Source: Parasphingorhabdus marina DSM 22363
GTDB taxonomy: Bacteria; Pseudomonadota; Alphaproteobacteria; Sphingomonadales; Sphingomonadaceae
Assembly: GCF_900128895.1 (NCBI RefSeq)
Contig: NZ_FSQW01000002.1
Span: forward strand, 1,054,001-1,118,000
DNA length: 64,000 nucleotides
Direction of reading: 5' to 3'
This document shows, one piece after another, positions 1 to 64,000 of this stretch (positions are counted from its first letter, which is position 1; each line of letters starts with the position of its first letter). Below the pieces are notes generated by a model, which made no database searches, was not told the DNA's origin, and saw only the letters and a list, made by a program, of their open reading frames with translations. A program made the translations under genes and the position numbers.

Positions 1-1
1 C

Positions 2-463
2 CCCGGCAACATGCTCGGCTACTGGCAACAGCCCGAACAGACCGCCGACACCTTGATCGATGGCTGGGTTCATACCGGCGACGGCGCCTATCAGGACGAG
101 GAGGGTTTCGTCTATATTGTCGACCGGATGAAGGACATGATCGTATCGGGTGGCGAAAACGTCTTTTCCGCCGAAGTCGAAAGCGCCATCTCCACCCATC
201 CCGATGTTGCGGGTGTGGCCGTGGTCGGGATCCCCAGCGAGCAATGGGGCGAATCCGTCCACGCCATTGTCATCCCGAAAGAAGGGAGCACGCCCGACGA
301 ACAGTCGATCATCGCCCACTGCAAGGACCAGATTGCCGGCTATAAATGCCCGCGCTCCATCGATTTTCGTACCGAGCCCTTTCCCCTGTCGGGCGCCGGC
401 AAGGTTCTCAAGCGCGAATTGCGTGCGCCTTACTGGAAGGGACAGGAACGCAGCGTCAGCTAG
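2..463 (+). CDS. Acyl-CoA synthetase (AMP-binding), C-terminal part only
   Basis: This is the 3' end of an ANL-superfamily acyl-CoA synthetase; the start lies before the window. Enzymes of this type activate a carboxylic acid as acyl-AMP and then transfer it to CoA. The visible 154 residues hold the hinge and C-terminal domain: the GDGAYQDEEGFVYIVDR segment, the DMIVSGGENVFSAEVE motif, and near the end GAGKVLKREL, whose first Lys is the usual adenylation-step lysine. The C-terminal tail APYWKGQERSVS closely resembles that of the full-length paralogue at 9405-10985 (APYWEGQDRGVN), so both probably belong to one subfamily. Substrate cannot be told. Confidence 0.9.
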   Translation, partial: PGNMLGYWQQPEQTADTLIDGWVHTGDGAYQDEEGFVYIVDRMKDMIVSGGENVFSAEVESAISTHPDVAGVAVVGIPSEQWGESVHAIVIPKEGSTPDEQSIIAHCKDQIAGYKCPRSIDFRTEPFPLSGAGKVLKRELRAPYWKGQERSVS

Positions 464-501
464 GGTGAGGCAACAAAGGCTGGGGCTTGTTTCCACACAG
501 C

Positions 502-819
502 CTACATCGGCATGTCCATTGCCTGCGCCAGTTCGATCGTACCGCCAATATCGAGATGCGGTGATTTGCGGGTCATTTCAATCGCCGCTTCCTGGCTGTC
601 CGCCTCGATGATGGTGATCCCGGACAAGGGATTGGCACCCCCGCCCTCGGTTACATCATCGCTGCTCACGGTGACGGTGTTGCTGACCGGAATGCCGCGA
701 TCGACCACGGCATCACCGAGCCCGTCCATCCACGCCATCCATTTCTGCATGTGCTGCTGTCCCTCTTCCGGGCTCATCTGGGTTTTTCCGCCATGATAGG
801 CGAGCAGATATTTGGTCAT
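502..819 (-). CDS. YCII-related domain protein
   Basis: A 105-residue protein starting MTKYLLAYHGG, with the compact alpha-beta ferredoxin-like pattern of YCII/DGPF-type proteins (KYLLAYHG, then WMAWMDGLGDAVVDRG, then GITIIEADSQEAAIEM). Family members are small, often dimeric proteins of unclear function; some were proposed to be enzymes because of a conserved His/Asp pair. An AAGGGA ribosome-binding site precedes the ATG. It is divergent from the TetR gene at 934, and a small AT-rich dyad lies between them, so TetR control is plausible but inferred. Function unknown. Confidence 0.85.
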   Translation of the reverse strand: MTKYLLAYHGGKTQMSPEEGQQHMQKWMAWMDGLGDAVVDRGIPVSNTVTVSSDDVTEGGGANPLSGITIIEADSQEAAIEMTRKSPHLDIGGTIELAQAMDMPM

Positions 820-875
820 TCCCTTGTCCTTCCAGTGTTTGCGGGTGTCTGAGGATTTCCTTATTGCGGCAATCT

Positions 876-897
876 AAATATGTTAAAGAACATTTTT
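876..897. promoter_or_regulatory. Candidate TetR operator between divergent YCII and tetR genes
   Basis: The divergent intergenic region contains an inverted repeat AAATATGTT-AAAG-AACATTTTT, with 8 of 9 arm positions complementary. It lies about 37 bases before the TetR start and 57 bases before the YCII start. A TetR-family gene divergent from a target gene around a short palindrome is the classic arrangement; binding itself is inferred. Confidence 0.4.
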
Positions 898-933
898 TGA
901 ATTCTGCCACATTGCGCCCGAAGGAGAAGCATC

Positions 934-1518
934 ATGCCCTACAGCGCCGAACACAAGCGCCAGACTCGTGCGAAAATTGTCGAGTGCGCCCGCATGCTGT
1001 TTAACCGGCACGGGTTTCAGGACGTCACCATCGACATGGTGATGGAAAATGCCGGGCTGACCCGCGGCGGATTCTACAACCATTTCCGCAACAAGGAGGA
1101 ACTGTACCAGGCGGCCGTCTCCAGCTTCCTCCATGGCCGGGGCGCAGAATGGCGCCGGGATGCCGGCGTCGATCCCGAGAGTCCCGGACATGTTATGATG
1201 CGCCAGATGATCTCGGGTTACCTGTCGCCGGAACATCTCGGCGATATTGAAGGCCAGTGCCCGATGATCGCCCTGCCCTCGGATATTGCCCGTGCCAATC
1301 CGCAAGTTCAGGAATCCTACCGGCAATTGCTGGAGGCCATGGTTGGCCTGTTTGAGAATGGACTCGCAACTGACCTGACGGACCGGCGGCAACAGGCGCT
1401 ATCGCTCGCAGCGCTGTGCGTGGGCGGTATGGTCATCGCCCGATCGCTTCCGGATTCCGGACTGGCAGAAGAAGTGCGCACCGCCGCGCAGGATTATGCG
1501 CTGAGTCAGCTGGATTGA
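934..1518 (+). CDS. TetR/AcrR-family transcriptional regulator
   Basis: A 194-residue one-component repressor. The N-terminal helix-turn-helix spans about residues 10-58 (ECARMLFNRHGFQDVT...GLTRGGFYNHFRNKEEL), typical of TetR proteins, followed by an all-helical ligand-binding domain. The ligand-domain signature CPMIALPSDIARAN resembles the TetR group often annotated near YCII and oxidoreductase genes. The start at 934 has an AAGGAG site 8 bases upstream. It is divergent from the YCII gene at 502-819, its most likely target, and may repress itself. The ligand is unknown. Confidence 0.92.
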   Translation: MPYSAEHKRQTRAKIVECARMLFNRHGFQDVTIDMVMENAGLTRGGFYNHFRNKEELYQAAVSSFLHGRGAEWRRDAGVDPESPGHVMMRQMISGYLSPEHLGDIEGQCPMIALPSDIARANPQVQESYRQLLEAMVGLFENGLATDLTDRRQQALSLAALCVGGMVIARSLPDSGLAEEVRTAAQDYALSQLD

Positions 1519-1526
1519 GTCTGCGA

Positions 1527-3074
1527 TTATTCGGCGGGCGCCATTTCGACCTGTGAACTTGCCTCCGGTTTTTTTCCCCGGAGCCCAATCCAGGCAAAAG
1601 CCAGCGCACCGGCCAGCAAGGACATATTGATTGCAATCAATATCCCTTGCGCGGCAGCGCCCGAGGACAATGCGATCGGGAAGTGGAGCAATGCGGCCAG
1701 TGCCAGCATCACAGCGATCAGCAAATATTGCAAGCGGACTGCTTTGCCCGGAGTTTTTGTGAAAAAGATTGCCGCGATGGACAGGCCCCACAGCCCGAAG
1801 AAAACCGGTTCCAGTGGCACTGCGATATTGGCAGCGACCAGCAACGCGGTTCCTGCCAGGCCGAGAGAAAGCCCGGTTGTCATCCCGCGCCAGGCCGCTT
1901 CGCTTTTGGGCTTTGGCTGTCCTTGCTGCTTCTTGCGTTTGAACCAGATCATCATGCCGGTGCTGGTAATGTACGTCAGTGCCAGCGACAGCACGAAATA
2001 GAGAATCTTGATCGGATAGCCGCCAAAGGTGCCGTAATGCAGAGGTTGCACCATGCCGAATGCGCGTGCGCCGGCCGGACTTCCGCTGCCACCGAATTTC
2101 TCCAGAAACGCGCCGCTGTTCCGGTAAATATCCGATGTCCGCATCGACAGGATGCCCTCCTCATAGTAGGCCACGGTTGTCGTGTTGCCGCTGTCTTTGG
2201 GATTATTGGCAATTAACAGGGAAAAGGTCCGGCCTTCGCCCTGCGAGTTTTCCAGCATCGAACGGTAGTCAGGGGAGGAACGCATTGGCGGCGCACCTTC
2301 AATCGCCTGCGGCCCCTGGATCACCTGAATCGCGGCTTCCTGATCCCCTTCGTACACCAGCATCGCGAGCGCGGCGACGGTGATCCCGGCCACGCCCAGA
2401 AATGCGCCGGTGAAAGTGATGACCAGATGGAAAGGCAGTCCCCAGACGCTGAGCCGGTTATGGACATCGGTCCATGCGATCCGGGCATTACGCTTCAGGC
2501 GCAACTTGAAAGCATCCCTGAAAATCGTCGGATGCGCAAAAATGCCCGACAGGATCAGCGTGAACATTACCACACCGAGCAAGCCCACCAGATAGCGTCC
2601 CCAGGGACGCGGCAAATGCAGCATTGTGTGCAAATCTTCAATGACATGGGCGTAGGGCGATTGGGCTTCGGAAACCAGTGCTCCGGTCTCGGGATCCGCT
2701 ACCCAGTCGGTGCTGATCAGATCGGACTTTTGATCTTTTCGCTCATTCAGTCGCACGGTGAGATAGGGCTTAAACTCATCCGGCGCATAGGCGATGATAT
2801 TGAGGATTTCGTTGCCCGGCTGCAATTCGGCTTCCGCATTTTCCATCGCAGTGGCAATCGCCGCAGGCGTGGTTTCATAGGATGTGACGGTATTCCGGTT
2901 TTCCCAAAGGGAAATTTCCGGCACGAACAAGGTAAGCGCGCCGGAGAGACTGACGATGTAGATCAGCGCGGCAAAGGCAAGACCCAGCACCGAATGCGAA
3001 TCGATCATCCGGCGAACAAAGCCGCTGTTGCTGCCTTCCGGTTCCGTGCTTTCGATGTTCGTTTCGGATGTCAT
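1527..3074 (-). CDS. PepSY-associated transmembrane protein (iron-uptake type)
   Basis: A 515-residue inner-membrane protein of the PepSY_TM family. It begins with a short cytoplasmic stretch and a first membrane helix (SVLGLAFAALIYIVSLSGALTLF) ending in the family's typical GALTLFVPE turn. A periplasmic PepSY region, a second helix pair (YLVGLLGVVMFTLILSG, FHLVITFTGAFLGVAG) and four to five C-terminal helices follow. Relatives sit in siderophore and haem uptake loci and some reduce iron chelates; that role is inferred here from family and context. Its start codon overlaps the stop of the upstream membrane-protein gene (ATGA, 3071-3074), so the two are translationally coupled. It converges on tetR with only a few bases between. 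Confidence 0.88.
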   Translation of the reverse strand: MTSETNIESTEPEGSNSGFVRRMIDSHSVLGLAFAALIYIVSLSGALTLFVPEISLWENRNTVTSYETTPAAIATAMENAEAELQPGNEILNIIAYAPDEFKPYLTVRLNERKDQKSDLISTDWVADPETGALVSEAQSPYAHVIEDLHTMLHLPRPWGRYLVGLLGVVMFTLILSGIFAHPTIFRDAFKLRLKRNARIAWTDVHNRLSVWGLPFHLVITFTGAFLGVAGITVAALAMLVYEGDQEAAIQVIQGPQAIEGAPPMRSSPDYRSMLENSQGEGRTFSLLIANNPKDSGNTTTVAYYEEGILSMRTSDIYRNSGAFLEKFGGSGSPAGARAFGMVQPLHYGTFGGYPIKILYFVLSLALTYITSTGMMIWFKRKKQQGQPKPKSEAAWRGMTTGLSLGLAGTALLVAANIAVPLEPVFFGLWGLSIAAIFFTKTPGKAVRLQYLLIAVMLALAALLHFPIALSSGAAAQGILIAINMSLLAGALAFAWIGLRGKKPEASSQVEMAPAE

Positions 3075-3619
3075 AGCAGCACATATCCGGTGGCGGCAGC
3101 GGCAGTCAGCAATACCGGCATCCAGACAACCCGCTTCAGGTCAGGATCGACCGTGGCATGCAGAGCGCCGACAGACCAGAAGAGCGGCGTTAGCAGTCCG
3201 CCGGTGAACAGCCGGGTGATTTCGATCGCCCAGGGTTTGGTCGCGACAATCAGGCTGAGTGCCAGCGCCGTGATCAGATAAAGTGGTCCGGCAGAAAACA
3301 GCCGCAATGCCAGTCGCGCCTTGGATCCCGATGGCGGCGTCGGCATTTTTTTCTGGCGTTGGGGTACGCGATCATGTCCGATCGCACTGGTCCGGAAAAA
3401 GGGTGCAAGGATCAGGGCATAGGCGACGACCGAGATGGTGGTCAGCCCCCAGGTCAAGCCGAGTTCAAAACCAAGACCATTGGCAATCAGCCAGATCGAT
3501 AACGCAAACAGCACCAGCCCTGCGACGAGCCAGATCCTCGCTGCCCCGGTATCGCTGCTGGCCTGGCGCAAACTGAAGATGCTCAATGACTGAACGGCGA
3601 CACCGCCAATAATCCACAC
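3071..3619 (-). CDS. Small polytopic membrane protein of an iron-uptake operon
   Basis: An 182-residue hydrophobic protein with about five or six predicted helices (WLVAGLVLFALSIWLIANG, LGLTWGLTTISVVAYALILA, LYLITALALSLIVA and a C-terminal pair) and a basic loop in the middle. I do not recognise the family with confidence; short membrane proteins of this kind commonly accompany PepSY proteins. The start is GTG at 3619 with a GAGGGG site 9 bases upstream; an ATG at 3626 is out of frame. It is the first gene of a two-gene operon with the PepSY gene, divergent from the TonB receptor, and shares the Fur-box-like site at 3670-3688. Confidence 0.75.
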   Translation of the reverse strand: MWIIGGVAVQSLSIFSLRQASSDTGAARIWLVAGLVLFALSIWLIANGLGFELGLTWGLTTISVVAYALILAPFFRTSAIGHDRVPQRQKKMPTPPSGSKARLALRLFSAGPLYLITALALSLIVATKPWAIEITRLFTGGLLTPLFWSVGALHATVDPDLKRVVWMPVLLTAAAATGYVLL

Positions 3620-3669
3620 GACTCATCCCCTCAAATGGAAGTTTTGGAATAACTCCACAGACTCTTCTT

Positions 3670-3688
3670 GTAAATGAGAATCATTATT
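3670..3688. promoter_or_regulatory. Fur-box-like operator between PepSY operon and TonB receptor
   Basis: The sequence GTAAATGAGAATCATTATT matches the classical 19-base Fur consensus GATAATGATAATCATTATC at 15 of 19 positions. It is followed by further ATTATTATC half-site sequence to about 3694. It lies 51 bases before the GTG of the divergent membrane-protein gene and 57 bases before the ATG of the receptor, so one site could repress both under iron-replete conditions. The match is seen; Fur binding is inferred. Confidence 0.7.
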
Positions 3689-3745
3689 ATTATCAGCAAG
3701 CGCGATTGTTGCGACTCATTCGCATCAATAAACGAGGGATCATCA

Positions 3746-5983
3746 ATGAAAAACATCATCGCCTGTTCGGCTTCGGTCATTACGCTGGCAATAGCTGCCA
3801 CATCTTCTGCCCAAGCTGCCGATGCAACTTCCGCCCAAACGGAGCAGTCGGGCGGGGATACCGAGAATCGTGACGACAACATCATCATCGTGACCGGTCA
3901 AAAGTTTGAACAATCCCTGCAGGAAGTCACTTCCAGTGTCAGTGTTACTACCGCCGAGGACATCACGCGCGAACCGATTACCGACCTGTATGATATCGTG
4001 GATCGCATTCCCAATGTGACGTCATCCTTTGGCGGTCTGGGCTTTGCCATCCGCGGGATTGATCAGCGTGGCATTGCGGGTGGTGGCGCAACCCTGACCA
4101 TCTATGTTGACGATTCTCCTCTCGATAATCAAACGACGTTCTTCGGTCCGCTGGACAGCTGGGACCTGGGGCAGGTCGAAATCTATCGTGGCCCTCAGTC
4201 AACCAATTTCGGGCGCAACGCACTTGCCGGGGCCATATATGTGCGCACCCAGGACCCGACCTATGAATGGGATATCCGGGCGCGCGGTGAAATTGGTGAC
4301 AATGGTCAGCGCCAGATTGCCGGTGCCTTTGGCGGGCCGATCGTGGAAGACAGCCTGGCCTTCCGCGTGTCGGCAAACTACCGCGAAAGCGACGGGTTCA
4401 TCTTCAACACGTTCCTGGACGAGCAGGCCGATGCCACGGAGCTCAAAACCATCCGGCTGAAGCTGCTGATGGAACCCGCGGACAATTTCAAGATCATCAC
4501 GACGAGCTCCTACACCGAAAATTTTGCCGGTGAAGACAGTGTCAATCCTCTCAGCGGGCAACAGGCCGACGGCAGTTTCGACGCCGGCAGTGTGGCGCGT
4601 GAGGTCAGCTATGATTTTGCCGGACTGGAAGGGACGGACACGTTCATTCAATCCATCAATCTCCAGCTCGGCCTGGCAGACGGCCTCGATCTGCAATCGA
4701 TCAGCACCTATCAGGACACGGACTATGTGCGGCGGGAGGATTTTGACAACAGCCCCGCTTCGCTTGGTTTTCTGGATCGGCAGGGAGCAGACGAAACCTT
4801 TTCCCAGGAACTGCGTTTGAAATATCAGTCGGACCGGATCAAGGCACTCCTCGGATTCTACTATTTCGACAACCAGAATGTCTTCGATGATGACTTCATC
4901 ATCTCTGCCGGCATATTGGGACCCATTTTCCCGTCGAGCATCCTTATCAGTCGCGCCGCGGTCAATACCGCTGATACCCGCAATTATGCCTTTTTCACGG
5001 ACGGTGAGTTTGCCCTGACGGATACGATCGATCTGCTGTTCGGGCTGCGTTATGACAATGAAGAAACCAACACGCTGGCAGTGGCAACCACGGCAATTGC
5101 CAATCCGCCTCTCCCTGCCTTGCCCCCGTTTGTCGAACAGTTGCTCGTCAGTCAGGCGGGCACCACCAGTCAGGAGGTTGGGGCCAGCTTCGAAGCCTGG
5201 TTGCCCAAAGGCGGGATTCGCTGGTCTCCCAATGAAGACTTCAACCTGTCCTTTGTTGCACAGCGTGCCTATCGCGCTGGCGGCGCACAGATTTTTGTCG
5301 TCGACGGCAGTATCAACGAATTTGAACCGGAATATCTGTGGAACTACGAAATCGCCATGAGAAGCACCTGGCTCGACGGTCGCCTGAAGTGGAATGCCAA
5401 TGTCTATTATTCCGACTGGTCCGACCAGCAGGTGAGTATTCCGGTGCCGGCATTTCCGACGTTTGGTCTCACCCAGAACGCGGGGCAGTCGACATTATAC
5501 GGGTTTGAAACAGACATCAGCTTTGAAATCACGCCCGAATTCGAAATCTACGGCGGCCTGGGTTACGCATTCACCGAATTTGACGATTTTCCCAACGGCA
5601 ACTTCGACTCGGCTTTACCGGAAAGCGAAGCCAATCAGGCCAATTTTGCGGGCAACCGTTTTCCCTTCGCACCGCGCTGGTCGGCCAATGCCGGCGTCGC
5701 CTATAATAGCGAATTCGGCTTGTTCGGTGGCATAGACGCCAATTTCCAGTCAAAAGTTTTTCAGGGGAACGAAAATCTCGGAGTGAATTATTTTGGCGAT
5801 AGAGTACTTGTGAATGCCCGTATCGGTTACGAAATTCTGGAAGGCGTTCGCGCGAGCGCTTATGTCCGCAATCTGTTTGACGAGCAATATTTCACGTCGC
5901 TCAGTGTCGGCTCGCCGGGCGACGAGTTTTCCAGACTTGGTGCAGAACGGACATTTGCCGTGCGACTTGATCTCGACTTTTAA
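3746..5983 (+). CDS. TonB-dependent outer-membrane receptor, probably for an iron chelate
   Basis: A 745-residue receptor. I chose the ATG at 3746 because it has a GAGG site and is followed directly by a signal peptide (MKNIIACSASVITLAIA...AQA); an in-frame ATG 24 codons upstream overlaps the Fur-box region. After the signal comes a TonB box (IIIVTGQ, about residue 44), a plug domain with VEIYRGPQSTNFGRNALAG, and a 22-strand type barrel ending in an aromatic terminal strand (TFAVRLDLDF). It imports a TonB-driven substrate across the outer membrane. The Fur-like operator and divergent PepSY operon point to a ferric siderophore or related chelate; the exact substrate is not visible. Confidence 0.9.
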   Translation: MKNIIACSASVITLAIAATSSAQAADATSAQTEQSGGDTENRDDNIIIVTGQKFEQSLQEVTSSVSVTTAEDITREPITDLYDIVDRIPNVTSSFGGLGFAIRGIDQRGIAGGGATLTIYVDDSPLDNQTTFFGPLDSWDLGQVEIYRGPQSTNFGRNALAGAIYVRTQDPTYEWDIRARGEIGDNGQRQIAGAFGGPIVEDSLAFRVSANYRESDGFIFNTFLDEQADATELKTIRLKLLMEPADNFKIITTSSYTENFAGEDSVNPLSGQQADGSFDAGSVAREVSYDFAGLEGTDTFIQSINLQLGLADGLDLQSISTYQDTDYVRREDFDNSPASLGFLDRQGADETFSQELRLKYQSDRIKALLGFYYFDNQNVFDDDFIISAGILGPIFPSSILISRAAVNTADTRNYAFFTDGEFALTDTIDLLFGLRYDNEETNTLAVATTAIANPPLPALPPFVEQLLVSQAGTTSQEVGASFEAWLPKGGIRWSPNEDFNLSFVAQRAYRAGGAQIFVVDGSINEFEPEYLWNYEIAMRSTWLDGRLKWNANVYYSDWSDQQVSIPVPAFPTFGLTQNAGQSTLYGFETDISFEITPEFEIYGGLGYAFTEFDDFPNGNFDSALPESEANQANFAGNRFPFAPRWSANAGVAYNSEFGLFGGIDANFQSKVFQGNENLGVNYFGDRVLVNARIGYEILEGVRASAYVRNLFDEQYFTSLSVGSPGDEFSRLGAERTFAVRLDLDF

Positions 5984-6046
5984 CGGCCAATGGATGTTCC
6001 ATTCCAATCAAGCGGCGTGGGAGCGCTTTTCCTGAACCGGAGTCAG

Positions 6047-6718
6047 CTAGTCCGCAAACATGGGCGACACTTCGCCCACCGCTTCCCTCTCTCTGGCAAT
6101 GATCCGGGAGAATGAGGGACGGGAATGGATGCGATCGACATAGGCTGCGAGAGTGGGCCATTGTCCGGCATCTACCTCTTCACCGGCATGCCGCATGTTG
6201 ATGAAAATGCTGCCGGCCGTCACGTCAGCCAGCGTCATGGCATCACCCATCAGAAAGGACTTGTCTCCATCCAGCTGGCTTTCCAGATAGTGGAAATGCC
6301 GCGGCAGTAATGCGAGTGCCTGATCAATCGCCGCCTGATCCGATTCCTTTTGAAGCAGCACCGGATTGACGAAACGGTGGATGAACAACGGGGCTTCCAC
6401 TTTCGAAAACAGGCCGGTCGCAAGATAGTCGCACAGCCAGTGCATCCACCCGAGATCCCAGCTGTCTTTCGGGAATAGCGGCGGATCGGCAATCTCGCTT
6501 TCCAGAAATGCACAGCCGGCCAGTGAGTCGGGCAGAAAACGTCCATCAATCTCGAGCACCGGGACCTTGCCCAGCGGACTGATCTTCAGAAATTCCGGAT
6601 CGGGATCACCCAGCGGCACCACATTGACGATGTCATAGGAAACCCCCTTTTCCTCGCAAAACGCCAGAAGCCGGCGCACCCAGGGGGACATTATGGTTCC
6701 GTGAATGGTGACGTTCAT
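6047..6718 (-). CDS. Glutathione S-transferase family protein
   Basis: A 223-residue GST with an N-terminal thioredoxin-like domain (about 1-78; IHGTIMSPWVRRLLAFCEEKGV, then GKVPVLEIDGRFLPDS, with the cis-Pro of KVPVL) and a helical C-terminal domain. Ser11 in MSPWVRR sits at the usual catalytic position. GSTs conjugate glutathione to electrophiles. The start at 6718 has a GGAGGA site; an upstream in-frame ATG lies in the operator and is rejected. It is divergent from the tautomerase/SDR operon, and both are read away from a 45-base palindrome, so shared control is likely. Confidence 0.9.
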   Translation of the reverse strand: MNVTIHGTIMSPWVRRLLAFCEEKGVSYDIVNVVPLGDPDPEFLKISPLGKVPVLEIDGRFLPDSLAGCAFLESEIADPPLFPKDSWDLGWMHWLCDYLATGLFSKVEAPLFIHRFVNPVLLQKESDQAAIDQALALLPRHFHYLESQLDGDKSFLMGDAMTLADVTAGSIFINMRHAGEEVDAGQWPTLAAYVDRIHSRPSFSRIIAREREAVGEVSPMFAD

Positions 6719-6756
6719 AAATTTTCCTCCGCTGCTGAAATCGCATCTGCAAAGTA

Positions 6757-6801
6757 GTTGCAATATAGGACCAGTTATCGTACTTGGTCTTATATTGCAA
6801 C
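6757..6801. promoter_or_regulatory. 45-base dyad, candidate HxlR operator of GST and tautomerase operons
   Basis: Two 17-base arms face each other: GTTGCAATATAGGACCA at 6757-6773 and TGGTCTTATATTGCAAC at 6785-6801, 16 of 17 complementary, with an 11-base spacer. Read in each gene's own direction the arm is TGGTCYTATATTGCAAC, ending 38 bases before the GST start and 42 bases before the tautomerase-like start; the internal TATATT could serve as -10 element of each promoter. The same box lies in front of the nearby hxlR gene at 8828, with the same overall span. Binding by that regulator is inferred. Confidence 0.65.
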
Positions 6802-6843
6802 CATGCTAGGAGGGATTTCCTGGCGCGAAGGAGGAAAATGATC

Positions 6844-7158
6844 ATGACGACATGCAATTGTATCGTGCAGGCCGGACAGATATCCGGAGAAACGCAGGCT
6901 GGCTTGCGGTCACGTCTCGATGCTTTCTCCCAGGCCAGTTTCGGGTCCCCTGCGGAGATCGGCTGGGTCGAGATTGCACCCGGCAGCGGCTATACCGCCA
7001 CACAGCCGTCCACTTCGTCCATTGTCTCGCTGACCGCTGACAAGCCGCTGGAACAGTCTGAACGCATCCCGATGCTCAGGGATCTGTGTGACCTCTGGTC
7101 GGCAGAGACCGGCTGTTCGCTCGACGAAATCGTCGGCGTGATCAACGACCCCGCCTGA
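6844..7158 (+). CDS. Tautomerase-fold protein lacking the catalytic N-terminal proline
   Basis: A 104-residue protein, MTTCNCIVQAG... Its second half (SIVSLTADKPLEQSERIPMLRDLCDLW...GCSLDEIVGVINDP) follows the same pattern as the tautomerase encoded next (GSIRAGRSAEQKAQIIDEMRQAI...GLPQDDIQVVIRDTP), so I place it in the tautomerase superfamily. The residue after the start is Thr, not the Pro that acts as catalytic base. Two starts compete: 6838 lies only 3 bases after the AAGGAGG site, while 6844 has 9 bases and is preferred; neither gives Pro. It is the first gene of an operon with the tautomerase and SDR. Function unknown; a partner subunit or a different chemistry are both possible. Confidence 0.7.
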   Translation: MTTCNCIVQAGQISGETQAGLRSRLDAFSQASFGSPAEIGWVEIAPGSGYTATQPSTSSIVSLTADKPLEQSERIPMLRDLCDLWSAETGCSLDEIVGVINDPA

Positions 7159-7184
7159 ACGCAACATATCAGCAGGAGAAACCC

Positions 7185-7595
7185 ATGCCTCTTTACATGA
7201 CCAATGCCGTCCAGGGCGCGATCACCGATGCCGCCAAGCAGAAGATCGCAACAGACATCACCCGCATCCACTGTGATGTCACCGATGCCCCACCCGCCTT
7301 TGTCCACGCTTTTTTTGTGGAAGACGCGCCGCACATGCCGCTCGACGGCAAGGCGGCCTTTCTGCTTGGCAGCATTCGGGCCGGACGGAGCGCTGAACAA
7401 AAGGCGCAAATCATCGATGAGATGCGTCAGGCGATTCACGAGCATTCTGGACTGCCGCAAGATGACATTCAGGTCGTGATCCGGGATACGCCCGCCAGCT
7501 GGGTGATGGAGGGCGGTGATATCATGCCCGAACCCGGTGAAGAGGATGATTGGTTTGCAGCGCATGAAGCCAGAAAGGCGGCAGAAAATGCCTGA
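7185..7595 (+). CDS. 4-oxalocrotonate tautomerase-like protein
   Basis: A 136-residue tautomerase-superfamily protein. After Met removal the N-terminus is Pro (MPLYMTNAVQGAIT), the general base of this family. A core beta-alpha-beta unit with AFLLGSIRAGRSAEQKAQII and a C-terminal PASWVMEGG segment follow, resembling the longer tautomerase type (putative cis-3-chloroacrylate dehalogenase-like group). Such enzymes interconvert keto and enol forms or hydrate unsaturated acids. An AGGAGAAA site precedes the ATG. It follows the proline-less homologue by 26 bases, and its end overlaps the SDR start by 8 bases. Confidence 0.85.
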   Translation: MPLYMTNAVQGAITDAAKQKIATDITRIHCDVTDAPPAFVHAFFVEDAPHMPLDGKAAFLLGSIRAGRSAEQKAQIIDEMRQAIHEHSGLPQDDIQVVIRDTPASWVMEGGDIMPEPGEEDDWFAAHEARKAAENA

Positions 7596-8313
7596 GTCTG
7601 CAATCATAGTCGGGGCCGGAGCATCCAATGGTGTGGGCGGCGCACTGGCGCGGCAATTCGCCAGCCAGGGCCTGCATGCGATCATCGCCGGGCGCACCGA
7701 AGAAAAGGTGCAGAAAATTGCCGAGGAAATCTCGGCTGACGGCGGGTCGGCCGAGGGTGTTCGTGTCGATGTCACGTCCGAGGAAGATCAGGATGCCCTG
7801 TTCGCTCTGGCTGCGGAACGGGGACCGATCGGAGCCGTGCTCTACAACGCCGGCAACAATGCCATCATTCCCTTCGAACAGCTTGATGCGAAAACCCTGG
7901 AAGACTTCTGGCGGGTCGGCTGTTTCGGCGCTTTCCTGACTGCCAAACGGGCAATCCCGGTACTCAGGGATCAGGGCAAGGGCAGCCTGTTCTTCACCGG
8001 CGCTTCGGGCTCGATGCGCGGCAAGCCCAATTTCGCGCATTTCGCGTCAATGAAAGCCGGACTGCGCATGCTTGCCCAGTCACTCGCCCGCGAATTTGGT
8101 CCGCACGGCGTCCATGTCGCCCATTTCGTCATCGATGGCGTGATCGACGGCGACATGGTGCGGAGCCGGTTCGGCGAATTTCTGGAGCAACTGGGGGAGG
8201 ATGGGTGCCTCAGGCCCGAAGCCATTGCCGAGGCGTTCTGGCATGTCCACATACAGCATCGCTCGGCCTGGACCCATGAACTGGACCTCCGCCCTTTCAA
8301 GGAAAACTGGTAA
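7588..8313 (+). CDS. Short-chain dehydrogenase/reductase-family protein with FxxxK active site
   Basis: A 241-residue Rossmann-fold protein. The nucleotide motif is VGAGASNGVGGALARQFA near the N-terminus, with an AGR segment after beta-2 that favours NADP(H). The NAG motif is present (YNAGNNA), and the catalytic Ser lies in TGASGS. The usual YxxxK reads FASMK, so Phe replaces the catalytic Tyr. Homologues with this replacement exist and are annotated as SDR oxidoreductases. The ATG at 7588 overlaps the tautomerase stop, giving translational coupling; a longer reading from 7516 would cover the tautomerase end and is rejected. Its role in the module is inferred to be carbonyl metabolism. Confidence 0.87.
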   Translation: MPESAIIVGAGASNGVGGALARQFASQGLHAIIAGRTEEKVQKIAEEISADGGSAEGVRVDVTSEEDQDALFALAAERGPIGAVLYNAGNNAIIPFEQLDAKTLEDFWRVGCFGAFLTAKRAIPVLRDQGKGSLFFTGASGSMRGKPNFAHFASMKAGLRMLAQSLAREFGPHGVHVAHFVIDGVIDGDMVRSRFGEFLEQLGEDGCLRPEAIAEAFWHVHIQHRSAWTHELDLRPFKENW

Positions 8314-8332
8314 GCCGCCAGCCTTTTGTAGT

Positions 8333-8812
8333 TCAGGCCTGGTCCCTGGCCCAGTTTTTCGGCGGCACATCATCCGCCTGTCGCATGCGGACTTCGTTGA
8401 GCGGCATCATTTCACCATTTTCCCGGCGCGGCCAGACCCGCGGCAGGCGCTCCCCGGTCTGCCCGTCAATAATCTCTGTCGATGGTCCCTTCTCGTGCGG
8501 CACCCATTTGTCGCCCCATTGCGACAGGGCGATCATCACCGGCGCCAGCTCCCGCCCGCGCTCGGTCAGGACATATTCGTCAAAGGCAGACCCGTCCGAC
8601 GCGGGCACCTTTTCCAGAATGCCCGCTTCTACCAATTGCGCCAACCGCACGGTCAAGGTGTTCTTGGCGATCCCCAACGACTTTTCAAAATGCTTGAAGC
8701 GCCGCGCACCCATCATCACGTCCCGGATGATCAACAGTGACCACCAGGAACCGACATGTTCCAGCGTCCGCGCGATCGAGCATTGCATGTCCGAGAATGA
8801 CTTGGTTTTCAT
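8333..8812 (-). CDS. HxlR-family winged-helix regulator
   Basis: A 159-residue regulator. The winged helix covers about residues 18-95 (ARTLEHVGSWWSLLIIRDVMMGARRFKHFEKSLGIAKNTLTVRL), followed by a C-terminal extension. Cys11 (SDMQCSIART) sits where the single N-terminal redox Cys of HxlR regulators such as YodB and HypR lies; those respond to quinones, diamide or aldehydes. I start at ATG 8812 and reject an upstream in-frame start that would run through the operator. It is convergent with the SDR gene and divergent from the GFA gene. A box matching that of the GST/tautomerase promoters lies 15 bases before its start, pointing to self-control and module control. Confidence 0.88.
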   Translation of the reverse strand: MKTKSFSDMQCSIARTLEHVGSWWSLLIIRDVMMGARRFKHFEKSLGIAKNTLTVRLAQLVEAGILEKVPASDGSAFDEYVLTERGRELAPVMIALSQWGDKWVPHEKGPSTEIIDGQTGERLPRVWPRRENGEMMPLNEVRMRQADDVPPKNWARDQA

Positions 8813-8827
8813 GGCCTGCTCTATCTG

Positions 8828-8872
8828 GTTGCGATATAGGACTGTAAAGCATGCATAGGGCGATTTTGCAAC
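8828..8872. promoter_or_regulatory. Second 45-base dyad, candidate HxlR autoregulatory site
   Basis: On the minus strand CAGTCCTATATCGCAAC (8844-8828) matches the GST box at 14 of 17 positions and ends 15 bases before the hxlR start. The opposing arm at 8856-8872, facing the GFA gene, is degenerate (11 of 17) but keeps TTTTGCAAC. The two arms span 45 bases, exactly as at 6757-6801. Shared geometry at both ends of the module supports a common regulator; this is inference. Confidence 0.55.
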
Positions 8873-8937
8873 CACTTGCAATTGTCGTCCGGTCATCCGA
8901 ACGATAGGAACAGAACGATCCGGGAGGGACAGCCATC

Positions 8938-9339
8938 ATGTTGAACGGCCAATGCAATTGCGGAGCGGTATCTTTTGAAATCGCGATGGATCTGACGGAC
9001 ATCTACATATGCCACTGCTCAATCTGCCGGAAATGGTCCGGAACAAACGGCATAGCGGTCACCATCGTGCCCAATGACCGGTTTCGCTGGGTTTCGGGAC
9101 AGGACAGGATTGCCAGCTGGCAAAAACCCGGAGCGGACTGGCAAAGCTGGTTCTGTCGTGATTGCGGCTCTGCCCTGCCCGGCAATAATGATGATCAGGC
9201 CATGTTTGTCCCTGCGGGCCTGGTTCTAGGCGAGACCGGAAATCTCAAGGTCGCTCATCACATCTGGGTGGATTCAAGCGCGGATTGGGACCAGATTGGT
9301 GACGACGGCAAGCAGCACTCAAAAGGGTTTCAGGCCTAG
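8938..9339 (+). CDS. GFA/CENP-V family zinc protein
   Basis: A 133-residue protein with the GFA fold named after glutathione-dependent formaldehyde-activating enzyme. Zinc-ligand motifs are visible: GQCNCGAV at the start, CHCSICRKWSG about residue 24-34, and FCRDCGSAL about residue 77-85. Family members are thought to bind S-hydroxymethyl-glutathione or related thiol adducts, but few are proven. GGGAGGGA precedes the ATG at a good distance. It is divergent from hxlR across the second dyad, so it may belong to the same glutathione and electrophile unit as the GST. Confidence 0.88.
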   Translation: MLNGQCNCGAVSFEIAMDLTDIYICHCSICRKWSGTNGIAVTIVPNDRFRWVSGQDRIASWQKPGADWQSWFCRDCGSALPGNNDDQAMFVPAGLVLGETGNLKVAHHIWVDSSADWDQIGDDGKQHSKGFQA

Positions 9340-9404
9340 AGGCTCCATCATCCACGAAAAATGTCGGCCAGAAGCGGTTCGATAGCTTCGGACAGAATGT
9401 CTGT

Positions 9405-10985
9405 TCAGTTGACCCCGCGATCCTGCCCTTCCCAATAGGGCGCACGCAACTCCCGGCGCAGGATCTTGCCGCTGGCATTACGCGGCAACTCCGGAATCAC
9501 ATCTACGGACTTGGGCACCTTGAAACCGGCAATCCGTTCTCTCGCCCAGCTGATAACGCTGTCCGTATCCACGTCGTCAACGCCTGGCTTGGGCGACACC
9601 ACAGCCTTGACCGCCTCGCCCCACTTCTCGTGCGGGATACCGATGACGGCAACTTCATTAACCTGCGGGTGGCCGAAAATCGCGTTCTCGACTTCGGCGG
9701 GATATACATTCTCGCCGCCCGAGATGATCATGTCCTTGACGCGGTCCTTGATGTAGAAATACCCGTCTTCATCCATGATCGCGGCATCGCCGGTATAGAG
9801 CCAGCCATCCGCGTCCACCGTCTCCGCCGTCTTTTCCGGATTATTGAAATAATGCAGCATGTTGAGGCCGGAACGTGTCGCGATTTCCCCGATCGTCCCG
9901 GGGGGCACTTCCTCGCGGTTCTCGTTGACAATCTTCATTTCGACACTGGGCAGCGGAATGCCGATTCCGCGCATCCGTTCATTGCCGTTCGGGTCATGAT
10001 CTTCCGGTGGCAGGATGCAGACCGTGCCCGTCGTTTCGGTCATGCCATATTGCTGGCAGAACAGCGCCTGTGGCATTGTCTGGATACACTGGCGCAGCAA
10101 TTCCAGCGGAATGGGAGCCGCGCCATAGGTAACCGAACGCAGGCTGCTGAAATCGGTTTCCCTGGCCCGAGGAACGCTGACCAGCATCTGTAGCGCCGTC
10201 GGCACCAGGAAGAACTGTTTCAGCCCCTTGTCGATGCAGTCAAGCACGCCGTCCGGCGTGAATTCCGGGATCACCATCATCGTCGCACCGTTATAGAAGG
10301 CAATCGGCCCGATCCCGGACCCGGCAATATGCGCGCAAGGCATGACGGCAAGCGTGCTGTCATCGGGACCGATATCGATCCAGGCATGTTCCGGCTTGTT
10401 CTCGACCAGCGGCCGCAGCCGGAACAGGTTGTCGTTGGTCAGCACGGCGCCCTTGGGATTGCCTGTCGTCCCCGAGGTGTAGAGTTGCAGGACACCCTCG
10501 GAAGTGTCGGTTTCCGGCAGGTCGCCGGGGGTGTTCTTGACCAGCCATTCGTCCAGCGCCTGCAGACCGTCCGCCTCTCCGGCCGCGAGTATTGTTTGCA
10601 CGGTTCCCGCCTCAGCCGCCGCATTTCGGGCGGTTTCGGCAAATTCCGGTTCGCAGATGAGCAGCGGTGCCTGCGTGTCTTTCAACACATAGGCCACTTC
10701 CGGCGCTGCCAGACGCCAGCCAATCGGTGCGATAACCAGCCCGGCGCGGCTGGCGGCCGCAAACAGGGTGAAATAGAGACCGCTATTCTTGCCCAGCCAG
10801 CAAACCCGGTCGCCCTTTTTCAGTCCCGCGCCAGCCATCGCCCGGGCATAATCTGTTACGATCCGGTCAAGCTCGGCATAGGTCAATATCCCCGACGGAT
10901 CATCCAGCGCGATATTGTCCGGATTCCGCTCCGCCCAGTAGGCGATCGACGACCCCATGCAAACGCGTTTTTCGGTACCTGTCAT
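9405..10985 (-). CDS. Long- or medium-chain acyl-CoA synthetase (AMP-dependent)
   Basis: A 526-residue ANL-superfamily ligase that forms acyl-AMP and then acyl-CoA. Motifs in order: P-loop-like LYTSGTTGNPKGAV about residue 165, QYGMTETTG, GWLYTGDAAIMDEDGYFYIKDRVKDMIISGGENV, and NASGKILRREL with the catalytic Lys near the C-terminus. The ATG at 10985 has a GGAG site; a longer start at 11042 adds 19 residues without a clear site. The paralogue at the window's left edge has the same C-terminal signature. It stands alone between GFA and the DUF938 gene. Substrate unknown; fatty or aromatic acids are possible. Confidence 0.92.
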   Translation of the reverse strand: MTGTEKRVCMGSSIAYWAERNPDNIALDDPSGILTYAELDRIVTDYARAMAGAGLKKGDRVCWLGKNSGLYFTLFAAASRAGLVIAPIGWRLAAPEVAYVLKDTQAPLLICEPEFAETARNAAAEAGTVQTILAAGEADGLQALDEWLVKNTPGDLPETDTSEGVLQLYTSGTTGNPKGAVLTNDNLFRLRPLVENKPEHAWIDIGPDDSTLAVMPCAHIAGSGIGPIAFYNGATMMVIPEFTPDGVLDCIDKGLKQFFLVPTALQMLVSVPRARETDFSSLRSVTYGAAPIPLELLRQCIQTMPQALFCQQYGMTETTGTVCILPPEDHDPNGNERMRGIGIPLPSVEMKIVNENREEVPPGTIGEIATRSGLNMLHYFNNPEKTAETVDADGWLYTGDAAIMDEDGYFYIKDRVKDMIISGGENVYPAEVENAIFGHPQVNEVAVIGIPHEKWGEAVKAVVSPKPGVDDVDTDSVISWARERIAGFKVPKSVDVIPELPRNASGKILRRELRAPYWEGQDRGVN

Positions 10986-11066
10986 GCCCGCTCCATTTTC
11001 CTTGTTTTCCGCATTGTTAGGCGGACGGCCGAACCATGGCAAGGGAGATGCCGGGAGACAGGCGCG

Positions 11067-11705
11067 CTATTGCCGACGGTAGATCAGCGAGATGTTGTTT
11101 GCCGGCATGTTGACTAGCTTCTCGCGCCGGAAGCCGGTCTTTTCGGCCAGCGCATCCATATCCGCCACATCGCGAATGCCCCACTGCAGATTGCGGCTTT
11201 TCAAACTGCGTTCAAAGGCCAGATTGCCTTCTGCTGGCGGTACATCCGCCTGGAAATAGGGGCCGTAGAGATAAAATGGCGTACCCGCCTGCAACAACCG
11301 GGACGCCTTTTCAAACAGGCCGATAGACGCTTCCCACGGCGCGATATGGACCATGTTGATGCACAGGATCGCCGCAGGCTGCGCCACATCCCATTCCGGA
11401 TGAAGCGCGTCCAGTGCCAGTGGCGGCAATATGTTGGACAGCGCTTCGCGCTCGGTCCACGCGCGGATCGACTGGTGATTTTCCGGATCCGGGTCACTGG
11501 GCTGAATGGTGAGATGCGGGAAAGTCCGCCCGAAATAGACAGCATGCTCTCCCGTCCCGCTTGCGACTTCGAGTATGGTGCCGCTTTCGGGGAGGATATC
11601 CCGCAAAGCTTCCACAATCGCATCCCGATTGCGCAAGGTGGCTGGCGCATGGCGCTGGGCATTCGGCCCGTTTTCCGGGAACAGTCTCGAACCGGATTCA
11701 CTCAT
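11067..11705 (-). CDS. DUF938 family protein (SAM-methyltransferase-like)
   Basis: A 212-residue protein of the DUF938 family, which has a class I methyltransferase fold. The SAM-binding motif I is ILEVASGTGEHAVYF, with a motif II-like region PSDPDPENHQSIRAW and the family-typical NMVHIAPWEASIGLF and YLYGPY...F segments. No substrate is established for the family. The start at 11705 overlaps the end of the upstream BASS transporter gene by 8 bases, so the two form a translationally coupled pair. Confidence 0.88.
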   Translation of the reverse strand: MSESGSRLFPENGPNAQRHAPATLRNRDAIVEALRDILPESGTILEVASGTGEHAVYFGRTFPHLTIQPSDPDPENHQSIRAWTEREALSNILPPLALDALHPEWDVAQPAAILCINMVHIAPWEASIGLFEKASRLLQAGTPFYLYGPYFQADVPPAEGNLAFERSLKSRNLQWGIRDVADMDALAEKTGFRREKLVNMPANNISLIYRRQ

Positions 11706-12678
11706 CCGTCATCTCCAGCGGTTGTCTGCGCCACACCGCGGCAAGAAAACTGCCGATCACGACATGATAGACAGCCGAAATCGCGCTGGGTACGGGTGCG
11801 AGTGCCGCCTGCATCGGTGTGGCAAACTGGGCAGCGAAACTGGGAGTCGAAGCGAGACTGGACCCCAGACCGCTATTCTGCATGCCGACCTCGATACTGA
11901 TCGTGCGTTGCTCACCGGTCCCGAAACCCAGCCATCTGGTGATCAGATAGCCAAGCGCAAAGCCGAAGGCATGGAGCAGCAGGACCGCCAGCAGCAGAAC
12001 CCCGAAATGCTGTTCAATCAGCGGTTTGGATGCTGCAATGATACCGCCGACGATGAGCACAACGACGATCACGGACGCGAGCGGTGAAATCTTGCTGATC
12101 TGTCCGGTCATGCGCGGAAAATAGCGATTGAGCGCCACTCCCGCAACGACCGGAATCAGGACAATGGAGACCATGTTGACGAACAGGCTCCAGCGGTCAA
12201 TCTCGACAAATTTGCCGGCCAGCCAGCCAGTCAGCAGCGGCGTGGCGACGACGGCGATCAGGGTCGAGGCCATGGTCATGGTGACCGAGAGCGCCAGATT
12301 GGCCCGTGCGAGATAGGCGACCACATTGGAAGCGGTTCCGCCGGGACAACAGGACACCAGGATCAGGCCGACCGCCAGCCCCGCTTCCAGAGACATGCCC
12401 GATGCAATCAGGATTCCGGCGAGCGGCATCAGCGTGAACTGCAATATCACGCCAGCTCCCACGCATTTCGGAATTTGCGCAATCCGCCGAAAATCCGCCA
12501 GCGAAAGAGTGATGCCCATACCCAGCATGATCACCCCGAGCAGAACACTGACCAGGGATTGGCCAAAGGGCTGAAAGCGCCCGTCGACGACCCAGAGAAA
12601 ATGTTCGGGCACCAGCCACGCCCACGCCGTGCCCAAAACCGTCCACAGCGCGAAAAGGCTGGTCAGCCGCTGGATCAT
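11698..12678 (-). CDS. Bile acid:sodium symporter-family transporter (BASS)
   Basis: A 326-residue inner-membrane protein with about nine or ten helices. Family marks include VILQFTLMPLAGILIASG, LILVSCCPGGTASNVVAYLARANLALSVTMT (the conserved CPGG-N crossing motif) and ISIEVGMQNSGLGSSLA, both sodium and substrate-site regions of BASS proteins. Bacterial homologues import organic anions such as bile acids, pantoate or keto acids with sodium; the substrate here is unknown. It is the first gene of a two-gene unit with the DUF938 gene. Confidence 0.9.
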   Translation of the reverse strand: MIQRLTSLFALWTVLGTAWAWLVPEHFLWVVDGRFQPFGQSLVSVLLGVIMLGMGITLSLADFRRIAQIPKCVGAGVILQFTLMPLAGILIASGMSLEAGLAVGLILVSCCPGGTASNVVAYLARANLALSVTMTMASTLIAVVATPLLTGWLAGKFVEIDRWSLFVNMVSIVLIPVVAGVALNRYFPRMTGQISKISPLASVIVVVLIVGGIIAASKPLIEQHFGVLLLAVLLLHAFGFALGYLITRWLGFGTGEQRTISIEVGMQNSGLGSSLASTPSFAAQFATPMQAALAPVPSAISAVYHVVIGSFLAAVWRRQPLEMTDE

Positions 12679-12693
12679 TCAGTCCGTACTCCG

Positions 12694-12721
12694 CTCATGG
12701 TGAGCCTGTCGAACCATGAAT
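12694..12721. repeat. REP-like palindrome after the BASS gene start
   Basis: The stretch contains CATGGT-gagcctgtcga-ACCATG (12696-12718), an inverted repeat with the core GAGCCTGTCGAACCATGA. This core resembles the short REP elements dispersed in many sphingomonad genomes. It lies in the 130-base gap between the BASS transporter start and the gcvPB end. Only one copy was noticed here. Confidence 0.45.
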
Positions 12722-12808
12722 TGCATGCAAGCCCCCGTTTTTCATCCATCGACAATCTCAGGATGGGCGAGTCCGGACAGGTTTGCAACCGGCTCGGTCA
12801 GGGTTTGC

Positions 12809-14392
12809 TTATTCGGCAGCTTCCACCAGTTCTTCGGGCTCTTCCCAGACCAGGATCGGCTTGCGTGCTGCCCGGGTTTCATCGAGCCGGTGACGCGGGG
12901 CGAAATGCGGGGCAGATTTCAGCGCCTCGTCACCCGACTTGGCTCGTTCGGCAACTGATCGGAACGCGCCGATAAACTGATCGATGGCCGCCTTGCTTTC
13001 CGTTTCGGTCGGCTCGACCAGCATCGCGCCATGGACGACCAGCGGGAAATACATTGTCATCGGATGGTAGCCCTCGTCGATCAGACCCTTGGCCAGATCC
13101 AGAGTCGACAGTCCTTCTGCAAAGCCCTTGTCGGAGAACAGAGCCTCATGCATGCACGGACCCGAATGGGCGAATGGCGCATCGAGTGTGTCCTCCAGAC
13201 TGCGCAAGATATAGTTTGCGTTCAGCACGGCATCTTCCGAAACCTGCTTCAGACCGTCCGCTCCATGGCTCAGCATATAGGTCAGCGCGCGAGTGAACAT
13301 GCCCATCTGGCCATGGAAGGCGACCATCCGGCCGAAGCTGACGTCATGATGGTCTTCCGCCGTTTCTTCCTCGACCAGGTAATAATGCCCGTTGTCCTTT
13401 TTCTCGACAAAAGGCAACGGCGCATAGGGTGCCAGCGCATCCGAGAAGACCACCGGACCGGAACCCGGACCGCCGCCACCATGCGGGGTGGAAAAGGTTT
13501 TGTGAAGATTGATGTGCATCGCATCGATCCCCAGATCTCCGGGCCGCACCCGGCCGACAATCGCGTTGAAATTCGCGCCGTCACAATAGACGAGGCCACC
13601 GGCTTCATGGACCGCGTCGGAAATGGCTTTCATGTCGGGTTCGAACAGGCCGCAGGTATTCGGGTTGGTAATCATCACGCCGGCAACATCGGGGCCCAGC
13701 CGGGCTTTCAGCGCATCCAGATCCACACGCCCTGCCGCATTGGCCGGGATATCTTCCACCTTGTACCCGGCAAACGCGGCGGTTGCGGGATTGGTGCCAT
13801 GGGCACTTTCCGGAACCAGGATCACTTCCCGCGCATCGCCGCGTGCCTCCAGCGCCGAGCGGATCGCGAGGATCCCGCAAAGTTCGCCATGTGCGCCCGC
13901 CTTGGGACTCATCGCTACTGCCGGCATTCCTGTCAGCTTTTTCAGCCATTCGGCCAACTGATAAATGGTCTCCAGAGCGCCCTGCACGCTTTCCATGGGC
14001 TGCAGCGGATGGATATCGGCAAAGCCCTTGAGCCGCGCCATTTTCTCGTTGAGCCGCGGGTTGTGTTTCATGGTGCAGCTGCCGAGCGGGAACAGGCCAA
14101 CATCAATCGCGTAATTCTGACGGCTGAGGCGCGTATAGTGGCGGACCGTTTCCGCTTCCGACAATCCGGGAATCGCAATCGGCTGATGCCGCTCCAGTCC
14201 GCCCAGGCAGGTTTCCACATCCGGTGCATCCGGCAAATCCACACCGGAGCGGTCCGGCGACCCGGTTTCGAAAATCAGCGGCTCGTCGACAATCAGCGCG
14301 CGGTTCCCGGTATGGGTCTGTGGCGCCGAATTGGCACCGGTGTTGATATTTTCATCCTGCCGGGTGGGGCGACCTTCTGACAACATGTTCAT
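12809..14392 (-). CDS. gcvPB: Glycine dehydrogenase (decarboxylating) subunit 2
   Basis: The 527-residue PLP subunit of a split P-protein of the glycine cleavage system. It decarboxylates glycine and passes the aminomethyl group to the lipoyl arm of GcvH. The PLP lysine lies in INLHKTFSTPHGGGGPG, and the glycine-rich loop after it is intact. DGANFNAIVG and SPKAGAHGELCG are also typical. Its ATG overlaps the gcvPA stop by four bases. It is the last gene of gcvT-gcvH-gcvPA-gcvPB on the minus strand, controlled by the tandem glycine riboswitch in front of gcvT. Confidence 0.96.
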   Translation of the reverse strand: MNMLSEGRPTRQDENINTGANSAPQTHTGNRALIVDEPLIFETGSPDRSGVDLPDAPDVETCLGGLERHQPIAIPGLSEAETVRHYTRLSRQNYAIDVGLFPLGSCTMKHNPRLNEKMARLKGFADIHPLQPMESVQGALETIYQLAEWLKKLTGMPAVAMSPKAGAHGELCGILAIRSALEARGDAREVILVPESAHGTNPATAAFAGYKVEDIPANAAGRVDLDALKARLGPDVAGVMITNPNTCGLFEPDMKAISDAVHEAGGLVYCDGANFNAIVGRVRPGDLGIDAMHINLHKTFSTPHGGGGPGSGPVVFSDALAPYAPLPFVEKKDNGHYYLVEEETAEDHHDVSFGRMVAFHGQMGMFTRALTYMLSHGADGLKQVSEDAVLNANYILRSLEDTLDAPFAHSGPCMHEALFSDKGFAEGLSTLDLAKGLIDEGYHPMTMYFPLVVHGAMLVEPTETESKAAIDQFIGAFRSVAERAKSGDEALKSAPHFAPRHRLDETRAARKPILVWEEPEELVEAAE

Positions 14393-15747
14393 GACAGTTC
14401 TCCTTCCAGCGCTTCCACCAGCTGATCGACATCCGCATCGCTGGTCGTTTCCGTCACCGCAACGATCAACCCGTGAGCCAGACCGCTTTCCTCCGGATAG
14501 AGCCGACCCAGTGAAACGCCTGCGAGAATTCTCTGGTCAGCGAGCTTGCGCACCAGCGGGCGTGTGTCTTTATCAACAATCAGCGTGAACTCATTGAAAT
14601 AACTGGTATTCATCAACGAAATACCCGGAACCCGAGACAGCTTCCCCGCCGCGGCCACCGCTTTTTTGTGATTGAGCATGGCCAGTTCGCGCAGTCCCTT
14701 TTCACCCAGCAGGGTCATATGCGCGGTAAATGCCAGCGCACATAATCCGCTATTGGTGCAGATATTGGACGTCGCCTTTTCACGGCGGATATGTTGCTCA
14801 CGGGTCGACAGTGTAAGGACAAAGCCGCGCTTGCCATTGGCATCGACAGTCTCTCCGCACAACCGGCCGGGCATTTGCCGGACATATTTCTGTTTGCAAC
14901 CGAACAGGCCAACATAAGGTCCGCCAAATTGCAGACCGACGCCCAGCGATTGCCCCTCGCCGACGACAATATCCGCGCCCATAGCCCCGGGCGCCTGAAT
15001 CGCGCCAAGCGCCACCGGCTCGGTGACGACGGCGATCAGCAACGCCTTGTGCGCATGCGCCTTTTCGGCCAGCGCTGACATATCTGCAATCCGGCCCAGT
15101 ATATCGGGATACTGAACGACAACGCAGCTGGTATCATCATCTATCCGGTCGAACAGATCATCCGAGTCCGTCGCGGCGGTCAGCTCAGGTGCCCGATGAT
15201 CCAGCTGATCTTTCGTAAAATGCGCCATGGTATGGGCAACCGAAACATAATGCGGGTGCAATCCGGACGACAGCACCGCCTTGCCCCGTTTTGTGATCCG
15301 CCGGGCCATGGTGATGGCCTCCCAGCATGCGGTCGACCCGTCATACATCGAGGCATTGGCGACATCGACACCAAACAGGCGCGCAACCTGGGTCTGAAAT
15401 TCGAACAAAGTCTGCAACGTGCCTTGCGCAATCTCAGGCTGATATGGCGTGTAGGCGGTCAGGAACTCCCCGCGCTGAATGATATGGTCGACGCTGGCCG
15501 GGACATGGTGCCGATAGGCCCCTGCCCCCAGAAAGAACGGCATGTCGCCAGCCGCATGATTGCGTTTTGCCAGCCCCTTCATATGCGCTTCAACGGCCAT
15601 TTCACCCGCGTGCATCGGAAGATCGCGGATCGGCCCGTCCAGCTGCACTTCCCGCGGCACATCAACGAACAGATCGTCGATTGACGCCGCGCCAATGGTC
15701 GACAGCATATCCTGTCGGTCTTCGGGGGTAAGTGGGAGATAACGCAT
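14389..15747 (-). CDS. gcvPA: Glycine dehydrogenase (decarboxylating) subunit 1
   Basis: The 452-residue N-terminal-type subunit of the split glycine decarboxylase. It starts MRYLPLTPEDRQDMLSTIG, as is usual, and contains the conserved FLGAGAYRHHVPASVDHI, YTPYQPEIAQGTLQ and YDGSTACWEA segments. It lacks the PLP lysine, which sits in GcvPB; the two form the active heterotetramer. Its end is coupled to gcvPB by an ATGA overlap. The 113-base gap to gcvH holds two GC-rich hairpins. Confidence 0.96.
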   Translation of the reverse strand: MRYLPLTPEDRQDMLSTIGAASIDDLFVDVPREVQLDGPIRDLPMHAGEMAVEAHMKGLAKRNHAAGDMPFFLGAGAYRHHVPASVDHIIQRGEFLTAYTPYQPEIAQGTLQTLFEFQTQVARLFGVDVANASMYDGSTACWEAITMARRITKRGKAVLSSGLHPHYVSVAHTMAHFTKDQLDHRAPELTAATDSDDLFDRIDDDTSCVVVQYPDILGRIADMSALAEKAHAHKALLIAVVTEPVALGAIQAPGAMGADIVVGEGQSLGVGLQFGGPYVGLFGCKQKYVRQMPGRLCGETVDANGKRGFVLTLSTREQHIRREKATSNICTNSGLCALAFTAHMTLLGEKGLRELAMLNHKKAVAAAGKLSRVPGISLMNTSYFNEFTLIVDKDTRPLVRKLADQRILAGVSLGRLYPEESGLAHGLIVAVTETTSDADVDQLVEALEGELS

Positions 15748-15765
15748 TGTTTTTTCCTTTCTTCT

Positions 15766-15849
15766 CCCCTCCCGCCTGCGGGAGGGGTCGGGGGAGGGAA
15801 AAGGACCTTGTCTCAGGCCCTCCCCAGCCCCTCCCGCAAGCGGGAGGGG
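15766..15849. repeat. Paired GC-rich REP-like hairpins inside the gcv operon
   Basis: Two near-identical perfect palindromes with 10-base stems: CCCCTCCCGC-CT-GCGGGAGGGG at 15766-15787 and CCCCTCCCGC-AA-GCGGGAGGGG at 15828-15849. Between them lie a GTCGGGGGAGGG run and a facing CCTCCCCAGCCCCTCC run, so the whole block can fold as a larger dyad. Such paired elements are typical of dispersed bacterial repeats (BIME-like) and may act as mRNA stabilisers or attenuators between gcvH and gcvPA. Confidence 0.7.
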
Positions 15850-15860
15850 TTCATTTTCAA

Positions 15861-16232
15861 TCAGAGATCCTCGACAAACGCCTTGTAGGCCTTTTCATCC
15901 ATCAGATCGTCCAGCTCCGCCTTGTCCGTGAGCGTGAGCCGGAAAAACCAGCCATCTTCTTCAGCCGAACTGTTGACCAGCGCCGGCTCCTCTTCCAGCG
16001 CATCATTTGCTTCGACGACAGTGCCGGAAATCGGCGCATAGACATCGGAAGCTGCCTTGACGGATTCCACAACAGCGGCATCGTCACCGGCGGAAAGTTC
16101 TGCCCCGATTTCCGGTGTCTCGACAAAAACAATGTCCCCGAGTTGCTCCTGCGCATAGTCTGTGATCCCGACCGTAGCGGTATCGCCTTCCACATCGATC
16201 CACTCATGCTCATCGGTAAAATATCGGCTCAT
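15861..16232 (-). CDS. gcvH: Glycine cleavage system H protein
   Basis: The 123-residue lipoyl carrier of the glycine cleavage system, which shuttles the aminomethyl group between P, T and L proteins. Lys59 in [14 protein letters not shown] is the lipoylation site, and the opening [15 protein letters not shown] is typical. I start at ATG 16232, which follows an AGAGGA site, not at the upstream in-frame ATG six codons earlier. It lies 23 bases after gcvT. The L protein is not encoded in this window. Confidence 0.96.
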
Positions 16233-16255
16233 AGTCTCGTCCTCTTTCATCCAGG

Positions 16256-17398
16256 CTATAATTTTGGTTTGCGGTGATAGCGATGTGGCACAAAGGGCAT
16301 GTCCGCCACGGTGCAGGTAATTTGCTTTTTACGCTGTTCAACAAGAATTTGCGTGCCGCTCCCGGCCAGTTCCATCGGCACATAAGCCATGGCAATCGGT
16401 CGCTGCAATGTCGGTGAGAAGCCGCCGCTTGTTACGTTCCCGATGACAGCACCATCTGCATCCACAACCGCCGCTCCTTCGCGAACAGGCTGGCGGCCAT
16501 CGACCAGCAAACCGACCCGCTTCCGGGCCGCGCCGCGCGGATATTGCGCCAGCACGCGCTCGGCACCGGCAAAATTGCCTTCCTCACGGCGGGCTTTTGA
16601 CAGGGCAAAATTCAGATTGGCTTCGACCGGCAGAATCCCGGCATCCATGTCATGACCATAGAGCGGGAGGCCGGCTTCGAGACGCAAGCTGTCCCGTGCA
16701 CCCAGCCCGATCGGCTGGACTTCGGGCAACGCGACAAGGGCTTCGGCCAGTGACTGGGCATCGGCTGCGGAAACGCTGATTTCATAGCCGTCCTCTCCGG
16801 TATATCCGGACCGGCTGATCCCGAGCGGGATATCATTCCACATGAATGGACCGGCTTCCATGAAATACAGGTCTCCGGGAACCGGGCCATCCGGAAAGGT
16901 CGAACGAATGTCGAGGCGGGCCAGAGCCTCTGCTGCTTTTGGCCCCTGCAAGGCGAGCAGTGCCAGGTCTTCGAGATGACTGAGGGTAATCCCCTTTGGC
17001 AATTCGGCTTCCAGATAGGCAATGTCATCCTGCTTGGTCGCGCCATTGACGACCAGGTAGAGGTTCCGGCCGGTATTGGTGACCATCAGGTCGTCCAGAA
17101 TGCCGCCATCCTTCGCCAGCAACAGCGTATAGCGGATCTTGCCGACACCCAGAGCCGAGATATTGCCGGGCACGAGCGCCTCGAGCGCTTCCGCTGCTCC
17201 CTCACCGGTCAAATTGAGCTGCCCCATATGACTCACGTCAAACAGACCCGCATTTTCCCGGGTCCAGAGATGCTCTGCCATCACGCCTTCATATTGCACC
17301 GGCATCTCATAGCCGGCAAACGGCACCATCCGGCCGCCAGCTGCGCGGTGCCAGTCACCGAGTGGCAATTGTTTCAGGTTGTCGCTAGTTTCGCTCAT
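16256..17398 (-). CDS. gcvT: Aminomethyltransferase (T protein)
   Basis: A 380-residue T protein that releases ammonia from the H-protein-bound intermediate and gives 5,10-methylene-tetrahydrofolate. Typical segments are [27 protein letters not shown] (with the catalytic Asp region), [13 protein letters not shown] and LPLYGHDMD. The start at 17398 gives [10 protein letters not shown]; a start nine codons upstream is possible but less typical. It is the first gene of the operon, directly downstream of the glycine riboswitch. Confidence 0.96.
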
Positions 17399-17452
17399 CA
17401 AAATTCCGTTCCGACATAAAGGCACAGCTCGCAGAAAACCCCTGCAAAACTG

Positions 17453-17650
17453 CCCCCTCTGTCACGGAACCTGAGAGTTTCATGGCGCGTGTGCCATTTA
17501 CCCCTTCGGTGGAACGCCAGCCTTTACGGCCGTCCGCTCTCTTTCCAGAGTGCCTGTGAAACTGTTGCGGTCCAGTAGCCTGAGAGTTTCCGGGGCGGTT
17601 GCTCCTTCGGCGGTCATTTTTTGGAGATGACGCTCTCCCGCTCAGTCTCT
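17453..17650 (-). promoter_or_regulatory. Tandem glycine riboswitch in the gcvT leader
   Basis: On the minus strand two consecutive aptamers carry the conserved elements: GGGAGAGCG, then CCGCCGAAGGAGCAA, then AAACTCTCAGG (aptamer 1, about 17645-17565). A second set follows: GAAAGAGAGC, CACCGAAGGGGTAAA, AAACTCTCAGG, ending GACAGAGGGG (aptamer 2, about 17550-17455). Both copies keep the CGAAGG and ACTCTCAGG cores. The expression platform is the 54 bases to the gcvT ATG. Glycine binding typically switches gcv expression on. Confidence 0.93.
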
Positions 17651-17822
17651 GGTCGATACCAAAATGGCGCTGACCAAAAGCAGCCGGAAGAGTGACCGAG
17701 GGCGGCGGGAGAGTCAATGATTCTATCGACTCTGGCCCGAAATTCCGATCGCATATTTGGCGGTTTGATAATCCGGTTGTTGCAGCATAAGATGGCATTC
17801 CCCCAATGTTTGAGGTTGGATA

Positions 17823-18755
17823 ATGAAATCAGCATCTGGTGCACTTCTGCCCCTGTTCCTCCTGAGCGCATTTCCGGCGACCGCCACCGAACCTGAACGC
17901 CCCGGGGTCGAGGCCGAGGAAAAGCAGGCAAATGAACCGATCGTGGTAACCGGACAGGATATCCGCGACGCGACGCGATCTTTTGTGAAACAGCTGCGGA
18001 TTCCAGAATATGGCGGACAATATGCCCGATGGGAGGCCCCGCTTTGTCTGCAGATGATTGGCTGGCAAAAAGAGCATGCTGCTAACGTTAAATCGTTGAT
18101 CGAAAGACTCACCAGAGAGATTGGCCATGACGTGGCTGGAGCGGACTGTCGCCCGAACATGGCAATTGTCCTTTCCCCGGATCCCAAGAGATTTGTTGAT
18201 CAGCTCCGCAAGTCTGCCCCGCGAATATTCACCCGGTTCAGTCGCAGTCAGCGCCGAGCCGCAACGGAGGGCAATCAACCGGTCAGGCTTCTGTTAGGAG
18301 CTCGGGATTTGAACAAGGACGGACAACCCATCCATTTCGCTGGCGCACTAGCCCCTCCTCCCGGACTGGAAGCTCTCGGCGGGATCAGCGAATCGATAGT
18401 CCGGGGTGGCGGCGTTGGAAACTCGCGGATCGGCACCACGGTCAAGTCAGACTTCGTAGCCGGGGTTGCAGTTGTCGATGTGCATGCGATCGATGGTGCA
18501 ACATTTGAAGGCCTGTCTTCCTATCTGGCGATGCGCTTGCTGTCCGGAGTCCCCGGCAGCAGGATACCGGATGGTGGAGAAACAATTTTGCAGCTGTTCC
18601 AGGCACTTGGAGAAGAAGCTCAACCGCCGACAAAATTATCCAGGTGGGACATGGCGTTTTTGCGCGGCCTTTATGGCAGTACCGCAGCCGCCCGATCGGT
18701 GCAGCAGCGCGGAGAAATCATCAGGTCGATGCGCAAATCGCTCGCCCTGCCCTGA
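17823..18755 (+). CDS. Secreted protein of unknown function with a TonB-box-like motif
   Basis: A 310-residue protein with a clear signal peptide (MKSASGALLPLFLLSAFPATA, cleavage about residue 21). Just after it comes EPIVVTGQDIRD, which looks like the TonB box of receptors, although no plug or barrel follows. Two cysteines, C75 (APLCLQMIG) and C109 (GADCRPNMA), may form a disulphide. The rest is a mixed alpha/beta domain ending in helices. I do not recognise an enzyme motif. It is divergent from the gcv operon, 425 bases from gcvT, and has a GAGG-type site. Confidence 0.8.
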   Translation: MKSASGALLPLFLLSAFPATATEPERPGVEAEEKQANEPIVVTGQDIRDATRSFVKQLRIPEYGGQYARWEAPLCLQMIGWQKEHAANVKSLIERLTREIGHDVAGADCRPNMAIVLSPDPKRFVDQLRKSAPRIFTRFSRSQRRAATEGNQPVRLLLGARDLNKDGQPIHFAGALAPPPGLEALGGISESIVRGGGVGNSRIGTTVKSDFVAGVAVVDVHAIDGATFEGLSSYLAMRLLSGVPGSRIPDGGETILQLFQALGEEAQPPTKLSRWDMAFLRGLYGSTAAARSVQQRGEIIRSMRKSLALP

Positions 18756-18788
18756 TGACCAAAAAAACCTGCGATTACCCGGTGGAGA

Positions 18789-19448
18789 TCAGCTCAGGCT
18801 CCATAACTGGTCATTTTCGTGGACATAGGTTCCCGGTTCCTGTTTCGCCATCAGCGTCATCATCGCAGCAGCAACATCCATCGCCGCTATCGAGCGATAT
18901 CGCCGGAATGATCCGTGTAACAACCGGTCCATTATCGGGCTTGCCAGAATCGCCAGCCCTTCACTCATGCGGGTATCGCCAGTGCGCTCACCACGAAGCA
19001 GTCCGGGCCGGATGATGTCGAGCCGGTCAAATTTTTGCGCCCGCATCAGATCTTCGGCCTCTCCCTTGATCCGCAGATAAAAGGACGAGGCCGAGGAATC
19101 GGCCATCGTGGACGAAACTGCAATCATGTGCCTCGCGCCGGCCTGTTTTCCGGCCTTCGCCACAGCACCAACCAGGTCGCGGTCGATGGCAGCGAAAGCC
19201 TCTTTGGAACCCGCTTTTTTCATCGTGCTGCCAAGACAGGAAACCAGGATATCCGGTTTGATCTGCGCAATCTCTTCCGGCCAGCCAGCCGTGTCAGAAA
19301 CATGTAATTGCGCGTTGCCGAAATCCTTTTCTGGCGGGCGGCGCAGCAGCAGATGCAGATCATCTGCGCGTTTGTCTTCCAATAGCCGATCCACAAGCAA
19401 ACCGCCGGTAAGACCGGTAGCGCCCAGAACAATTATCCGCTCAGGCAT
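18789..19448 (-). CDS. NAD(P)-binding, atypical SDR-type protein
   Basis: A 219-residue Rossmann-fold protein of the NAD(P)H-binding extended SDR group (YwnB/HIM1-like). The motif VLGATGLTGG lies at residues 6-15, with CLGSTMKKAG and MIAVSSTMADSSASSFYLRIKGEAE downstream; the last contains a YxxxK-like YLRIK, and RPGLLRGERTG is typical of this family. The ATG at 19448 overlaps the dgt stop by 8 bases, so they are coupled. Substrate unknown; homologues are variously called oxidoreductases or nucleoside-diphosphate-sugar epimerase-like. Confidence 0.85.
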   Translation of the reverse strand: MPERIIVLGATGLTGGLLVDRLLEDKRADDLHLLLRRPPEKDFGNAQLHVSDTAGWPEEIAQIKPDILVSCLGSTMKKAGSKEAFAAIDRDLVGAVAKAGKQAGARHMIAVSSTMADSSASSFYLRIKGEAEDLMRAQKFDRLDIIRPGLLRGERTGDTRMSEGLAILASPIMDRLLHGSFRRYRSIAAMDVAAAMMTLMAKQEPGTYVHENDQLWSLS

Positions 19449-20604
19449 CCACTTTTCCAAAAATCCGGGCATGACAATTTGCCGCATAGCGGTCGGTCAT
19501 TCCGGCCAGAAAATCTGCAATATGCCGCATCCGGTGCGGCTGTTCCCCCGGCAGGCCGGACGACCAGTCAGCTGGCATCAATGCCGGATCAGCGCTATAG
19601 GCCTCGATCAGATCAGACACGACCAGACGCGCCTTTTCCGCGGCGTTGAGCTGCTCGGGATGATTATACAGGTTGGCGTACATAAACCCTTTGAGAGCGC
19701 GTTCCTTGCGGGCCATGTCCTCTGAAAATCCGCCGATCATCACGCCCGCAGCCCGCACATCATCCACGCTGACGATCCCCGATTGCGCGATACGCTCACG
19801 GGTGGTCTGGATGACATCATTGACCATCAGGCCAATCTGGTCCCGGACCAGTTCGGGAATCAGCCGCTCCTGCGGGACGTCGGGAAAGTTCTCGCAAATT
19901 TCGTCCCATCGTTCCAGAATGAAAGGCAATTCGAGAAGCTGGTCAATCGTCAGCAAACCGGCCCGGATCCCGTCATCAATGTCATGATTGTCATAGGCGA
20001 TATCATCCGCAACGGCGGCTATCTGCGCCTCCAGCGACGGCCAGCTGTTCAGCTCGAGCCGGAATTCCCGATCCGCCTCCGCAAGGGCCCAGGGTGCATC
20101 AGCCACGGGACCGTTGTGCTTTGCAAGCCCTTCCAGTGTTTCCCACGTGAGATTGAGCCCATTCCACCGCGGATAGGGGCGTTCCAGACGCGCAAGTGTC
20201 CGGATTGTCTGCGCATTGTGATCAAAGCCGCCATATCCTGCCAGCGCCTCTTCGAGCGCGTCTTCTCCGGCATGACCGAATGGCGGATGGCCAATGTCAT
20301 GCGCCAGACACAAAGCCTCGGTGAGATCCTCGTTGAGGCCCAAGGCACGCGCAATGGTTCGTCCGATTTGCGCGACTTCGAGACTGTGCGTCAGCCGGAC
20401 ACGAAAATGATCGCCATCAGGTGAGACAAATACCTGGGTCTTGTGTCGCAGGCGGCGAAAGGAAATCGAATGAATGATGCGGTCACGATCACGCTGAAAG
20501 TCATCGCGCGGCCCTCGTGTAACCTGACCCGTCGAGGAACGACCCTCGTCATGCAGGCGGCCCCGGCTTTCCGAAGGTATGCAGGCATAGCTGGCAAGGG
20601 GCAT
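19441..20604 (-). CDS. dgt: Deoxyguanosinetriphosphate triphosphohydrolase-like protein
   Basis: A 387-residue HD-domain dNTP triphosphohydrolase that cleaves dNTPs to deoxynucleoside and triphosphate. HD-domain metal ligands are visible in RLTHSLEVAQIGRTIA, CLAHDIGHPPFGHAGE and the later DDIAYDNHDIDDG. The RDRIIHSISFRRLRHKTQVF segment is typical. I start at ATG 20604, 13 bases after the stop of the SPOR gene; the longer frame to 20745 would overlap that gene and adds a non-homologous tail. It is coupled to the NAD-binding protein gene downstream. Confidence 0.9.
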   Translation of the reverse strand: MPLASYACIPSESRGRLHDEGRSSTGQVTRGPRDDFQRDRDRIIHSISFRRLRHKTQVFVSPDGDHFRVRLTHSLEVAQIGRTIARALGLNEDLTEALCLAHDIGHPPFGHAGEDALEEALAGYGGFDHNAQTIRTLARLERPYPRWNGLNLTWETLEGLAKHNGPVADAPWALAEADREFRLELNSWPSLEAQIAAVADDIAYDNHDIDDGIRAGLLTIDQLLELPFILERWDEICENFPDVPQERLIPELVRDQIGLMVNDVIQTTRERIAQSGIVSVDDVRAAGVMIGGFSEDMARKERALKGFMYANLYNHPEQLNAAEKARLVVSDLIEAYSADPALMPADWSSGLPGEQPHRMRHIADFLAGMTDRYAANCHARIFGKVDA

Positions 20605-20617
20605 CAGGGGTTCCGGC

Positions 20618-22384
20618 TCATTTGGCGGCGAGCTGTTTGACCACGGTTCCGTCTGCGCTGATCCACGCAAAACCGTCCCCGCCACCTTTGCGGAAATCTG
20701 CTTCAAATTTCTTCGCGCTTGCGAGATCCTCAAACGGTCCGACAACCAGCCTGGTCATCCGCCCCCATGGAGATGTCCATCCTTCCTTGCCCTTGAACAG
20801 GTCCGGACTTTTCCTGGCGAAGCGGCGATAATCGAATTTGAGAGCGCTGGCGTTGGAGCCTGTCGCGAGCTGCACCCAAAACCGCCGTGGATGTTCCGGT
20901 TCAGCCTTCACAGGTTCAGATTCTTCCGCTTTTTCAACCGCGGACTGCGGTTTTGCCGGCGTAATCTGTGCCAGATCGACCGGCACCACAGCAGACTGCT
21001 TCTCCCGCTCCGGAATATTGATCGCACCGATAATGTCGGAAAGGGGTTTGCGCTCGATGGGAGCACCTGCTTCGCCGGTAGACCCGGTCCCGGCGGTCGC
21101 CAGATCAAAATTGACTAGTTGCACGGGCTTTTTGCCAGTGCTCTCCGCACTGCTGCTGGCGGGCTGGTTTCCTGTGACGGGCGGTTGCACGCCGGCGATT
21201 TCCACTTTCCGTTCGACGGATTGCGATACCAGCGCCGGAGGGGATTTTGCCACTTCTGCAGATTTGGGTTGTTCACGGGATTGGGAAGGAACTGTCACGG
21301 CGGTTTCAAAACCGGGTCTGGCAGACTCCGTGCTGCCGCGCGCCGGATTGTCAATCAGAGTTCCGGCGGAACGGTCCGCGGAAATCGGGGAGCCCGGACG
21401 CGGTAATTCTTGCGCACCCTCGAGGACGGTTATCTCCCGATCCTCAGCCTCTGGGACCGTTGCTGTATTTCCCACTGAACCCGGCCGTCTGCGCAAAGAT
21501 GTATCGGGCATTGCCAGAACCCGCGGTTTTTTGGCATCTTCGCCGAGCGGCTTGCCGATCGGGATCAGACCAGCATCAGCCCCTTCCCCACCGCGTACCG
21601 CAGAGTTGGCCGCGAAACGCACCGATGCCACATCCACTCCGACATTTTCGCTGGCCGGGAAATGTCCAAAATGAACAGCGGCGGCCTTTTGCGCAGCCGT
21701 CAGTTTCGGCATACGCTTCAGAAACGGTTTGAGCGCCTCAGCCATGCGCCTGGTCATGGTTTGCCGCGCGATCTTGTTGGCTTCCTTGGTCTGCTCGTTC
21801 ATCGCGAGGATAAACACGCGGTTGCGCCAGGCGGTACGGTCACTTTTCTGCAGCAGACTGTAGAGTTTTTCTTCCGACCCGGCGAGGTCACCACTGATCC
21901 CGAGCGACACCGCATAGCGGGTCAGCAGTTCATCATTTTCGCCATTTTGAAGGGCAATCGCATAATCTTTCTGGGCATCCGCATTGCGGCCAATCAGGTC
22001 ATAGGCAAGACCACGATCAGCCGCGATGTCCTTGACCGCAAAACCGTTGGCAATGGCTTCGTCAAAATAGCGCAACGCCCCGAACGGATTTTTTTCTTTC
22101 AGCAAGGCCCGCGCCAGACCCGCCTTGACCCGCCCGCTCCGAGGATAAATCTGGTCAGCCTTCGCGAGGAAGCCGATCGCAGCGCGTGTATCCCCGAGAT
22201 CCAGCGCGGCCAAACCCGCGTCGGCAAGGGCAGAAGAGTCATTTGAATTCCGGGCGATGCGCCGAAGGGCGTCCTGGAGCCGGGTCTGTTCGGCGCCTGG
22301 AGCAGACTGCGCGAAGACTGGCGCTGGCGTTAATCCCGCCATCAAAACGGGAAGAATGGCCAGCGATGCATGTTTCCAATTCAT
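20618..22384 (-). CDS. TPR and SPOR domain envelope protein
   Basis: A 588-residue exported protein. It has a signal peptide (MNWKHASLAILPVLMAGLTPAPVFAQ), then TPR-like helical repeats to about residue 230 (LADAGLAALDLGDTRAAIGFLAKA; AGLARALLKEKNPFGALRYFDEA), then a long Pro/Ser/Glu-rich low-complexity stretch, and a C-terminal SPOR domain (about 500-588; RFWVQLATGSNASALK, RLVVGPFEDLASAKKFEADF). SPOR domains bind denuded glycan at division septa. Its place directly downstream of ftsZ fits a septal peptidoglycan role, inferred. The start at 22384 is chosen for the signal peptide. Confidence 0.88.
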   Translation of the reverse strand: MNWKHASLAILPVLMAGLTPAPVFAQSAPGAEQTRLQDALRRIARNSNDSSALADAGLAALDLGDTRAAIGFLAKADQIYPRSGRVKAGLARALLKEKNPFGALRYFDEAIANGFAVKDIAADRGLAYDLIGRNADAQKDYAIALQNGENDELLTRYAVSLGISGDLAGSEEKLYSLLQKSDRTAWRNRVFILAMNEQTKEANKIARQTMTRRMAEALKPFLKRMPKLTAAQKAAAVHFGHFPASENVGVDVASVRFAANSAVRGGEGADAGLIPIGKPLGEDAKKPRVLAMPDTSLRRRPGSVGNTATVPEAEDREITVLEGAQELPRPGSPISADRSAGTLIDNPARGSTESARPGFETAVTVPSQSREQPKSAEVAKSPPALVSQSVERKVEIAGVQPPVTGNQPASSSAESTGKKPVQLVNFDLATAGTGSTGEAGAPIERKPLSDIIGAINIPEREKQSAVVPVDLAQITPAKPQSAVEKAEESEPVKAEPEHPRRFWVQLATGSNASALKFDYRRFARKSPDLFKGKEGWTSPWGRMTRLVVGPFEDLASAKKFEADFRKGGGDGFAWISADGTVVKQLAAK

Positions 22385-22525
22385 TTTCACATGACCGATA
22401 AAGGGTCGGAAAGACGAAATTTCAAGCAGTCGAAACAAATTGCGAGGCCAGCTGCCCTTATCAATGGACAAGTGCCGCGACCCCGTAACACAGCTATTCG
22501 CGCCGCCGGATTCGGGCCGGCAAGC

Positions 22526-24067
22526 TCACTGATTATTCTGCCGATTCAGGAAACGCGGGATATCCAGCGGATCCTTTGATTCGCCGTCATCATCGTCATT
22601 CTCGTCTTCGGACTTTGCTCCGCCACGAGTCAGATTGGACATGCGCTCAAACAATGTCCCGCCGCCACTGGCTACACGGGGAGCCGGTGCTTCCGGCGCC
22701 GCCGGTTCGGCCGCGTCATCATCATATACCGCCTGGGTATTTTCGTCCCCCAGAACCAGCTCGTCCTCTTCGGGCGCCTTGTCTTCAGACATTCCTGGCG
22801 TAAGCGAGGCAAATGAAGGCACTGTCGGCTCTGCATCACCTCCGGCCTCATCGTCATAGGTTGCAGCCGGCGCCGGAGACGCTTCCGGCTCTTCGGCAAC
22901 TTCGGCAGCTTCAACCTCTTCAACCGCTTCAGGCTCTTCGTCGGCTACCGTTTCTGCCAACTCAAGTGGTTCTTCTTCGGGGCTTTCTTCCGCAGCCGGT
23001 GCGTCTTCATTGTCGGCAAAGGACGGAACAACCGGCTCGGCAGTTGGTGCCGGGGCACTCATCGCAAAACTTGAGCTCGGTGCCGGAGCAGCCACGGATC
23101 CGTCATGATCGATGCCGGTGGCCACGACGGAAACCCGAATACGGCCGTCGAGATTTTCGTTGAAGGCACTGCCCCAGATGATGTTGGCATCCGGGTCGAC
23201 CAGTTCACGGATATGATTGGCCGCCTCATCGACTTCCATCAGGCGCATGTCCTCGCCGCCGGTAATCGACACGATGACCCCTTTCGCACCCTGCATGGAC
23301 ACACCGTCAAGCAGCGGATTGGCAATCGCCTTTTCCGCAGCTTCCAGAGCGCGCCCGTCACCTTCGGCTTCTCCGGTGCCCATCATCGCCTTGCCCATTT
23401 CGTGCATCACGCTGCGCACGTCGGCAAAATCGAGATTGATCAGCCCTGGCATGACCATCAGGTCGGTAATCCCGCGTACGCCCTGCTGCAGCACTTCGTC
23501 GGCGAGCAGGAAGGCTTCCTTGAACGTGGTATTGGGATTGGCCACGAGGAACAGGTTCTGGTTGGGGATGACGATCAGCGTATCAACATTTTTCTGCAGC
23601 TCTTCAATCCCGGCTTCTGCAGATTTCATCCGCCTTGTGCCTTCGAATGTGAACGGCTTTGTGACCACACCTACAGTCAGGATCCCGCGGTCGCGCGCGG
23701 CCTTGGCAATTACAGGTGCCGCGCCAGTACCAGTACCGCCGCCCATTCCGGCAGCAATGAAGCACATGTGCGTACCTTCGAGTGCCTGTTCGACCGCATC
23801 AATGGTTTCTTCGGCAGCGGCGCGGCCGACTTCCGGACGAGAGCCGGCACCCAGACCCTGAGTGATATCCGGTCCCAGCTGGATTCGCCGTTCTGCCGGC
23901 GAGCTGTTCAAGGATTGTGCATCGGTATTGGTCACGACAAAATCGACGCCTTCGACCTTGGCGGCAATCATGTTTGCAATAGCATTTCCGCCAGCTCCAC
24001 CGACACCGATCACGGCGATACGCGGCTTCAGCTCTTCCACTTCCGGCGGGCCAATATTGATGCTCAT
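22526..24067 (-). CDS. ftsZ: Cell division protein FtsZ
   Basis: A 513-residue tubulin homologue that forms the Z ring. The GTPase part (about residues 1-320) holds [13 protein letters not shown] and the tubulin signature [19 protein letters not shown] long acidic, Ala/Pro/Glu-rich linker (about 325-490) follows. The very C-terminus [15 protein letters not shown] is the conserved tail that binds FtsA and other partners. It is longer than the roughly 380 residues of E. coli FtsZ because of the linker, as in other alphaproteobacteria. It is the last gene of the dcw cluster, separated from ftsA by 104 bases. Confidence 0.97.
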
Positions 24068-24171
24068 GTCACTGTCTCCCCAGACATAATATGGTAGTGT
24101 CTCATTTGGGTAACGCTTTGCACATTTTTGTCACCGGAATCACCCGAAAAGTTAATTTTTTTGGTAAAATG

Positions 24172-25431
24172 TCAAAAATTGCCGCGGATAGCTGACATCA
24201 ACCGTCCGATTACCGCAGACCCGGCATATTTGTGCACAGGTTGATAGCCAGGTGAAAGCGATCTGAGGTCGACCGGTTCTTCCGCCGCATAAAGCACCAG
24301 TCCGGCCAGGCCTGCGAAGGCCGGACCGCTATGAGCTTCGGGGAGAGCCGACAGTCCCACGGGCCGCCCAACGCGAACAGTCTGGCCGAGCGCCGACTGG
24401 GCATAATCGGCAATGCCTTTCAGTTCCGCTCCGCCTCCGGTCAGAACAACCTGACGTCCCACCGGTCCGGTGAAACCCAGTTCCTTGAGCGACTGGCCGA
24501 TTTCCCCCATCAAATGGTCAAGTCTCTGGCGGATCACCGCAATCAGCTGGGAACGGGTAATCCGGCCTTCTTCATCGGTTTCTTCGGTTTTTGTTTCGGC
24601 GTCGATATTGATGACATCATGATTGTCGCGCGGGCTCGTCGTCGCGGAACCGTAAAAACATTTGATCCGTTCGGCCTGAGCCCGCCGCATGCCAAACGAC
24701 GAAGCGATGTCATCGGTAATGTCGGCAGCCCCGTAAGGCAGGGTTTGCAGGCCGACAAGCATGTCACCGGCGAACAGCGAGATGTTGGTCACTTCTGCGC
24801 CCAGCTCGACCAGAGCCACACCCAGTTCGCGCTCTTCCCTCGACAGGCAGGCGGTGCCGGCGGAGATCGGCGAAGCCACGATAGACCTCACGTTAAGATG
24901 CGCGCCGCGGACGCTCATGTCGATATTACGCACCGGCGATCCATCGGCCAGAATGACGTGGATATCGACGCCGAGCCGGTCAGCATGCAGACCTTTGGGT
25001 TTCTTGACTCCGTTTAGCCCATCCAGCGTGTACAGGGCCGGCTGGGCATGCAAAACCATCTTGCCCTGCGGATCGATGCTCTTGCGTCCGGCGTCGAGCA
25101 AATGATCAATATCATCCTGTTCGATACGGTGTCCGCCCAGCTCCGTCTCGACCGAAGTCAGCATGCTGGTGAGGCCGCCGGCAGAAAAACTCACCCAGAC
25201 ATCGTCGATATTGGTCCCGGCAATCCGCTCGGCCTGCTCAACCGCATCGCGGACGTCCAGCTCGGTCTTTTCCGTATCGGCAATATATCCGCGCTTGACC
25301 CCCGTGCTCGCACGCTGACCGGTGCCAAGAACGGCGAGTTTGCCATCGTCCATCCGGCCGGCAATCATCGCCGTGATCTTGGATGATCCGATATCCAGTG
25401 CCGTGTATATTTTTTCTACTCTTGCGCTCAT
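24172..25431 (-). CDS. ftsA: Cell division protein FtsA
   Basis: A 419-residue actin-like ATPase that tethers FtsZ to the membrane. Phosphate-binding motifs YTALDIGSSKITAMIAG near the N-terminus and VVLTGGGAELKGI near residue 340 are typical, and the 1C-domain region is present. The C-terminus ends in RLMSAIRGNF, which can act as the membrane-targeting amphipathic helix. AAAGGAAG precedes the ATG. A 56-base gap separates it from ftsQ, the first sizeable gap in the cluster. Confidence 0.97.
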   Translation of the reverse strand: MSARVEKIYTALDIGSSKITAMIAGRMDDGKLAVLGTGQRASTGVKRGYIADTEKTELDVRDAVEQAERIAGTNIDDVWVSFSAGGLTSMLTSVETELGGHRIEQDDIDHLLDAGRKSIDPQGKMVLHAQPALYTLDGLNGVKKPKGLHADRLGVDIHVILADGSPVRNIDMSVRGAHLNVRSIVASPISAGTACLSREERELGVALVELGAEVTNISLFAGDMLVGLQTLPYGAADITDDIASSFGMRRAQAERIKCFYGSATTSPRDNHDVINIDAETKTEETDEEGRITRSQLIAVIRQRLDHLMGEIGQSLKELGFTGPVGRQVVLTGGGAELKGIADYAQSALGQTVRVGRPVGLSALPEAHSGPAFAGLAGLVLYAAEEPVDLRSLSPGYQPVHKYAGSAVIGRLMSAIRGNF

Positions 25432-25487
25432 CTTCCTTTGCCTACCCCCTGTTGTTCGATCATGCCCTGTTCACCTGGCCTGTGTGC

Positions 25488-26369
25488 TCAGCTCTCCGGT
25501 TCCGATGTCGCCTTTGGCGGCATGCGCAAATAGGCCCGTTCCTCGTCCCGCAGGTCAAAATGCACCACACCGCGCCCCAGCAGCCGGTTGACCCCGTCCA
25601 TCCGCGCAAAATTGAGCAAGGCGGCGGCTGCGGTATCGCGGCCTTCCGGAAGTGCCAGCGTTTCACCGCTGTCAAACTCCAGATTCCAGCGGCGGTTGCC
25701 GATCCAGGTCGCACCCGTGATCATCGGACGCAGCGCCGGAGCCGCTTCGAGCAGTTCTGTCAGTTCCGGCACCTGCTTGTTGGCCTTGCGGCCCACCACG
25801 ACCGGCAGATCCGGCAATTCTTCCGGTGCAATATCCTGCAGCGGAAAGCCTGTTTCATCGATCAGCGACAACTGGCCGTTGCGCTGCCAGACGGCTGCCG
25901 GTTCGCGTTCGAGAATTTCCACGACCAGCGTTTCGGGCAGCCGGCGGGATATCCGCGCTTCACGGATCCAGCCATTGGCAAGCAGGTCATCACGTACCTG
26001 GTCTATATCGACCACCGCCATCGACCGGTCCTTCTGGGCGAGCGCGATCTCATAAACCTTCAGTTCGTCAATCCGGTTGATCCCGGTGACTTCGACCCGC
26101 TTCACCTCAAAACCTGCGGAACCGACGGCAGACGCCACTTCCGAACCCACTTTCTGATTGATCCCGGCATAGTGACCGACACTGAACAGGCCGAGAATGA
26201 ACACGCCAACCAGCCCCCAGGTCAGACCTTTCTGGATTTGCGCTTCGCTTACCGGCATGGCCCGGATCAGCTTGTCGAAAATCGAGACCTGACGGACCTT
26301 CGACTTGCCGGACTTGCGGGGTTTGCCCTTGACCTTCTTGTTGGTCCGCTTGACTTTGGATGCCGTCAT
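25488..26369 (-). CDS. ftsQ: Cell division protein FtsQ
   Basis: A 293-residue bitopic divisome protein. A strongly basic cytoplasmic N-terminus (KVKRTNKKVKGKPRKSGKSK) precedes a single membrane helix (LTWGLVGVFILGLFSVGHYAG, about 48-68), then a POTRA domain (GFEVKRVEVTGINRIDELKVYEIA) and a periplasmic beta domain. FtsQ links FtsA/FtsN signals to FtsB/FtsL and FtsWI. It lies 10 bases after ddl and 56 bases before ftsA. Confidence 0.94.
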   Translation of the reverse strand: MTASKVKRTNKKVKGKPRKSGKSKVRQVSIFDKLIRAMPVSEAQIQKGLTWGLVGVFILGLFSVGHYAGINQKVGSEVASAVGSAGFEVKRVEVTGINRIDELKVYEIALAQKDRSMAVVDIDQVRDDLLANGWIREARISRRLPETLVVEILEREPAAVWQRNGQLSLIDETGFPLQDIAPEELPDLPVVVGRKANKQVPELTELLEAAPALRPMITGATWIGNRRWNLEFDSGETLALPEGRDTAAAALLNFARMDGVNRLLGRGVVHFDLRDEERAYLRMPPKATSEPES

Positions 26370-26379
26370 TGTCTCTTCC

Positions 26380-27303
26380 TCACTGCAGAGCTTCCCTGAT
26401 GATCATTTCGACCAGTTCTTCATAGCTGATCCCGACTTGCTGTGCCTGTTCCGGCACCAGACTGAGCGGGGTCATTCCGGGCTGGGTATTTGTTTCGAGA
26501 ACATACAGCCCTTCCTCGCCGCGTTCATCATCCCAGCGATAATCCGTTCGTGATGTCCCGCGGCAACCCAGTATGTCGTGCGCCCGCAAGGCGTATTCGA
26601 GACAGAGCCTTTCGATGTCCGTCGGGATGTCCGCCGGACATATATGCTCGGTCAGGCCTTCGGTATATTTCGCGTCATAGTCGTAAAAGCCCTGGGTCGG
26701 TTTCAGTTCTGTCACGCATAATGCCCGCCCGCCGACGACCGCTGTCGTCAGTTCGCGCCCGCGGATGAAGGGTTCGGCCAGCAGTTCATCAAATTCCTGC
26801 CACGGTCCCGCGACATCCTTGCCGATCGGATTTCCGTAATTGCCGTCGTTCGTGACAATCGCCACACCGACCGATGAGCCTTCATTGACAGGCTTCAGCA
26901 CATAGGGTCGTGGCAAGGGGTCGGCCCGGTAAATATCCTCGCATTTGATCATCTTGCCTTCCGGCATCGGGATACCCGCCGGGACCAGCTGCTGCTTCGT
27001 CAGTTCCTTGTCGATCGCGATGACCGATGTGGCCAGACCGCTATGGCTGTAGGGTATCTGCATCAGATCGAGCATCCCCTGAACCGAACCGTCTTCGCCT
27101 GGACAGCCGTGCAGAGCATTGAACACAACATCCGGCCGAAGCTCGTTCAGCACCATCGCAACATTGCGATCCATGTCCACGCGCGTGACCTGATGCCCGT
27201 TTTTCTCCAGCGCAGCGGCGACGCCATTGCCGCTCATCAGCGACACTTCGCGTTCCGCCGACCAGCCGCCCATCAGAACCGCAATATGGAGTTTGTCACT
27301 CAT
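26380..27303 (-). CDS. ddl: D-alanine--D-alanine ligase
   Basis: A 307-residue ATP-grasp ligase that makes the D-Ala-D-Ala dipeptide for lipid II. It opens with VLMGGWSAEREVSLMSG, and the ATP-grasp core includes YVLKPVNEGSSVGVAIV and the metal-binding VLETNTQPGMTPLSLVPEQA near the C-terminus. Its first bases overlap the end of murB (ATGA, 27300-27303). Length and order fit a DdlB within the division cluster. Confidence 0.96.
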   Translation of the reverse strand: MSDKLHIAVLMGGWSAEREVSLMSGNGVAAALEKNGHQVTRVDMDRNVAMVLNELRPDVVFNALHGCPGEDGSVQGMLDLMQIPYSHSGLATSVIAIDKELTKQQLVPAGIPMPEGKMIKCEDIYRADPLPRPYVLKPVNEGSSVGVAIVTNDGNYGNPIGKDVAGPWQEFDELLAEPFIRGRELTTAVVGGRALCVTELKPTQGFYDYDAKYTEGLTEHICPADIPTDIERLCLEYALRAHDILGCRGTSRTDYRWDDERGEEGLYVLETNTQPGMTPLSLVPEQAQQVGISYEELVEMIIREALQ

Positions 27304-28214
27304 GCCACATCTCCCACGCGCTGGATTTCCCAGTGCAGCTCGACGCCGCTATGGGCCTTCACGCGCTTGCGCACTTCTTCGCCGAGGGCCTCGATATCCG
27401 ATGATGTCGCTCCACCCAGATTGATCAGGAAATTGCAGTGTTTTTCCGACACCTGCGCCTGTCCCATCTGCAAACCACGACAACCGGCTTCATCGACCAG
27501 CTGCCAGGCCTTTTTGCCGTCGGGATTTTTGAACGTACTGCCACCGGTCTTGGTGCGGAGCGGTTGTGAGGCTTCGCGCTCTTCGGCAATGCGCTTCATT
27601 TCCGCGCCGATTGTTTCCGGATCACCGCTTTCTCCGCGCAACCGGGCGCTGACCACGATTGCGCCCTCGGGCAGTTGCGAATGGCGATAGCTATATCCCA
27701 CGTCCGCCAGCGCGAGGGTACGAAGTTCACCATTGCGCAGCACAACATCCGCGCTTTCCAGAATGTCGGCCACTTCCCGGCCATAGGCGCCCGCATTCAT
27801 GCGCACCGCTCCGCCAATGGTACCGGGAATACCACGCAGAAATTCCATCCCGGCGATCCCGTGATCGCGCGCCATGCTCGCCGCCGAAATGCCGGGCGCG
27901 CCGGCGCCACAGACCAAGGCATCGTCGATATCGAAAGTTCCCTTCGACACGGTTTCGATGCCCGCAAATGCCTTGCCCAATCTGATCACCACGCCCTGGA
28001 TGCCCCCATCGCGGATGATCAGATTGGACCCTAGCCCCAAAGGCCAGACCGCGATCCCGGAATCGAGCTCGCGGAGAAACTGTTGCAGATCGTCGAGATC
28101 TTTTGGCTCGAACAGCCACTGGGCCGTCCCGCCGCTTTTGAACCAGACCAGCGGGGCCAGCGCCGCGTTTTCGGTCAGCTTGCCACGAACCTGGGGCATT
28201 GTCGCAACCGTCAT
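27300..28214 (-). CDS. murB: UDP-N-acetylenolpyruvoylglucosamine reductase
   Basis: A 304-residue flavoenzyme that reduces UDP-GlcNAc-enolpyruvate to UDP-MurNAc using NADPH. FAD-binding segments [23 protein letters not shown] and [13 protein letters not shown] are visible, with [24 protein letters not shown] and the catalytic GSTFKNP. The ATG at 28214 overlaps the murC stop by four bases, which decides the start over the upstream ATG at 28256. Confidence 0.96.
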
Positions 28215-29617
28215 GATCGCGCCTCCCCGATGGCATCGGCGAGACCTGCTGCCCATTTGGTGATATCGCCCGCGCCCAGACAGACGATCATGTCGCCGGC
28301 CTGCGCAACTTCGGCCAGACGGCCGACCAGATCATCCATATCGGCCACAGTTTCGGCGACACGGTGCCCGCGACGACGCAACCCTGCGGCAAGAGCTTCG
28401 CTGTCAACGCCTTCAATCGGCTCTTCGCCAGCGACATAGACCGGCGTCACATAGACCATGTCGGCATCGTTAAAGGCCTGCTGGAATTCCTCCATATGGT
28501 CACGGAGTCGGGTGAATCGGTGCGGTTGCACAACCGCAATAATCCGCCCCTCCGCGCCTTCTCTCGCAGCCGACAGCACCGCCCGGATTTCGACCGGGTG
28601 GTGCCCGTAGTCATCGATGATTACCGCACCGTCGACTTCGCCAACTTTGGTAAAGCGTCGCTTCACGCCGCCAAACTGGTCAAAGCCGCGCGCGATCTGA
28701 TCATCGCTCATGCCCATCTCAAGCCCAACCGCGACCGCAGCGATAGCATTCTCGACATTGTGCCGGCCCGGCATCGGCAGGGTGATGCCTTCAATAGTGC
28801 GGGTTTCGCCGTCACGGTTGCGCACAACGACATCAAACCGGTTTCCGCCCGGGATTGGCGTGACGTTGACGCCCTTGATATCAGCCTGGGCGGAAAAGCC
28901 GTAGGTGATCAGACGCCGGTCCCGGATCCGCGGCAGGATCGCCTGCACTTCCGGATGATCGAGACACAGGATGGCTGCGCCGTAAAAGGGGACGTTTTCG
29001 ATAAATTCGACAAAGCTGTCCTTGATCTTGTCGAAACTGCCATAATGGTCGAGATGTTCCGGATCGATATTGGTGACCACCGCAATCGTCCCGTCGAGCC
29101 GCAGGAAGCTGCCATCGCTCTCATCCGCCTCGACGACCATCCACTCGCTGTCGCCCAGGCGGGCATTGGAGCCGTAATTGTTGATGATGCCACCATTGAT
29201 CACCGTCGGATCAATGCCGCCTGCGTCCAGCATCGCCGCGACCATTGACGTCGTTGTGGTCTTGCCGTGTGTCCCGGCAATCGCAATGGTAGATTTCAGC
29301 CGCATCAGTTCTGCCAGCATCTCGGCCCGACGAACCAGCGGGATGCGATCCGCGAGCGCTTTTTCGACTTCGGGATTGCCGCGCTTGACCGCGGTGGACG
29401 TGACAATGACCGACGTGCCCTCGACATTCTCGGGCTTGTGGCCGATTTTCACGTCGATGCCTTTGCCGCGCAGGCTTTCGACGACAGCGCTCTCCGCGAT
29501 GTCTGAACCCTGCACCTCATAGCCGAGATTGTGCATGACCTCGGCAATGCCGGACATGCCGATACCGCCAATCCCGACGAAATGAATCGTCCCGATATCG
29601 GTCCCGACACCCTTCAT
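28211..29617 (-). CDS. murC: UDP-N-acetylmuramate--L-alanine ligase
   Basis: A 468-residue Mur ligase adding L-Ala to UDP-MurNAc with ATP. The N-terminal domain starts [18 protein letters not shown]; the ATP loop is [17 protein letters not shown] about residue 110; EADESDGSF and [11 protein letters not shown]-like [11 protein letters not shown] follow, then [12 protein letters not shown]. It overlaps both neighbours (murG before, murB after) by ATGA. Confidence 0.97.
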
Positions 29618-30798
29618 GCAGCGCTGTCCTGCGCAAGGGCTTCCCGGCCACCGGGCGCAAGCGCCTTGGTGTCTTCCTTGACCTTGAGCGGTTTGGTCAG
29701 CGGCGAGGTGCCGATACTCTCGACCAGATCCGCGAGGTCATTGACAGCATCCGGCCGACCGCATTTGCGGGCAAAGCGGGCTGCGTTTTCCAGCGCGCCA
29801 GGACCGAGAGCCATTTTCTGCATCTGTTTCGCCAGTTCCTTGGCGGTGAATTGCGGCTGCGCTATCGCCCGGGCGCCGCCGGCAGCGACCATCTCCTTGA
29901 CATTGTAGCTCTGATGATCGTCGGTCGCGATCGGGAGCGGGACCAGTATGGCCGGTCGCCCGGCGGTTGTCAGCTCGGCAATTGTCGATGCCCCAGCGCG
30001 CGAAATCACCAGATGCGCCCAGCCCAGCCGCTGCGGCAGATCGGGCAAATAGGTTGCGAGTTCCGCGGGAATGTCATGCTCGGCATATTTCTCGCGGACC
30101 TTTTCGATATCCGCTTCCCGGCATTGCTGGGTCACCTGGAGCCGCCGCCGCAGATGGACTGGCAGCATCGCCATCGCATCGGGCACGACTTCGGAAAGGA
30201 TCGTCGCACCCTGACTGCCTCCGGTAACCAGCACCCGGAAAATGCCGTCTTCGGTCAGTGGTGGGTAAGGCTCCTCGCGCAGCGCGATGACTTCCTCCCG
30301 AACCGGATTGCCGACCAGATGAACCTTTTTCTCATGCTTCGGCTTGAGCCGCAAAATGTCCGGATAGGATGTCGCAATGGCGTTGACCGAGCGGGCGGCC
30401 AGCCGGTTGACACGCCCGAGCACCGCATTCTGCTCGTGAATGATGGTCGGGATGTCGAGACGGTTCGCTGCCAGCAAGGCGGGGAATGCCGGATAGCCGC
30501 CAAATCCGACCACGGCGGACGGTTCAAATGTCCGGTACAGCTGAAGCGCCATGCTGCGCCCCTTGAGGATTGCCCGCGCACCCCTGAGCCACCCACGCGG
30601 ATCCTTGGTAATCCGGCCGGCGGGCAAAACATGCACCTGACCGTCATCAACCATGCCAGGGATTTTTTCGCCCCGCTCATCCGTAATCAGCGCCACCCGG
30701 TGGCCACGCAGCACCAGTTCCTTCGCCAGTGCATAGGCGGGAATCATGTGCCCGCCCGTGCCTCCTGCGGCGAGTACAAAATGTTTCGAAAAACTCAT
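29614..30798 (-). CDS. murG: UDP-GlcNAc:lipid I GlcNAc transferase
   Basis: A 394-residue GT28 glycosyltransferase that converts lipid I to lipid II at the inner leaflet. It begins [20 protein letters not shown] with the glycine-rich loop. [34 protein letters not shown] and [11 protein letters not shown] (donor site) follow. The ATG at 30798 overlaps the ftsW stop by ATGA, which sets the start; the upstream ATG at 30825 is rejected. About 35 residues of C-terminal tail are low complexity. Confidence 0.96.
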
Positions 30799-32042
30799 CT
30801 GTTCGTCTGTCCTGTTGTCGTCCACTCTCTGACATAAAGCGAACGATCCAGATACGGGTTTCTGCGCGTAAATGCCAGCAGGAGTCCCGCTCCGAATGAC
30901 AGGGCCAGGAAGGACGAACCACCATAGCTGATGAATGGCAGCGTCATGCCCTTTGAGGGGAAAAGTTGCAGATTCACGGCCATGTTGATCAGGGCCTGCC
31001 CACCGAACTGGGCGGTGAGACCGGCCACGGCGAGAATGATGAAATTATCCTCTTCATCGAGCAGGCGGAGGAAAACGCGCACAATGATCGCAAAATAGAC
31101 CAGCGCAATGGCCATGCAGGCCAGCAGCCCGAACTCCTCGCCAATCACGGAAAAGATATAGTCGGTATGCGCCTCGGGCAGTTTGAATTTCGCGGTGCCG
31201 AGACCTGGCCCCGTGCCCAGTAGTCCACCGCTGACAAGGGTCTTGTGGGCGAGCATCACCTGATCAAACTCGTCGCCACCGAACAGCCAGCTGTTGATCC
31301 GCTGTGTCGCCACCGGATATAAAAAATAGGCCGCAACAATTCCCCCCACGCCAAGAATGCTGATGCCTCCGATGATCCGCGCAGACAGTCCGGAAATCAT
31401 CATCAGGACGAACCAGATCCCGCAAAAAATAATGGTCTGCCCAAGATTGGGCTGCATCATCAGCAATAGCGCCACGACGCCGGTCAGCACGAAGGACAGG
31501 GAAACAACGGGAAGCGAGGGATCCTTGACCCGCAACGACAGCAACCAGCCCACCGAAACAGCATAGAAGGGCTTGAGAAACTCTCCGGGCTGGATGGTTG
31601 CGAAACCATAGCCGATCCAGCGTTGGGCACCGTTGACCGAATTGCCCATGATCGGCACCAGAAACAGCAGCCCGAACGCGCCGATGGCCGCGAGAATCGC
31701 AAAGCGCCGGGCCTGCTCCTTGGGCAACATGGAAACAACCAGCATGATCGGAATGCCAACAGCCACCCAGCCAAGCTGGCGATAGAAATAATAGAGCGGA
31801 TCGAGCGTGACCTTGTCGGTGCTGTGCTTGAGCGCAGACACAGGCGAAGCCGCGGCGACCGCGATCAACCCGATCGCGATAAGCGACACGATCAGTGCGA
31901 GCAAAACACGGTCAAGCTCCCAGAACCAGACAGAAAGCGGCGAACGATCGCTGCGTCCGAGACGTGACTGCAGCTGAAACCGCTTCTTCTGCAAACCGGC
32001 AGCCAGTTCTGGCATGGCGCTATTGGATGCGTTTTCTGTCAT
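30795..32042 (-). CDS. ftsW: Lipid II glycan polymerase FtsW
   Basis: A 415-residue SEDS membrane protein with about ten helices; it polymerises septal glycan together with FtsI. Typical segments are GYGFATIQPGEFLKPFYAV, TGPGLGTAKFKLPEAHTDYIFSVIGEEFGLL and the C-terminal KGMTLPFISYGGSSFLALSFGAG; the Glu and Lys/Asp of the central loop are present. The start overlaps the murD stop (ATGA, 32039-32042). Confidence 0.96.
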   Translation of the reverse strand: MTENASNSAMPELAAGLQKKRFQLQSRLGRSDRSPLSVWFWELDRVLLALIVSLIAIGLIAVAAASPVSALKHSTDKVTLDPLYYFYRQLGWVAVGIPIMLVVSMLPKEQARRFAILAAIGAFGLLFLVPIMGNSVNGAQRWIGYGFATIQPGEFLKPFYAVSVGWLLSLRVKDPSLPVVSLSFVLTGVVALLLMMQPNLGQTIIFCGIWFVLMMISGLSARIIGGISILGVGGIVAAYFLYPVATQRINSWLFGGDEFDQVMLAHKTLVSGGLLGTGPGLGTAKFKLPEAHTDYIFSVIGEEFGLLACMAIALVYFAIIVRVFLRLLDEEDNFIILAVAGLTAQFGGQALINMAVNLQLFPSKGMTLPFISYGGSSFLALSFGAGLLLAFTRRNPYLDRSLYVREWTTTGQTNR

Positions 32043-33373
32043 GCAGCATTGTCCCCCACTGCGGTCCCGATCTGTTGTTTTTCAATCACCGATTTGACAG
32101 CACAGCGGAAACATTCGCCGCGCGCTTCAAAATCCTTGAACTGGTCGAATGATGCGCAAGCCGGAGACAGCAGGATCGTGTCACCGGGCCGGGCATTAGC
32201 CGCTGCGCGCTGCACCGCGGTCAGCATCATCTCGCAGGACTCGACGGGCATGACTGGTCGGAGCAGTTCGTCAAACAGCGGTCCGGCCTCGCCGATGGTA
32301 TAGGCTTGCACCACATTGCCGAAAAACGGCTCGCACTCCGCCAGATTATCGCTTTTGGGCAGGCCGCCCAGTATCCAGTGAATCCTGGGATAGGCCCCCA
32401 GTGCCGGGCCGCTGGACGCCGGGTTGGTGGCCTTGCTGTCGTTCACAAACAGGACGCCATCTGCTTCCGCGGTCCGTTCCATCCGGTGGTCCAGACCCCT
32501 AAAGCTCTCGAGGGCGGGCCGCCACTGCGCCTCGTCAATACCCAGCGCTTCAACGGCGGCGACAGCTGCGCGCGCATTTTCCAGATTATGCGGACCCTGC
32601 AGCGAGGGCCAGCTCTCCTGACCGGCCAGGACGGACAGACTGCTATCCACAATGTGTCTTACCCGGCCCTCGGCCCGGATTTCGCGCAGAGCGAGTTGCG
32701 ATTTTTCATCCTTGCCCGCGAATATGGCGACATGGTCCGGGCTCATCATGTCAAACAGCCGGGCCTTCGCCGCGGCATAAGCATCGAAACCGTCGTAACG
32801 GTCGAGATGATCGGGAGTGATGTTGAGCAGCATGGCCACGTCACAATCGAGGCTTTGCATCAGGTCGATCTGGTAGCTTGACAGTTCGAGCACATAGATA
32901 CCCCCGGCAGGCAGCGGGTTCTGGCTCATGATCGGCAACCCGATATTCCCGCCCATCTGCGTCGGCAGTGCGGCGCTCTGCAGGATGTGATGAATCAGCG
33001 CGGTGGTGGTGGATTTGCCATTCGTTCCGGTAATACCGACGATCCGGTGCGGCGGCAGGCCTCCCCTCGCCTGTGCAAATAGTTCCATGTCGCCAATGAT
33101 GGGAACACCGTCAGAAGCGGCTTTGGCCACAATCGGATGCCGGTTGAGCGGCACGCCCGGCGACACGACGACACCGTCAAAGCCAGCCAGATCGGACTCC
33201 ATCGGATCGGCGATCACCGCCCGGTCGGCCACTGCATTCCGCAGATCTTCCTGATTGTCCCAGGCCAGCAACTCCGCCCCGCTCGCCGAAAGCGCTTCCA
33301 GCGTCGCCATGCCGGACCGGGCCAGACCCAGTATGGCATAGCGCTTGCCGGAAAAGACGGAGGAGGTGATCAT
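32039..33373 (-). CDS. murD: UDP-N-acetylmuramoylalanine--D-glutamate ligase
   Basis: A 444-residue Mur ligase adding D-Glu. The N-terminal Rossmann region is YAILGLARSGMATLEALSASG; the ATP loop is GITGTNGKSTTTALIHHIL about residue 110; NITPDHLDRYDG and GPHNLENARAAVAA follow, then VNDSKATNPAS. The C-terminal domain ends with LSPACASFDQFKDFEARGE, typical of MurD. Nine bases separate it from mraY. Confidence 0.97.
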   Translation of the reverse strand: MITSSVFSGKRYAILGLARSGMATLEALSASGAELLAWDNQEDLRNAVADRAVIADPMESDLAGFDGVVVSPGVPLNRHPIVAKAASDGVPIIGDMELFAQARGGLPPHRIVGITGTNGKSTTTALIHHILQSAALPTQMGGNIGLPIMSQNPLPAGGIYVLELSSYQIDLMQSLDCDVAMLLNITPDHLDRYDGFDAYAAAKARLFDMMSPDHVAIFAGKDEKSQLALREIRAEGRVRHIVDSSLSVLAGQESWPSLQGPHNLENARAAVAAVEALGIDEAQWRPALESFRGLDHRMERTAEADGVLFVNDSKATNPASSGPALGAYPRIHWILGGLPKSDNLAECEPFFGNVVQAYTIGEAGPLFDELLRPVMPVESCEMMLTAVQRAAANARPGDTILLSPACASFDQFKDFEARGECFRCAVKSVIEKQQIGTAVGDNAA

Positions 33374-33382
33374 CCCTTTCGC

Positions 33383-34453
33383 TTACCTCAGTTTCAGTGT
33401 TGCGAGACCGGCCAAGGCCAGAACCAGACTGATGATCCAGAACCGGATCACCACCGTAGATTCTGACCAGCCAAGCTGCTCAAAATGATGGTGGATCGGT
33501 GCCATCCGGAATACCCGCCTGCCGGTACGCTTGTAGAAGAAGACCTGCACGATGACCGACACAGCTTCGAGAACAAAAAGACCGCCGACGATGGCGAGCA
33601 CAATTTCGTGATGAATGGACACGGCAATGGCACCCAGTGCGCCGCCGAGGGCGAGACTGCCCGTGTCGCCCATGAAGACGGCGGCGGGTGGGGCATTGAA
33701 CCAGAGAAACGCCAGACAGGCGCCGATTATACAGGCGCAGAATATGGCAAGTTCTCCCGCGCCCCGGACAAACGGAATGCCCAGATATTCTGCAAAAACC
33801 GCATTGCCGGAGAGATAGACAATGATCAGGAACGTGGCGCTGGCAATGACGACCGGCATGGTGGCCAGACCGTCGAGGCCATCGGTCAGATTGACCGCAT
33901 TTCCGGCGCCAACAATGACAAACATGGCAAACGGGAAATAGGCCCAGCCGAGATTGATCTGTATGTCGCTGAAGAACGGGACATAGAGGGAGGTTCCGAC
34001 TTCCCGCACGATCAGCCAGGTGGCGAAAGCGGCGATGGCAAATTCCATCAGCAACCGGACCTTTCCGGAGACACCCTTGTGGCTGGCCTTGGTGACTTTG
34101 TCATAGTCATCCATGAACCCGATCGCACCGAAACCCAGGGTCACGAAGATGCAGGTCCAGACGAAAATATTGGTCAGATCCATCCACAGCAGCAGGGAAA
34201 TGACTAGCGATATCAGGATCATCAGCCCGCCCATTGTCGGCGTCCCGGCCTTTTTCAGGTGGGTGATGGGACCGTCTTCACGGATCGGCTGCCCCTTGCC
34301 CTGACGCATGCGAAGCATGTTGATGAAGCGCGGTCCGATCAGCAGACCGATGAAAAGAGCGGTTGCAACGGCAGCGCCGGAACGGAAACTCAAATAACGA
34401 AAGACATTCAAAATGCCTTCAAACTCGAGCCATTGTGCCAATAGGTAAAACAT
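33383..34453 (-). CDS. mraY: Phospho-N-acetylmuramoyl-pentapeptide transferase
   Basis: A 356-residue integral membrane enzyme that forms lipid I from UDP-MurNAc-pentapeptide and undecaprenyl phosphate. Catalytic Asp motifs are visible: [25 protein letters not shown] and [12 protein letters not shown], followed by the C-terminal [18 protein letters not shown]. About ten helices. The ATG shares one base with the murF stop (TAATG). Confidence 0.97.
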
Positions 34454-35856
34454 TAATACTCCCCGCTCACCAGTCCGGAAACCGTGCTGGCAAGCCCCAG
34501 ATAATTTGATCCCTTGACCAGAAGGATATCCCCGTCGCCCAGAATTTCAGCGACTTCGGACAGTGCGTCCGCGGCGCTGGCGACATGTGATATTTCCAGC
34601 GGATTATCAAGCGATGCCGCAGCTTCCTGTTTCAGCCGGGCCGCCGTGTGCGCCATTTCGTCGCCAACCAGTATGACCTGCGCAACTCCGGACGCAAAAA
34701 TATCATCAGCCAGCGCTTCATGATAATGTTGAGACCGGTCACCAAGTTCACCCATCGCACCCAGAATTGCGATACGCCGGCCTTCGCATGCTTCCTCTGC
34801 CATTTGTACCAGCGTGGCCTTCATTGAAACCGGATTGGCATTGTAGCTCTCGTCAATCAGCAGGGCAGAACCGCCATCCTTGAGCTGCAGATTGTGGCGC
34901 TGACCGCGTCCCGCCAGCCCTTCCAGTTCAGCCAGCGCCAGCCCGGCCGACGCGAGATCACCACCCACCGCCTGCACCGCCGCCAGAATCGCAAGAGCAT
35001 TCGACACCCAGTGTTCGCCCGGCATGGAAATCGTGAAGCACAGACTTTGATCACCCAGCTTGGCAGTGACCAATGATCCACCGCCTGGTGCCGGTACCAC
35101 GTCAACCGCCCGGACGTCGGCGCCCTCCTGCAATCCGAAACTCACGATATTTTCGCAATGGCTGGCGGCCTTGTCGCGAAGGCGCTGATAGTGCCGGTTG
35201 TCGAACGGCACGATTGCTGTTCCGTCCTTTTCCAGACCTTCGAAAATCTCGCCCTTCGCATCGGCAATCGCTTCTTCATCGGGAAAATGCCCGATATGCG
35301 CTGGCGCAATGGTCGTCACGATGGCGGCGTGCGGACGGACCAGTCGGGTCAGCGCCGACAGTTCGCCGCTATGGTTCATTCCCATTTCGAAAATGCCAAA
35401 TTGCGAATCTCGTGGCATGCGGGACAGGCTGAGCGGGACCCCGACATGATTGTTGTAACTTTTAAGGGATCGGTGCGCCTTTCCCAGCGAAGACCGGTTC
35501 AGGGCAGCGAACAGCGCTTCCTTGACGCCCGTCTTGCCCACCGATCCGGTGACGCCAATAATTTTCGCCCCGGTTCGGGCGCGGGATCCGATGCCCAGTT
35601 TGTCGAGGGCAACAGCCGTGTCGGTAACCCGGACGTGCGGGCCATCAACTGCTTCAGACACCAGTACGCCGCTCGCACCGGCTTTGATGGCTTTGTCGAT
35701 ATAGAGATGACCGTCACTCTGCTCGCCCTTGAGCGCGATAAACAAATCACCCTCGCCAACTTCCCGGGAATCAAAAGCAACACCATTGACCTGGAAGTCT
35801 CCGTGAATCGTTCCGCCGACGGCATCGGCTATTTCGGAAGATGTCCAGAGCGCCAT
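34453..35856 (-). CDS. murF: UDP-MurNAc-tripeptide--D-alanyl-D-alanine ligase
   Basis: A 467-residue Mur ligase adding D-Ala-D-Ala to give the pentapeptide. It begins [16 protein letters not shown] and has the family [18 protein letters not shown], the ATP loop [15 protein letters not shown] about residue 110, [13 protein letters not shown] and [12 protein letters not shown]. The ATG at 35856 shares a base with the murE stop (TGATG); this decides against the longer start at 35892. Confidence 0.96.
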
Positions 35857-37325
35857 CAGGCCACCTGCTCGTTGCTGGCCTGGCGGGCGCATTCGCGGGC
35901 CACTTCGACATCGTCAAACGGAATGATCCGGTCACCAACAATCTGACCCTGCTCGTGCCCTTTGCCTGCGAGCAGGACGATATCATCCTGTCCGGCCAGC
36001 GTGATGGCAGTCAGGATAGCTTCCCGGCGGTCCGCAACCTCCTGCGCATCACCGGCCCCGGCCAGAATTTCCGCCCGGATCGCTACCGGGTCTTCATTGC
36101 GTGGATTGTCGTCGGTGATCAGCACCACATCCGACATGTCCGCAGCAACAGCACCCATTTCCGGGCGTTTGCCCTTGTCCCGATCCCCACCGGCGCCAAA
36201 TACCGTGATCAACCGCCCCTTGACATGAGGTCGCAACGCTTCGATCGCCGCCCGCAATCCGTCCGGCGTATGGGCATAGTCGACGTAAACCGGTGCGCCA
36301 GCAGCCGTAATGACCGCCCGTTCCAGCCGGCCGCGCACGGGCTGCAGACGCTGCATGTGATCAAATACATCGTCCAGGGTCCCGCCAGTCGAGAGCACAA
36401 CGCCCGCTGCACACAGCGCATTGGCGGCCTGATAGGATCCGATCAGTGGCAACGCGATCCGGTGGGTATTGCCGTTGGCCTTGACCATCAGCGTCTGCCC
36501 GAGCTGGGTCGGCATCCGCGAGACGAGACGAAGCGACGTACCCTTTTCTCCGACGGTGAAGAGGTTCAGCCCCCGATCCATGGCCCGGCGCGAAACCTTG
36601 CTGGACCATTCATCATCATCGGCCCAGACCACCGCCGTTCCATCAGCATCGAGCACCTCGTCGAAGAGGCGCATCTTCGCCTCGAAATAGCTCTCCATGT
36701 CGCCATGATAGTCGAGATGATCGCGGCTGAGATTGGTGAAAACTCCCACCTGCACTGGCAAGCCTTCGGTTCTGTACTGGGCGAGGCCGTGGCTGGAGGC
36801 TTCAAATATCGCATGGCTGACGCCTTCGCGCGCCAGACCGGACATGTTGGACAGAAAGGTGACGATATCGGGTGTCGTCAGCCCGGTTTTCACTTGCTCC
36901 GAAGCCGTTGTTACACCCAGTGTCCCGATAGAGGCGCTGTTCAAACCGGCCATCCGCCACAATTGCCGGGTCAGTTCTGCCGTCGAGGTCTTGCCGTTGG
37001 TTCCGGTGACCGCCGCAACACAGGAAGGCGAAGGCGTGAAATAGCGCGCTGCGAGCAACGCAAACAGGCGTCGCGGCTGGTCGTCCTTGATGTGTACCAC
37101 ACCTTCGACAATCGCCTCCGGCCGGGCCACTACCGCTATGGCACCGGCCTGGATCGCAGCGTCAATATAGTTTTCTCCATTGGCAGCAGATCCCTGAAAC
37201 GCCCCGAATATGTTGCCGGGTGCAATTTTGCGATTGTCGATCGCAAGACCGGACACATGCGAGTCGCCGGCATCGCCGGTCAGATCAACTTCCGCAATGC
37301 CTGCCACAAGCGCACGCAAATCCAT
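35856..37325 (-). CDS. murE: UDP-MurNAc-dipeptide--meso-diaminopimelate ligase
   Basis: A 489-residue Mur ligase. The ATP loop is AVTGTNGKTSTAEL about residue 113, with NLSRDHLDYHGDMESYF and [29 protein letters not shown] near residue 400 is the DNPR motif that selects meso-diaminopimelate, so the organism makes DAP-type peptidoglycan. It starts 3 bases after the ftsI stop and ends in a one-base overlap with murF. Confidence 0.96.
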   Translation of the reverse strand: MDLRALVAGIAEVDLTGDAGDSHVSGLAIDNRKIAPGNIFGAFQGSAANGENYIDAAIQAGAIAVVARPEAIVEGVVHIKDDQPRRLFALLAARYFTPSPSCVAAVTGTNGKTSTAELTRQLWRMAGLNSASIGTLGVTTASEQVKTGLTTPDIVTFLSNMSGLAREGVSHAIFEASSHGLAQYRTEGLPVQVGVFTNLSRDHLDYHGDMESYFEAKMRLFDEVLDADGTAVVWADDDEWSSKVSRRAMDRGLNLFTVGEKGTSLRLVSRMPTQLGQTLMVKANGNTHRIALPLIGSYQAANALCAAGVVLSTGGTLDDVFDHMQRLQPVRGRLERAVITAAGAPVYVDYAHTPDGLRAAIEALRPHVKGRLITVFGAGGDRDKGKRPEMGAVAADMSDVVLITDDNPRNEDPVAIRAEILAGAGDAQEVADRREAILTAITLAGQDDIVLLAGKGHEQGQIVGDRIIPFDDVEVARECARQASNEQVA

Positions 37326-37328
37326 CTG

Positions 37329-39017
37329 CTATCCTTTCGGCGTCCATAACAAGGGGGTCAGTTCCGACACATCGACGTCGCGATGCTCGTCCGGAACAAC
37401 ACCCAGCATTGGCCCAACCCGGGGCACCACTTTGCGCACGATCGGCGCGGCCGTCCAGCCAGCGGTTCGGGCAAAGCCTGTCTCCGCCGTCCCCTTGGGC
37501 TCGTCCAGCATGGCGATGATAACATATCGCGGATTGTCCATCGGGAAAGCGGCGGCGAACGTGGATACCAGCGATGTCCGGTTATAGCCGCCGTCGGCAG
37601 GTTTCTCGGCAGAGCCCGTTTTGCCGCCAATCCGGTATCCCGGAGCATCGGCATTGCGTCCGGTTCCGCTCGACACGATCATCCGAAGCAACTGCCGCAT
37701 CCGCGCGCTTGTCGCCGCCTTGAACACCCGGCGCCCTTCGGTCTCGTCACCCGCCTCGACCTTCAGCAACGTCGCCGGGCGCCAGATACCGCCATTGACC
37801 AGAGCCGAATAGGCACTGGCCAGGTGCAGCGGCGTGACCGCTATACCATGTCCGTATGCCACGGTCATGTTGGTGACCCGCCCCCATCGCTGAGGCCAGA
37901 GCGGACGGCCCCGTTCGGCAATTTCAATATGCGGCCGTTCATCAAATCCGAGCCGCCGGATCATGTTTTCCATGCCTTCCTTGCCAAGATTGTCGGCAAT
38001 ACGGGCAGTCACAATATTGGAGCTGTGCACCAGAGTCTCCGGCACATTGAGATAACGGTCCTGGCTGTGATCATCCTTGATCGTGAACCCGGCCACCTTG
38101 ATCGGCTCGGTCGCATTGTAGCGGACGGCAAGATCGGTCACCGTTCCGGCATCAAGCGCAGCGGCGACCGTGAGCGGTTTGAAGGTTGATCCGAGCTCAA
38201 AGACACTCTGCGTAACTTCATTGACCTGATGCTTCATGCTGTTGCGGCGGATCTTGTTCGGATCAAACACGGGCAGCGACGCCAGGGCCATGACTTCGCC
38301 GGTCCGGACATCCATGATGATCCCCGCGGCACCCTTGGCCTCATGCGCTGTCATCGCGGTGAACAACTCGCTTTCCAGGGCGGCCTGGACACGCGTGTCG
38401 ATCGACAGAACACTCGGCTCTGCACGCAGCGTCTCGTCGGTCAGGCGCTCATCCAGCGCGCGTTCCATTCCCATGACGCCCTTGTTGTCTGCATCGACAT
38501 AGCCAAGAATATGTGCGGCCAGATCCCGCTGCGGATAGAGCCGTTCATTCTCGCGCGGGAACTCTATGCCGATCTCTCCGATCGCATGAACCTGCCGCAC
38601 TTCATTGGGCAATGCCCGCCGGCGCAAATAGGTCGGTCGTGAACCCGTAAGCTTTTCGAGAAATTCGGCTTCACTGGTATCCGGGAAAAGCGCAGCGAGT
38701 TGCTGAGCCAGCTGCTGCTTGTCGCCCAGTATCCGCTCGGGAACCACGCGAATGGCATAACCGCGAATGGTCCGGGCCAGTGCAACACCGTTGCGATCAA
38801 CAATATCGCCGCGCGGCGGGATGTAAGTGGCGCTGGACATCCGGACCGGCTGCGCATCTTCGAGGATTGTCAGGCTGATCAAACGCCCGGTGACGATTGT
38901 AAATCCCGCGAGAAATACCAGCAGGAGAACCATCAGCCGAAAGTGGGCGCTGGCGGAAATCTCCTTGTTTTTACCGGAAAACTGCACTTTTCTGCTGCTC
39001 GCCAGGAGTGTGGTCAT
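37329..39017 (-). CDS. ftsI: Peptidoglycan transpeptidase FtsI (PBP3)
   Basis: A 562-residue class B penicillin-binding protein for septal crosslinking. A short N-terminal basic region is followed by one membrane helix (RLMVLLLVFLAGFTIVTGRL), then the PBP dimer domain, then the transpeptidase domain with STFK (catalytic Ser, about residue 275), SSN (HSSNIVTARIA) and KTG (GGKTGSAEKP). The start overlaps the ftsL stop by ATGA. FtsW is encoded a few genes downstream. Confidence 0.96.
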   Translation of the reverse strand: MTTLLASSRKVQFSGKNKEISASAHFRLMVLLLVFLAGFTIVTGRLISLTILEDAQPVRMSSATYIPPRGDIVDRNGVALARTIRGYAIRVVPERILGDKQQLAQQLAALFPDTSEAEFLEKLTGSRPTYLRRRALPNEVRQVHAIGEIGIEFPRENERLYPQRDLAAHILGYVDADNKGVMGMERALDERLTDETLRAEPSVLSIDTRVQAALESELFTAMTAHEAKGAAGIIMDVRTGEVMALASLPVFDPNKIRRNSMKHQVNEVTQSVFELGSTFKPLTVAAALDAGTVTDLAVRYNATEPIKVAGFTIKDDHSQDRYLNVPETLVHSSNIVTARIADNLGKEGMENMIRRLGFDERPHIEIAERGRPLWPQRWGRVTNMTVAYGHGIAVTPLHLASAYSALVNGGIWRPATLLKVEAGDETEGRRVFKAATSARMRQLLRMIVSSGTGRNADAPGYRIGGKTGSAEKPADGGYNRTSLVSTFAAAFPMDNPRYVIIAMLDEPKGTAETGFARTAGWTAAPIVRKVVPRVGPMLGVVPDEHRDVDVSELTPLLWTPKG

Positions 39018-39619
39018 CCCCCGTTACTCCGGGTCCGTTCCCGATCAGCCTTGACAGTCAGATCCTTGATCAGTCCGTCATCAAGCAATTTGTTTTCGAT
39101 GCTGGCCACACGTTCGGTGCGGTTATTTCTCGGCGTCAGCTCGGCTGGCGGAGAAGAGTCTGTCGCTTCCTGCGTTTCGGATACCTCGATCTCAAGAGTC
39201 TGCTCCGTATCCACAGGCAGGGTTTTCGCCGATGCGGTCGCGAAAACCGAACCGATAATACCGGCGGGCTGCACCTCATCCATCGCGTTGACCACGGCAA
39301 TCTTCACCGGTTTGCGCGCGGGCTCGCCACCCAGATTTGCCAATGCCCGCTCACCTTCCAGATATTGCGCCGCTTTCGGGGCCACATACCCGTATTCGAG
39401 CTTGTTCCACTCTTCCAGTTGCCGAAGATTGGCCCGGGCACCGAACTCCGTTTCCAGATAGCGGATTTCCCGTTTGACCGAGACGATCTTCTGGTCCGTC
39501 CGTGCCAGATCGCTTCGCAGGGAGGCGACGCTCAGCGACAAAGGGTAAAGCAGGATGGCAACCAGACAGACAAGCATCAGCCAGCCGATACCTTCCAGTC
39601 TTTTGGCTGCCAGTTTCAT
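39014..39619 (-). CDS. ftsL: FtsL-like divisome protein with extended C-terminus
   Basis: A 201-residue bitopic protein located where ftsL always sits, between rsmH and ftsI. One membrane helix ([21 protein letters not shown], about 12-32) is followed by a coiled coil ([19 protein letters not shown]...) and an [14 protein letters not shown] segment typical of alphaproteobacterial FtsL. The first 100 residues match an FtsL; another 100 residues of low-complexity, Thr/Glu-rich sequence follow, well beyond the usual length. It overlaps both neighbours by four bases. The name rests on position plus topology. Confidence 0.82.
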
Positions 39620-40581
39620 CTCGCACCACCTGCCGCTGTTTGTGGCGGCGCGTCGGAACGCACCGCGGAACGAAGGGTGGCGGAGCGGGCTCGGGGATTA
39701 GAGGCCTGCTCCGCCCCGGTCGGACGCACCGCTTTGGCTGGTTTATGAAAGGTGGGTGCCGACCGTATTTCTGAAACCTGGGGTAGATGACGGGATCCGG
39801 ACGCCTGCTGGCCACTCCGGTTCCGCAAAAAATTCTTGACGATGCGATCTTCAAGGCTGTGGAATGTGACCACTGCCAGCCGTCCGCCGGGCTTGAGCAG
39901 ACGCTCTGCCGCAGCGAGGCCGTCTTCCAGCTCGCCCAGTTCGCGATTGATATGAATGCGAATGGCCTGGAAGGTCCGGGTTGCCGGATCTTTCTTGTCT
40001 CCGGGCCGATAGCCCAGCGCCTTGCGAACCACTTGTGCCAGCTCAGATGTCCGCGTCAGCGGACGTGCCCGGACAATAGCCGCAGCGATTCTGCGCGACC
40101 GGCGTTCTTCGCCATATTGATAAATGACATCGGCGATTTCGGATTCGTCCGCCGTGTTCAGGAAATCGGCGGCACTGGGTCCGTCCTGCGCCATGCGCAT
40201 GTCGAGCGGGCCATCCTTCTGGAAGGAGAAACCGCGTCCGGCCTGATCAAGCTGCATTGAGGACACACCGATATCGAGGGTAACACCGTCTATCTCTTCA
40301 CCTTTCAGCACACTGGCCATCTGCGAATAGACATCATGATGCAAATGCAGCTTGCCGCCGCTGGCTTTCACCAGTGCTTCTCCGGCCTTGATCGCATCCG
40401 GGTCCTGATCAAAGGCATGGACACTGGCGCCAGCCTTGAGCATGGCTGCGGTATATCCACCGGCGCCGAACGTGCCGTCGACATGGGTTTCCCCGACGCG
40501 GATATTCAGTGCGTCGAGCACTTCGTCCATCAAAACGGGGACATGCGGGGATGGCGCGACAGGGGTGGTTGCCGGGGTCAT
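39616..40581 (-). CDS. rsmH: 16S rRNA (cytosine(1402)-N(4))-methyltransferase
   Basis: A 321-residue SAM-dependent methyltransferase (MraW) that N4-methylates C1402 of 16S r[19 protein letters not shown] starts the protein; the SAM motif is [15 protein letters not shown], followed by [23 protein letters not shown] and [16 protein letters not shown]. The C-terminal tail is basic. It overlaps mraZ upstream and ftsL downstream by ATGA. Confidence 0.97.
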
Positions 40582-41087
40582 TTCTTTTTCCCCAGGTCAG
40601 CCACCAGTTGCTTGACCTCATCACGGTCAACCGGAAGCTCTACGGTTGTGTCCAGCAAAACCTGCGGATCCCAAAGACAGAAGGACAATCCGGTTCCGAA
40701 GAATATCACCTTGTCTTTCAAATGACCCTTGTCGCGATGTCCGTCGGGCAAACCAAAACGCCCGCTGGCGTCAAAGGACAGATCCTTGATCGAATGAAAT
40801 TTCTTGAAGCTGGCAAGGTCGCGATCATAGTCTTCGCCGCGGGCAATGGCATTGTTTTCCTCGCGATCAATTTCGGCGAGCATGTCGATCTTGCGGCTCA
40901 GTCCAAATCCGACAAGGCAATCCCATTTTTCATGCTTGCCGATACACACGGTCCGGCCGTCGCTGCTGGCCACCAGGTCCTTGCGCAGGAAAGCAGGAAT
41001 CGACAGACGACCCTTGTCGTCAATCGCGGATATTCCGGTTCCTGAATATGCGTAAACACCAGACACAGCCAAATCCCTCGCCTGCAT
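40578..41087 (-). CDS. mraZ: Transcriptional regulator MraZ
   Basis: A 169-residue protein of two tandem AbrB-like swapped-hairpin domains. The first has [20 protein letters not shown] and the second [20 protein letters not shown], each with the conserved DxxGR. MraZ binds the start of the dcw cluster and usually represses it. I start at ATG 41087; a TTG three codons upstream is possible, and the first 17 or so residues look non-conserved, so the true start could be further in. Seven G-run repeats at a 10-base period lie 93-155 bases upstream, a likely binding site. Confidence 0.92.
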
Positions 41088-41179
41088 CGAAGACAAAGCT
41101 TTCCCGACCCCGGAAGTGCATACTCAGCAGCTCCGGAAAATACCGATTCCCGACAGGAAATTTCCCCGATGACCAAGCA

Positions 41180-41242
41180 GGGTTAACAGGGGAAAGCCGG
41201 GGATGGAAGGGGATTTTACGGGAATTTAAGGGGAATTTAGGG
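41180..41242. promoter_or_regulatory. Seven-fold 10-base G-run array upstream of mraZ (candidate MraZ operator)
   Basis: On the plus strand GGG or GGGG runs start at 41180, 41189, 41199, 41209, 41220, 41230 and 41240, so one per helical turn; most are followed by A. MraZ is known to bind short G-rich direct repeats spaced by about 10 bases in front of mraZ. Here the gene is on the minus strand, so it reads the complement (CCCC). The remainder of the 302-base gap between mraZ and the gene ending at 41390 is AT-rich up to 41290 and holds no gene I can see. Confidence 0.6.
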
Positions 41243-41389
41243 CATGTATTGCTATGTCATTGTTTTTATTGTATTTTATTTTTGCCGCTACAGTTTGAAA
41301 GGTTACCGTTGTCCACCTCTCGCCTCGCCGTCCGGAACTCGTCAGCTTTGCAGACAACCTCGATGGATATGTGGAGTCGTTTTTGTGCA

Positions 41390-42148
41390 TCATCTGGTGA
41401 CCTGCGCTATCAGCCGATCCGTTAGCTGTGCCGCTGCACTTTCAGACTCCGATTCCCAAAGTTCCGCATTGAGAAAATCCGCGTCCGCCAGGAGAATCGC
41501 GCGCCCTTCCCCGATCCGGCATTCGGCCAGGATCTTCCCGGCACTCAGGTTGCAACTGCTCTTGTCGTGCAACCGGAAGGTGCCTATCCCGCTGGTTGTG
41601 ATGGACAGACCTTCCATCTGCAATTCCACCAGGCCGGCGCCATCATCTTCGGGAGCGAGCAGTTCAAGGCCCCAGTGCTCCAGCAGGGGGGAGAGCAGTC
41701 CCGTGGCCAGTGGTCGCCGATTGTCGCCCAGCGGAAAGTGGGAATGCCACGTCAGCGCGGGGTCGGTGAGAACGACCATGCGGCCGCCGCCCCGGACCCA
41801 CTGGTCCAGTGCCGCAAGGTCAGCCGGGTCCATGGCGCGAGGTTGTGCGAGAATGACAACATCTGGCTGCAACGCGTCAAGATCTTCGAAGCTATCCACC
41901 GCCTGCAGGTCATAGCGGTCCTGCCAATGGACAAAAACCGGAGCCGGGGTGGCCTTTCCACCGATGATGTCATTCATTGTGGCGCCCTCACCCCAGACGA
42001 TGGGCAGGCTTGTCATCAACGAAACCCTGAGCGGGTTTTCAGAATGTGAAGTGGATGAGTCCGGTTGCTGGTCCGATCCCGCCGACCACTGCCAGACGGC
42101 CAGCGTCGCCGCGACGGCAACGACCAGGCCAGCGGTCAGCATCCGCAT
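41390..42148 (-). CDS. Membrane-anchored DUF4350/GldG-like protein
   Basis: A 252-residue protein with an N-terminal signal-anchor (MLTAGLVVAVAATLAVWQW) and one exported alpha/beta domain: VSLMTSLPIVWGEG, LQPDVVILAQPRAMDPADLAALDQWVRGGGRMVVLTDPAL, and GEGRAILLADADFLN. This is the glutamine-amidotransferase-like fold of DUF4350 and GldG-type domains, which lack an obvious active site. It is the last gene of a tight operon cysK - membrane protein - this gene, 2 bases after the preceding stop. Function unknown; it ends about 300 bases from mraZ. Confidence 0.7.
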   Translation of the reverse strand: MRMLTAGLVVAVAATLAVWQWSAGSDQQPDSSTSHSENPLRVSLMTSLPIVWGEGATMNDIIGGKATPAPVFVHWQDRYDLQAVDSFEDLDALQPDVVILAQPRAMDPADLAALDQWVRGGGRMVVLTDPALTWHSHFPLGDNRRPLATGLLSPLLEHWGLELLAPEDDGAGLVELQMEGLSITTSGIGTFRLHDKSSCNLSAGKILAECRIGEGRAILLADADFLNAELWESESESAAAQLTDRLIAQVTR

Positions 42149-42150
42149 GT

Positions 42151-42504
42151 TTATGGTTCCTGATCCATGGGCGCTTCAAGCTTGGGATCCGGTTCGAGAT
42201 CGGGCACGACTTGACCGCTGGAACCCGCGGGAGCCAGCAGAGGCGTTTCCTCCACTTCTTCCGGCGCCGGGGCAGGCGTTATGCCAAGCTCGGCCAGTGG
42301 CTCGGCCGGTGCCGCTGCCTCTTCGGGCTCGCGGGCCAGTTCACCCACGGCTCCGGCGGACTCGGCCTGAATTTCTTCGATGGCTGATCGCTCGTCGCTG
42401 GCGCGCTGCAGAACGAAATTGGCGACACTGACCAGCAGCAGGACGGCGACAAGGCCAACCACGCCGACCTGAATACGCTGCATGGTATCCTGACGATCAT
42501 TCAT
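42151..42504 (-). CDS. Small single-span membrane protein
   Basis: A 117-residue protein: a short cytoplasmic start (MNDRQDTMQRIQ), one membrane helix (VGVVGLVAVLLLVSVANFVL, about 13-32), then an acidic, Ala/Glu/Pro-rich tail. GAGGA precedes the ATG at 42504; the longer frame would overlap cysK. No family recognised. It sits between cysK and the DUF4350-like gene with 17- and 2-base gaps, so it is co-transcribed with both. Confidence 0.7.
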   Translation of the reverse strand: MNDRQDTMQRIQVGVVGLVAVLLLVSVANFVLQRASDERSAIEEIQAESAGAVGELAREPEEAAAPAEPLAELGITPAPAPEEVEETPLLAPAGSSGQVVPDLEPDPKLEAPMDQEP

Positions 42505-42521
42505 TCCGAATTCCTCGTTCT

Positions 42522-43532
42522 TCAGCTGACCAGTTGATCCGCCTGCTCTTCCAGCCACGGGAACACCGGGAGGTTCTTCGACCGCAGCCATTCTGCATTA
42601 TACAAAGATGACAAATAACGGAAACCGGTATCACACAGGATCGTGGCGATCTTGCTGCCCGGGCCCAATTCCTTGCCCAAAGCAATAGCACCGGCGACAT
42701 TAATCCCTGATGACAGGCCGAGACACAGTCCTTCCTCGCGGAGCAGTCGGGCCACCCATTCCAGCCCCTCTTCATCGGAAATCCGGTACTGGGTATCAAT
42801 CGGGGCATCTTCGAGGTTTCCGGTGATCCGGCCCTGCCCGATACCTTCGGCAACACTGCTGCCTTCCGATTTCAGTTCGCCATGCGCGTAGAAATGATAG
42901 AGCGCCGCGCCATGAGGGTCCGCCAGCGCGATTTTCACATTCTCGTTCCGGGCTTTCAATCCCATCCCGACGCCGGCAATCGTGCCGCCGGTTCCGGCAG
43001 CACAGACGAAGCCGTCAATCGTGCCATCCGTCTGTTCCCACAGTTCCGTCGCGGTCGTTTCAATATGCGCGCGCCGATTGGCGACATTGTCAAACTGATT
43101 GGCCCACACAGCGCCTTCGGTTTCTTCGGCGATCCGGCGGCTGGTATGCACAAAGTGCCCCGGATTGGAATAAGGCGCCGCCGGGACCGTGATCAGTTCG
43201 GCACCCAGCGCCCGCAGCGTATCCATTTTTTCCCGGCTTTGGGTTTCCGGCATGACGATCGTCGTCCGGTATCCCTTGGCATTGGCAACCAGCGCGATGC
43301 CGATTCCGGTATTGCCTGCAGTGCCTTCCACAATCATGCCGCCGGGTTCGAGCAGCCCCCGCTCTTCCGCATCCTTGACGATGAAAAGAGCAGCCCGGTC
43401 TTTGACCGAAGCGCCAGGATTGGCAAATTCACATTTGCCATAGATATCGCATCCGGCTTCCTTGCTGGGTCCGTCCAGCCGCACAAGGGGCGTGTTTCCG
43501 ATCAGGTCGAGCGTCTGTGGAACAATCATCAT
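42522..43532 (-). CDS. cysK: Cysteine synthase A (O-acetylserine sulfhydrylase)
   Basis: A 336-residue fold type II PLP enzyme making cysteine from O-acetylserine and sulfide. LIGNTPLVRLDGPSKEAG, the PLP lysine in NPGASVKDRAA, the phosphate and substrate loop EGTAGNTGIG, and GTGGTIAGVG are all visible. The C-terminal LSSGINVAGAIALGK and DTGFRYLS are typical. Tandem ATGs at 43532 and 43529 leave the start uncertain by one residue. It leads an operon with two membrane-protein genes. Confidence 0.93.
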   Translation of the reverse strand: MMIVPQTLDLIGNTPLVRLDGPSKEAGCDIYGKCEFANPGASVKDRAALFIVKDAEERGLLEPGGMIVEGTAGNTGIGIALVANAKGYRTTIVMPETQSREKMDTLRALGAELITVPAAPYSNPGHFVHTSRRIAEETEGAVWANQFDNVANRRAHIETTATELWEQTDGTIDGFVCAAGTGGTIAGVGMGLKARNENVKIALADPHGAALYHFYAHGELKSEGSSVAEGIGQGRITGNLEDAPIDTQYRISDEEGLEWVARLLREEGLCLGLSSGINVAGAIALGKELGPGSKIATILCDTGFRYLSSLYNAEWLRSKNLPVFPWLEEQADQLVS

Positions 43533-43634
43533 TGCATTCAGATAGGCCTCCCAAAGCTGCTCGGCAAGACGAGAAGACTTGGGAGGCCGCAAGTTGTTCT
43601 TTCAGCGCATGACGGGTGCGCCAAATGCCGCGAT

Positions 43635-44348
43635 CTAGAAGCGGAATGCGAGACCGGCGCTGATCACCCAGGGATCGATTTCATGGCGCGTCCGCAGCAG
43701 TTCCGCCCCGGTGGCGTCCGTCCAGGACGCATCGGTCCGCAGAAAATAGCGCTTTGCATCGACACTCAGACCAAGACCGGAATCATTGATCGCCAGATCA
43801 AAGCCCGCCTGGAGCGCAACACCGAACTTGTCATTCAGCTGCAACCGGTCCGCTCCCAGAGCGACCAGCGCGGTGCCGGGCTGTTCATCGATGAACACAA
43901 AATAGGTCGGGCCCGCCCCGATATAGGGCTTGAACCCGTCCGCATTGCCGAAATGATATTTGACGGTCAGCGTGGCCGGCAGGATTTTCGCATCGGAAAC
44001 AGTTTCGGCCCCGGCAAGACCGCCGACGCCATCCACATCATGCTGCGTCAGACCGGCGATCGTCTCGAGCGAAAGATTGTCGGTCAGGAAATATTCGATT
44101 GCGACCGTCGGAACAAAATTGTCATTGGCCCGCGTGTCGCTGCCAGCTGGCAAACCGATATTGTCAACCTTGACCTCTGTTATGGACGCATCTGGTGCGA
44201 CCAGTGTTCCGAGCAGCTTCGCCTGAAAGTCGCCCGCTTCTGCATAGGCCGTGGCGGGGAGCATGGCTGCAAAAGCGAGCGCTGCACCTCCCTTGAGAGC
44301 ATGTGTTTTTTTCACCTGGAAATCCTTTACTCGTTTCAAATCAGACAT
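43635..44348 (-). CDS. OmpW-family outer-membrane protein
   Basis: A 237-residue small beta-barrel protein. The N-terminal region has an extended leader with a signal-like stretch (ALAFAAMLPATAYA), then DFQAKLLGTLVAPDAS and alternating strands including NFVPTVAIEYFLTDNLSLETIAGLTQHDV and a C-terminal terminal-Phe strand (GLAFRF). OmpW barrels form an eight-stranded channel for small hydrophobic compounds. GGGAG precedes ATG 44348. It is divergent from the BKACE gene. Confidence 0.9.
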   Translation of the reverse strand: MSDLKRVKDFQVKKTHALKGGAALAFAAMLPATAYAEAGDFQAKLLGTLVAPDASITEVKVDNIGLPAGSDTRANDNFVPTVAIEYFLTDNLSLETIAGLTQHDVDGVGGLAGAETVSDAKILPATLTVKYHFGNADGFKPYIGAGPTYFVFIDEQPGTALVALGADRLQLNDKFGVALQAGFDLAINDSGLGLSVDAKRYFLRTDASWTDATGAELLRTRHEIDPWVISAGLAFRF

Positions 44349-44502
44349 CGCTCCCGACTGGAGCGGCCATCTGTCGATCTGATTTAGAGACAAGCGATGA
44401 TATTCATATTATAAAGAAAAAGGTTGTTTCGATAGAATTTATCTATTTGAAAACATTCTCGCACTCTTGCCAATAGCCCCATGAACGACGATAGCCTTGT
44501 CC

Positions 44503-45360
44503 ATGACAACGCCCGATAACTCTCCCATATGGCTTGAAGTATCCCTGAATGGCGGCTCGGGTCAGAAGCATCAGCCCAATATCCCGGTGCGACCCGAAGA
44601 CATTGTCGAGGAAGCCCTGGCCTGCGTCGCGGCAGGTGCTGCGATTGTGCATCTGCATGCCTATGACCAGAACGGACGCCCGGTCGAGGACACCGATATC
44701 TACAGCCGGATCATCGAGGGTATTCGCGCAAGCTGCGATGCGATCATATATCCGACGCTGGCACTGGCTGGCGATGCCGAAAGCCGGTTTGCTCCGATCC
44801 GGGAGCTGGCAGCTCGAGGCTTGCTGGAAATGGGTGTCATCGATCCCGGCAGCGTCAACATTACCCATGAATCGCAGATCGCAGGTGATCGCAACGGTCT
44901 CGTCTATGCCAATCCCGACGGGCATATTCGCGAGGGGCTTCGTCTGGCGGAACAGGATGGCTGGCGCCCGGCCTTTGCAATTTACGAACCGGGTTTTGCC
45001 CGGCTGGGTTCCGCCTGGGCAGATCGGTTTGCAGGACTGAAAAAGCCGGTTTACCGTCTGATGTTCTCTGATCGCCTGCTGTTCGGACTCAAGCCTGACC
45101 GCGCCAATCTGGAATTTTATGCCCGGCACCTGGCGGAAACGGCTCCCGGCATGCCGTGGATGATCTCCGGACTGGATGCGGATATCGATGACATTGTCGA
45201 ACCTGCCCTCGCCATGGGCGGCCATGTCCGGACAGGTCTGGAGGATGCGCCGCTGGGGTCCGCTGACACCAATGTGCAACTGGTGGAACGCATGATGCGG
45301 AAGATCGAACAGTCGGAGCGTCCGCTCGCCACGCCTGACGAAATCCGCCAGCACAGCTGA
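44503..45360 (+). CDS. Beta-keto acid cleavage enzyme (BKACE, DUF849)
   Basis: A 285-residue TIM-barrel enzyme of the BKACE family, which condenses a beta-keto acid with acetyl-CoA to give acetoacetate and a new CoA ester. The metal site is visible as AAIVHLHAYDQNGRP (first His pair), with PNIPVRPEDIVEEA at the start and GHVRTGLEDAP near the end, all family marks. The ATG at 44503 follows a possible TTG. It stands alone; substrate specificity across this family is wide, so the true substrate is not visible. Confidence 0.88.
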   Translation: MTTPDNSPIWLEVSLNGGSGQKHQPNIPVRPEDIVEEALACVAAGAAIVHLHAYDQNGRPVEDTDIYSRIIEGIRASCDAIIYPTLALAGDAESRFAPIRELAARGLLEMGVIDPGSVNITHESQIAGDRNGLVYANPDGHIREGLRLAEQDGWRPAFAIYEPGFARLGSAWADRFAGLKKPVYRLMFSDRLLFGLKPDRANLEFYARHLAETAPGMPWMISGLDADIDDIVEPALAMGGHVRTGLEDAPLGSADTNVQLVERMMRKIEQSERPLATPDEIRQHS

Positions 45361-45385
45361 TCACGGAGGTCCGGCGGGCGCCTGA

Positions 45386-46087
45386 TCAGACGTTCAAATC
45401 ATATTTTTCCGGCATCACCTTGCCGAGAATTTTTTCACACGCGCCGAGATTTGCCCGGAAGGCCGCATGCGCCTTCATGCGGTTCAGCAGGTTGACAAGC
45501 GCCGGCCATTTTTCTGCATCCGGTGGTCCCACAAGCATGTCGGTCTGCATCATCTGACAGGCCACTGCGATATCGGCAATCGTCAGCCGGTCTCCGATGA
45601 ACCACTCGCCGCCATCCAGCTGGCCTTCGAGATAATCAAACAGTGGCGGCAGGTCTTCGATCCACGTTTTGCGAGCGGTTGCAAGATCGGGTTCCTTTCC
45701 CGAAAACAACGCAAATGCGATTGGGCGGAACAGTCCCAGTCCGCCGGCCCGCGCCATCGCCGTGTCGGCAAATTCCTCAATCCACAGGGCCCGCCCGTAC
45801 CGGAACGGGTCGGACGGATAGAGGGCCGGCTTGGCATATTTCTTTTCCAGATAGGCACACATGGCCGAAGAGTCCGGGATCGTACCCATGGACCCGTCCC
45901 CGGCAATGTCGGTGTCGCGAAGTGTCGGAATACTGCCCAGCGGGTTCAGCTCATTATACCAGTCAGGCAGGTTGCCCAGATTGACGGCCTTTGTCTCATA
46001 TTCGAGCTCCTTGACACCCATGACGGCCTCCACCTTGCGCTGGAAGGGAGACAGGGGTGAACCGTAGATGATGAGATTTGCCGCCAT
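45386..46087 (-). CDS. Glutathione S-transferase family protein
   Basis: A 233-residue GST: a thioredoxin-like N-terminus with LIIYGSPLSPFQRKVEAVMGV (catalytic Ser-type region), the cis-Pro segment LGSIPTLRDTD, DSSAMCAYLEKKY, and a C-terminal helical domain with IGDRLTIADIAVACQMM, the usual GST signature. Unlike the 6047 GST it is monocistronic. Substrate unknown. Confidence 0.9.
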   Translation of the reverse strand: MAANLIIYGSPLSPFQRKVEAVMGVKELEYETKAVNLGNLPDWYNELNPLGSIPTLRDTDIAGDGSMGTIPDSSAMCAYLEKKYAKPALYPSDPFRYGRALWIEEFADTAMARAGGLGLFRPIAFALFSGKEPDLATARKTWIEDLPPLFDYLEGQLDGGEWFIGDRLTIADIAVACQMMQTDMLVGPPDAEKWPALVNLLNRMKAHAAFRANLGACEKILGKVMPEKYDLNV

Positions 46088-46205
46088 GGAAATTGTTGCT
46101 CCGGTTTGTTGAAAGGAGTTGGGAAGGACCCGGCATAGGCTCTAACCCGCAGATGGATCAAGTCGCAGTGGCGGATATCAGCGCTTCAGTTTCTGTTGAG
46201 CCTGA

Positions 46206-47384
46206 TCAGTCGTGGAGGATTGTGACCTTGTCGGCGGCAGATTTCGCAAGCGCCCGGGCGTCATCGGTGTTTTCGCCGGTCGCCAGTGCAACCCCCATGC
46301 GGCGATACGTTCGTGTGACCGGTTTCCCGAACAGCCGGACATCCACTTCCGCGCCTTCTTTGCCGAGTGCGAGTGCCTCAGCCGTGCCGGCAAAACGAAA
46401 CTCCGAACTGTCACGATCGGCAAGAATGACAGCACTGGCGCTGGCCGGAGCCGTCAGCCCGATATGCGGAACAGGAAGTCCCATGATGGCGCGGGCATGC
46501 AGATCAAACTCGCTCAGGTTCTGACCGATCAGCGTAACCATTCCGGTATCATGTGGCCGGGGACTGAGTTCAGAGAAGATCACATCCCCTTGTTTCGTCA
46601 CGAAAAATTCCACCCCGAACAGCCCGTATCCGCCAAGATTGTCGACCACTTTGCGCGCCATGTTCTGTGCGTCTGCCAGGGACTGCTCCTGCATCTCGGC
46701 GGGTTGCCAGCTTTCCTGATAGTCTCCGCGTTCCTGACGGTGGCCAATGGGTGGACAGAAAAGAACGCCTTCCCGAGTCCGGATTGTCAGCAAGGTGATC
46801 TCGTAGGCAAAGTCCACAAACTGCTCGACGATGACGCGCTGGCGATCGCCGCGCATAATGCCAACCGCATGCTTCCAGGCTTCGTCCAGCTTGTCGGCAC
46901 TCTCCACCTTGCTCTGCCCCTTGCCAGACGATGACATGACCGGCTTGATTACCAGGGGAAACCCGATATCCGATGCCGCTTCGCGTACCTCGTGCAGAGT
47001 TTCGGCATAGTGATAGGCAGATGTTGCGAGGCCCAGTTCGAGCGCGGCGACATCGCGAATGGCATCGCGATTCATGGTCAGCTGGGTCGCGCGTGCGGAC
47101 GGCACCACATGCACCCCTTCCGCTTCCATCTCTGCGAGGATCTCCGTCCGGATCGCTTCGATTTCCGGAACGACATAATCCGGCTGGTGTGTTGTGATCA
47201 CTTCGCGCAAACGGTCTCCGTCGAGCATTGAGAAGGTTTCGGATGCGTCCGCAACCTGCATTGCCGGTGCATTTTCATAGGAATCGCAGGCAATGACAAA
47301 AGCGCCCAGGCGCTTGGCGGAAATCACAAATTCGCGGCCAAGTTCGCCGGAGCCAAGCAGAAGTATCTTGCATGGAAAAGTCAT
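46206..47384 (-). CDS. purT: Formate-dependent phosphoribosylglycinamide formyltransferase
   Basis: A 392-residue ATP-grasp enzyme (GART2) that formylates GAR with formate and ATP in purine synthesis, replacing folate-dependent PurN. ILLLGSGELGREFVISAKRLG opens it; KPVMSSSGKGQSKV is the ATP-grasp loop, and VEFFVTKQGDVIFSELSPRPHDTGMVTL holds the metal ligands. Its presence means formate can feed purines, which would complement the glycine cleavage system's C1 supply. Confidence 0.95.
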   Translation of the reverse strand: MTFPCKILLLGSGELGREFVISAKRLGAFVIACDSYENAPAMQVADASETFSMLDGDRLREVITTHQPDYVVPEIEAIRTEILAEMEAEGVHVVPSARATQLTMNRDAIRDVAALELGLATSAYHYAETLHEVREAASDIGFPLVIKPVMSSSGKGQSKVESADKLDEAWKHAVGIMRGDRQRVIVEQFVDFAYEITLLTIRTREGVLFCPPIGHRQERGDYQESWQPAEMQEQSLADAQNMARKVVDNLGGYGLFGVEFFVTKQGDVIFSELSPRPHDTGMVTLIGQNLSEFDLHARAIMGLPVPHIGLTAPASASAVILADRDSSEFRFAGTAEALALGKEGAEVDVRLFGKPVTRTYRRMGVALATGENTDDARALAKSAADKVTILHD

Positions 47385-47455
47385 CCAGCGACCCTATCGG
47401 GCGAAAAGGGATTCGTCACCCCGAAGCTGGCGTGGATCCGGCTGCCCGGTGCTGG

Positions 47456-47920
47456 TCAGGCCCCCTCGCCCGCCATCATCTCGGCCATGCGCCGGTTGAG
47501 TTCCTCGGGACTCACATCCTCGATATGCGTCGACAATGTCCATTCGTGGCCAAAGGGATCCTTCACCCAGCCGGAACGATCCCCGAAAAACTGGTCCTCG
47601 ACCGGACGGACCGCCGTCGCACCTGCGGCGACGGCCTGATCAAAAGCGGCATCGCTGTTCTCGACGTAGATCATCAGGCTGCAGGTGCCCCCGCCCCGCT
47701 TGTTGGGGCCCAGCTTGTCCATGTCGGGAAACTCGTCGGCCAGCATGATGTGGCTGTCACCTATGAGGAGGTCGGCATGGCCGATCTTGTCCCCCATCGG
47801 CATGCGCATCACTTCCTCCGCGCCAAATGCTGCCTTGTAAAAATCAATCGCCGCGGCCGCGTCATCCACTATGAGATAGGGTGTGACACTGTGATATCCG
47901 TCTTCTTTCCAATCCGCCAT
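47456..47920 (-). CDS. VOC-superfamily (PhnB-like) protein
   Basis: A 154-residue protein with two betaalphabetabetabeta units: YHSVTPYLIVDDAAAAIDFYKAAFGAEEV, then GDSHIMLADEFP, then TCSLMIYVENSDAAFDQAVAAGATAVRPVEDQFFGDRSGWVKDPFGHEW. This is the PhnB/3-demethylubiquinone-methyltransferase-like pattern of VOC proteins. The ATG at 47920 has a GGAGG site; an earlier in-frame start is not needed. Function unknown. Confidence 0.87.
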   Translation of the reverse strand: MADWKEDGYHSVTPYLIVDDAAAAIDFYKAAFGAEEVMRMPMGDKIGHADLLIGDSHIMLADEFPDMDKLGPNKRGGGTCSLMIYVENSDAAFDQAVAAGATAVRPVEDQFFGDRSGWVKDPFGHEWTLSTHIEDVSPEELNRRMAEMMAGEGA

Positions 47921-47998
47921 GTTCGGCCTCCTCAGTGATATTGTTGCAACAATGAGTAGCAAAAATCAGGTCGCAAGGCGACCGCGCCGGATTAACGT

Positions 47999-48015
47999 TT
48001 GATATATTATAACAT
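47999..48015. promoter_or_regulatory. Zur-box-like palindrome in front of the zinc receptor
   Basis: TTGATATATTATAACAT matches the alphaproteobacterial Zur palindrome ATGTTATAWTATAACAT at 15 of 17 positions, including the whole TATAACAT half. It lies 49 bases before the receptor start. Zur with zinc would repress the receptor when zinc is plentiful. The match is seen; binding is inferred. Confidence 0.7.
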
Positions 48016-48063
48016 ATCTCTTATCTGGCACTGCATATTTCCAGTGTAAAAGGTAATCTTCCC

Positions 48064-50196
48064 ATGCGTGTTTCAAGGCTTCTGACCAGTACGGCTCTTG
48101 TCCTCACCCCCCTCTCCCCTGCCCTCGCACAATCAGCGCAGGAAGAAGCTGGCGGCGATGATTTTCACAATCGTGAAGCGATTGTTGTCACCGCTCCCTA
48201 TCTTGATCAGCTCGACATTCTGGCCGGCACTTCCGCGCTGTCCGGAGAAGATCTGGCCGAAGACCTGCGGGGCCAGATTGGCGACTCGCTGACCAAATTG
48301 CCGGGCGTCTCCTCAACCAGTTTCGCGCCAGGTTCGTCCCGCCCCGTATTGCGCGGATTTCAGGGCCCGCGCGTCCGGGTCCTGACCGATGGCATTGGGA
48401 CACTGGACGCTTCAAACACCTCTGTTGACCATGCCGTGACCATTGATCCCCTGACTGCGCAGCGCGTCGAAGTGCTGCGCGGTCCGGCCGTGCTGCTCTT
48501 TGGCGGGGACGCCATCGGCGGCGCGGTCAATGTTATTGACAAGCGGATTCCACGCGATGTGCCGGAAGAGCCTGTCCATATCGATGCGCTTGGCGGTTTC
48601 GGCAGCGCTGCTGATGACTGGAGCATTGCCGGTTCCGTGGATGTCCCCCTGACCAGCAAGCTGGTATTGCATGTCGATGGCAGCTTCCGCGACACCGATG
48701 ATGTCCGCATTCCCGGTTTTGCCGTTGCACCGGAATTGCGTGCAGAACTTCTGGAAGAAGCCGCCGAAGAAGAAGCGGAAGGTGAGCTGGAAGAAGCGGA
48801 AGAATTCCGGGAGGCCGCCAATCAGCGTGGCCGCGTGGAAAACACTGCAACCCGGACCTGGACTGCTGGAGCAGGACTGGCCTTCATTGACGAAGGCGGA
48901 AATCTGGGTTTCTCGGTCAGCTACTATGACAGCGACTATGGTGTACCCGGACGCCCGGGAGCCGGACATCATCACGGTGAGGAAGATGGTGATGATGACG
49001 GCGGCGAAGAAGAGGAAGAGGAAGGTCCGGTCACCATCGGAATGGAACAGTTCCGGGCGGATCTGCGCGGCGGTGTCAATTTTGACGGCTTTTTCGAATC
49101 GCTGAATCTTCGGGCCGGTTACTCAAATTATGAACATACCGAGTTTGAAGGCGATGAAATCGGAACTTTGTTCATGGTCGAAGGCATCGAGGCCCGCGCC
49201 GAACTGGTGCAGCGCGAACGCAACGGCTGGCGCGGCGTGATCGGCACGCAATTTCTGACCCGGGATTTCAATGCGATTGGGGCAGAAGCCTTCGTTCCGC
49301 AGAATGACATCGAGTCCTGGGCTCTGTTTACGGTCCAGGAAATTGATCTCGGTGACTATGAAGTGGAAGGCGCCCTGCGTTTTGAAACAACGGACATCAC
49401 TGCAAACTCTGTCAATTTCGACCGCAGTTTTGACGCTTTTTCAGCGGCATTGGGCTTCGCCTATTCTCCGGGTGACGAAGCGCTTCGTATCGGCGCCAAT
49501 CTCAGCCGGTCCGAACGCGCACCGGCGGCGGAAGAGCTGCTGTCCAATGGTCCGCATATTGCCACCCAGGCCTTTGAAATCGGCAATCCGAATTTCACGA
49601 CCGAAAAAAGCTGGGGCGGCGAACTCTATGCGCGGTGGGACAGCGACAATGTCAATCTGGGCGTGACTCTCTACGCCAATCTTTTTGACGATTTCATTTT
49701 TGAAACAGAAACCGGAGCAGAAGAGGACGACTTGCCGGTCTTCCAGTTTTTCCAGCAGGATGCGACCTATTACGGGATCGAGGCGTCAGCTTCGGCGGTT
49801 GTCGCGAGATCCGGCGGATTTGACTTTGTTGTGGACGGCGTCGCAGACTATGTCCGCGCGAAAATCGACAATGGCGGCGGCCCCGTTCCGCGCATCCCGC
49901 CCTTGCGACTCCTGGGCGGACTTGAGGCACAGAGCGGCAATGTCGATATCCGGGCGGAAGTCGAATGGGTCGATGACCAGGATCGCGTGACCACTTTCGA
50001 AACCGCAACCGATGGCTTCACCATGGTCAACGCCTCGGCGGCATGGCGCCCGTTTGGCCGGGAAGGCGGCGTGACCTTGCTGGCTTCCGCCAATAATATC
50101 TTCGACGTCAATGCGCGTCGTCATGCCTCGTTCACGAAAGACTTTGTACCTCTTGCCGGACGTGATATTCGCGTAAGTGCAAAGTTCAGTTTCTGA
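48064..50196 (+). CDS. znuD: TonB-dependent receptor, probable zinc receptor (ZnuD-like)
   Basis: A 710-residue outer-membrane receptor. A signal peptide (MRVSRLLTSTALVLTPLSPALAQ) is followed by a TonB box (EAIVVTA, about 38-44), a plug with VEVLRGPAVLLFGGDAIGGAVNVID, and a barrel ending AGRDIRVSAKFSF. One predicted extracellular loop carries GAGHHHGEEDGDDDGGEEEEEEG (about residue 300), and an earlier acidic loop runs EAAEEEAEGELEEAEE; such His/acidic loops and the YGVPG motif mark ZnuD zinc receptors. The Zur-box-like site upstream agrees. Zinc uptake is thus the favoured role, by inference. Confidence 0.85.
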   Translation: MRVSRLLTSTALVLTPLSPALAQSAQEEAGGDDFHNREAIVVTAPYLDQLDILAGTSALSGEDLAEDLRGQIGDSLTKLPGVSSTSFAPGSSRPVLRGFQGPRVRVLTDGIGTLDASNTSVDHAVTIDPLTAQRVEVLRGPAVLLFGGDAIGGAVNVIDKRIPRDVPEEPVHIDALGGFGSAADDWSIAGSVDVPLTSKLVLHVDGSFRDTDDVRIPGFAVAPELRAELLEEAAEEEAEGELEEAEEFREAANQRGRVENTATRTWTAGAGLAFIDEGGNLGFSVSYYDSDYGVPGRPGAGHHHGEEDGDDDGGEEEEEEGPVTIGMEQFRADLRGGVNFDGFFESLNLRAGYSNYEHTEFEGDEIGTLFMVEGIEARAELVQRERNGWRGVIGTQFLTRDFNAIGAEAFVPQNDIESWALFTVQEIDLGDYEVEGALRFETTDITANSVNFDRSFDAFSAALGFAYSPGDEALRIGANLSRSERAPAAEELLSNGPHIATQAFEIGNPNFTTEKSWGGELYARWDSDNVNLGVTLYANLFDDFIFETETGAEEDDLPVFQFFQQDATYYGIEASASAVVARSGGFDFVVDGVADYVRAKIDNGGGPVPRIPPLRLLGGLEAQSGNVDIRAEVEWVDDQDRVTTFETATDGFTMVNASAAWRPFGREGGVTLLASANNIFDVNARRHASFTKDFVPLAGRDIRVSAKFSF

Positions 50197-50213
50197 CCGA
50201 ATTGACCAGATCG

Positions 50214-50243
50214 CTGGTTTTCGGTCTGCTGACGGAAAACCAG
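50214..50243 (+). terminator. Hairpin between zinc receptor and first entericidin
   Basis: CTGGTTTTC (50214-50222) and GAAAACCAG (50235-50243) form a perfect 9-base stem with a 12-base loop. It lies just after the receptor stop and its 3' arm overlaps the AGGAG site of the small lipoprotein gene. It could end receptor transcription, or hide the ribosome-binding site of the small gene; no U-run follows, so a pure terminator is uncertain. Confidence 0.45.
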
Positions 50244-50254
50244 GAGTGACCTGC

Positions 50255-50380
50255 ATGCGTAAATTTCTGGCTGCTATCAGCCTGACTTCAGCCTTTCTGC
50301 TCGGAGCCTGCAACACCGTGCAAGGCGTCGGCGAGGATATCCAGTCTGTCGGCCGGGCCGGTGAACGCGCGATCGACTGA
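50255..50380 (+). CDS. Entericidin-type small lipoprotein (first copy)
   Basis: A 41-residue lipoprotein precursor. The signal peptide (MRKFLAAISLTSAFLLGA) ends in a lipobox LLGAC; the 23-residue mature peptide CNTVQGVGEDIQSVG... has the entericidin pattern CNTxxGxGxDIxxxG. Entericidins are small membrane lipoproteins; enteric EcnB promotes lysis and EcnA counters it, though roles in alphaproteobacteria are unclear. AGGAG precedes the ATG. A near-twin follows 83 bases downstream. The same frame opens earlier at 50177 but inside the receptor end. Confidence 0.85.
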   Translation: MRKFLAAISLTSAFLLGACNTVQGVGEDIQSVGRAGERAID

Positions 50381-50403
50381 CGCTTCGCGTAGCAACCCGA
50401 GGG

Positions 50404-50429
50404 CGTTCCGTGCGTTGAAGCACGAAACG
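50404..50429 (+). other. Hairpin between the two entericidin genes
   Basis: CGTTCCGTGC and GCACGAAACG form a 10-base stem with one mismatch and a GTTGAA loop. It lies in the 83-base gap between the two small lipoprotein genes, ahead of the second gene's GAGGAG site. It may separate the two transcripts or set their relative output. Confidence 0.4.
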
Positions 50430-50463
50430 AACTGACAGAGACAAAAGATCGAGGAGACTATAC

Positions 50464-50589
50464 ATGCGCAAGCTATTTGCGTCGCTGCTGATTTCATCAA
50501 CACTGGTCCTGGCCGGTTGCAACACCGTGCAAGGGGTCGGACAGGATATTGAATCTGTCGGCAAAGCCGGCGAAGAGGTCATCAACTAG
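50464..50589 (+). CDS. Entericidin-type small lipoprotein (second copy)
   Basis: A second 41-residue lipoprotein precursor: signal peptide MRKLFASLLISSTLVLAG with lipobox LAGC and mature peptide CNTVQGVGQDIESVG.... The mature peptide shares 17 of 23 residues with the first copy (E/Q, Q/E, R/K, R/E, A/V and D/N differ), so the pair arose by tandem duplication. GAGGAG precedes the ATG. The gene is far below usual gene-finding length limits and ends just before tatC on the opposite strand. Confidence 0.85.
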   Translation: MRKLFASLLISSTLVLAGCNTVQGVGQDIESVGKAGEEVIN

Positions 50590-50601
50590 AGCCCGGCAGG
50601 C

Positions 50602-51381
50602 TCAGTCCGCCTCTTTGGTTGCGGATTTCCGGCGATCTCCGAACCACATGATCGCCAGAGAAACTTCATAGAGCAGGATCAAGGGGATCCCCAGCATGAG
50701 CTGGGAGACCACGTCGGGCGGTGTCAAGATGGCGGCCAGCGCGAAGGCCGCAACGACCATGTATCGGCGCAAACCCTTTAGCTGCTGGCGCGTGACAAGG
50801 CCTGCCCGGTTAAGAAGCAACAGCAATACCGGCAGCTGGAAGCACACACCAAATGCCAGAATGAACTGCATGACCAGCGAGAGATAGTCTCCCATTGCCG
50901 GGAGAGCTTCCTGTGTCAGCCCGCCCACTTCCCCTTCAAACCCCAGGAAAAAGCGGAACGCCGTCGGCATCACGATATAATAGGCCAGCGCTGCACCAGC
51001 CGTAAAAAGCAATGGAGTGGCGATCAGGAAGGGCAGGAACGCCTTTTTCTCGCTGGCGTAGAGGCCTGGCGCCACGAACGCCCAGAGCTGATTGGAAATG
51101 ATCGGAAAAGCGAGGAAAAAGGCGGCGAACATGGCGACCTTGATCTCGACGAAGAACGCTTCGTAGAGCTTGGTGTAAATCAGCGTGCCTTCACCAGCCG
51201 GAAAGGCATCGGTCAGCGGTACGACCAATATGCCGAAAATCTCGTCGGCGTAGAACAAGCTGAAAACGAATGCGATCACAAGCGCGACCACCGCCCATAA
51301 CAGACGCTGGCGCAACTCGATGAGGTGCTCGATCAGCGGGGCCTTGCTGTCATCAATATCGGGAGCGGCCGGCTTGTTCAT
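50602..51381 (-). CDS. tatC: Sec-independent protein translocase TatC
   Basis: A 259-residue membrane protein with six helices, the receptor for twin-arginine signal peptides. DSKAPLIEHLIELRQRLLWA is the typical N-terminus with the conserved Glu; FLAFPIISNQLWAFVAPGLYASEKKAFLPF and the later FQLPVLLLLLNRAGLV and ALAAILTPPDVVSQLMLGIPLILLYE segments are family marks. It overlaps the tatB stop by ATGA and is the last of tatA-tatB-tatC. Confidence 0.96.
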   Translation of the reverse strand: MNKPAAPDIDDSKAPLIEHLIELRQRLLWAVVALVIAFVFSLFYADEIFGILVVPLTDAFPAGEGTLIYTKLYEAFFVEIKVAMFAAFFLAFPIISNQLWAFVAPGLYASEKKAFLPFLIATPLLFTAGAALAYYIVMPTAFRFFLGFEGEVGGLTQEALPAMGDYLSLVMQFILAFGVCFQLPVLLLLLNRAGLVTRQQLKGLRRYMVVAAFALAAILTPPDVVSQLMLGIPLILLYEVSLAIMWFGDRRKSATKEAD

Positions 51382-51758
51382 GATTTCGCTGCATCATCTG
51401 AATTCGGGTCACCGGAATTGGATGCTGCTGGTTCATCTTCTGGCGGTGCCGTCTCAACTACTGCGGAATCACCATGATCGGGTGCGTCCAGCGCTTCCAT
51501 TTTGGGTTCCTCGTCGGAACCAGCGGGATGCTCGCGCATGATGCGGTCATTTTCCGCGGCCCACTTTTTTTCCATTTCCTGGAGTTCGGCTTCACGGACC
51601 ATCGCATCGAGCCCGGTGCGGAAATTGTTCATCACGCCGCGTGCCTTGCCCATCCATTTGCCGGCGGTTGCCAGCGCACGCGGCAGTTCCTTCGGGCCGA
51701 TAACGACCACTGCCACGATCGCGATGATCGCGATTTCGGAAAATGCCAGATCAAACAT
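51378..51758 (-). CDS. tatB: Sec-independent protein translocase TatB
   Basis: A 126-residue Tat component. One N-terminal helix (FSEIAIIAIVAVVVIGPKELP, with the GPKELP hinge) is followed by an amphipathic helix (RALATAGKWMGKARGVMNNFR) and an acidic tail. TatB forms the receptor complex with TatC. It lies 34 bases after tatA and overlaps tatC by four bases. Confidence 0.95.
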   Translation of the reverse strand: MFDLAFSEIAIIAIVAVVVIGPKELPRALATAGKWMGKARGVMNNFRTGLDAMVREAELQEMEKKWAAENDRIMREHPAGSDEEPKMEALDAPDHGDSAVVETAPPEDEPAASNSGDPNSDDAAKS

Positions 51759-51792
51759 GGGCCTTTGCGGTCCTCTTCACCGGACCACCGGT

Positions 51793-52017
51793 TCAGCCAG
51801 CGGTCTTGTCTTGTGTCGGGCTCTTGTCAGCGGGCACTTCGGCGGGTTTGCTGTCCAGCTTGGCCGTTGGCGTGTCCTCTTCGTCATTAATCCCCTTTTT
51901 GAAGGATTTAATGCCCTTGCCAACGTCGCCCATCATTTCCGAAATCCGGCCGCGACCGAACAGGATCAGCACCAAGGCCGCCACGATTAAAATCTGCCAA
52001 ATACTCGGTTGCATCAC
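51793..52017 (-). CDS. tatA: Sec-independent protein translocase TatA
   Basis: A 74-residue Tat pore component: a short membrane helix ([21 protein letters not shown]) with the FGRGRI hinge, then an amphipathic helix ([18 protein letters not shown]) and an acidic tail. It is the first of the tat genes, 25 bases after scpB. Start may be the first or second Met. Confidence 0.94.
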
Positions 52018-52042
52018 AAATCTCCTGATCTCTGCACCCTAC

Positions 52043-52804
52043 TTAGGCGCTTTCGACCGCATTTTCCAGTGAATGCGTGGGATCATCCCCACTTTCTTCA
52101 GCAGGTGTATCAGACGATTCTGCGTCTGAGTCCACTTCACCCTCATCCGTATCTTCCGCGGATTCACCGGCTTCCATTTCCATTTTTTCCAGCGCGAGAT
52201 CGACCGGATCAAGCAAACCGGCTGCTTTCAGATCATCAATCCCCGGCAGATCCTTGCGGCTCTGCAGGCCGAAATGGGTGAGAAACTCGGCTGTTGTTGC
52301 ATAAATCAGCGGTCGCCCCGGCACTTCGCGTCGTCCGGCCGGTCGCACCCAGCCCGCTTCCATCAGGACATCCAGCGTACCCTTGGCCACCTGTACGCCG
52401 CGAATAGCTTCAATTTCGGCCCGGCTGACCGGCTCGTGATAGGCGATAATCGCGAGGGTTTCCATGCCCGCCCGGCTCAGCTTGCGAAGCTCAGCCCGCT
52501 CCCGTCGCAGCAAGTGGGACAGGTCCTGGGCCGTCTGAAAATGCCAGCGGTCACCCGTCCGGATCAGGCTAATGCCCCGCCCGGCATAGTCTTCCTGCAA
52601 CTGTTCAAGCGTAGCGCGAATATCGATGTCCTCGCCAACATACAGTTTGATGTCGGCAATCGTCATCGGCGTTTCCGCTGCAAATAGTGTCGCTTCGACT
52701 GCCCGCAGATTTTCTCCAACCTCAGCGACCGCGCTGTTGCTGTCGTCGATGATCAGGCTCCGGTCTTCATCCATTGCATTTTCCACATCATTGTCCATTT
52801 TCAT
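52043..52804 (-). CDS. scpB: Segregation and condensation protein ScpB
   Basis: A 253-residue condensin subunit that joins ScpA and SMC. Two winged-helix units are visible: RAVEATLFAAETPMTIADIKLYVGE and ETLAIIAYHEPVSRAEIEAIRGVQVAKGTLDVLMEAGWVRPAGRREVPGRPLIYATT, which is the ScpB signature. The acidic C-terminus is low complexity. The start overlaps the end of scpA by 17 bases; later in-frame Mets (52798, 52774) could also serve. Confidence 0.93.
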   Translation of the reverse strand: MKMDNDVENAMDEDRSLIIDDSNSAVAEVGENLRAVEATLFAAETPMTIADIKLYVGEDIDIRATLEQLQEDYAGRGISLIRTGDRWHFQTAQDLSHLLRRERAELRKLSRAGMETLAIIAYHEPVSRAEIEAIRGVQVAKGTLDVLMEAGWVRPAGRREVPGRPLIYATTAEFLTHFGLQSRKDLPGIDDLKAAGLLDPVDLALEKMEMEAGESAEDTDEGEVDSDAESSDTPAEESGDDPTHSLENAVESA

Positions 52805-53576
52805 TCGCCTTCAGTCTCAACGGCGCAAAATTCTCTTCCTGGTCAATCAGCAATTTGCCTTGCCGGGCCAGTTCCAAAGCAGCCACAAAGCTGGAAGCCA
52901 GAGCAGATTTTCGCAGTTGTGGCGGGGCGCCGGGCGGGAGAAAATCCCTGATATCGGTCCATTCAATCGCTTCTCCGAGCATCAGTGAAACCCGTGCCAG
53001 TGCGTCCTCAAGCGTCATCACCATGCGCTGTTTGACAATGTGCACCGCCGGCTCACCGCGCAGCTTGACCCGGCTGTAGGCGGACAACAGGTCATAATAT
53101 TCTGCTTGCCAGTGCCGGTTTTTCACCACACGCAAACCTTCGGGCGCGCCGCGGAGAAAGACATCGCGACCCGTCCGGTCCCGGGCAAGCAGGCGGGATC
53201 CCGCCTCGCGCATGGCATTCAGGCGCTCCAGTCGCATTTGCAGGCGGAGCGCGAGTTCTTCCGGTGACGGATCGACTTCCGGATCCTTGGGCAGCAGAAG
53301 ACCCGACTTCAGGTAGGTCAGCCAGGCCGCCATCACCAGATAGTCCGCCGCGAGTTCGAGTTTCAGCGACTGGGCATCAGCGATATATTTGAGATATTGC
53401 TGGACCAGTTCGAGGATCGAAATCTCGCGCAGATCCACTTTCTGGTTGCGGGCGAGAGCCAGCAACAAATCGAGCGGCCCTTCCCAGCCATCGATATTGA
53501 GAGTCAAACTGTCCTCTGCATCTCCGGTGGGGGGAGCAAAGAAAAAGCTTTCCGGTTCTGTCGTTTCCGTGGTCAT
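52788..53576 (-). CDS. scpA: Segregation and condensation protein ScpA
   Basis: A 262-residue kleisin of the SMC complex. The N-terminal region LNIDGWEGPLDLLLALARNQKVDLREISILELVQQYLKYI, which binds the SMC neck, and YLVMAAWLTYLKSGLLLP are typical. The C-terminal winged helix (SALASSFVAALELARQGKLLIDQEENFAPLRL) closes the ring. Start overlaps nagZ stop (ATGA). Confidence 0.95.
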   Translation of the reverse strand: MTTETTEPESFFFAPPTGDAEDSLTLNIDGWEGPLDLLLALARNQKVDLREISILELVQQYLKYIADAQSLKLELAADYLVMAAWLTYLKSGLLLPKDPEVDPSPEELALRLQMRLERLNAMREAGSRLLARDRTGRDVFLRGAPEGLRVVKNRHWQAEYYDLLSAYSRVKLRGEPAVHIVKQRMVMTLEDALARVSLMLGEAIEWTDIRDFLPPGAPPQLRKSALASSFVAALELARQGKLLIDQEENFAPLRLKANENGQ

Positions 53577-54580
53577 GCCGCCGCCATCAATGCATCGCGG
53601 CGGGACAACAGTTCTGCCAGTTCCGCCTCGTGTCCTTCGCTTTCGAGTGACGCCATGGCGTCATCCAGCCTGCGGCGCGCTTGCAGTCCGATTTCACCCA
53701 GAATATCGGCAATGGCGACCATTTCATCCATCCGGCCCCAGCAGTTCAGCGCAATGTCGCAACCCGCGGCCACAACATCTCTCGCCCGGGTGGGCACGTC
53801 GCCTTTCAGTGCTTTCATGTCGAGATCATCGGAAAACAGCAACCCGTCAAAGCCGATCTCCCCGCGGATGATGTCGGTGATCACGGTCGGGGACAGACTG
53901 GCGCAATGCTCTGCATCCCAGGCATCGTAAACAATATGCGCCGTCATCCCCATGACCGCACCGGACAATGCACGGAACGGGGCAATGTCGAGTTCCAGTT
54001 CTTCCTGCGAGGCCGAAACTCTCGGCAATTCGAGGTGACTGTCGACAACAGCCCGGCCGTGACCCGGCATGTGCTTGATCACACTGACAACGCCGCCGCG
54101 TTGCTGGCCGTCAATTACCGCCCGGCCCAAAGCAGCGACCTGACCTGGATCCGATCCCATCGCCCGGTCGCCAATCGCTTCCACAGTTTCCGGCTGGCGG
54201 ACATCCAGCAAAGGCAGGCAATTGACCGTAATCCCGACTTCCCGAAGGCTTTCCGCGATCGCCTGGGCATTGAGCCGGGCGGCCTCGATAGCGGTTGCTG
54301 GCGCTTTTTCGTAAAGCTCCCCAAACCGGCCGCCGGCCGGGAATCTCGGCCATACCGGCTCGGTCATCCGGGCCACGCGGCCGCCTTCCTGATCAATCAG
54401 GATCGCCAAATCATCCCGACCATGAAGGTCCCGAAGCTCGTCGGTCAGGGCGCGCAGCTGGTCCTTGTTTTCGACATTCCGGCCAAAAACGATATATCCC
54501 GCCGGATCGCTGTCCCGGAAAAACGCCTTTTCATCATCGGTCAAACGCAAGCCCGACATACCGAATATGACGGGTTTCAT
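53573..54580 (-). CDS. nagZ: Beta-N-acetylhexosaminidase (NagZ)
   Basis: A 335-residue GH3 enzyme that removes GlcNAc from anhydro-muropeptides in cell-wall recycling. IFGMSGLRLTDDEKAFF starts it; LIDQEGGRVARM, the catalytic His region KHMPGHGRAVVDSHLELPRV, and FSDDLDMKAL with the catalytic Asp are visible. It sits in the common alphaproteobacterial order argS-SPOR-nagZ-scpA-scpB. Confidence 0.95.
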   Translation of the reverse strand: MKPVIFGMSGLRLTDDEKAFFRDSDPAGYIVFGRNVENKDQLRALTDELRDLHGRDDLAILIDQEGGRVARMTEPVWPRFPAGGRFGELYEKAPATAIEAARLNAQAIAESLREVGITVNCLPLLDVRQPETVEAIGDRAMGSDPGQVAALGRAVIDGQQRGGVVSVIKHMPGHGRAVVDSHLELPRVSASQEELELDIAPFRALSGAVMGMTAHIVYDAWDAEHCASLSPTVITDIIRGEIGFDGLLFSDDLDMKALKGDVPTRARDVVAAGCDIALNCWGRMDEMVAIADILGEIGLQARRRLDDAMASLESEGHEAELAELLSRRDALMAAA

Positions 54581-54704
54581 GCGCGTACCATGGCCGGATC
54601 ACACCGAGAAACTGGGTAAAACATAACTGGGCTACAATGGGCAAAACCTCGCTGCCGGTAAAGGGGAAAGCGCCGTTATCCACAGCGAATCCCCCACTGT
54701 TCCG

Positions 54705-55334
54705 TTATCGGACGACCAGACAGCTTTCACCAGCGGCTTTCAGATTGTTGCAAATCTGCTGTGCCCGCTCCGCGCTGGGGGCCACGGCATTGAGCCGGTA
54801 AATTGTGCTGCCCTCTACTGAACCGCGCACGATCTTCTTGGGCAGGCCTCCAACATCGGCAAAGCGCCGCGCAAATCCGGACCAGCTGCTATCCGCCATC
54901 GCGGCTGTGCTGAACGCACCCAGCTGAATCATGGCGCTGCCTGGCGCATTTGGCGCTTCAGGTTTCTTGACCGGTGCCTCGACAGGAGCCGCCGTACCCA
55001 GTTTTGCCGGAGTTTCCTTGCCTTCGCTCGCAGCGAAGCTGGCATCGCCTTCGCCCTCAAACTGGCGGGCCTGCGGATCATCAGGACGGACCTTATAGTC
55101 GCCTTCCTGCGCCGCAATCAGCTCGCCATCGCCACTGAGCCCATCGCCATCCCTGTTTTGCAGCCAGTAGATGCCGCCTACAATCCCGCCGATGAGAAGC
55201 AGCCCGCACAGCACGAAAATCGCGACCCGAACGGGGGAATATTCCCCCTCATCCTCATAGTCGTCAGCTGATTCCAGCCATGGCAAGCGATCTTCGTCAT
55301 CAAGATCCAGGCTTTGATGATTTTCCTGCGACAT
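54705..55334 (-). CDS. Membrane-bound SPOR domain protein
   Basis: A 209-residue bitopic protein: an acidic cytoplasmic start, one helix (VRVAIFVLCGLLLIGGIVGGIYWLQ, about 35-59), a linker rich in Ala/Pro/Glu, and a C-terminal SPOR domain (about 130-209; SAMIQLGAFSTAAMADSSWSGF, STIYRLNAVAPSAERAQQICNNL). SPOR domains bind septal glycan. It lies between argS (71 bases) and nagZ, as in other alphaproteobacteria. Confidence 0.9.
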   Translation of the reverse strand: MSQENHQSLDLDDEDRLPWLESADDYEDEGEYSPVRVAIFVLCGLLLIGGIVGGIYWLQNRDGDGLSGDGELIAAQEGDYKVRPDDPQARQFEGEGDASFAASEGKETPAKLGTAAPVEAPVKKPEAPNAPGSAMIQLGAFSTAAMADSSWSGFARRFADVGGLPKKIVRGSVEGSTIYRLNAVAPSAERAQQICNNLKAAGESCLVVR

Positions 55335-55404
55335 TCAAAAACTCCCGTAACCCCACACTATCAGGTGTTTGCTGGCCTTGCGGTTCCGGTTTCATGTCCC
55401 GGGC

Positions 55405-57126
55405 CTACATCTTGTCGGCAGCATCCACACCCATTAGCGCCAAACCGTTACGAATTGTTTGCCCGATATTTTTCACCAAGAAAAGCCTGGCAGACGTGGT
55501 TTCCTGGTCGTTAACCATCAGGATCCGCCTCTCAGGCCGATCATTGCCCAGATTATAATAGGCGTGAAATGCCGCTGCGAGGTCATTCAGATAGAATGCG
55601 ACTCGGTGCGGTTCGCGACTCGAGGCCGCCGATTCGACAATTCTGGGGAATTGCGCAGCCTGCTTGATCAGATCCAGATCCTCGTCCTGCAGCTTTGTCA
55701 GATGCGCGTTCGACGGATGCAACCCTTCTTCTGCCGCCTTGCGCAGCGTCGACTGGATACGGGCATGTGCATATTGCACGTAGAAAACCGGATTATCACG
55801 CGACGCTTCGGTCACTTTCGCGAAGTCAAAATCCATCTGGGCATCGGCCTTGCGGGTCAGCATGGTGAAGCGCACTGCGTCTTTCCCCACTTCTTCCACC
55901 ATATCGGCTATCGTCACGAAGTTACCGGAACGCTTGGACATTTTCTCTGGCTTGCCATCGCGCAACAGGTGTACCATCTGGACCAGCTTAACATCAAATC
56001 TGGTCTTGCCCTCAGTCAGCGCCTGGACAGCCGCCTTGATCCGCTTGACGGTTCCGGAATGGTCGGCACCCCAGATGTCTATCAGCTCATCCGCCGTTTG
56101 CGCCTTCTGAAAATGATAGGCCAGATCGCCACCGAAATAGGTCCAGCGTCCGTCAGATTTTTTGATCGGGCGGTCCTGGTCATCACCAAATTGCGTCGAA
56201 CGGAACAGCGGCAGTTCCACAGGTTCCCAATCGTCAACAGTCTTGCCTTTGGGTTTTTCCAGCACGCCGTCATACACCAGATCCCGGGACCGCAATTCCG
56301 CTTCGGCGGCATCTGCCTTGCCGGCTGCATGCAGCTCCGCTTCCGAAGAGAAGATATCATGCCGGATTCCGAGCAGCGCCAGATCAGCGCGGATCATGTC
56401 CATCATGCCTTCGACGGCGGCCTTGCGGAAAGTCAGCAACCATTCGCTTTCAGGCGCTTTCCGATACTGGTCGCCAAAACGCCCGGCCAGTGCCTCTCCA
56501 ACCGGTTTGAGATATTCCCCGGGATAAAGACCCTCCGGAATCTGTCCGATATCTTCGCCCAGTGCCTCCAGATACCGAAGATGGGCAGACCGCGCGAGCG
56601 TATCGACCTGAGATCCGGCATCATTGACATAATATTCACGGATAACCTTGTGCCCCATGGCTTCCAGCAGGTCAGCAAGGGCATCGCCGACAACAGCACC
56701 GCGACAATGGCCCATATGCATCGGGCCGGTGGGATTGGCTGACACATATTCGACATTGACGGTGACACCCTGGCCGATTTCAGACTGGCCATATTTGTCA
56801 CCGAGCTCGGCAATTTTCTGCAATTCGCTGACCAGAACAGACGGACTGACCCGCAGATTGATGAAGCCTGGGCCTGCGATTTCGGCAGAGTGCACGTCGT
56901 CCAGCGCGGTCAGCTTGCCCGTGATGCCCTCTGCAAGCTCGCGCGGCTTTTTGCCTGCGGCTTTGGACAGCACCATTGCCGCATTGGTGGCAAGGTCACC
57001 ATGCGCCGGATCGCGCGGCGGCTCCACGGTCACATTGGACCGGTCAATATCGGCTGGAAGCGCTCCGTCAGCAACCAAAGCGTCCAAAGCATCGTTCACA
57101 TGTTTCTGAAATTTATGGAAAAGCAT
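55405..57126 (-). CDS. argS: Arginine--tRNA ligase
   Basis: A 573-residue class I synthetase charging tRNA-Arg. The N-terminal additional domain (MLFHKFQKHVNDALDAL) leads, with the catalytic HIGH variant in YVSANPTGPMHMGHCRGAVVGD and KMSKRSGNFVT as KMSKS motif; the C-terminal anticodon-binding domain ends in ISGRLFL-like ETTSARLFLVKNIGQTIRNGL. I start at ATG 57126; a TTG four codons upstream gives 577 residues. Confidence 0.96.
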   Translation of the reverse strand: MLFHKFQKHVNDALDALVADGALPADIDRSNVTVEPPRDPAHGDLATNAAMVLSKAAGKKPRELAEGITGKLTALDDVHSAEIAGPGFINLRVSPSVLVSELQKIAELGDKYGQSEIGQGVTVNVEYVSANPTGPMHMGHCRGAVVGDALADLLEAMGHKVIREYYVNDAGSQVDTLARSAHLRYLEALGEDIGQIPEGLYPGEYLKPVGEALAGRFGDQYRKAPESEWLLTFRKAAVEGMMDMIRADLALLGIRHDIFSSEAELHAAGKADAAEAELRSRDLVYDGVLEKPKGKTVDDWEPVELPLFRSTQFGDDQDRPIKKSDGRWTYFGGDLAYHFQKAQTADELIDIWGADHSGTVKRIKAAVQALTEGKTRFDVKLVQMVHLLRDGKPEKMSKRSGNFVTIADMVEEVGKDAVRFTMLTRKADAQMDFDFAKVTEASRDNPVFYVQYAHARIQSTLRKAAEEGLHPSNAHLTKLQDEDLDLIKQAAQFPRIVESAASSREPHRVAFYLNDLAAAFHAYYNLGNDRPERRILMVNDQETTSARLFLVKNIGQTIRNGLALMGVDAADKM

Positions 57127-57201
57127 GGTTTCACTCAATTTGTCAAAGGGCCTGTCAGCCCGATCAAATCAAGCTGAATCACATTTCATGAAAACGGGAT
57201 C

Positions 57202-57861
57202 TCATCGGGTCACATTATATTGCAATTGGGCTTCGGTCAGCTGAAATCCGATCAGCATCTCGAATGTCGAACGAGCGACCGCTGCCCGGACCGACGGATC
57301 TGCAAGAGGGTCCAGCGCCGCATCCGGGTCTCCGGGTTTGCGACGCCGCGTGATCCTTTCGATCACTTCTTCAGGCAAACGCGCTGCCGCAGCGTCAACA
57401 TAGGATCCGGCTTTTGCCGTGGTGCTCGCCCGGTACTGGCCGTCTGCAAATTGCAGGGTCACCGTGTTGAGGCGTTTGGCAACAACGGCGGTGCCGCCCT
57501 GAACCACGGTTGAGAAATAGGGTATCGTTACAGTCCGGGCACCGCCTGGCCGCATGCGTGAAGCCTGAACTTCAAAAGTCGCTTCGCTGTAAATTCTGGC
57601 GCCTTCACTGTTGCAGGTCGAACGCACGTTGGTAATGTTGGCAACCACATCAATGGCGCTGGCATCGGTGCTTCCCACAGGATCAAACACTGTAACATCG
57701 CCAAGATGATTGGGGACCGCAACTGCCGGACAGCCAGACCGGACAACCGAGACACCCACGCCGGAGCTGATATCGATTTCACCATCCGAGGAGCAGCCAG
57801 CGAGAGTAAGAGCCGCAAGTCCTGCGACAAATAAAGGCTGGCCAATGCCGTTTCGTTTCAT
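57202..57861 (-). CDS. Predicted lipoprotein of unknown function
   Basis: A 219-residue exported lipoprotein: signal MKRNGIGQPLFVAGLAALTLAG with lipobox LAGC at residues 20-23, then a beta-rich domain (VTVFDPVGSTDASAIDVVANITNVRSTC, TVTIPYFSTVVQGGTAVVAKRLNTVTLQF) and a helical C-terminus. AAGGAT precedes ATG 57861; a longer frame upstream is dropped because it lacks the signal. No known function; it is divergent from ispH and follows argS on the same strand after 75 bases. Confidence 0.8.
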   Translation of the reverse strand: MKRNGIGQPLFVAGLAALTLAGCSSDGEIDISSGVGVSVVRSGCPAVAVPNHLGDVTVFDPVGSTDASAIDVVANITNVRSTCNSEGARIYSEATFEVQASRMRPGGARTVTIPYFSTVVQGGTAVVAKRLNTVTLQFADGQYRASTTAKAGSYVDAAAARLPEEVIERITRRRKPGDPDAALDPLADPSVRAAVARSTFEMLIGFQLTEAQLQYNVTR

Positions 57862-58019
57862 GCTCGATCCTTGCAATTCTTCCCACACGACACCCATATG
57901 AGACAGGGTGCCGGTTTCGGGTTCCGCAACCCTTATCCGGGCCTTTAATATGGTGCAACCGTCCAGAAGATGAACAGATGGGCTTTTCGACAACCACGTT
58001 TTTCCCTAAGGCTTGAAGC

Positions 58020-58979
58020 ATGACAGATTCAAATCCCAAAAAGCGGCAGATTAGCTTGCTTGTGGCAGCCCCCAGGGGCTTTTGTGCGGGCGTCGACAGA
58101 GCCATAAAAATCGTCGAACTCGCGATCGAAAAATATGGCGCGCCGGTCTATGTCCGCCACGAAATCGTTCATAATCGCTACGTCGTCGATCAGCTTCGGG
58201 AAAAAGGTGCCATTTTTGTCGAGGAACTTGATCAAGTTCCAGACGGTGTTCCGGTCGTTTTTTCCGCCCATGGCGTGCCCAAGGCCGTTCCGCACAAGGC
58301 CGAAGAGCGCGGCCTGGAATATCTGGACGCTACCTGCCCGCTGGTGTCAAAAGTTCACCGTCAGGCTGAGCGACAGGTGGAAGCCGGCCGACATATTATA
58401 TTTGTCGGCCATGCTAACCATCCGGAAGTGATCGGAACATTCGGTCAGGTCGAGGAAGGGCGCATGACACTGGTGGAAACCCTTGATGATGTCGAGGCGC
58501 TCGATCCCGCCGACCCCGACCAGCTGGCATTTCTCACCCAGACAACCCTGTCCGTCGATGATACCCGTGCAATCGTCGAGGGCTTGCAGGAACGTTTTCC
58601 GGGCATCGTGGGCCCGAAGGGAGAGGATATCTGCTATGCCACGTCCAACCGGCAGGAAGCGGTCAAACAGATCGCGAGCGCCAGCGAGCTGGTTTTGGTT
58701 ATCGGAGCACCCAACAGTTCCAACAGCCTGAGACTTGTCGAAGTTGCCGAGCGCGAAGGGGCAACTTCCTATCTGATCCAGCGTGCCGATGAAATCGACA
58801 CGAGCTGGTTTGACGGCGTCAACACCCTCGGGCTCACCGCCGGAGCCTCTGCACCGGAAGTACTCGTTCTTGAAGTGAAGGATTATCTGAAGCAGTTTTT
58901 CGATATCACGGAAGAAAAAGTCCGCACAGCTGACGAGAGGATGGTGTTCAAACTCCCGCGTGGCCTGGAAGCAGCCTGA
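58020..58979 (+). CDS. ispH: 4-hydroxy-3-methylbut-2-enyl diphosphate reductase
   Basis: A 319-residue [4Fe-4S] enzyme of the last MEP-pathway step, giving IPP and DMAPP. The three cluster Cys are visible: Cys22 ([12 protein letters not shown]), one in [11 protein letters not shown], and one in [12 protein letters not shown]; the SNR/SS motifs of the substrate site are also present. It leads ispH-thrB-rnhA; the stop and the next ATG share a base (TGATG). Confidence 0.96.
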
Positions 58980-59938
58980 TGGCAGTCTATACGCGGGTTG
59001 ACGCGGAAGACATTGAACAGTTTCTGACCCGATATGACGCCGGCTCTCTGGTGTCGGCCAAGGGCATTGCCGAGGGTGTTGAGAACAGCAACTATCTGCT
59101 GGAAACCACAACAGACAGATTCATTCTGACTTTGTACGAAAAGCGGGTGAACCCGGATGACTTGCCCTTCTTTCTCGGGCTTCTGGATGATCTTGTTGTT
59201 GCCGGACTGCCGGTTCCGCCCGCCATCCGTGATCGCGAGGGACGACAGATTCAACAACTCGCCGGAAAAACCGCCTGTCTGATCCAGTTCCTGCCGGGCG
59301 TGTCGATCAGCCATCCGACACCGGCCCAAGCGGCAGCAACCGGGAAAGCTCTCGCGAGAATGCACCTGTCGACGGCCGACTATGAGCCCACCCGCCAAAA
59401 TGACATGGGGCGTCCGGACTGGCACAAGCTGGCCAGGGATTGCGGTCCTGAAGGACTGAATGCGATTCATGCGGGTCTCGCAGCACTTGTCGACTCTGAA
59501 CTAGAGTTTCTTGATGAGCACTGGCCTCAAAACCTTGCGATATCGGCAATTCATGCCGACCTGTTTCCCGACAATGTCCTGATGCTGGGAGACGAAGTTA
59601 CCGGGCTGATCGATTTCTATTTCAGCTGCACCGATTTCACCGCCTATGATATCGCTGTTACCCACGCGGCCTGGTGTTTTTCCGATGACGGTCTGACATT
59701 CGACTCCCGGATTTCTGACGCATTACTCGCTGGCTATGAAGCCATCCGGGTGATCCCGGAGAAAGAGCGGGAAGCCTTGCCGGTGCTTGCACGCGGAGCG
59801 GCATTGCGGTTCCTGCTTACCCGCGCCTACGACTGGATCAACACCCCACCGGAAGCGATGGTTACCCGCAAGGACCCGATGGCCTTTCTGAACCGGTTGT
59901 CCTTTTACCAGCAACATCCGGATGTCTTCTCCGCATGA
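58979..59938 (+). CDS. thrB: Homoserine kinase (APH-type)
   Basis: A 319-residue kinase of the aminoglycoside-phosphotransferase fold that phosphorylates homoserine in threonine synthesis. [28 protein letters not shown] is the typical ThrB2 glycine loop and Lys region; the catalytic loop reads [12 protein letters not shown] and [18 protein letters not shown] provides the metal Asp. It is coupled to ispH and overlaps rnhA by ATGA. Confidence 0.95.
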
Positions 59939-60390
59939 CCGAAGCCCAATTTGTCGAAATCGCGACCGATGGCGCATGCAAGGGCAACCCCGGACCGGGC
60001 GGCTGGGGCGCACTTATCAGATATGGTGAGCATGAAAAGGAAATTTCCGGCGGCGAGCCGGAAACGACCAACAACCGGATGGAATTGCGAGCGGCGATCG
60101 AGGCGCTAAACGCGCTGAAGCGCCCGTGCCGCGTTCGGCTCTCCATCGACAGCACCTACGTGAAAGATGGCATCACCAAGTGGATCCACGGGTGGCAGAA
60201 AAACGGGTGGCGGACTGCTGCGAAGAAGCCTGTAAAAAATGCAGATCTCTGGCAAGATTTGCAGGAGGCCGTCGCACGGCATCAGATTGAATGGGTCTGG
60301 GTCAAAGGCCATGCGGGTGACGCCGACAATGAACGCGCCGACCAGCTGGCAAGTGACGCCGCCCTCGATCAGATCCGGGGCGGCGCCTGA
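59935..60390 (+). CDS. rnhA: Ribonuclease HI
   Basis: A 151-residue RNase HI that cleaves RNA in RNA-DNA hybrids. The catalytic DEDD residues are visible: Asp in [18 protein letters not shown], Glu in [15 protein letters not shown], Asp in [12 protein letters not shown], and Asp near the end in [15 protein letters not shown]. It is the last gene of ispH-thrB-rnhA, coupled to thrB. Confidence 0.96.
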
Positions 60391-60391
60391 A

Positions 60392-60415
60392 AGGTTTCAG
60401 CGTGATCGCTGACCT
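60392..60415. terminator. Candidate bidirectional terminator between rnhA and the YegP-like gene
   Basis: AGGTTTCAGCG (60392-60402) pairs with CGCTGACCT (60407-60415), a 9-base stem with a two-base bulge and a TGAT loop, between two convergent stop codons. No strong U-run follows on the plus strand, so the call is tentative. Confidence 0.35.
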
Positions 60416-60591
60416 TAGCTGTTGTCTTCAATCTCGGCGTTGGGGCCATTTTTCAAAATGGACTTGATCGCATTTTTGGCGCTGGCCTTGCTCGCATAGC
60501 CTTCGGTCGAAAACATGATTTCGCTGTTATGCTTGAAGCGAACCCGGAATTCGCCCTTCTTGTCTTTATAGATTTCAAACTTGTGCGCCAT
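60415..60591 (-). CDS. YegP-like small protein (DUF1508)
   Basis: A 58-residue protein, MAHKFEIYKDKKGEFRVRFK...GYASKASAKNAIKSILKNG, one unit of the DUF1508/YegP fold (a small beta-alpha domain with the FEIYKDKKGEFRVR start). Others carry two units in tandem; this is the single-unit form. AAGGAGA precedes the ATG at 60591. It is shorter than many gene finders allow. Function unknown. Confidence 0.85.
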   Translation of the reverse strand: MAHKFEIYKDKKGEFRVRFKHNSEIMFSTEGYASKASAKNAIKSILKNGPNAEIEDNS

Positions 60592-60689
60592 GAAATATGT
60601 CTCCTTCTAGGGTCGCCGGTTTTGCCGGCAAATTTTTATTGCCTGTTCGCCAGACTGACGCAACGGGTAATTTGTAAAACCTCGATCTG

Positions 60690-61805
60690 CTAAGCAAATC
60701 TGGCAGGATCGTAGAGCGCCCGAGGGATATCGGCATCGTCTTCGGCTACAGGCTCATCCAGCAGCAATGCCCTGGCCAGCCTGGCGGCGGCGGGGGCGGT
60801 CTGGATGCCGAAACCGCCCTGTCCGGCGAACCAGAAAAAGTCCGGCCGCTCGGGGTCGAAGCCGTAAACAGGCAACCGGTCCGGGGCAAAACTCCTCAGG
60901 CCTGCCCATTTGCGGGTCACCTGTTTTATCTCGGCATCAACCGCAGACTGGAACCGGTCGATGGCCAACGCAACGTCCAGTTCTTCCGGTGCCACATCAC
61001 CAGGCCGGTCAGGGATTTCGTCATGCGGGCTCAGCCAGTATGAACCTCCCGTTTCCGGCTTGAAGTAAAAACTGCCGTCGAGCGCCACGACCAGAGGATC
61101 ATCGGCCCGCGATGGGGGATCCGTACGCAGCTGGACCATAGTGCGGCGCATGGGCTGGATTCCCAGCGGCTGAACTTGAGCCATTTCGGCAATGCCGTCA
61201 GCCCAGGCCCCTGCCGCATTGACAATTGTCGGTGCAGAGACCGTGCTTCCCCGGAAGGCAACCTTCCAGCCATCAGAGTTATGAGCAATCGCATGGACCC
61301 TGGCCCTGCATTCCACGACCACGCCTTTGCGCCGCGCATCTCGCAAATAGGCTCCGTGTAACCCGGCCACATCAATGTCACAGCAATCCGGTTCGAATAT
61401 CGCATGCCCCCAGTCGTCACCGATGTGCGGAGCCCGCTTGCGAATTTCATCCTGATCCCAGCGCACCATTGCTACACCGCTGTCCGCAAATTCGGCGAGG
61501 AATCCCTCAACAAGCCCCTCTTGTCCCGTTCGAGCGATATTGATGGCCCCACGATTTGTCAGAAATCCGGAATCGGAAAAATCAGCGGGCGGCGTTTTGA
61601 GAAAATCAAATGATGCGGTGGTCAAGGGCTGTACCTGCGGTCCACCGTAGCTTTCCGTCCAGAACGCGGCCGAGCGACCGGTCGAATGATATCCCGGGTG
61701 ATCCTCGGCTTCCAGAACCAGAACGGACCGCTCGCCGCCAATTTCCGAAGCGATGCTGGCACCGGCGATACCTGCGCCGATGATGATGACGTCAAAGTCG
61801 GTCAT
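60690..61805 (-). CDS. FAD-dependent D-amino-acid-dehydrogenase-like oxidoreductase
   Basis: A 371-residue DAO-family flavoprotein. The FAD motif is DVIIIGAGIAGASIASEIG; GYHSTGRSAAFWTESYG near residue 40 is the segment shared with D-arginine dehydrogenase (DauA) and hydroxyglutarate-type oxidases; VNAAGAWADGIAEMA and WFAGQGGFGIQTAPAAARLARALL are typical. It oxidises a substrate C-N or C-O bond with FAD; DauA-like is the best guess by sequence. The start overlaps the stop of the hydrolase gene (ATGA-like, 61802-61805). Confidence 0.85.
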   Translation of the reverse strand: MTDFDVIIIGAGIAGASIASEIGGERSVLVLEAEDHPGYHSTGRSAAFWTESYGGPQVQPLTTASFDFLKTPPADFSDSGFLTNRGAINIARTGQEGLVEGFLAEFADSGVAMVRWDQDEIRKRAPHIGDDWGHAIFEPDCCDIDVAGLHGAYLRDARRKGVVVECRARVHAIAHNSDGWKVAFRGSTVSAPTIVNAAGAWADGIAEMAQVQPLGIQPMRRTMVQLRTDPPSRADDPLVVALDGSFYFKPETGGSYWLSPHDEIPDRPGDVAPEELDVALAIDRFQSAVDAEIKQVTRKWAGLRSFAPDRLPVYGFDPERPDFFWFAGQGGFGIQTAPAAARLARALLLDEPVAEDDADIPRALYDPARFA

Positions 61806-62764
61806 GCAACGGGTGCCACCCGGTCAAGAAAGTGGAAGCTCGCCTCTAGCGCCACATTGCGAACCGCATCGCTCTCCCGATAGATTTCATGCGCACATTC
61901 TTCACCAAAAAGCTGGAGCTCCGCCGTGGGTATGAGATGTACGGCGCGCATGATCGTCGCGTGATCGACCAGCCTGTCGACTTCGGTTGCGAGGAACAGA
62001 ATGGGGATATCCACCTGTTCCAGTTTCTTCCGTTCCCGCAAGTGATGGGCAGAACTGTAGGCACGTTCAACCCAGCGCCAGCTTGCCGGACCGAGCCGCA
62101 GTTCCGGTCGCTGCGCAAACCAGAAAAACTCGTCGGCATATCGCGCGGCATCGTGGGTCAGCAGGCCTTGCCGCAAAACTTCCGGTTCCAGGGGCTTTTC
62201 GCTGACTTTCCATGCGCGTCTTCTGGCTCTGCCAAAGGTACACATGATTTTGGCAATGAGCTGCGCCGTCCATTCCGGCATGCCTCCGCCGACCGGCGCC
62301 AGCATCGGCGCGCTAAGGATCACCGCATCAGGATGGATACGCTGTTCCGCCAGCGCCCGCATAACGAGATGGCCGCCCATGCTGTGCCCAATTACGATAT
62401 GCGGACCGGGCCGGTCCTGACGCCAGCTGGCAAACAGGGCCGACAGGTCATCAACCCAGATGGCAAAATCCTCGATATGCCCGACATGCGGGTGCGGTCC
62501 GCACCGCCCGGAACCACCCTGCCCCCGCCAGTCCACCGAACTGATGTTCCAGCCCTGACGATGGAAATCATGGAAAGTCTCGAGATATTTCTCGTAGAAG
62601 TCCGCCCGCCCGGTCATGAACAATACCGATCCGCGACACTGCGGTTCCGGCTGCTGCCATTCCAGTTGTCGCATTGGCCAGCCGTCTGACGCGGTCCAGG
62701 TCAACTCGTCAGCAGTATCGGGAATGGCGCGTCGATCGAACGCCGGAGCCTCGCTGTTGCTCAA
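61802..62764 (-). CDS. Lysophospholipase-like alpha/beta hydrolase
   Basis: A 320-residue serine hydrolase. The oxyanion and nucleophile regions are SVLFMTGRADFYEKYLETFHDF, DWRGQGGSG and IVIGHSMGGHLVMRAL (catalytic Ser); Asp lies in EVDRLVDHATIM and His in EECAHEIYRESD. I choose a TTG start at 62764 with a GGAG site 7 bases away, because the residues from there (SNSEAPAFDRRAIPDTADE) match the usual N-terminus of this group; the next ATG upstream (62839) overlaps the divergent pilin-peptidase gene. It is coupled to the flavoprotein gene. Substrate unknown. Confidence 0.82.
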   Translation of the reverse strand: MSNSEAPAFDRRAIPDTADELTWTASDGWPMRQLEWQQPEPQCRGSVLFMTGRADFYEKYLETFHDFHRQGWNISSVDWRGQGGSGRCGPHPHVGHIEDFAIWVDDLSALFASWRQDRPGPHIVIGHSMGGHLVMRALAEQRIHPDAVILSAPMLAPVGGGMPEWTAQLIAKIMCTFGRARRRAWKVSEKPLEPEVLRQGLLTHDAARYADEFFWFAQRPELRLGPASWRWVERAYSSAHHLRERKKLEQVDIPILFLATEVDRLVDHATIMRAVHLIPTAELQLFGEECAHEIYRESDAVRNVALEASFHFLDRVAPVA

Positions 62765-62824
62765 AAACGCGCTCCACAGATCATGGTTACTATTTGGTAA
62801 GTCATTTTTCCTAGAACGCGTCCC

Positions 62825-63322
62825 ATGAATGGCGAACATTTCATCTACTTGCTCTGGGTCGGATTGGCAATTGCGCTGATTACCGCAGCGATCACTGACA
62901 TAAAGAGTCGGACCATTTCCAACCGATTGAACATCATGATCGCACTTGGTGCGCCGGTTTTCTGGATCGCAAGCGGAATGCAATTGTGGCCAGACATGCT
63001 GATACAAATTGGTATCGCTGCCATCATATTTACCATATTTACCGGATTCTTCGCGCTTGGTGCGATGGGAGGCGGAGACGTCAAACTGCTGGGAGCCATT
63101 GCCCTCTGGCTGCATTGGATCCCTCTCGTACAGATGTTGATCGTGATGTCGATCGCCGGCGGAGTCCTCACCGCGTTAATGATGATCCGCAACAGAATCA
63201 ACAAAACCCCTGGTCCAATAAAGGTGCCGTACGGAGTCGCAATATCATTTGCGGGTCTGTTCGTGATCTGGGGGGATCAAGCGACAAAACTATACGAACG
63301 ATATTTTAACCATTTTACTTGA
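62825..63322 (+). CDS. cpaA: Prepilin peptidase, CpaA/TadV type
   Basis: A 165-residue inner-membrane aspartyl protease that processes Flp-type prepilins. Four to six helices; the first active Asp is in AITDIKSRTISNRLN, the second in ALGAMGGGDVKLLGA. The length and lack of an N-methylation domain fit TadV/CpaA. It is followed by cpaB 76 bases downstream and marks the start of a tad/cpa pilus locus that continues past the window. Confidence 0.92.
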   Translation: MNGEHFIYLLWVGLAIALITAAITDIKSRTISNRLNIMIALGAPVFWIASGMQLWPDMLIQIGIAAIIFTIFTGFFALGAMGGGDVKLLGAIALWLHWIPLVQMLIVMSIAGGVLTALMMIRNRINKTPGPIKVPYGVAISFAGLFVIWGDQATKLYERYFNHFT

Positions 63323-63398
63323 AAGAGAAATCTACCGCCATCTGGTCGTTTTTCGAATGATCGAAACAGGTGGGGCATTCAGGAGGCGTGAGACGTCA

Positions 63399-64000
63399 TG
63401 GACAAGAAGAAACTAGTATTACTTATCGGTGCGCTGGTTGTGGCTGCGGTCACGGCCTTGCTCGCCCGGAACATGTTTGCCGGTGCATCAGCCCCTCAGG
63501 CAGAAGCCCAGAAGGTAGAGATTGCCGGTGAAGAGGTACTTGTTGCGACACGGGCTCTCCCGGTCGGCACCATCATCACACCGGAAAGTTTCCGCTTCCA
63601 GCCCTGGCCGGAAGAACTGGTTGAAGAGGCCTATTATCAGAAGGAAGGCACAGACGTGAATGCATTGAACGGTACTGTCGTTCGCAATGCCATCACTGCC
63701 GGCCAGCCTCTGACACGCGGAGCAATTGTCAGCCCGGGCGACCGCGGCTTCCTTGCAGCGGCTCTTGGGCCAGGCATGCGTGCCGTCACCATTCCGGTTT
63801 CCGGTCTGACCGGTGTCGCCGGCTTCGTGTTTCCCGGAGATCGTATTGACCTGATGCTGACTCAGACTGTTAAGGGACAAGGTCCGGAAATGAAGGTTTC
63901 CGAAACGGTCATCCGAAACGTTCGTGTTCTTGCCACCGATAACCGGGTCACTTCCAGAACCAATGAAGCTGGGCAAACTGTAGCAACAAAAACCAAGCTG
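63399..64000 (+). CDS. cpaB: Flp pilus assembly protein CpaB (3' truncated by the window)
   Basis: The first 200 residues of CpaB, a periplasmic SAF-domain protein thought to steady the pilus channel. It starts MDKKKLVLLIGALVVAAVTALLAR (signal anchor), followed by the SAF domain with VEIAGEEVLVATRALPVGTIITPESFRFQPWPEELVE and the RcpC-type region GLTGVAGFVFPGDRIDLMLTQ. AGGAGG lies 11 bases before the ATG. The gene runs off the right edge. Confidence 0.93.

Follow-up and report, generated by a model that had tools for sequence, protein, structure and literature searches.

The two dyads described here are most likely paired operators through which an HxlR-type regulator controls a glutathione S-transferase gene (GST), a tautomerase operon (T1-T2-SDR) and its own gene; this reading was reached by comparison of sequences across related loci. 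In the window, by which we mean the whole 64 kb stretch of DNA that was analysed, the gene order over positions 6047-9339 is GST on the minus strand, dyad A, then T1, T2 and SDR on the plus strand, hxlR on the minus strand, dyad B and a GFA-family gene on the plus strand. The features are as follows.

6047..6718, minus strand: GST, glutathione S-transferase family, 223 aa (Pfam GST_N_2, E 3.5e-15; GST_C, E 1.8e-08), divergent from the tautomerase operon
6755..6773, minus strand: predicted operator box A1, GST side, a 19-bp imperfect palindrome with 1 mismatch to the 19-bp consensus
6757..6801, no strand: dyad A in the limits of the initial annotation, 45 bp, paired 17-mer matches
6785..6803, plus strand: predicted operator box A2, T1 side, 0 mismatches to the consensus, centre 30 bp from A1
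6838..7158, plus strand: T1, putative tautomerase-like paralogue without Pro1, 106 aa (profile match to 5uif; no Pfam match)
7185..7595, plus strand: T2, cis-CaaD-like tautomerase with Pro1, 136 aa (Pfam Tautomerase and Tautomerase_3)
7588..8313, plus strand: SDR, 241 aa, Phe in place of the catalytic Tyr (Pfam adh_short, E 6.8e-32)
8333..8812, minus strand: hxlR, 159 aa, proposed repressor with a single Cys (Cys11) (Pfam HxlR, E 2.1e-19)
8826..8844, minus strand: predicted operator box B2, hxlR-proximal, 3 mismatches to the 19-bp consensus
8828..8872, no strand: dyad B in the limits of the initial annotation, 45 bp, the weaker copy
8856..8874, plus strand: predicted operator box B1, degenerate, hxlR-distal on the GFA side, 3 mismatches, centre 30 bp from B2
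8938..9339, plus strand: GFA-family gene (Pfam GFA, E 3.1e-23), a neighbour and no conserved member

Dyads A and B sit within two divergent intergenic regions, with GST to the left of A and GFA to the right of B. The dyads had been described as bracketing a GST/tautomerase/SDR/HxlR/GFA module; T1-T2-SDR-hxlR is indeed enclosed by them, but GST and GFA lie outside.

Paired boxes in the window and the host genome

A scan of the 64 kb window with the 17-mer TGGTCCTATATTGCAAC, allowing up to three mismatches, gave three sites: 6757-6773 on the minus strand with no mismatch, 6785-6801 on the plus strand with one and 8828-8844 on the minus strand with three. The number expected by chance is 0.10 per window, and three sites were reached in 0 of 100 shuffles. 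The scan confirms what the initial annotation had reported, namely nearly the same box at each of these places, a span of 45 bases for both paired sites (6757-6801 and 8828-8872) and a degenerate fourth box, its figure of 11/17 being recovered as the arm match of dyad B; the arms of dyad A agree at 16 of 17 positions. When upstream regions were read, each box proved to extend to an imperfect palindrome of 19 bp, approximately TGGTYYNATAWTGCAACCA, which is the natural unit. Each dyad consists of two such boxes with their centres 30 bp apart, the whole element covering 49 bp, and in both boxes no axis of symmetry scores higher than the one through the proposed centre (0.55 and 0.62, against 0.43 and 0.40 for the best other axis). 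The weaker of the two dyads is B, each of whose boxes differs from the 19-bp consensus at three positions.

Across the host genome (G000), a search for TGGTCYTATATTGCAAC with up to three mismatches gave 12 places, among them the three window boxes, and its reversed control gave five. Outside the window, the closest match (C2:691618, one mismatch) falls within a coding frame. The idea of a wider regulon in this genome was rejected on the places that were scored: five of the nine outside places were scored as 19-mers (L003-L006 and L008) and carried two to five mismatches, and the best of these five, L003 with two, is within a coding frame. Chance or a general genomic repeat as the source of the window dyads was rejected on the scans of the window, the host genome and the family.

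We note a few further observations in this genome. The near-perfect box at L003 (1462-1517; G000:C2:691618) has a weak inverted partner that begins 39 bp away, and the 464-aa frame that holds it is O-antigen-ligase-like by eye; this box is probably due to chance. A 19-mer with two mismatches at window positions 17813-17831 lies over the start (17823) of a 310-aa frame (17823-18755), and may likewise be a chance match. About 12 kb before the window, a 208-aa open frame (G000:C1:1041662-1042150; L013 and L014) has two separate HxlR-type domain matches and is apparently a tandem wHTH protein.

Conservation of the boxes and their link to hxlR

A scan of genome contigs with the HxlR protein returned 43 loci, ten of which (L015-L024) are at least 68% identical and come from source records of Sphingorhabdus, Marinicaulis, Henriciella, Hyphomonas, Parasphingopyxis, Sphingomonas and Hyphomonadaceae. 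Together with the window and G142 (L081) these make up 12 close loci, G272 being the same as L022 and G389 the same as L015, each counted once; L016 and L018 are on short contigs. The 15 nearer hxlR loci are the 12 close ones plus L108, L109 and L115 (55-59% identity), and the nine distant loci are L087-L095 (43-47% identity). The 19-bp consensus was written after inspection of L015-L024 and L086-L095. Boxes with at most two mismatches were present in the 200 bp upstream of hxlR at 19 of 24 loci (13/15 nearer, 6/9 distant), and with 100 shuffles per locus as a control there was no locus in which more than one shuffle held a box. At this cut-off no box was found upstream of hxlR in the window itself, where each of the two boxes has three mismatches, in L024, where a box is present upstream of T1 only, or in the distant loci L088, L090 and L093. 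L108 and L109, which are out of sample for the consensus, have one box each, between hxlR and T1. By the initial annotation's own criterion, a lack of the boxes next to orthologous genes would refute its claim; they are conserved there in several genera, and the claim was not refuted.

The arrangement of the boxes varies between lineages. Two boxes are found upstream of hxlR in eight of the 12 close loci, with a centre spacing of exactly 30 bp in all eight, and the T1/GST-side pairs of the window and L015 also have a centre spacing of 30 bp. Other centre spacings upstream of hxlR are 22 bp (L115) and 37-39 bp (L089, L091, L092 and L095). As the spacings differ and single boxes occur, the 45-bp dyad would be no separate motif but one of several layouts of a common operator. 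When 397 family genomes were scanned with the 45-bp pattern, zero-mismatch dyads were present in four genomes only (G000, G142, G272 and G389), in each case in the hxlR/tautomerase gene cluster. Nineteen further family genomes matched with two or three mismatches, and these look like chance since the reversed control matched 17 genomes. A scan of 385 class genomes for the exact 19-mer gave seven matches against five for its reversed control: one in the window, three upstream of HxlR genes (L116, L120 and L122) and three at L117-L119, with no HxlR match within the 3-kb locus. Among the four newly found exact-19-mer loci, only L122 adjoins an HxlR gene. The motif alone is too unspecific to find HxlR genes genome-wide, and it is therefore the position beside hxlR that carries the argument.

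This position could be compared across 19 loci that carry T1, a box being counted if it lay no more than 200 bp upstream of either gene, hxlR or T1. Boxes were found in 14 of 14 T1 loci with hxlR and in none of the five without (Fisher P 8.6e-5, a value that overstates the case because the loci are related). The five are L110-L114, in which there was no match to the window HxlR in 9-12 kb; a LysR gene stands beside T1 in four of them, and at L112 the gene adjoining T1 is semialdehyde dehydrogenase-like. On a tree of T1 plus T2, the regulator label needs three changes on the best tree and as few as one if only well-supported branches are used. The initial annotation had linked the boxes to hxlR and to the promoter region between GST and the tautomerase operon; this comparison upholds the link, and the boxes are very probably HxlR operators. 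We propose with good confidence that HxlR is the regulator that uses the 19-bp boxes. Another possibility, which we consider unlikely, is that a different regulator binds them and hxlR merely travels along, as might be suspected from the fact that dyad B, beside the window's own hxlR, is the weakest copy. However, the boxes track hxlR and were not found at T1 loci without it; similar boxes lie upstream of six of the nine distant HxlR genes, whose 1.5-kb flanks contain neither T1 nor T2; and the newly found class match L122 is again upstream of an HxlR gene.

The dyads may also contain promoters. In 10 of 13 dyads TTGCAW lies in the outer arm and is followed by TA 17 bp on. A generic consensus promoter scan found nothing, and we therefore infer promoter overlap from TTGCAW with TA 17 bp on. 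An explanation that would dispense with operators sees the dyads chiefly as divergent promoter elements placed face to face, with the outer TTGCAW as -35 and TAnnnn at the centre as -10, so that the symmetry is simply that of two promoters. The TTGCAA/T motif with TA 17 bp downstream in 10/13 dyads fits this, as does the position of dyad A between divergent genes. Against it, the boxes were present in 0/5 of the T1 operons without hxlR. Both arms are kept at the hxlR gene of L015, even though its upstream gene points the same way; single boxes exist; the consensus promoter scan was empty; and the ACCA/TGGT arms are not sigma-factor elements. We give divergent promoters as the main source of the symmetry a low probability, and HxlR operators remain the preferred reading.

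The tautomerase pair and the conserved module

No Pfam match was found for T1. A profile of 12 T1 orthologues matches 5uif (Ps01740) at E 2.5e-7, the same entry that is the best match of the T2 profile, and direct alignment of T1 with T2 by hhalign is weak (probability 14%, E 0.0019). Pro directly after the initiator Met is found in none of the 12 T1 orthologues, and in four of the 12 there is a Pro one residue later. On this profile evidence, T1 is a tautomerase-like paralogue without the catalytic Pro1. The T2 profile matches 5uif (E 2.2e-26), 3n4g (6.3e-21) and cis-CaaD 2flt (1.3e-13). Its residues P2, H29, R65, R68 and E109 are invariant in 12/12 orthologues and align with those of 3n4g; we take them to be the equivalents of Pro1, His28, the Arg pair and Glu114 of cis-CaaD/Cg10062-type enzymes. 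T1 adjoins a Pro1-bearing T2 in all 19 T1 loci, with hxlR or (4 loci) LysR nearby, and it is possible that the two form a heteromeric tautomerase. The SDR is unusual in having FAxxK instead of YxxxK in all ten orthologues read; the catalytic Tyr position is likewise Phe in 3h7a, the best match of the SDR among solved structures.

Within the flanks of the 12 close loci, T1 and T2 are present in 11 (not L016), SDR in eight, GST in six, a DUF4345 gene in five and GFA in one. The conserved module is hxlR plus T1 plus T2, often with SDR, GST and DUF4345. The DUF4345 gene was seen at L015 (5484-5882), L016 (5486-5869), L018, L019, L020, L110, L111 and L114, and had no match in the window. GFA had been counted as part of the module, which was not borne out: it is beside hxlR in only one of the 12 close loci, and was rejected as a core member. 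At L022, a GFA relative of 35% identity is present about 3 kb away. In the gammaproteobacterial loci L029-L031, a GFA-family gene (28-30% identity) is found beside a distant HxlR that has no N-terminal Cys.

The module looks accessory, since neither a dyad nor a T1 match was found in nine other genomes of the same genus. T1 matches with E up to 1e-8 occur in at least 6 of 397 family genomes and at least 7 of 385 class genomes, the window's own included, with at most 12 candidates scored per genome, and a search of plasmids with T2 gave 14 records, all below 60% identity. A literature search, with most subscription journals outside its scope, found no description of the operon or operator and no publication joining HxlR with tautomerase and glutathione S-transferase.

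Proposed regulation and known systems

The window HxlR scores 69.6 bits against PF01638 (cut-off 20.8) and is an HxlR-type winged HTH protein, with 4gcv and PA1607 2f2e as its best matches among solved structures. We propose that an HxlR dimer binds the 19-bp imperfect palindrome, with dyad A offering paired operators across the divergent GST/T1 promoter region and dyad B across the hxlR promoter region. The promoter would lie inside the dyad and the second box over the start. Since promoter and start regions seem to be covered by the boxes, HxlR is probably a repressor of GST, of T1-T2-SDR and of its own gene; its release would come from an inducer, possibly a thiol-reactive or unsaturated carbonyl compound. 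On the enzyme side, T2 probably acts as the catalytic member, a tautomerase or hydratase of cis-CaaD-like type, possibly with the Pro1-less T1 as its partner. An electrophile response is possible, though less likely than not. More broadly, and only tentatively, the PA1607-like HxlR subfamily across Alphaproteobacteria may share one 19-bp operator, single or paired, with a spacing fixed by lineage (22, 30 or 37-39 bp), and in the present branch it may control an undescribed detoxification pathway made up of a two-subunit tautomerase (T2 catalytic, T1 without Pro1), a Tyr-less SDR and GST.

The N-terminal Cys11 to which the initial annotation drew attention is present, and together with Ile13 it is invariant in 12/12 HxlR orthologues, but it is weak evidence for quinone or aldehyde sensing. 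An N-terminal Cys was found in 34 of 37 parsed HxlR proteins (60 submitted), and the residue two on is Ile, Val or Leu in 34/34; most of the 23 unparsed proteins are from Streptomyces and are cut to begin at the Cys, and those of L029-L031 are visibly without it. As outlined in PMC7835342, formaldehyde sensing by Bacillus subtilis HxlR needs both Cys11 and Lys13, which form a Cys-Lys methylene bridge. With Cys common to the family and Lys13 replaced by Ile, Cys11 says little about the inducer, and the B. subtilis mechanism of formaldehyde sensing would not be available to this HxlR; it was rejected as Ile takes the place of Lys13 in 12/12 orthologues. This bears on the idea of a glutathione/formaldehyde response unit with GFA as an effector and HxlR sensing formaldehyde via Cys11. 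GFA does adjoin dyad B, and at L029-L031, too, a GFA-family gene stands next to a distant HxlR, yet GFA is beside hxlR in just 1/12 close loci, the Lys13 described for B. subtilis HxlR in PMC7835342, as excerpted, is Ile throughout, and the HxlR proteins of L029-L031 have no Cys. Such a unit is highly improbable.

The paired boxes provide a testable operator candidate for a little-studied branch of HxlR regulators. They also draw attention to an operon that looks accessory and includes two enzymes of unusual make-up: a paralogue of the tautomerase apparently without Pro1 and an SDR without the catalytic Tyr. The tautomerase pair is found with either of two unrelated kinds of regulator. The identity of the inducer would show the purpose of the operon.

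Among known systems, the enzymes closest to T2 are cis-CaaD and Cg10062, the latter presumably 3n4g: T2 aligns with them over nearly its full length, and conservation extends to Pro1, to the His and the two Arg residues and to the Glu that precedes GG, with roles that we assume to be the same. It differs from both in coming with a Pro1-less operon partner, T1. YodB, CatR, QorR and HypR are electrophile and thiol-stress regulators with an HxlR/DUF24 fold and an N-terminal Cys that control detoxification enzymes locally. The window HxlR resembles them in fold, in the N-terminal Cys (which is not diagnostic) and in its proposed local control; the target genes differ. The HxlR of B. subtilis, which we take to be of the same Pfam family, is alike in its N-terminal Cys11 and in the match of 7bze to the window HxlR (E 0.00045), but Lys13 is absent from the window protein (Ile in 12/12). 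A second difference is one of direction: the box positions in the window point to repression, but the B. subtilis protein mediates a rise in transcription with formaldehyde, as outlined in PMC7835342. The HxlR-type protein PA1607/BosR of Pseudomonas aeruginosa (2f2e) matches the window HxlR over residues 3-143 at E 1.9e-29; bosR is needed for biofilm growth, and its function was then uncharacterised according to PMC9611778, which, as excerpted, names neither an operator nor a target for it. Local HxlR regulons beside detoxification-type genes are already known, and this small, rare operon is most likely a new example of them.
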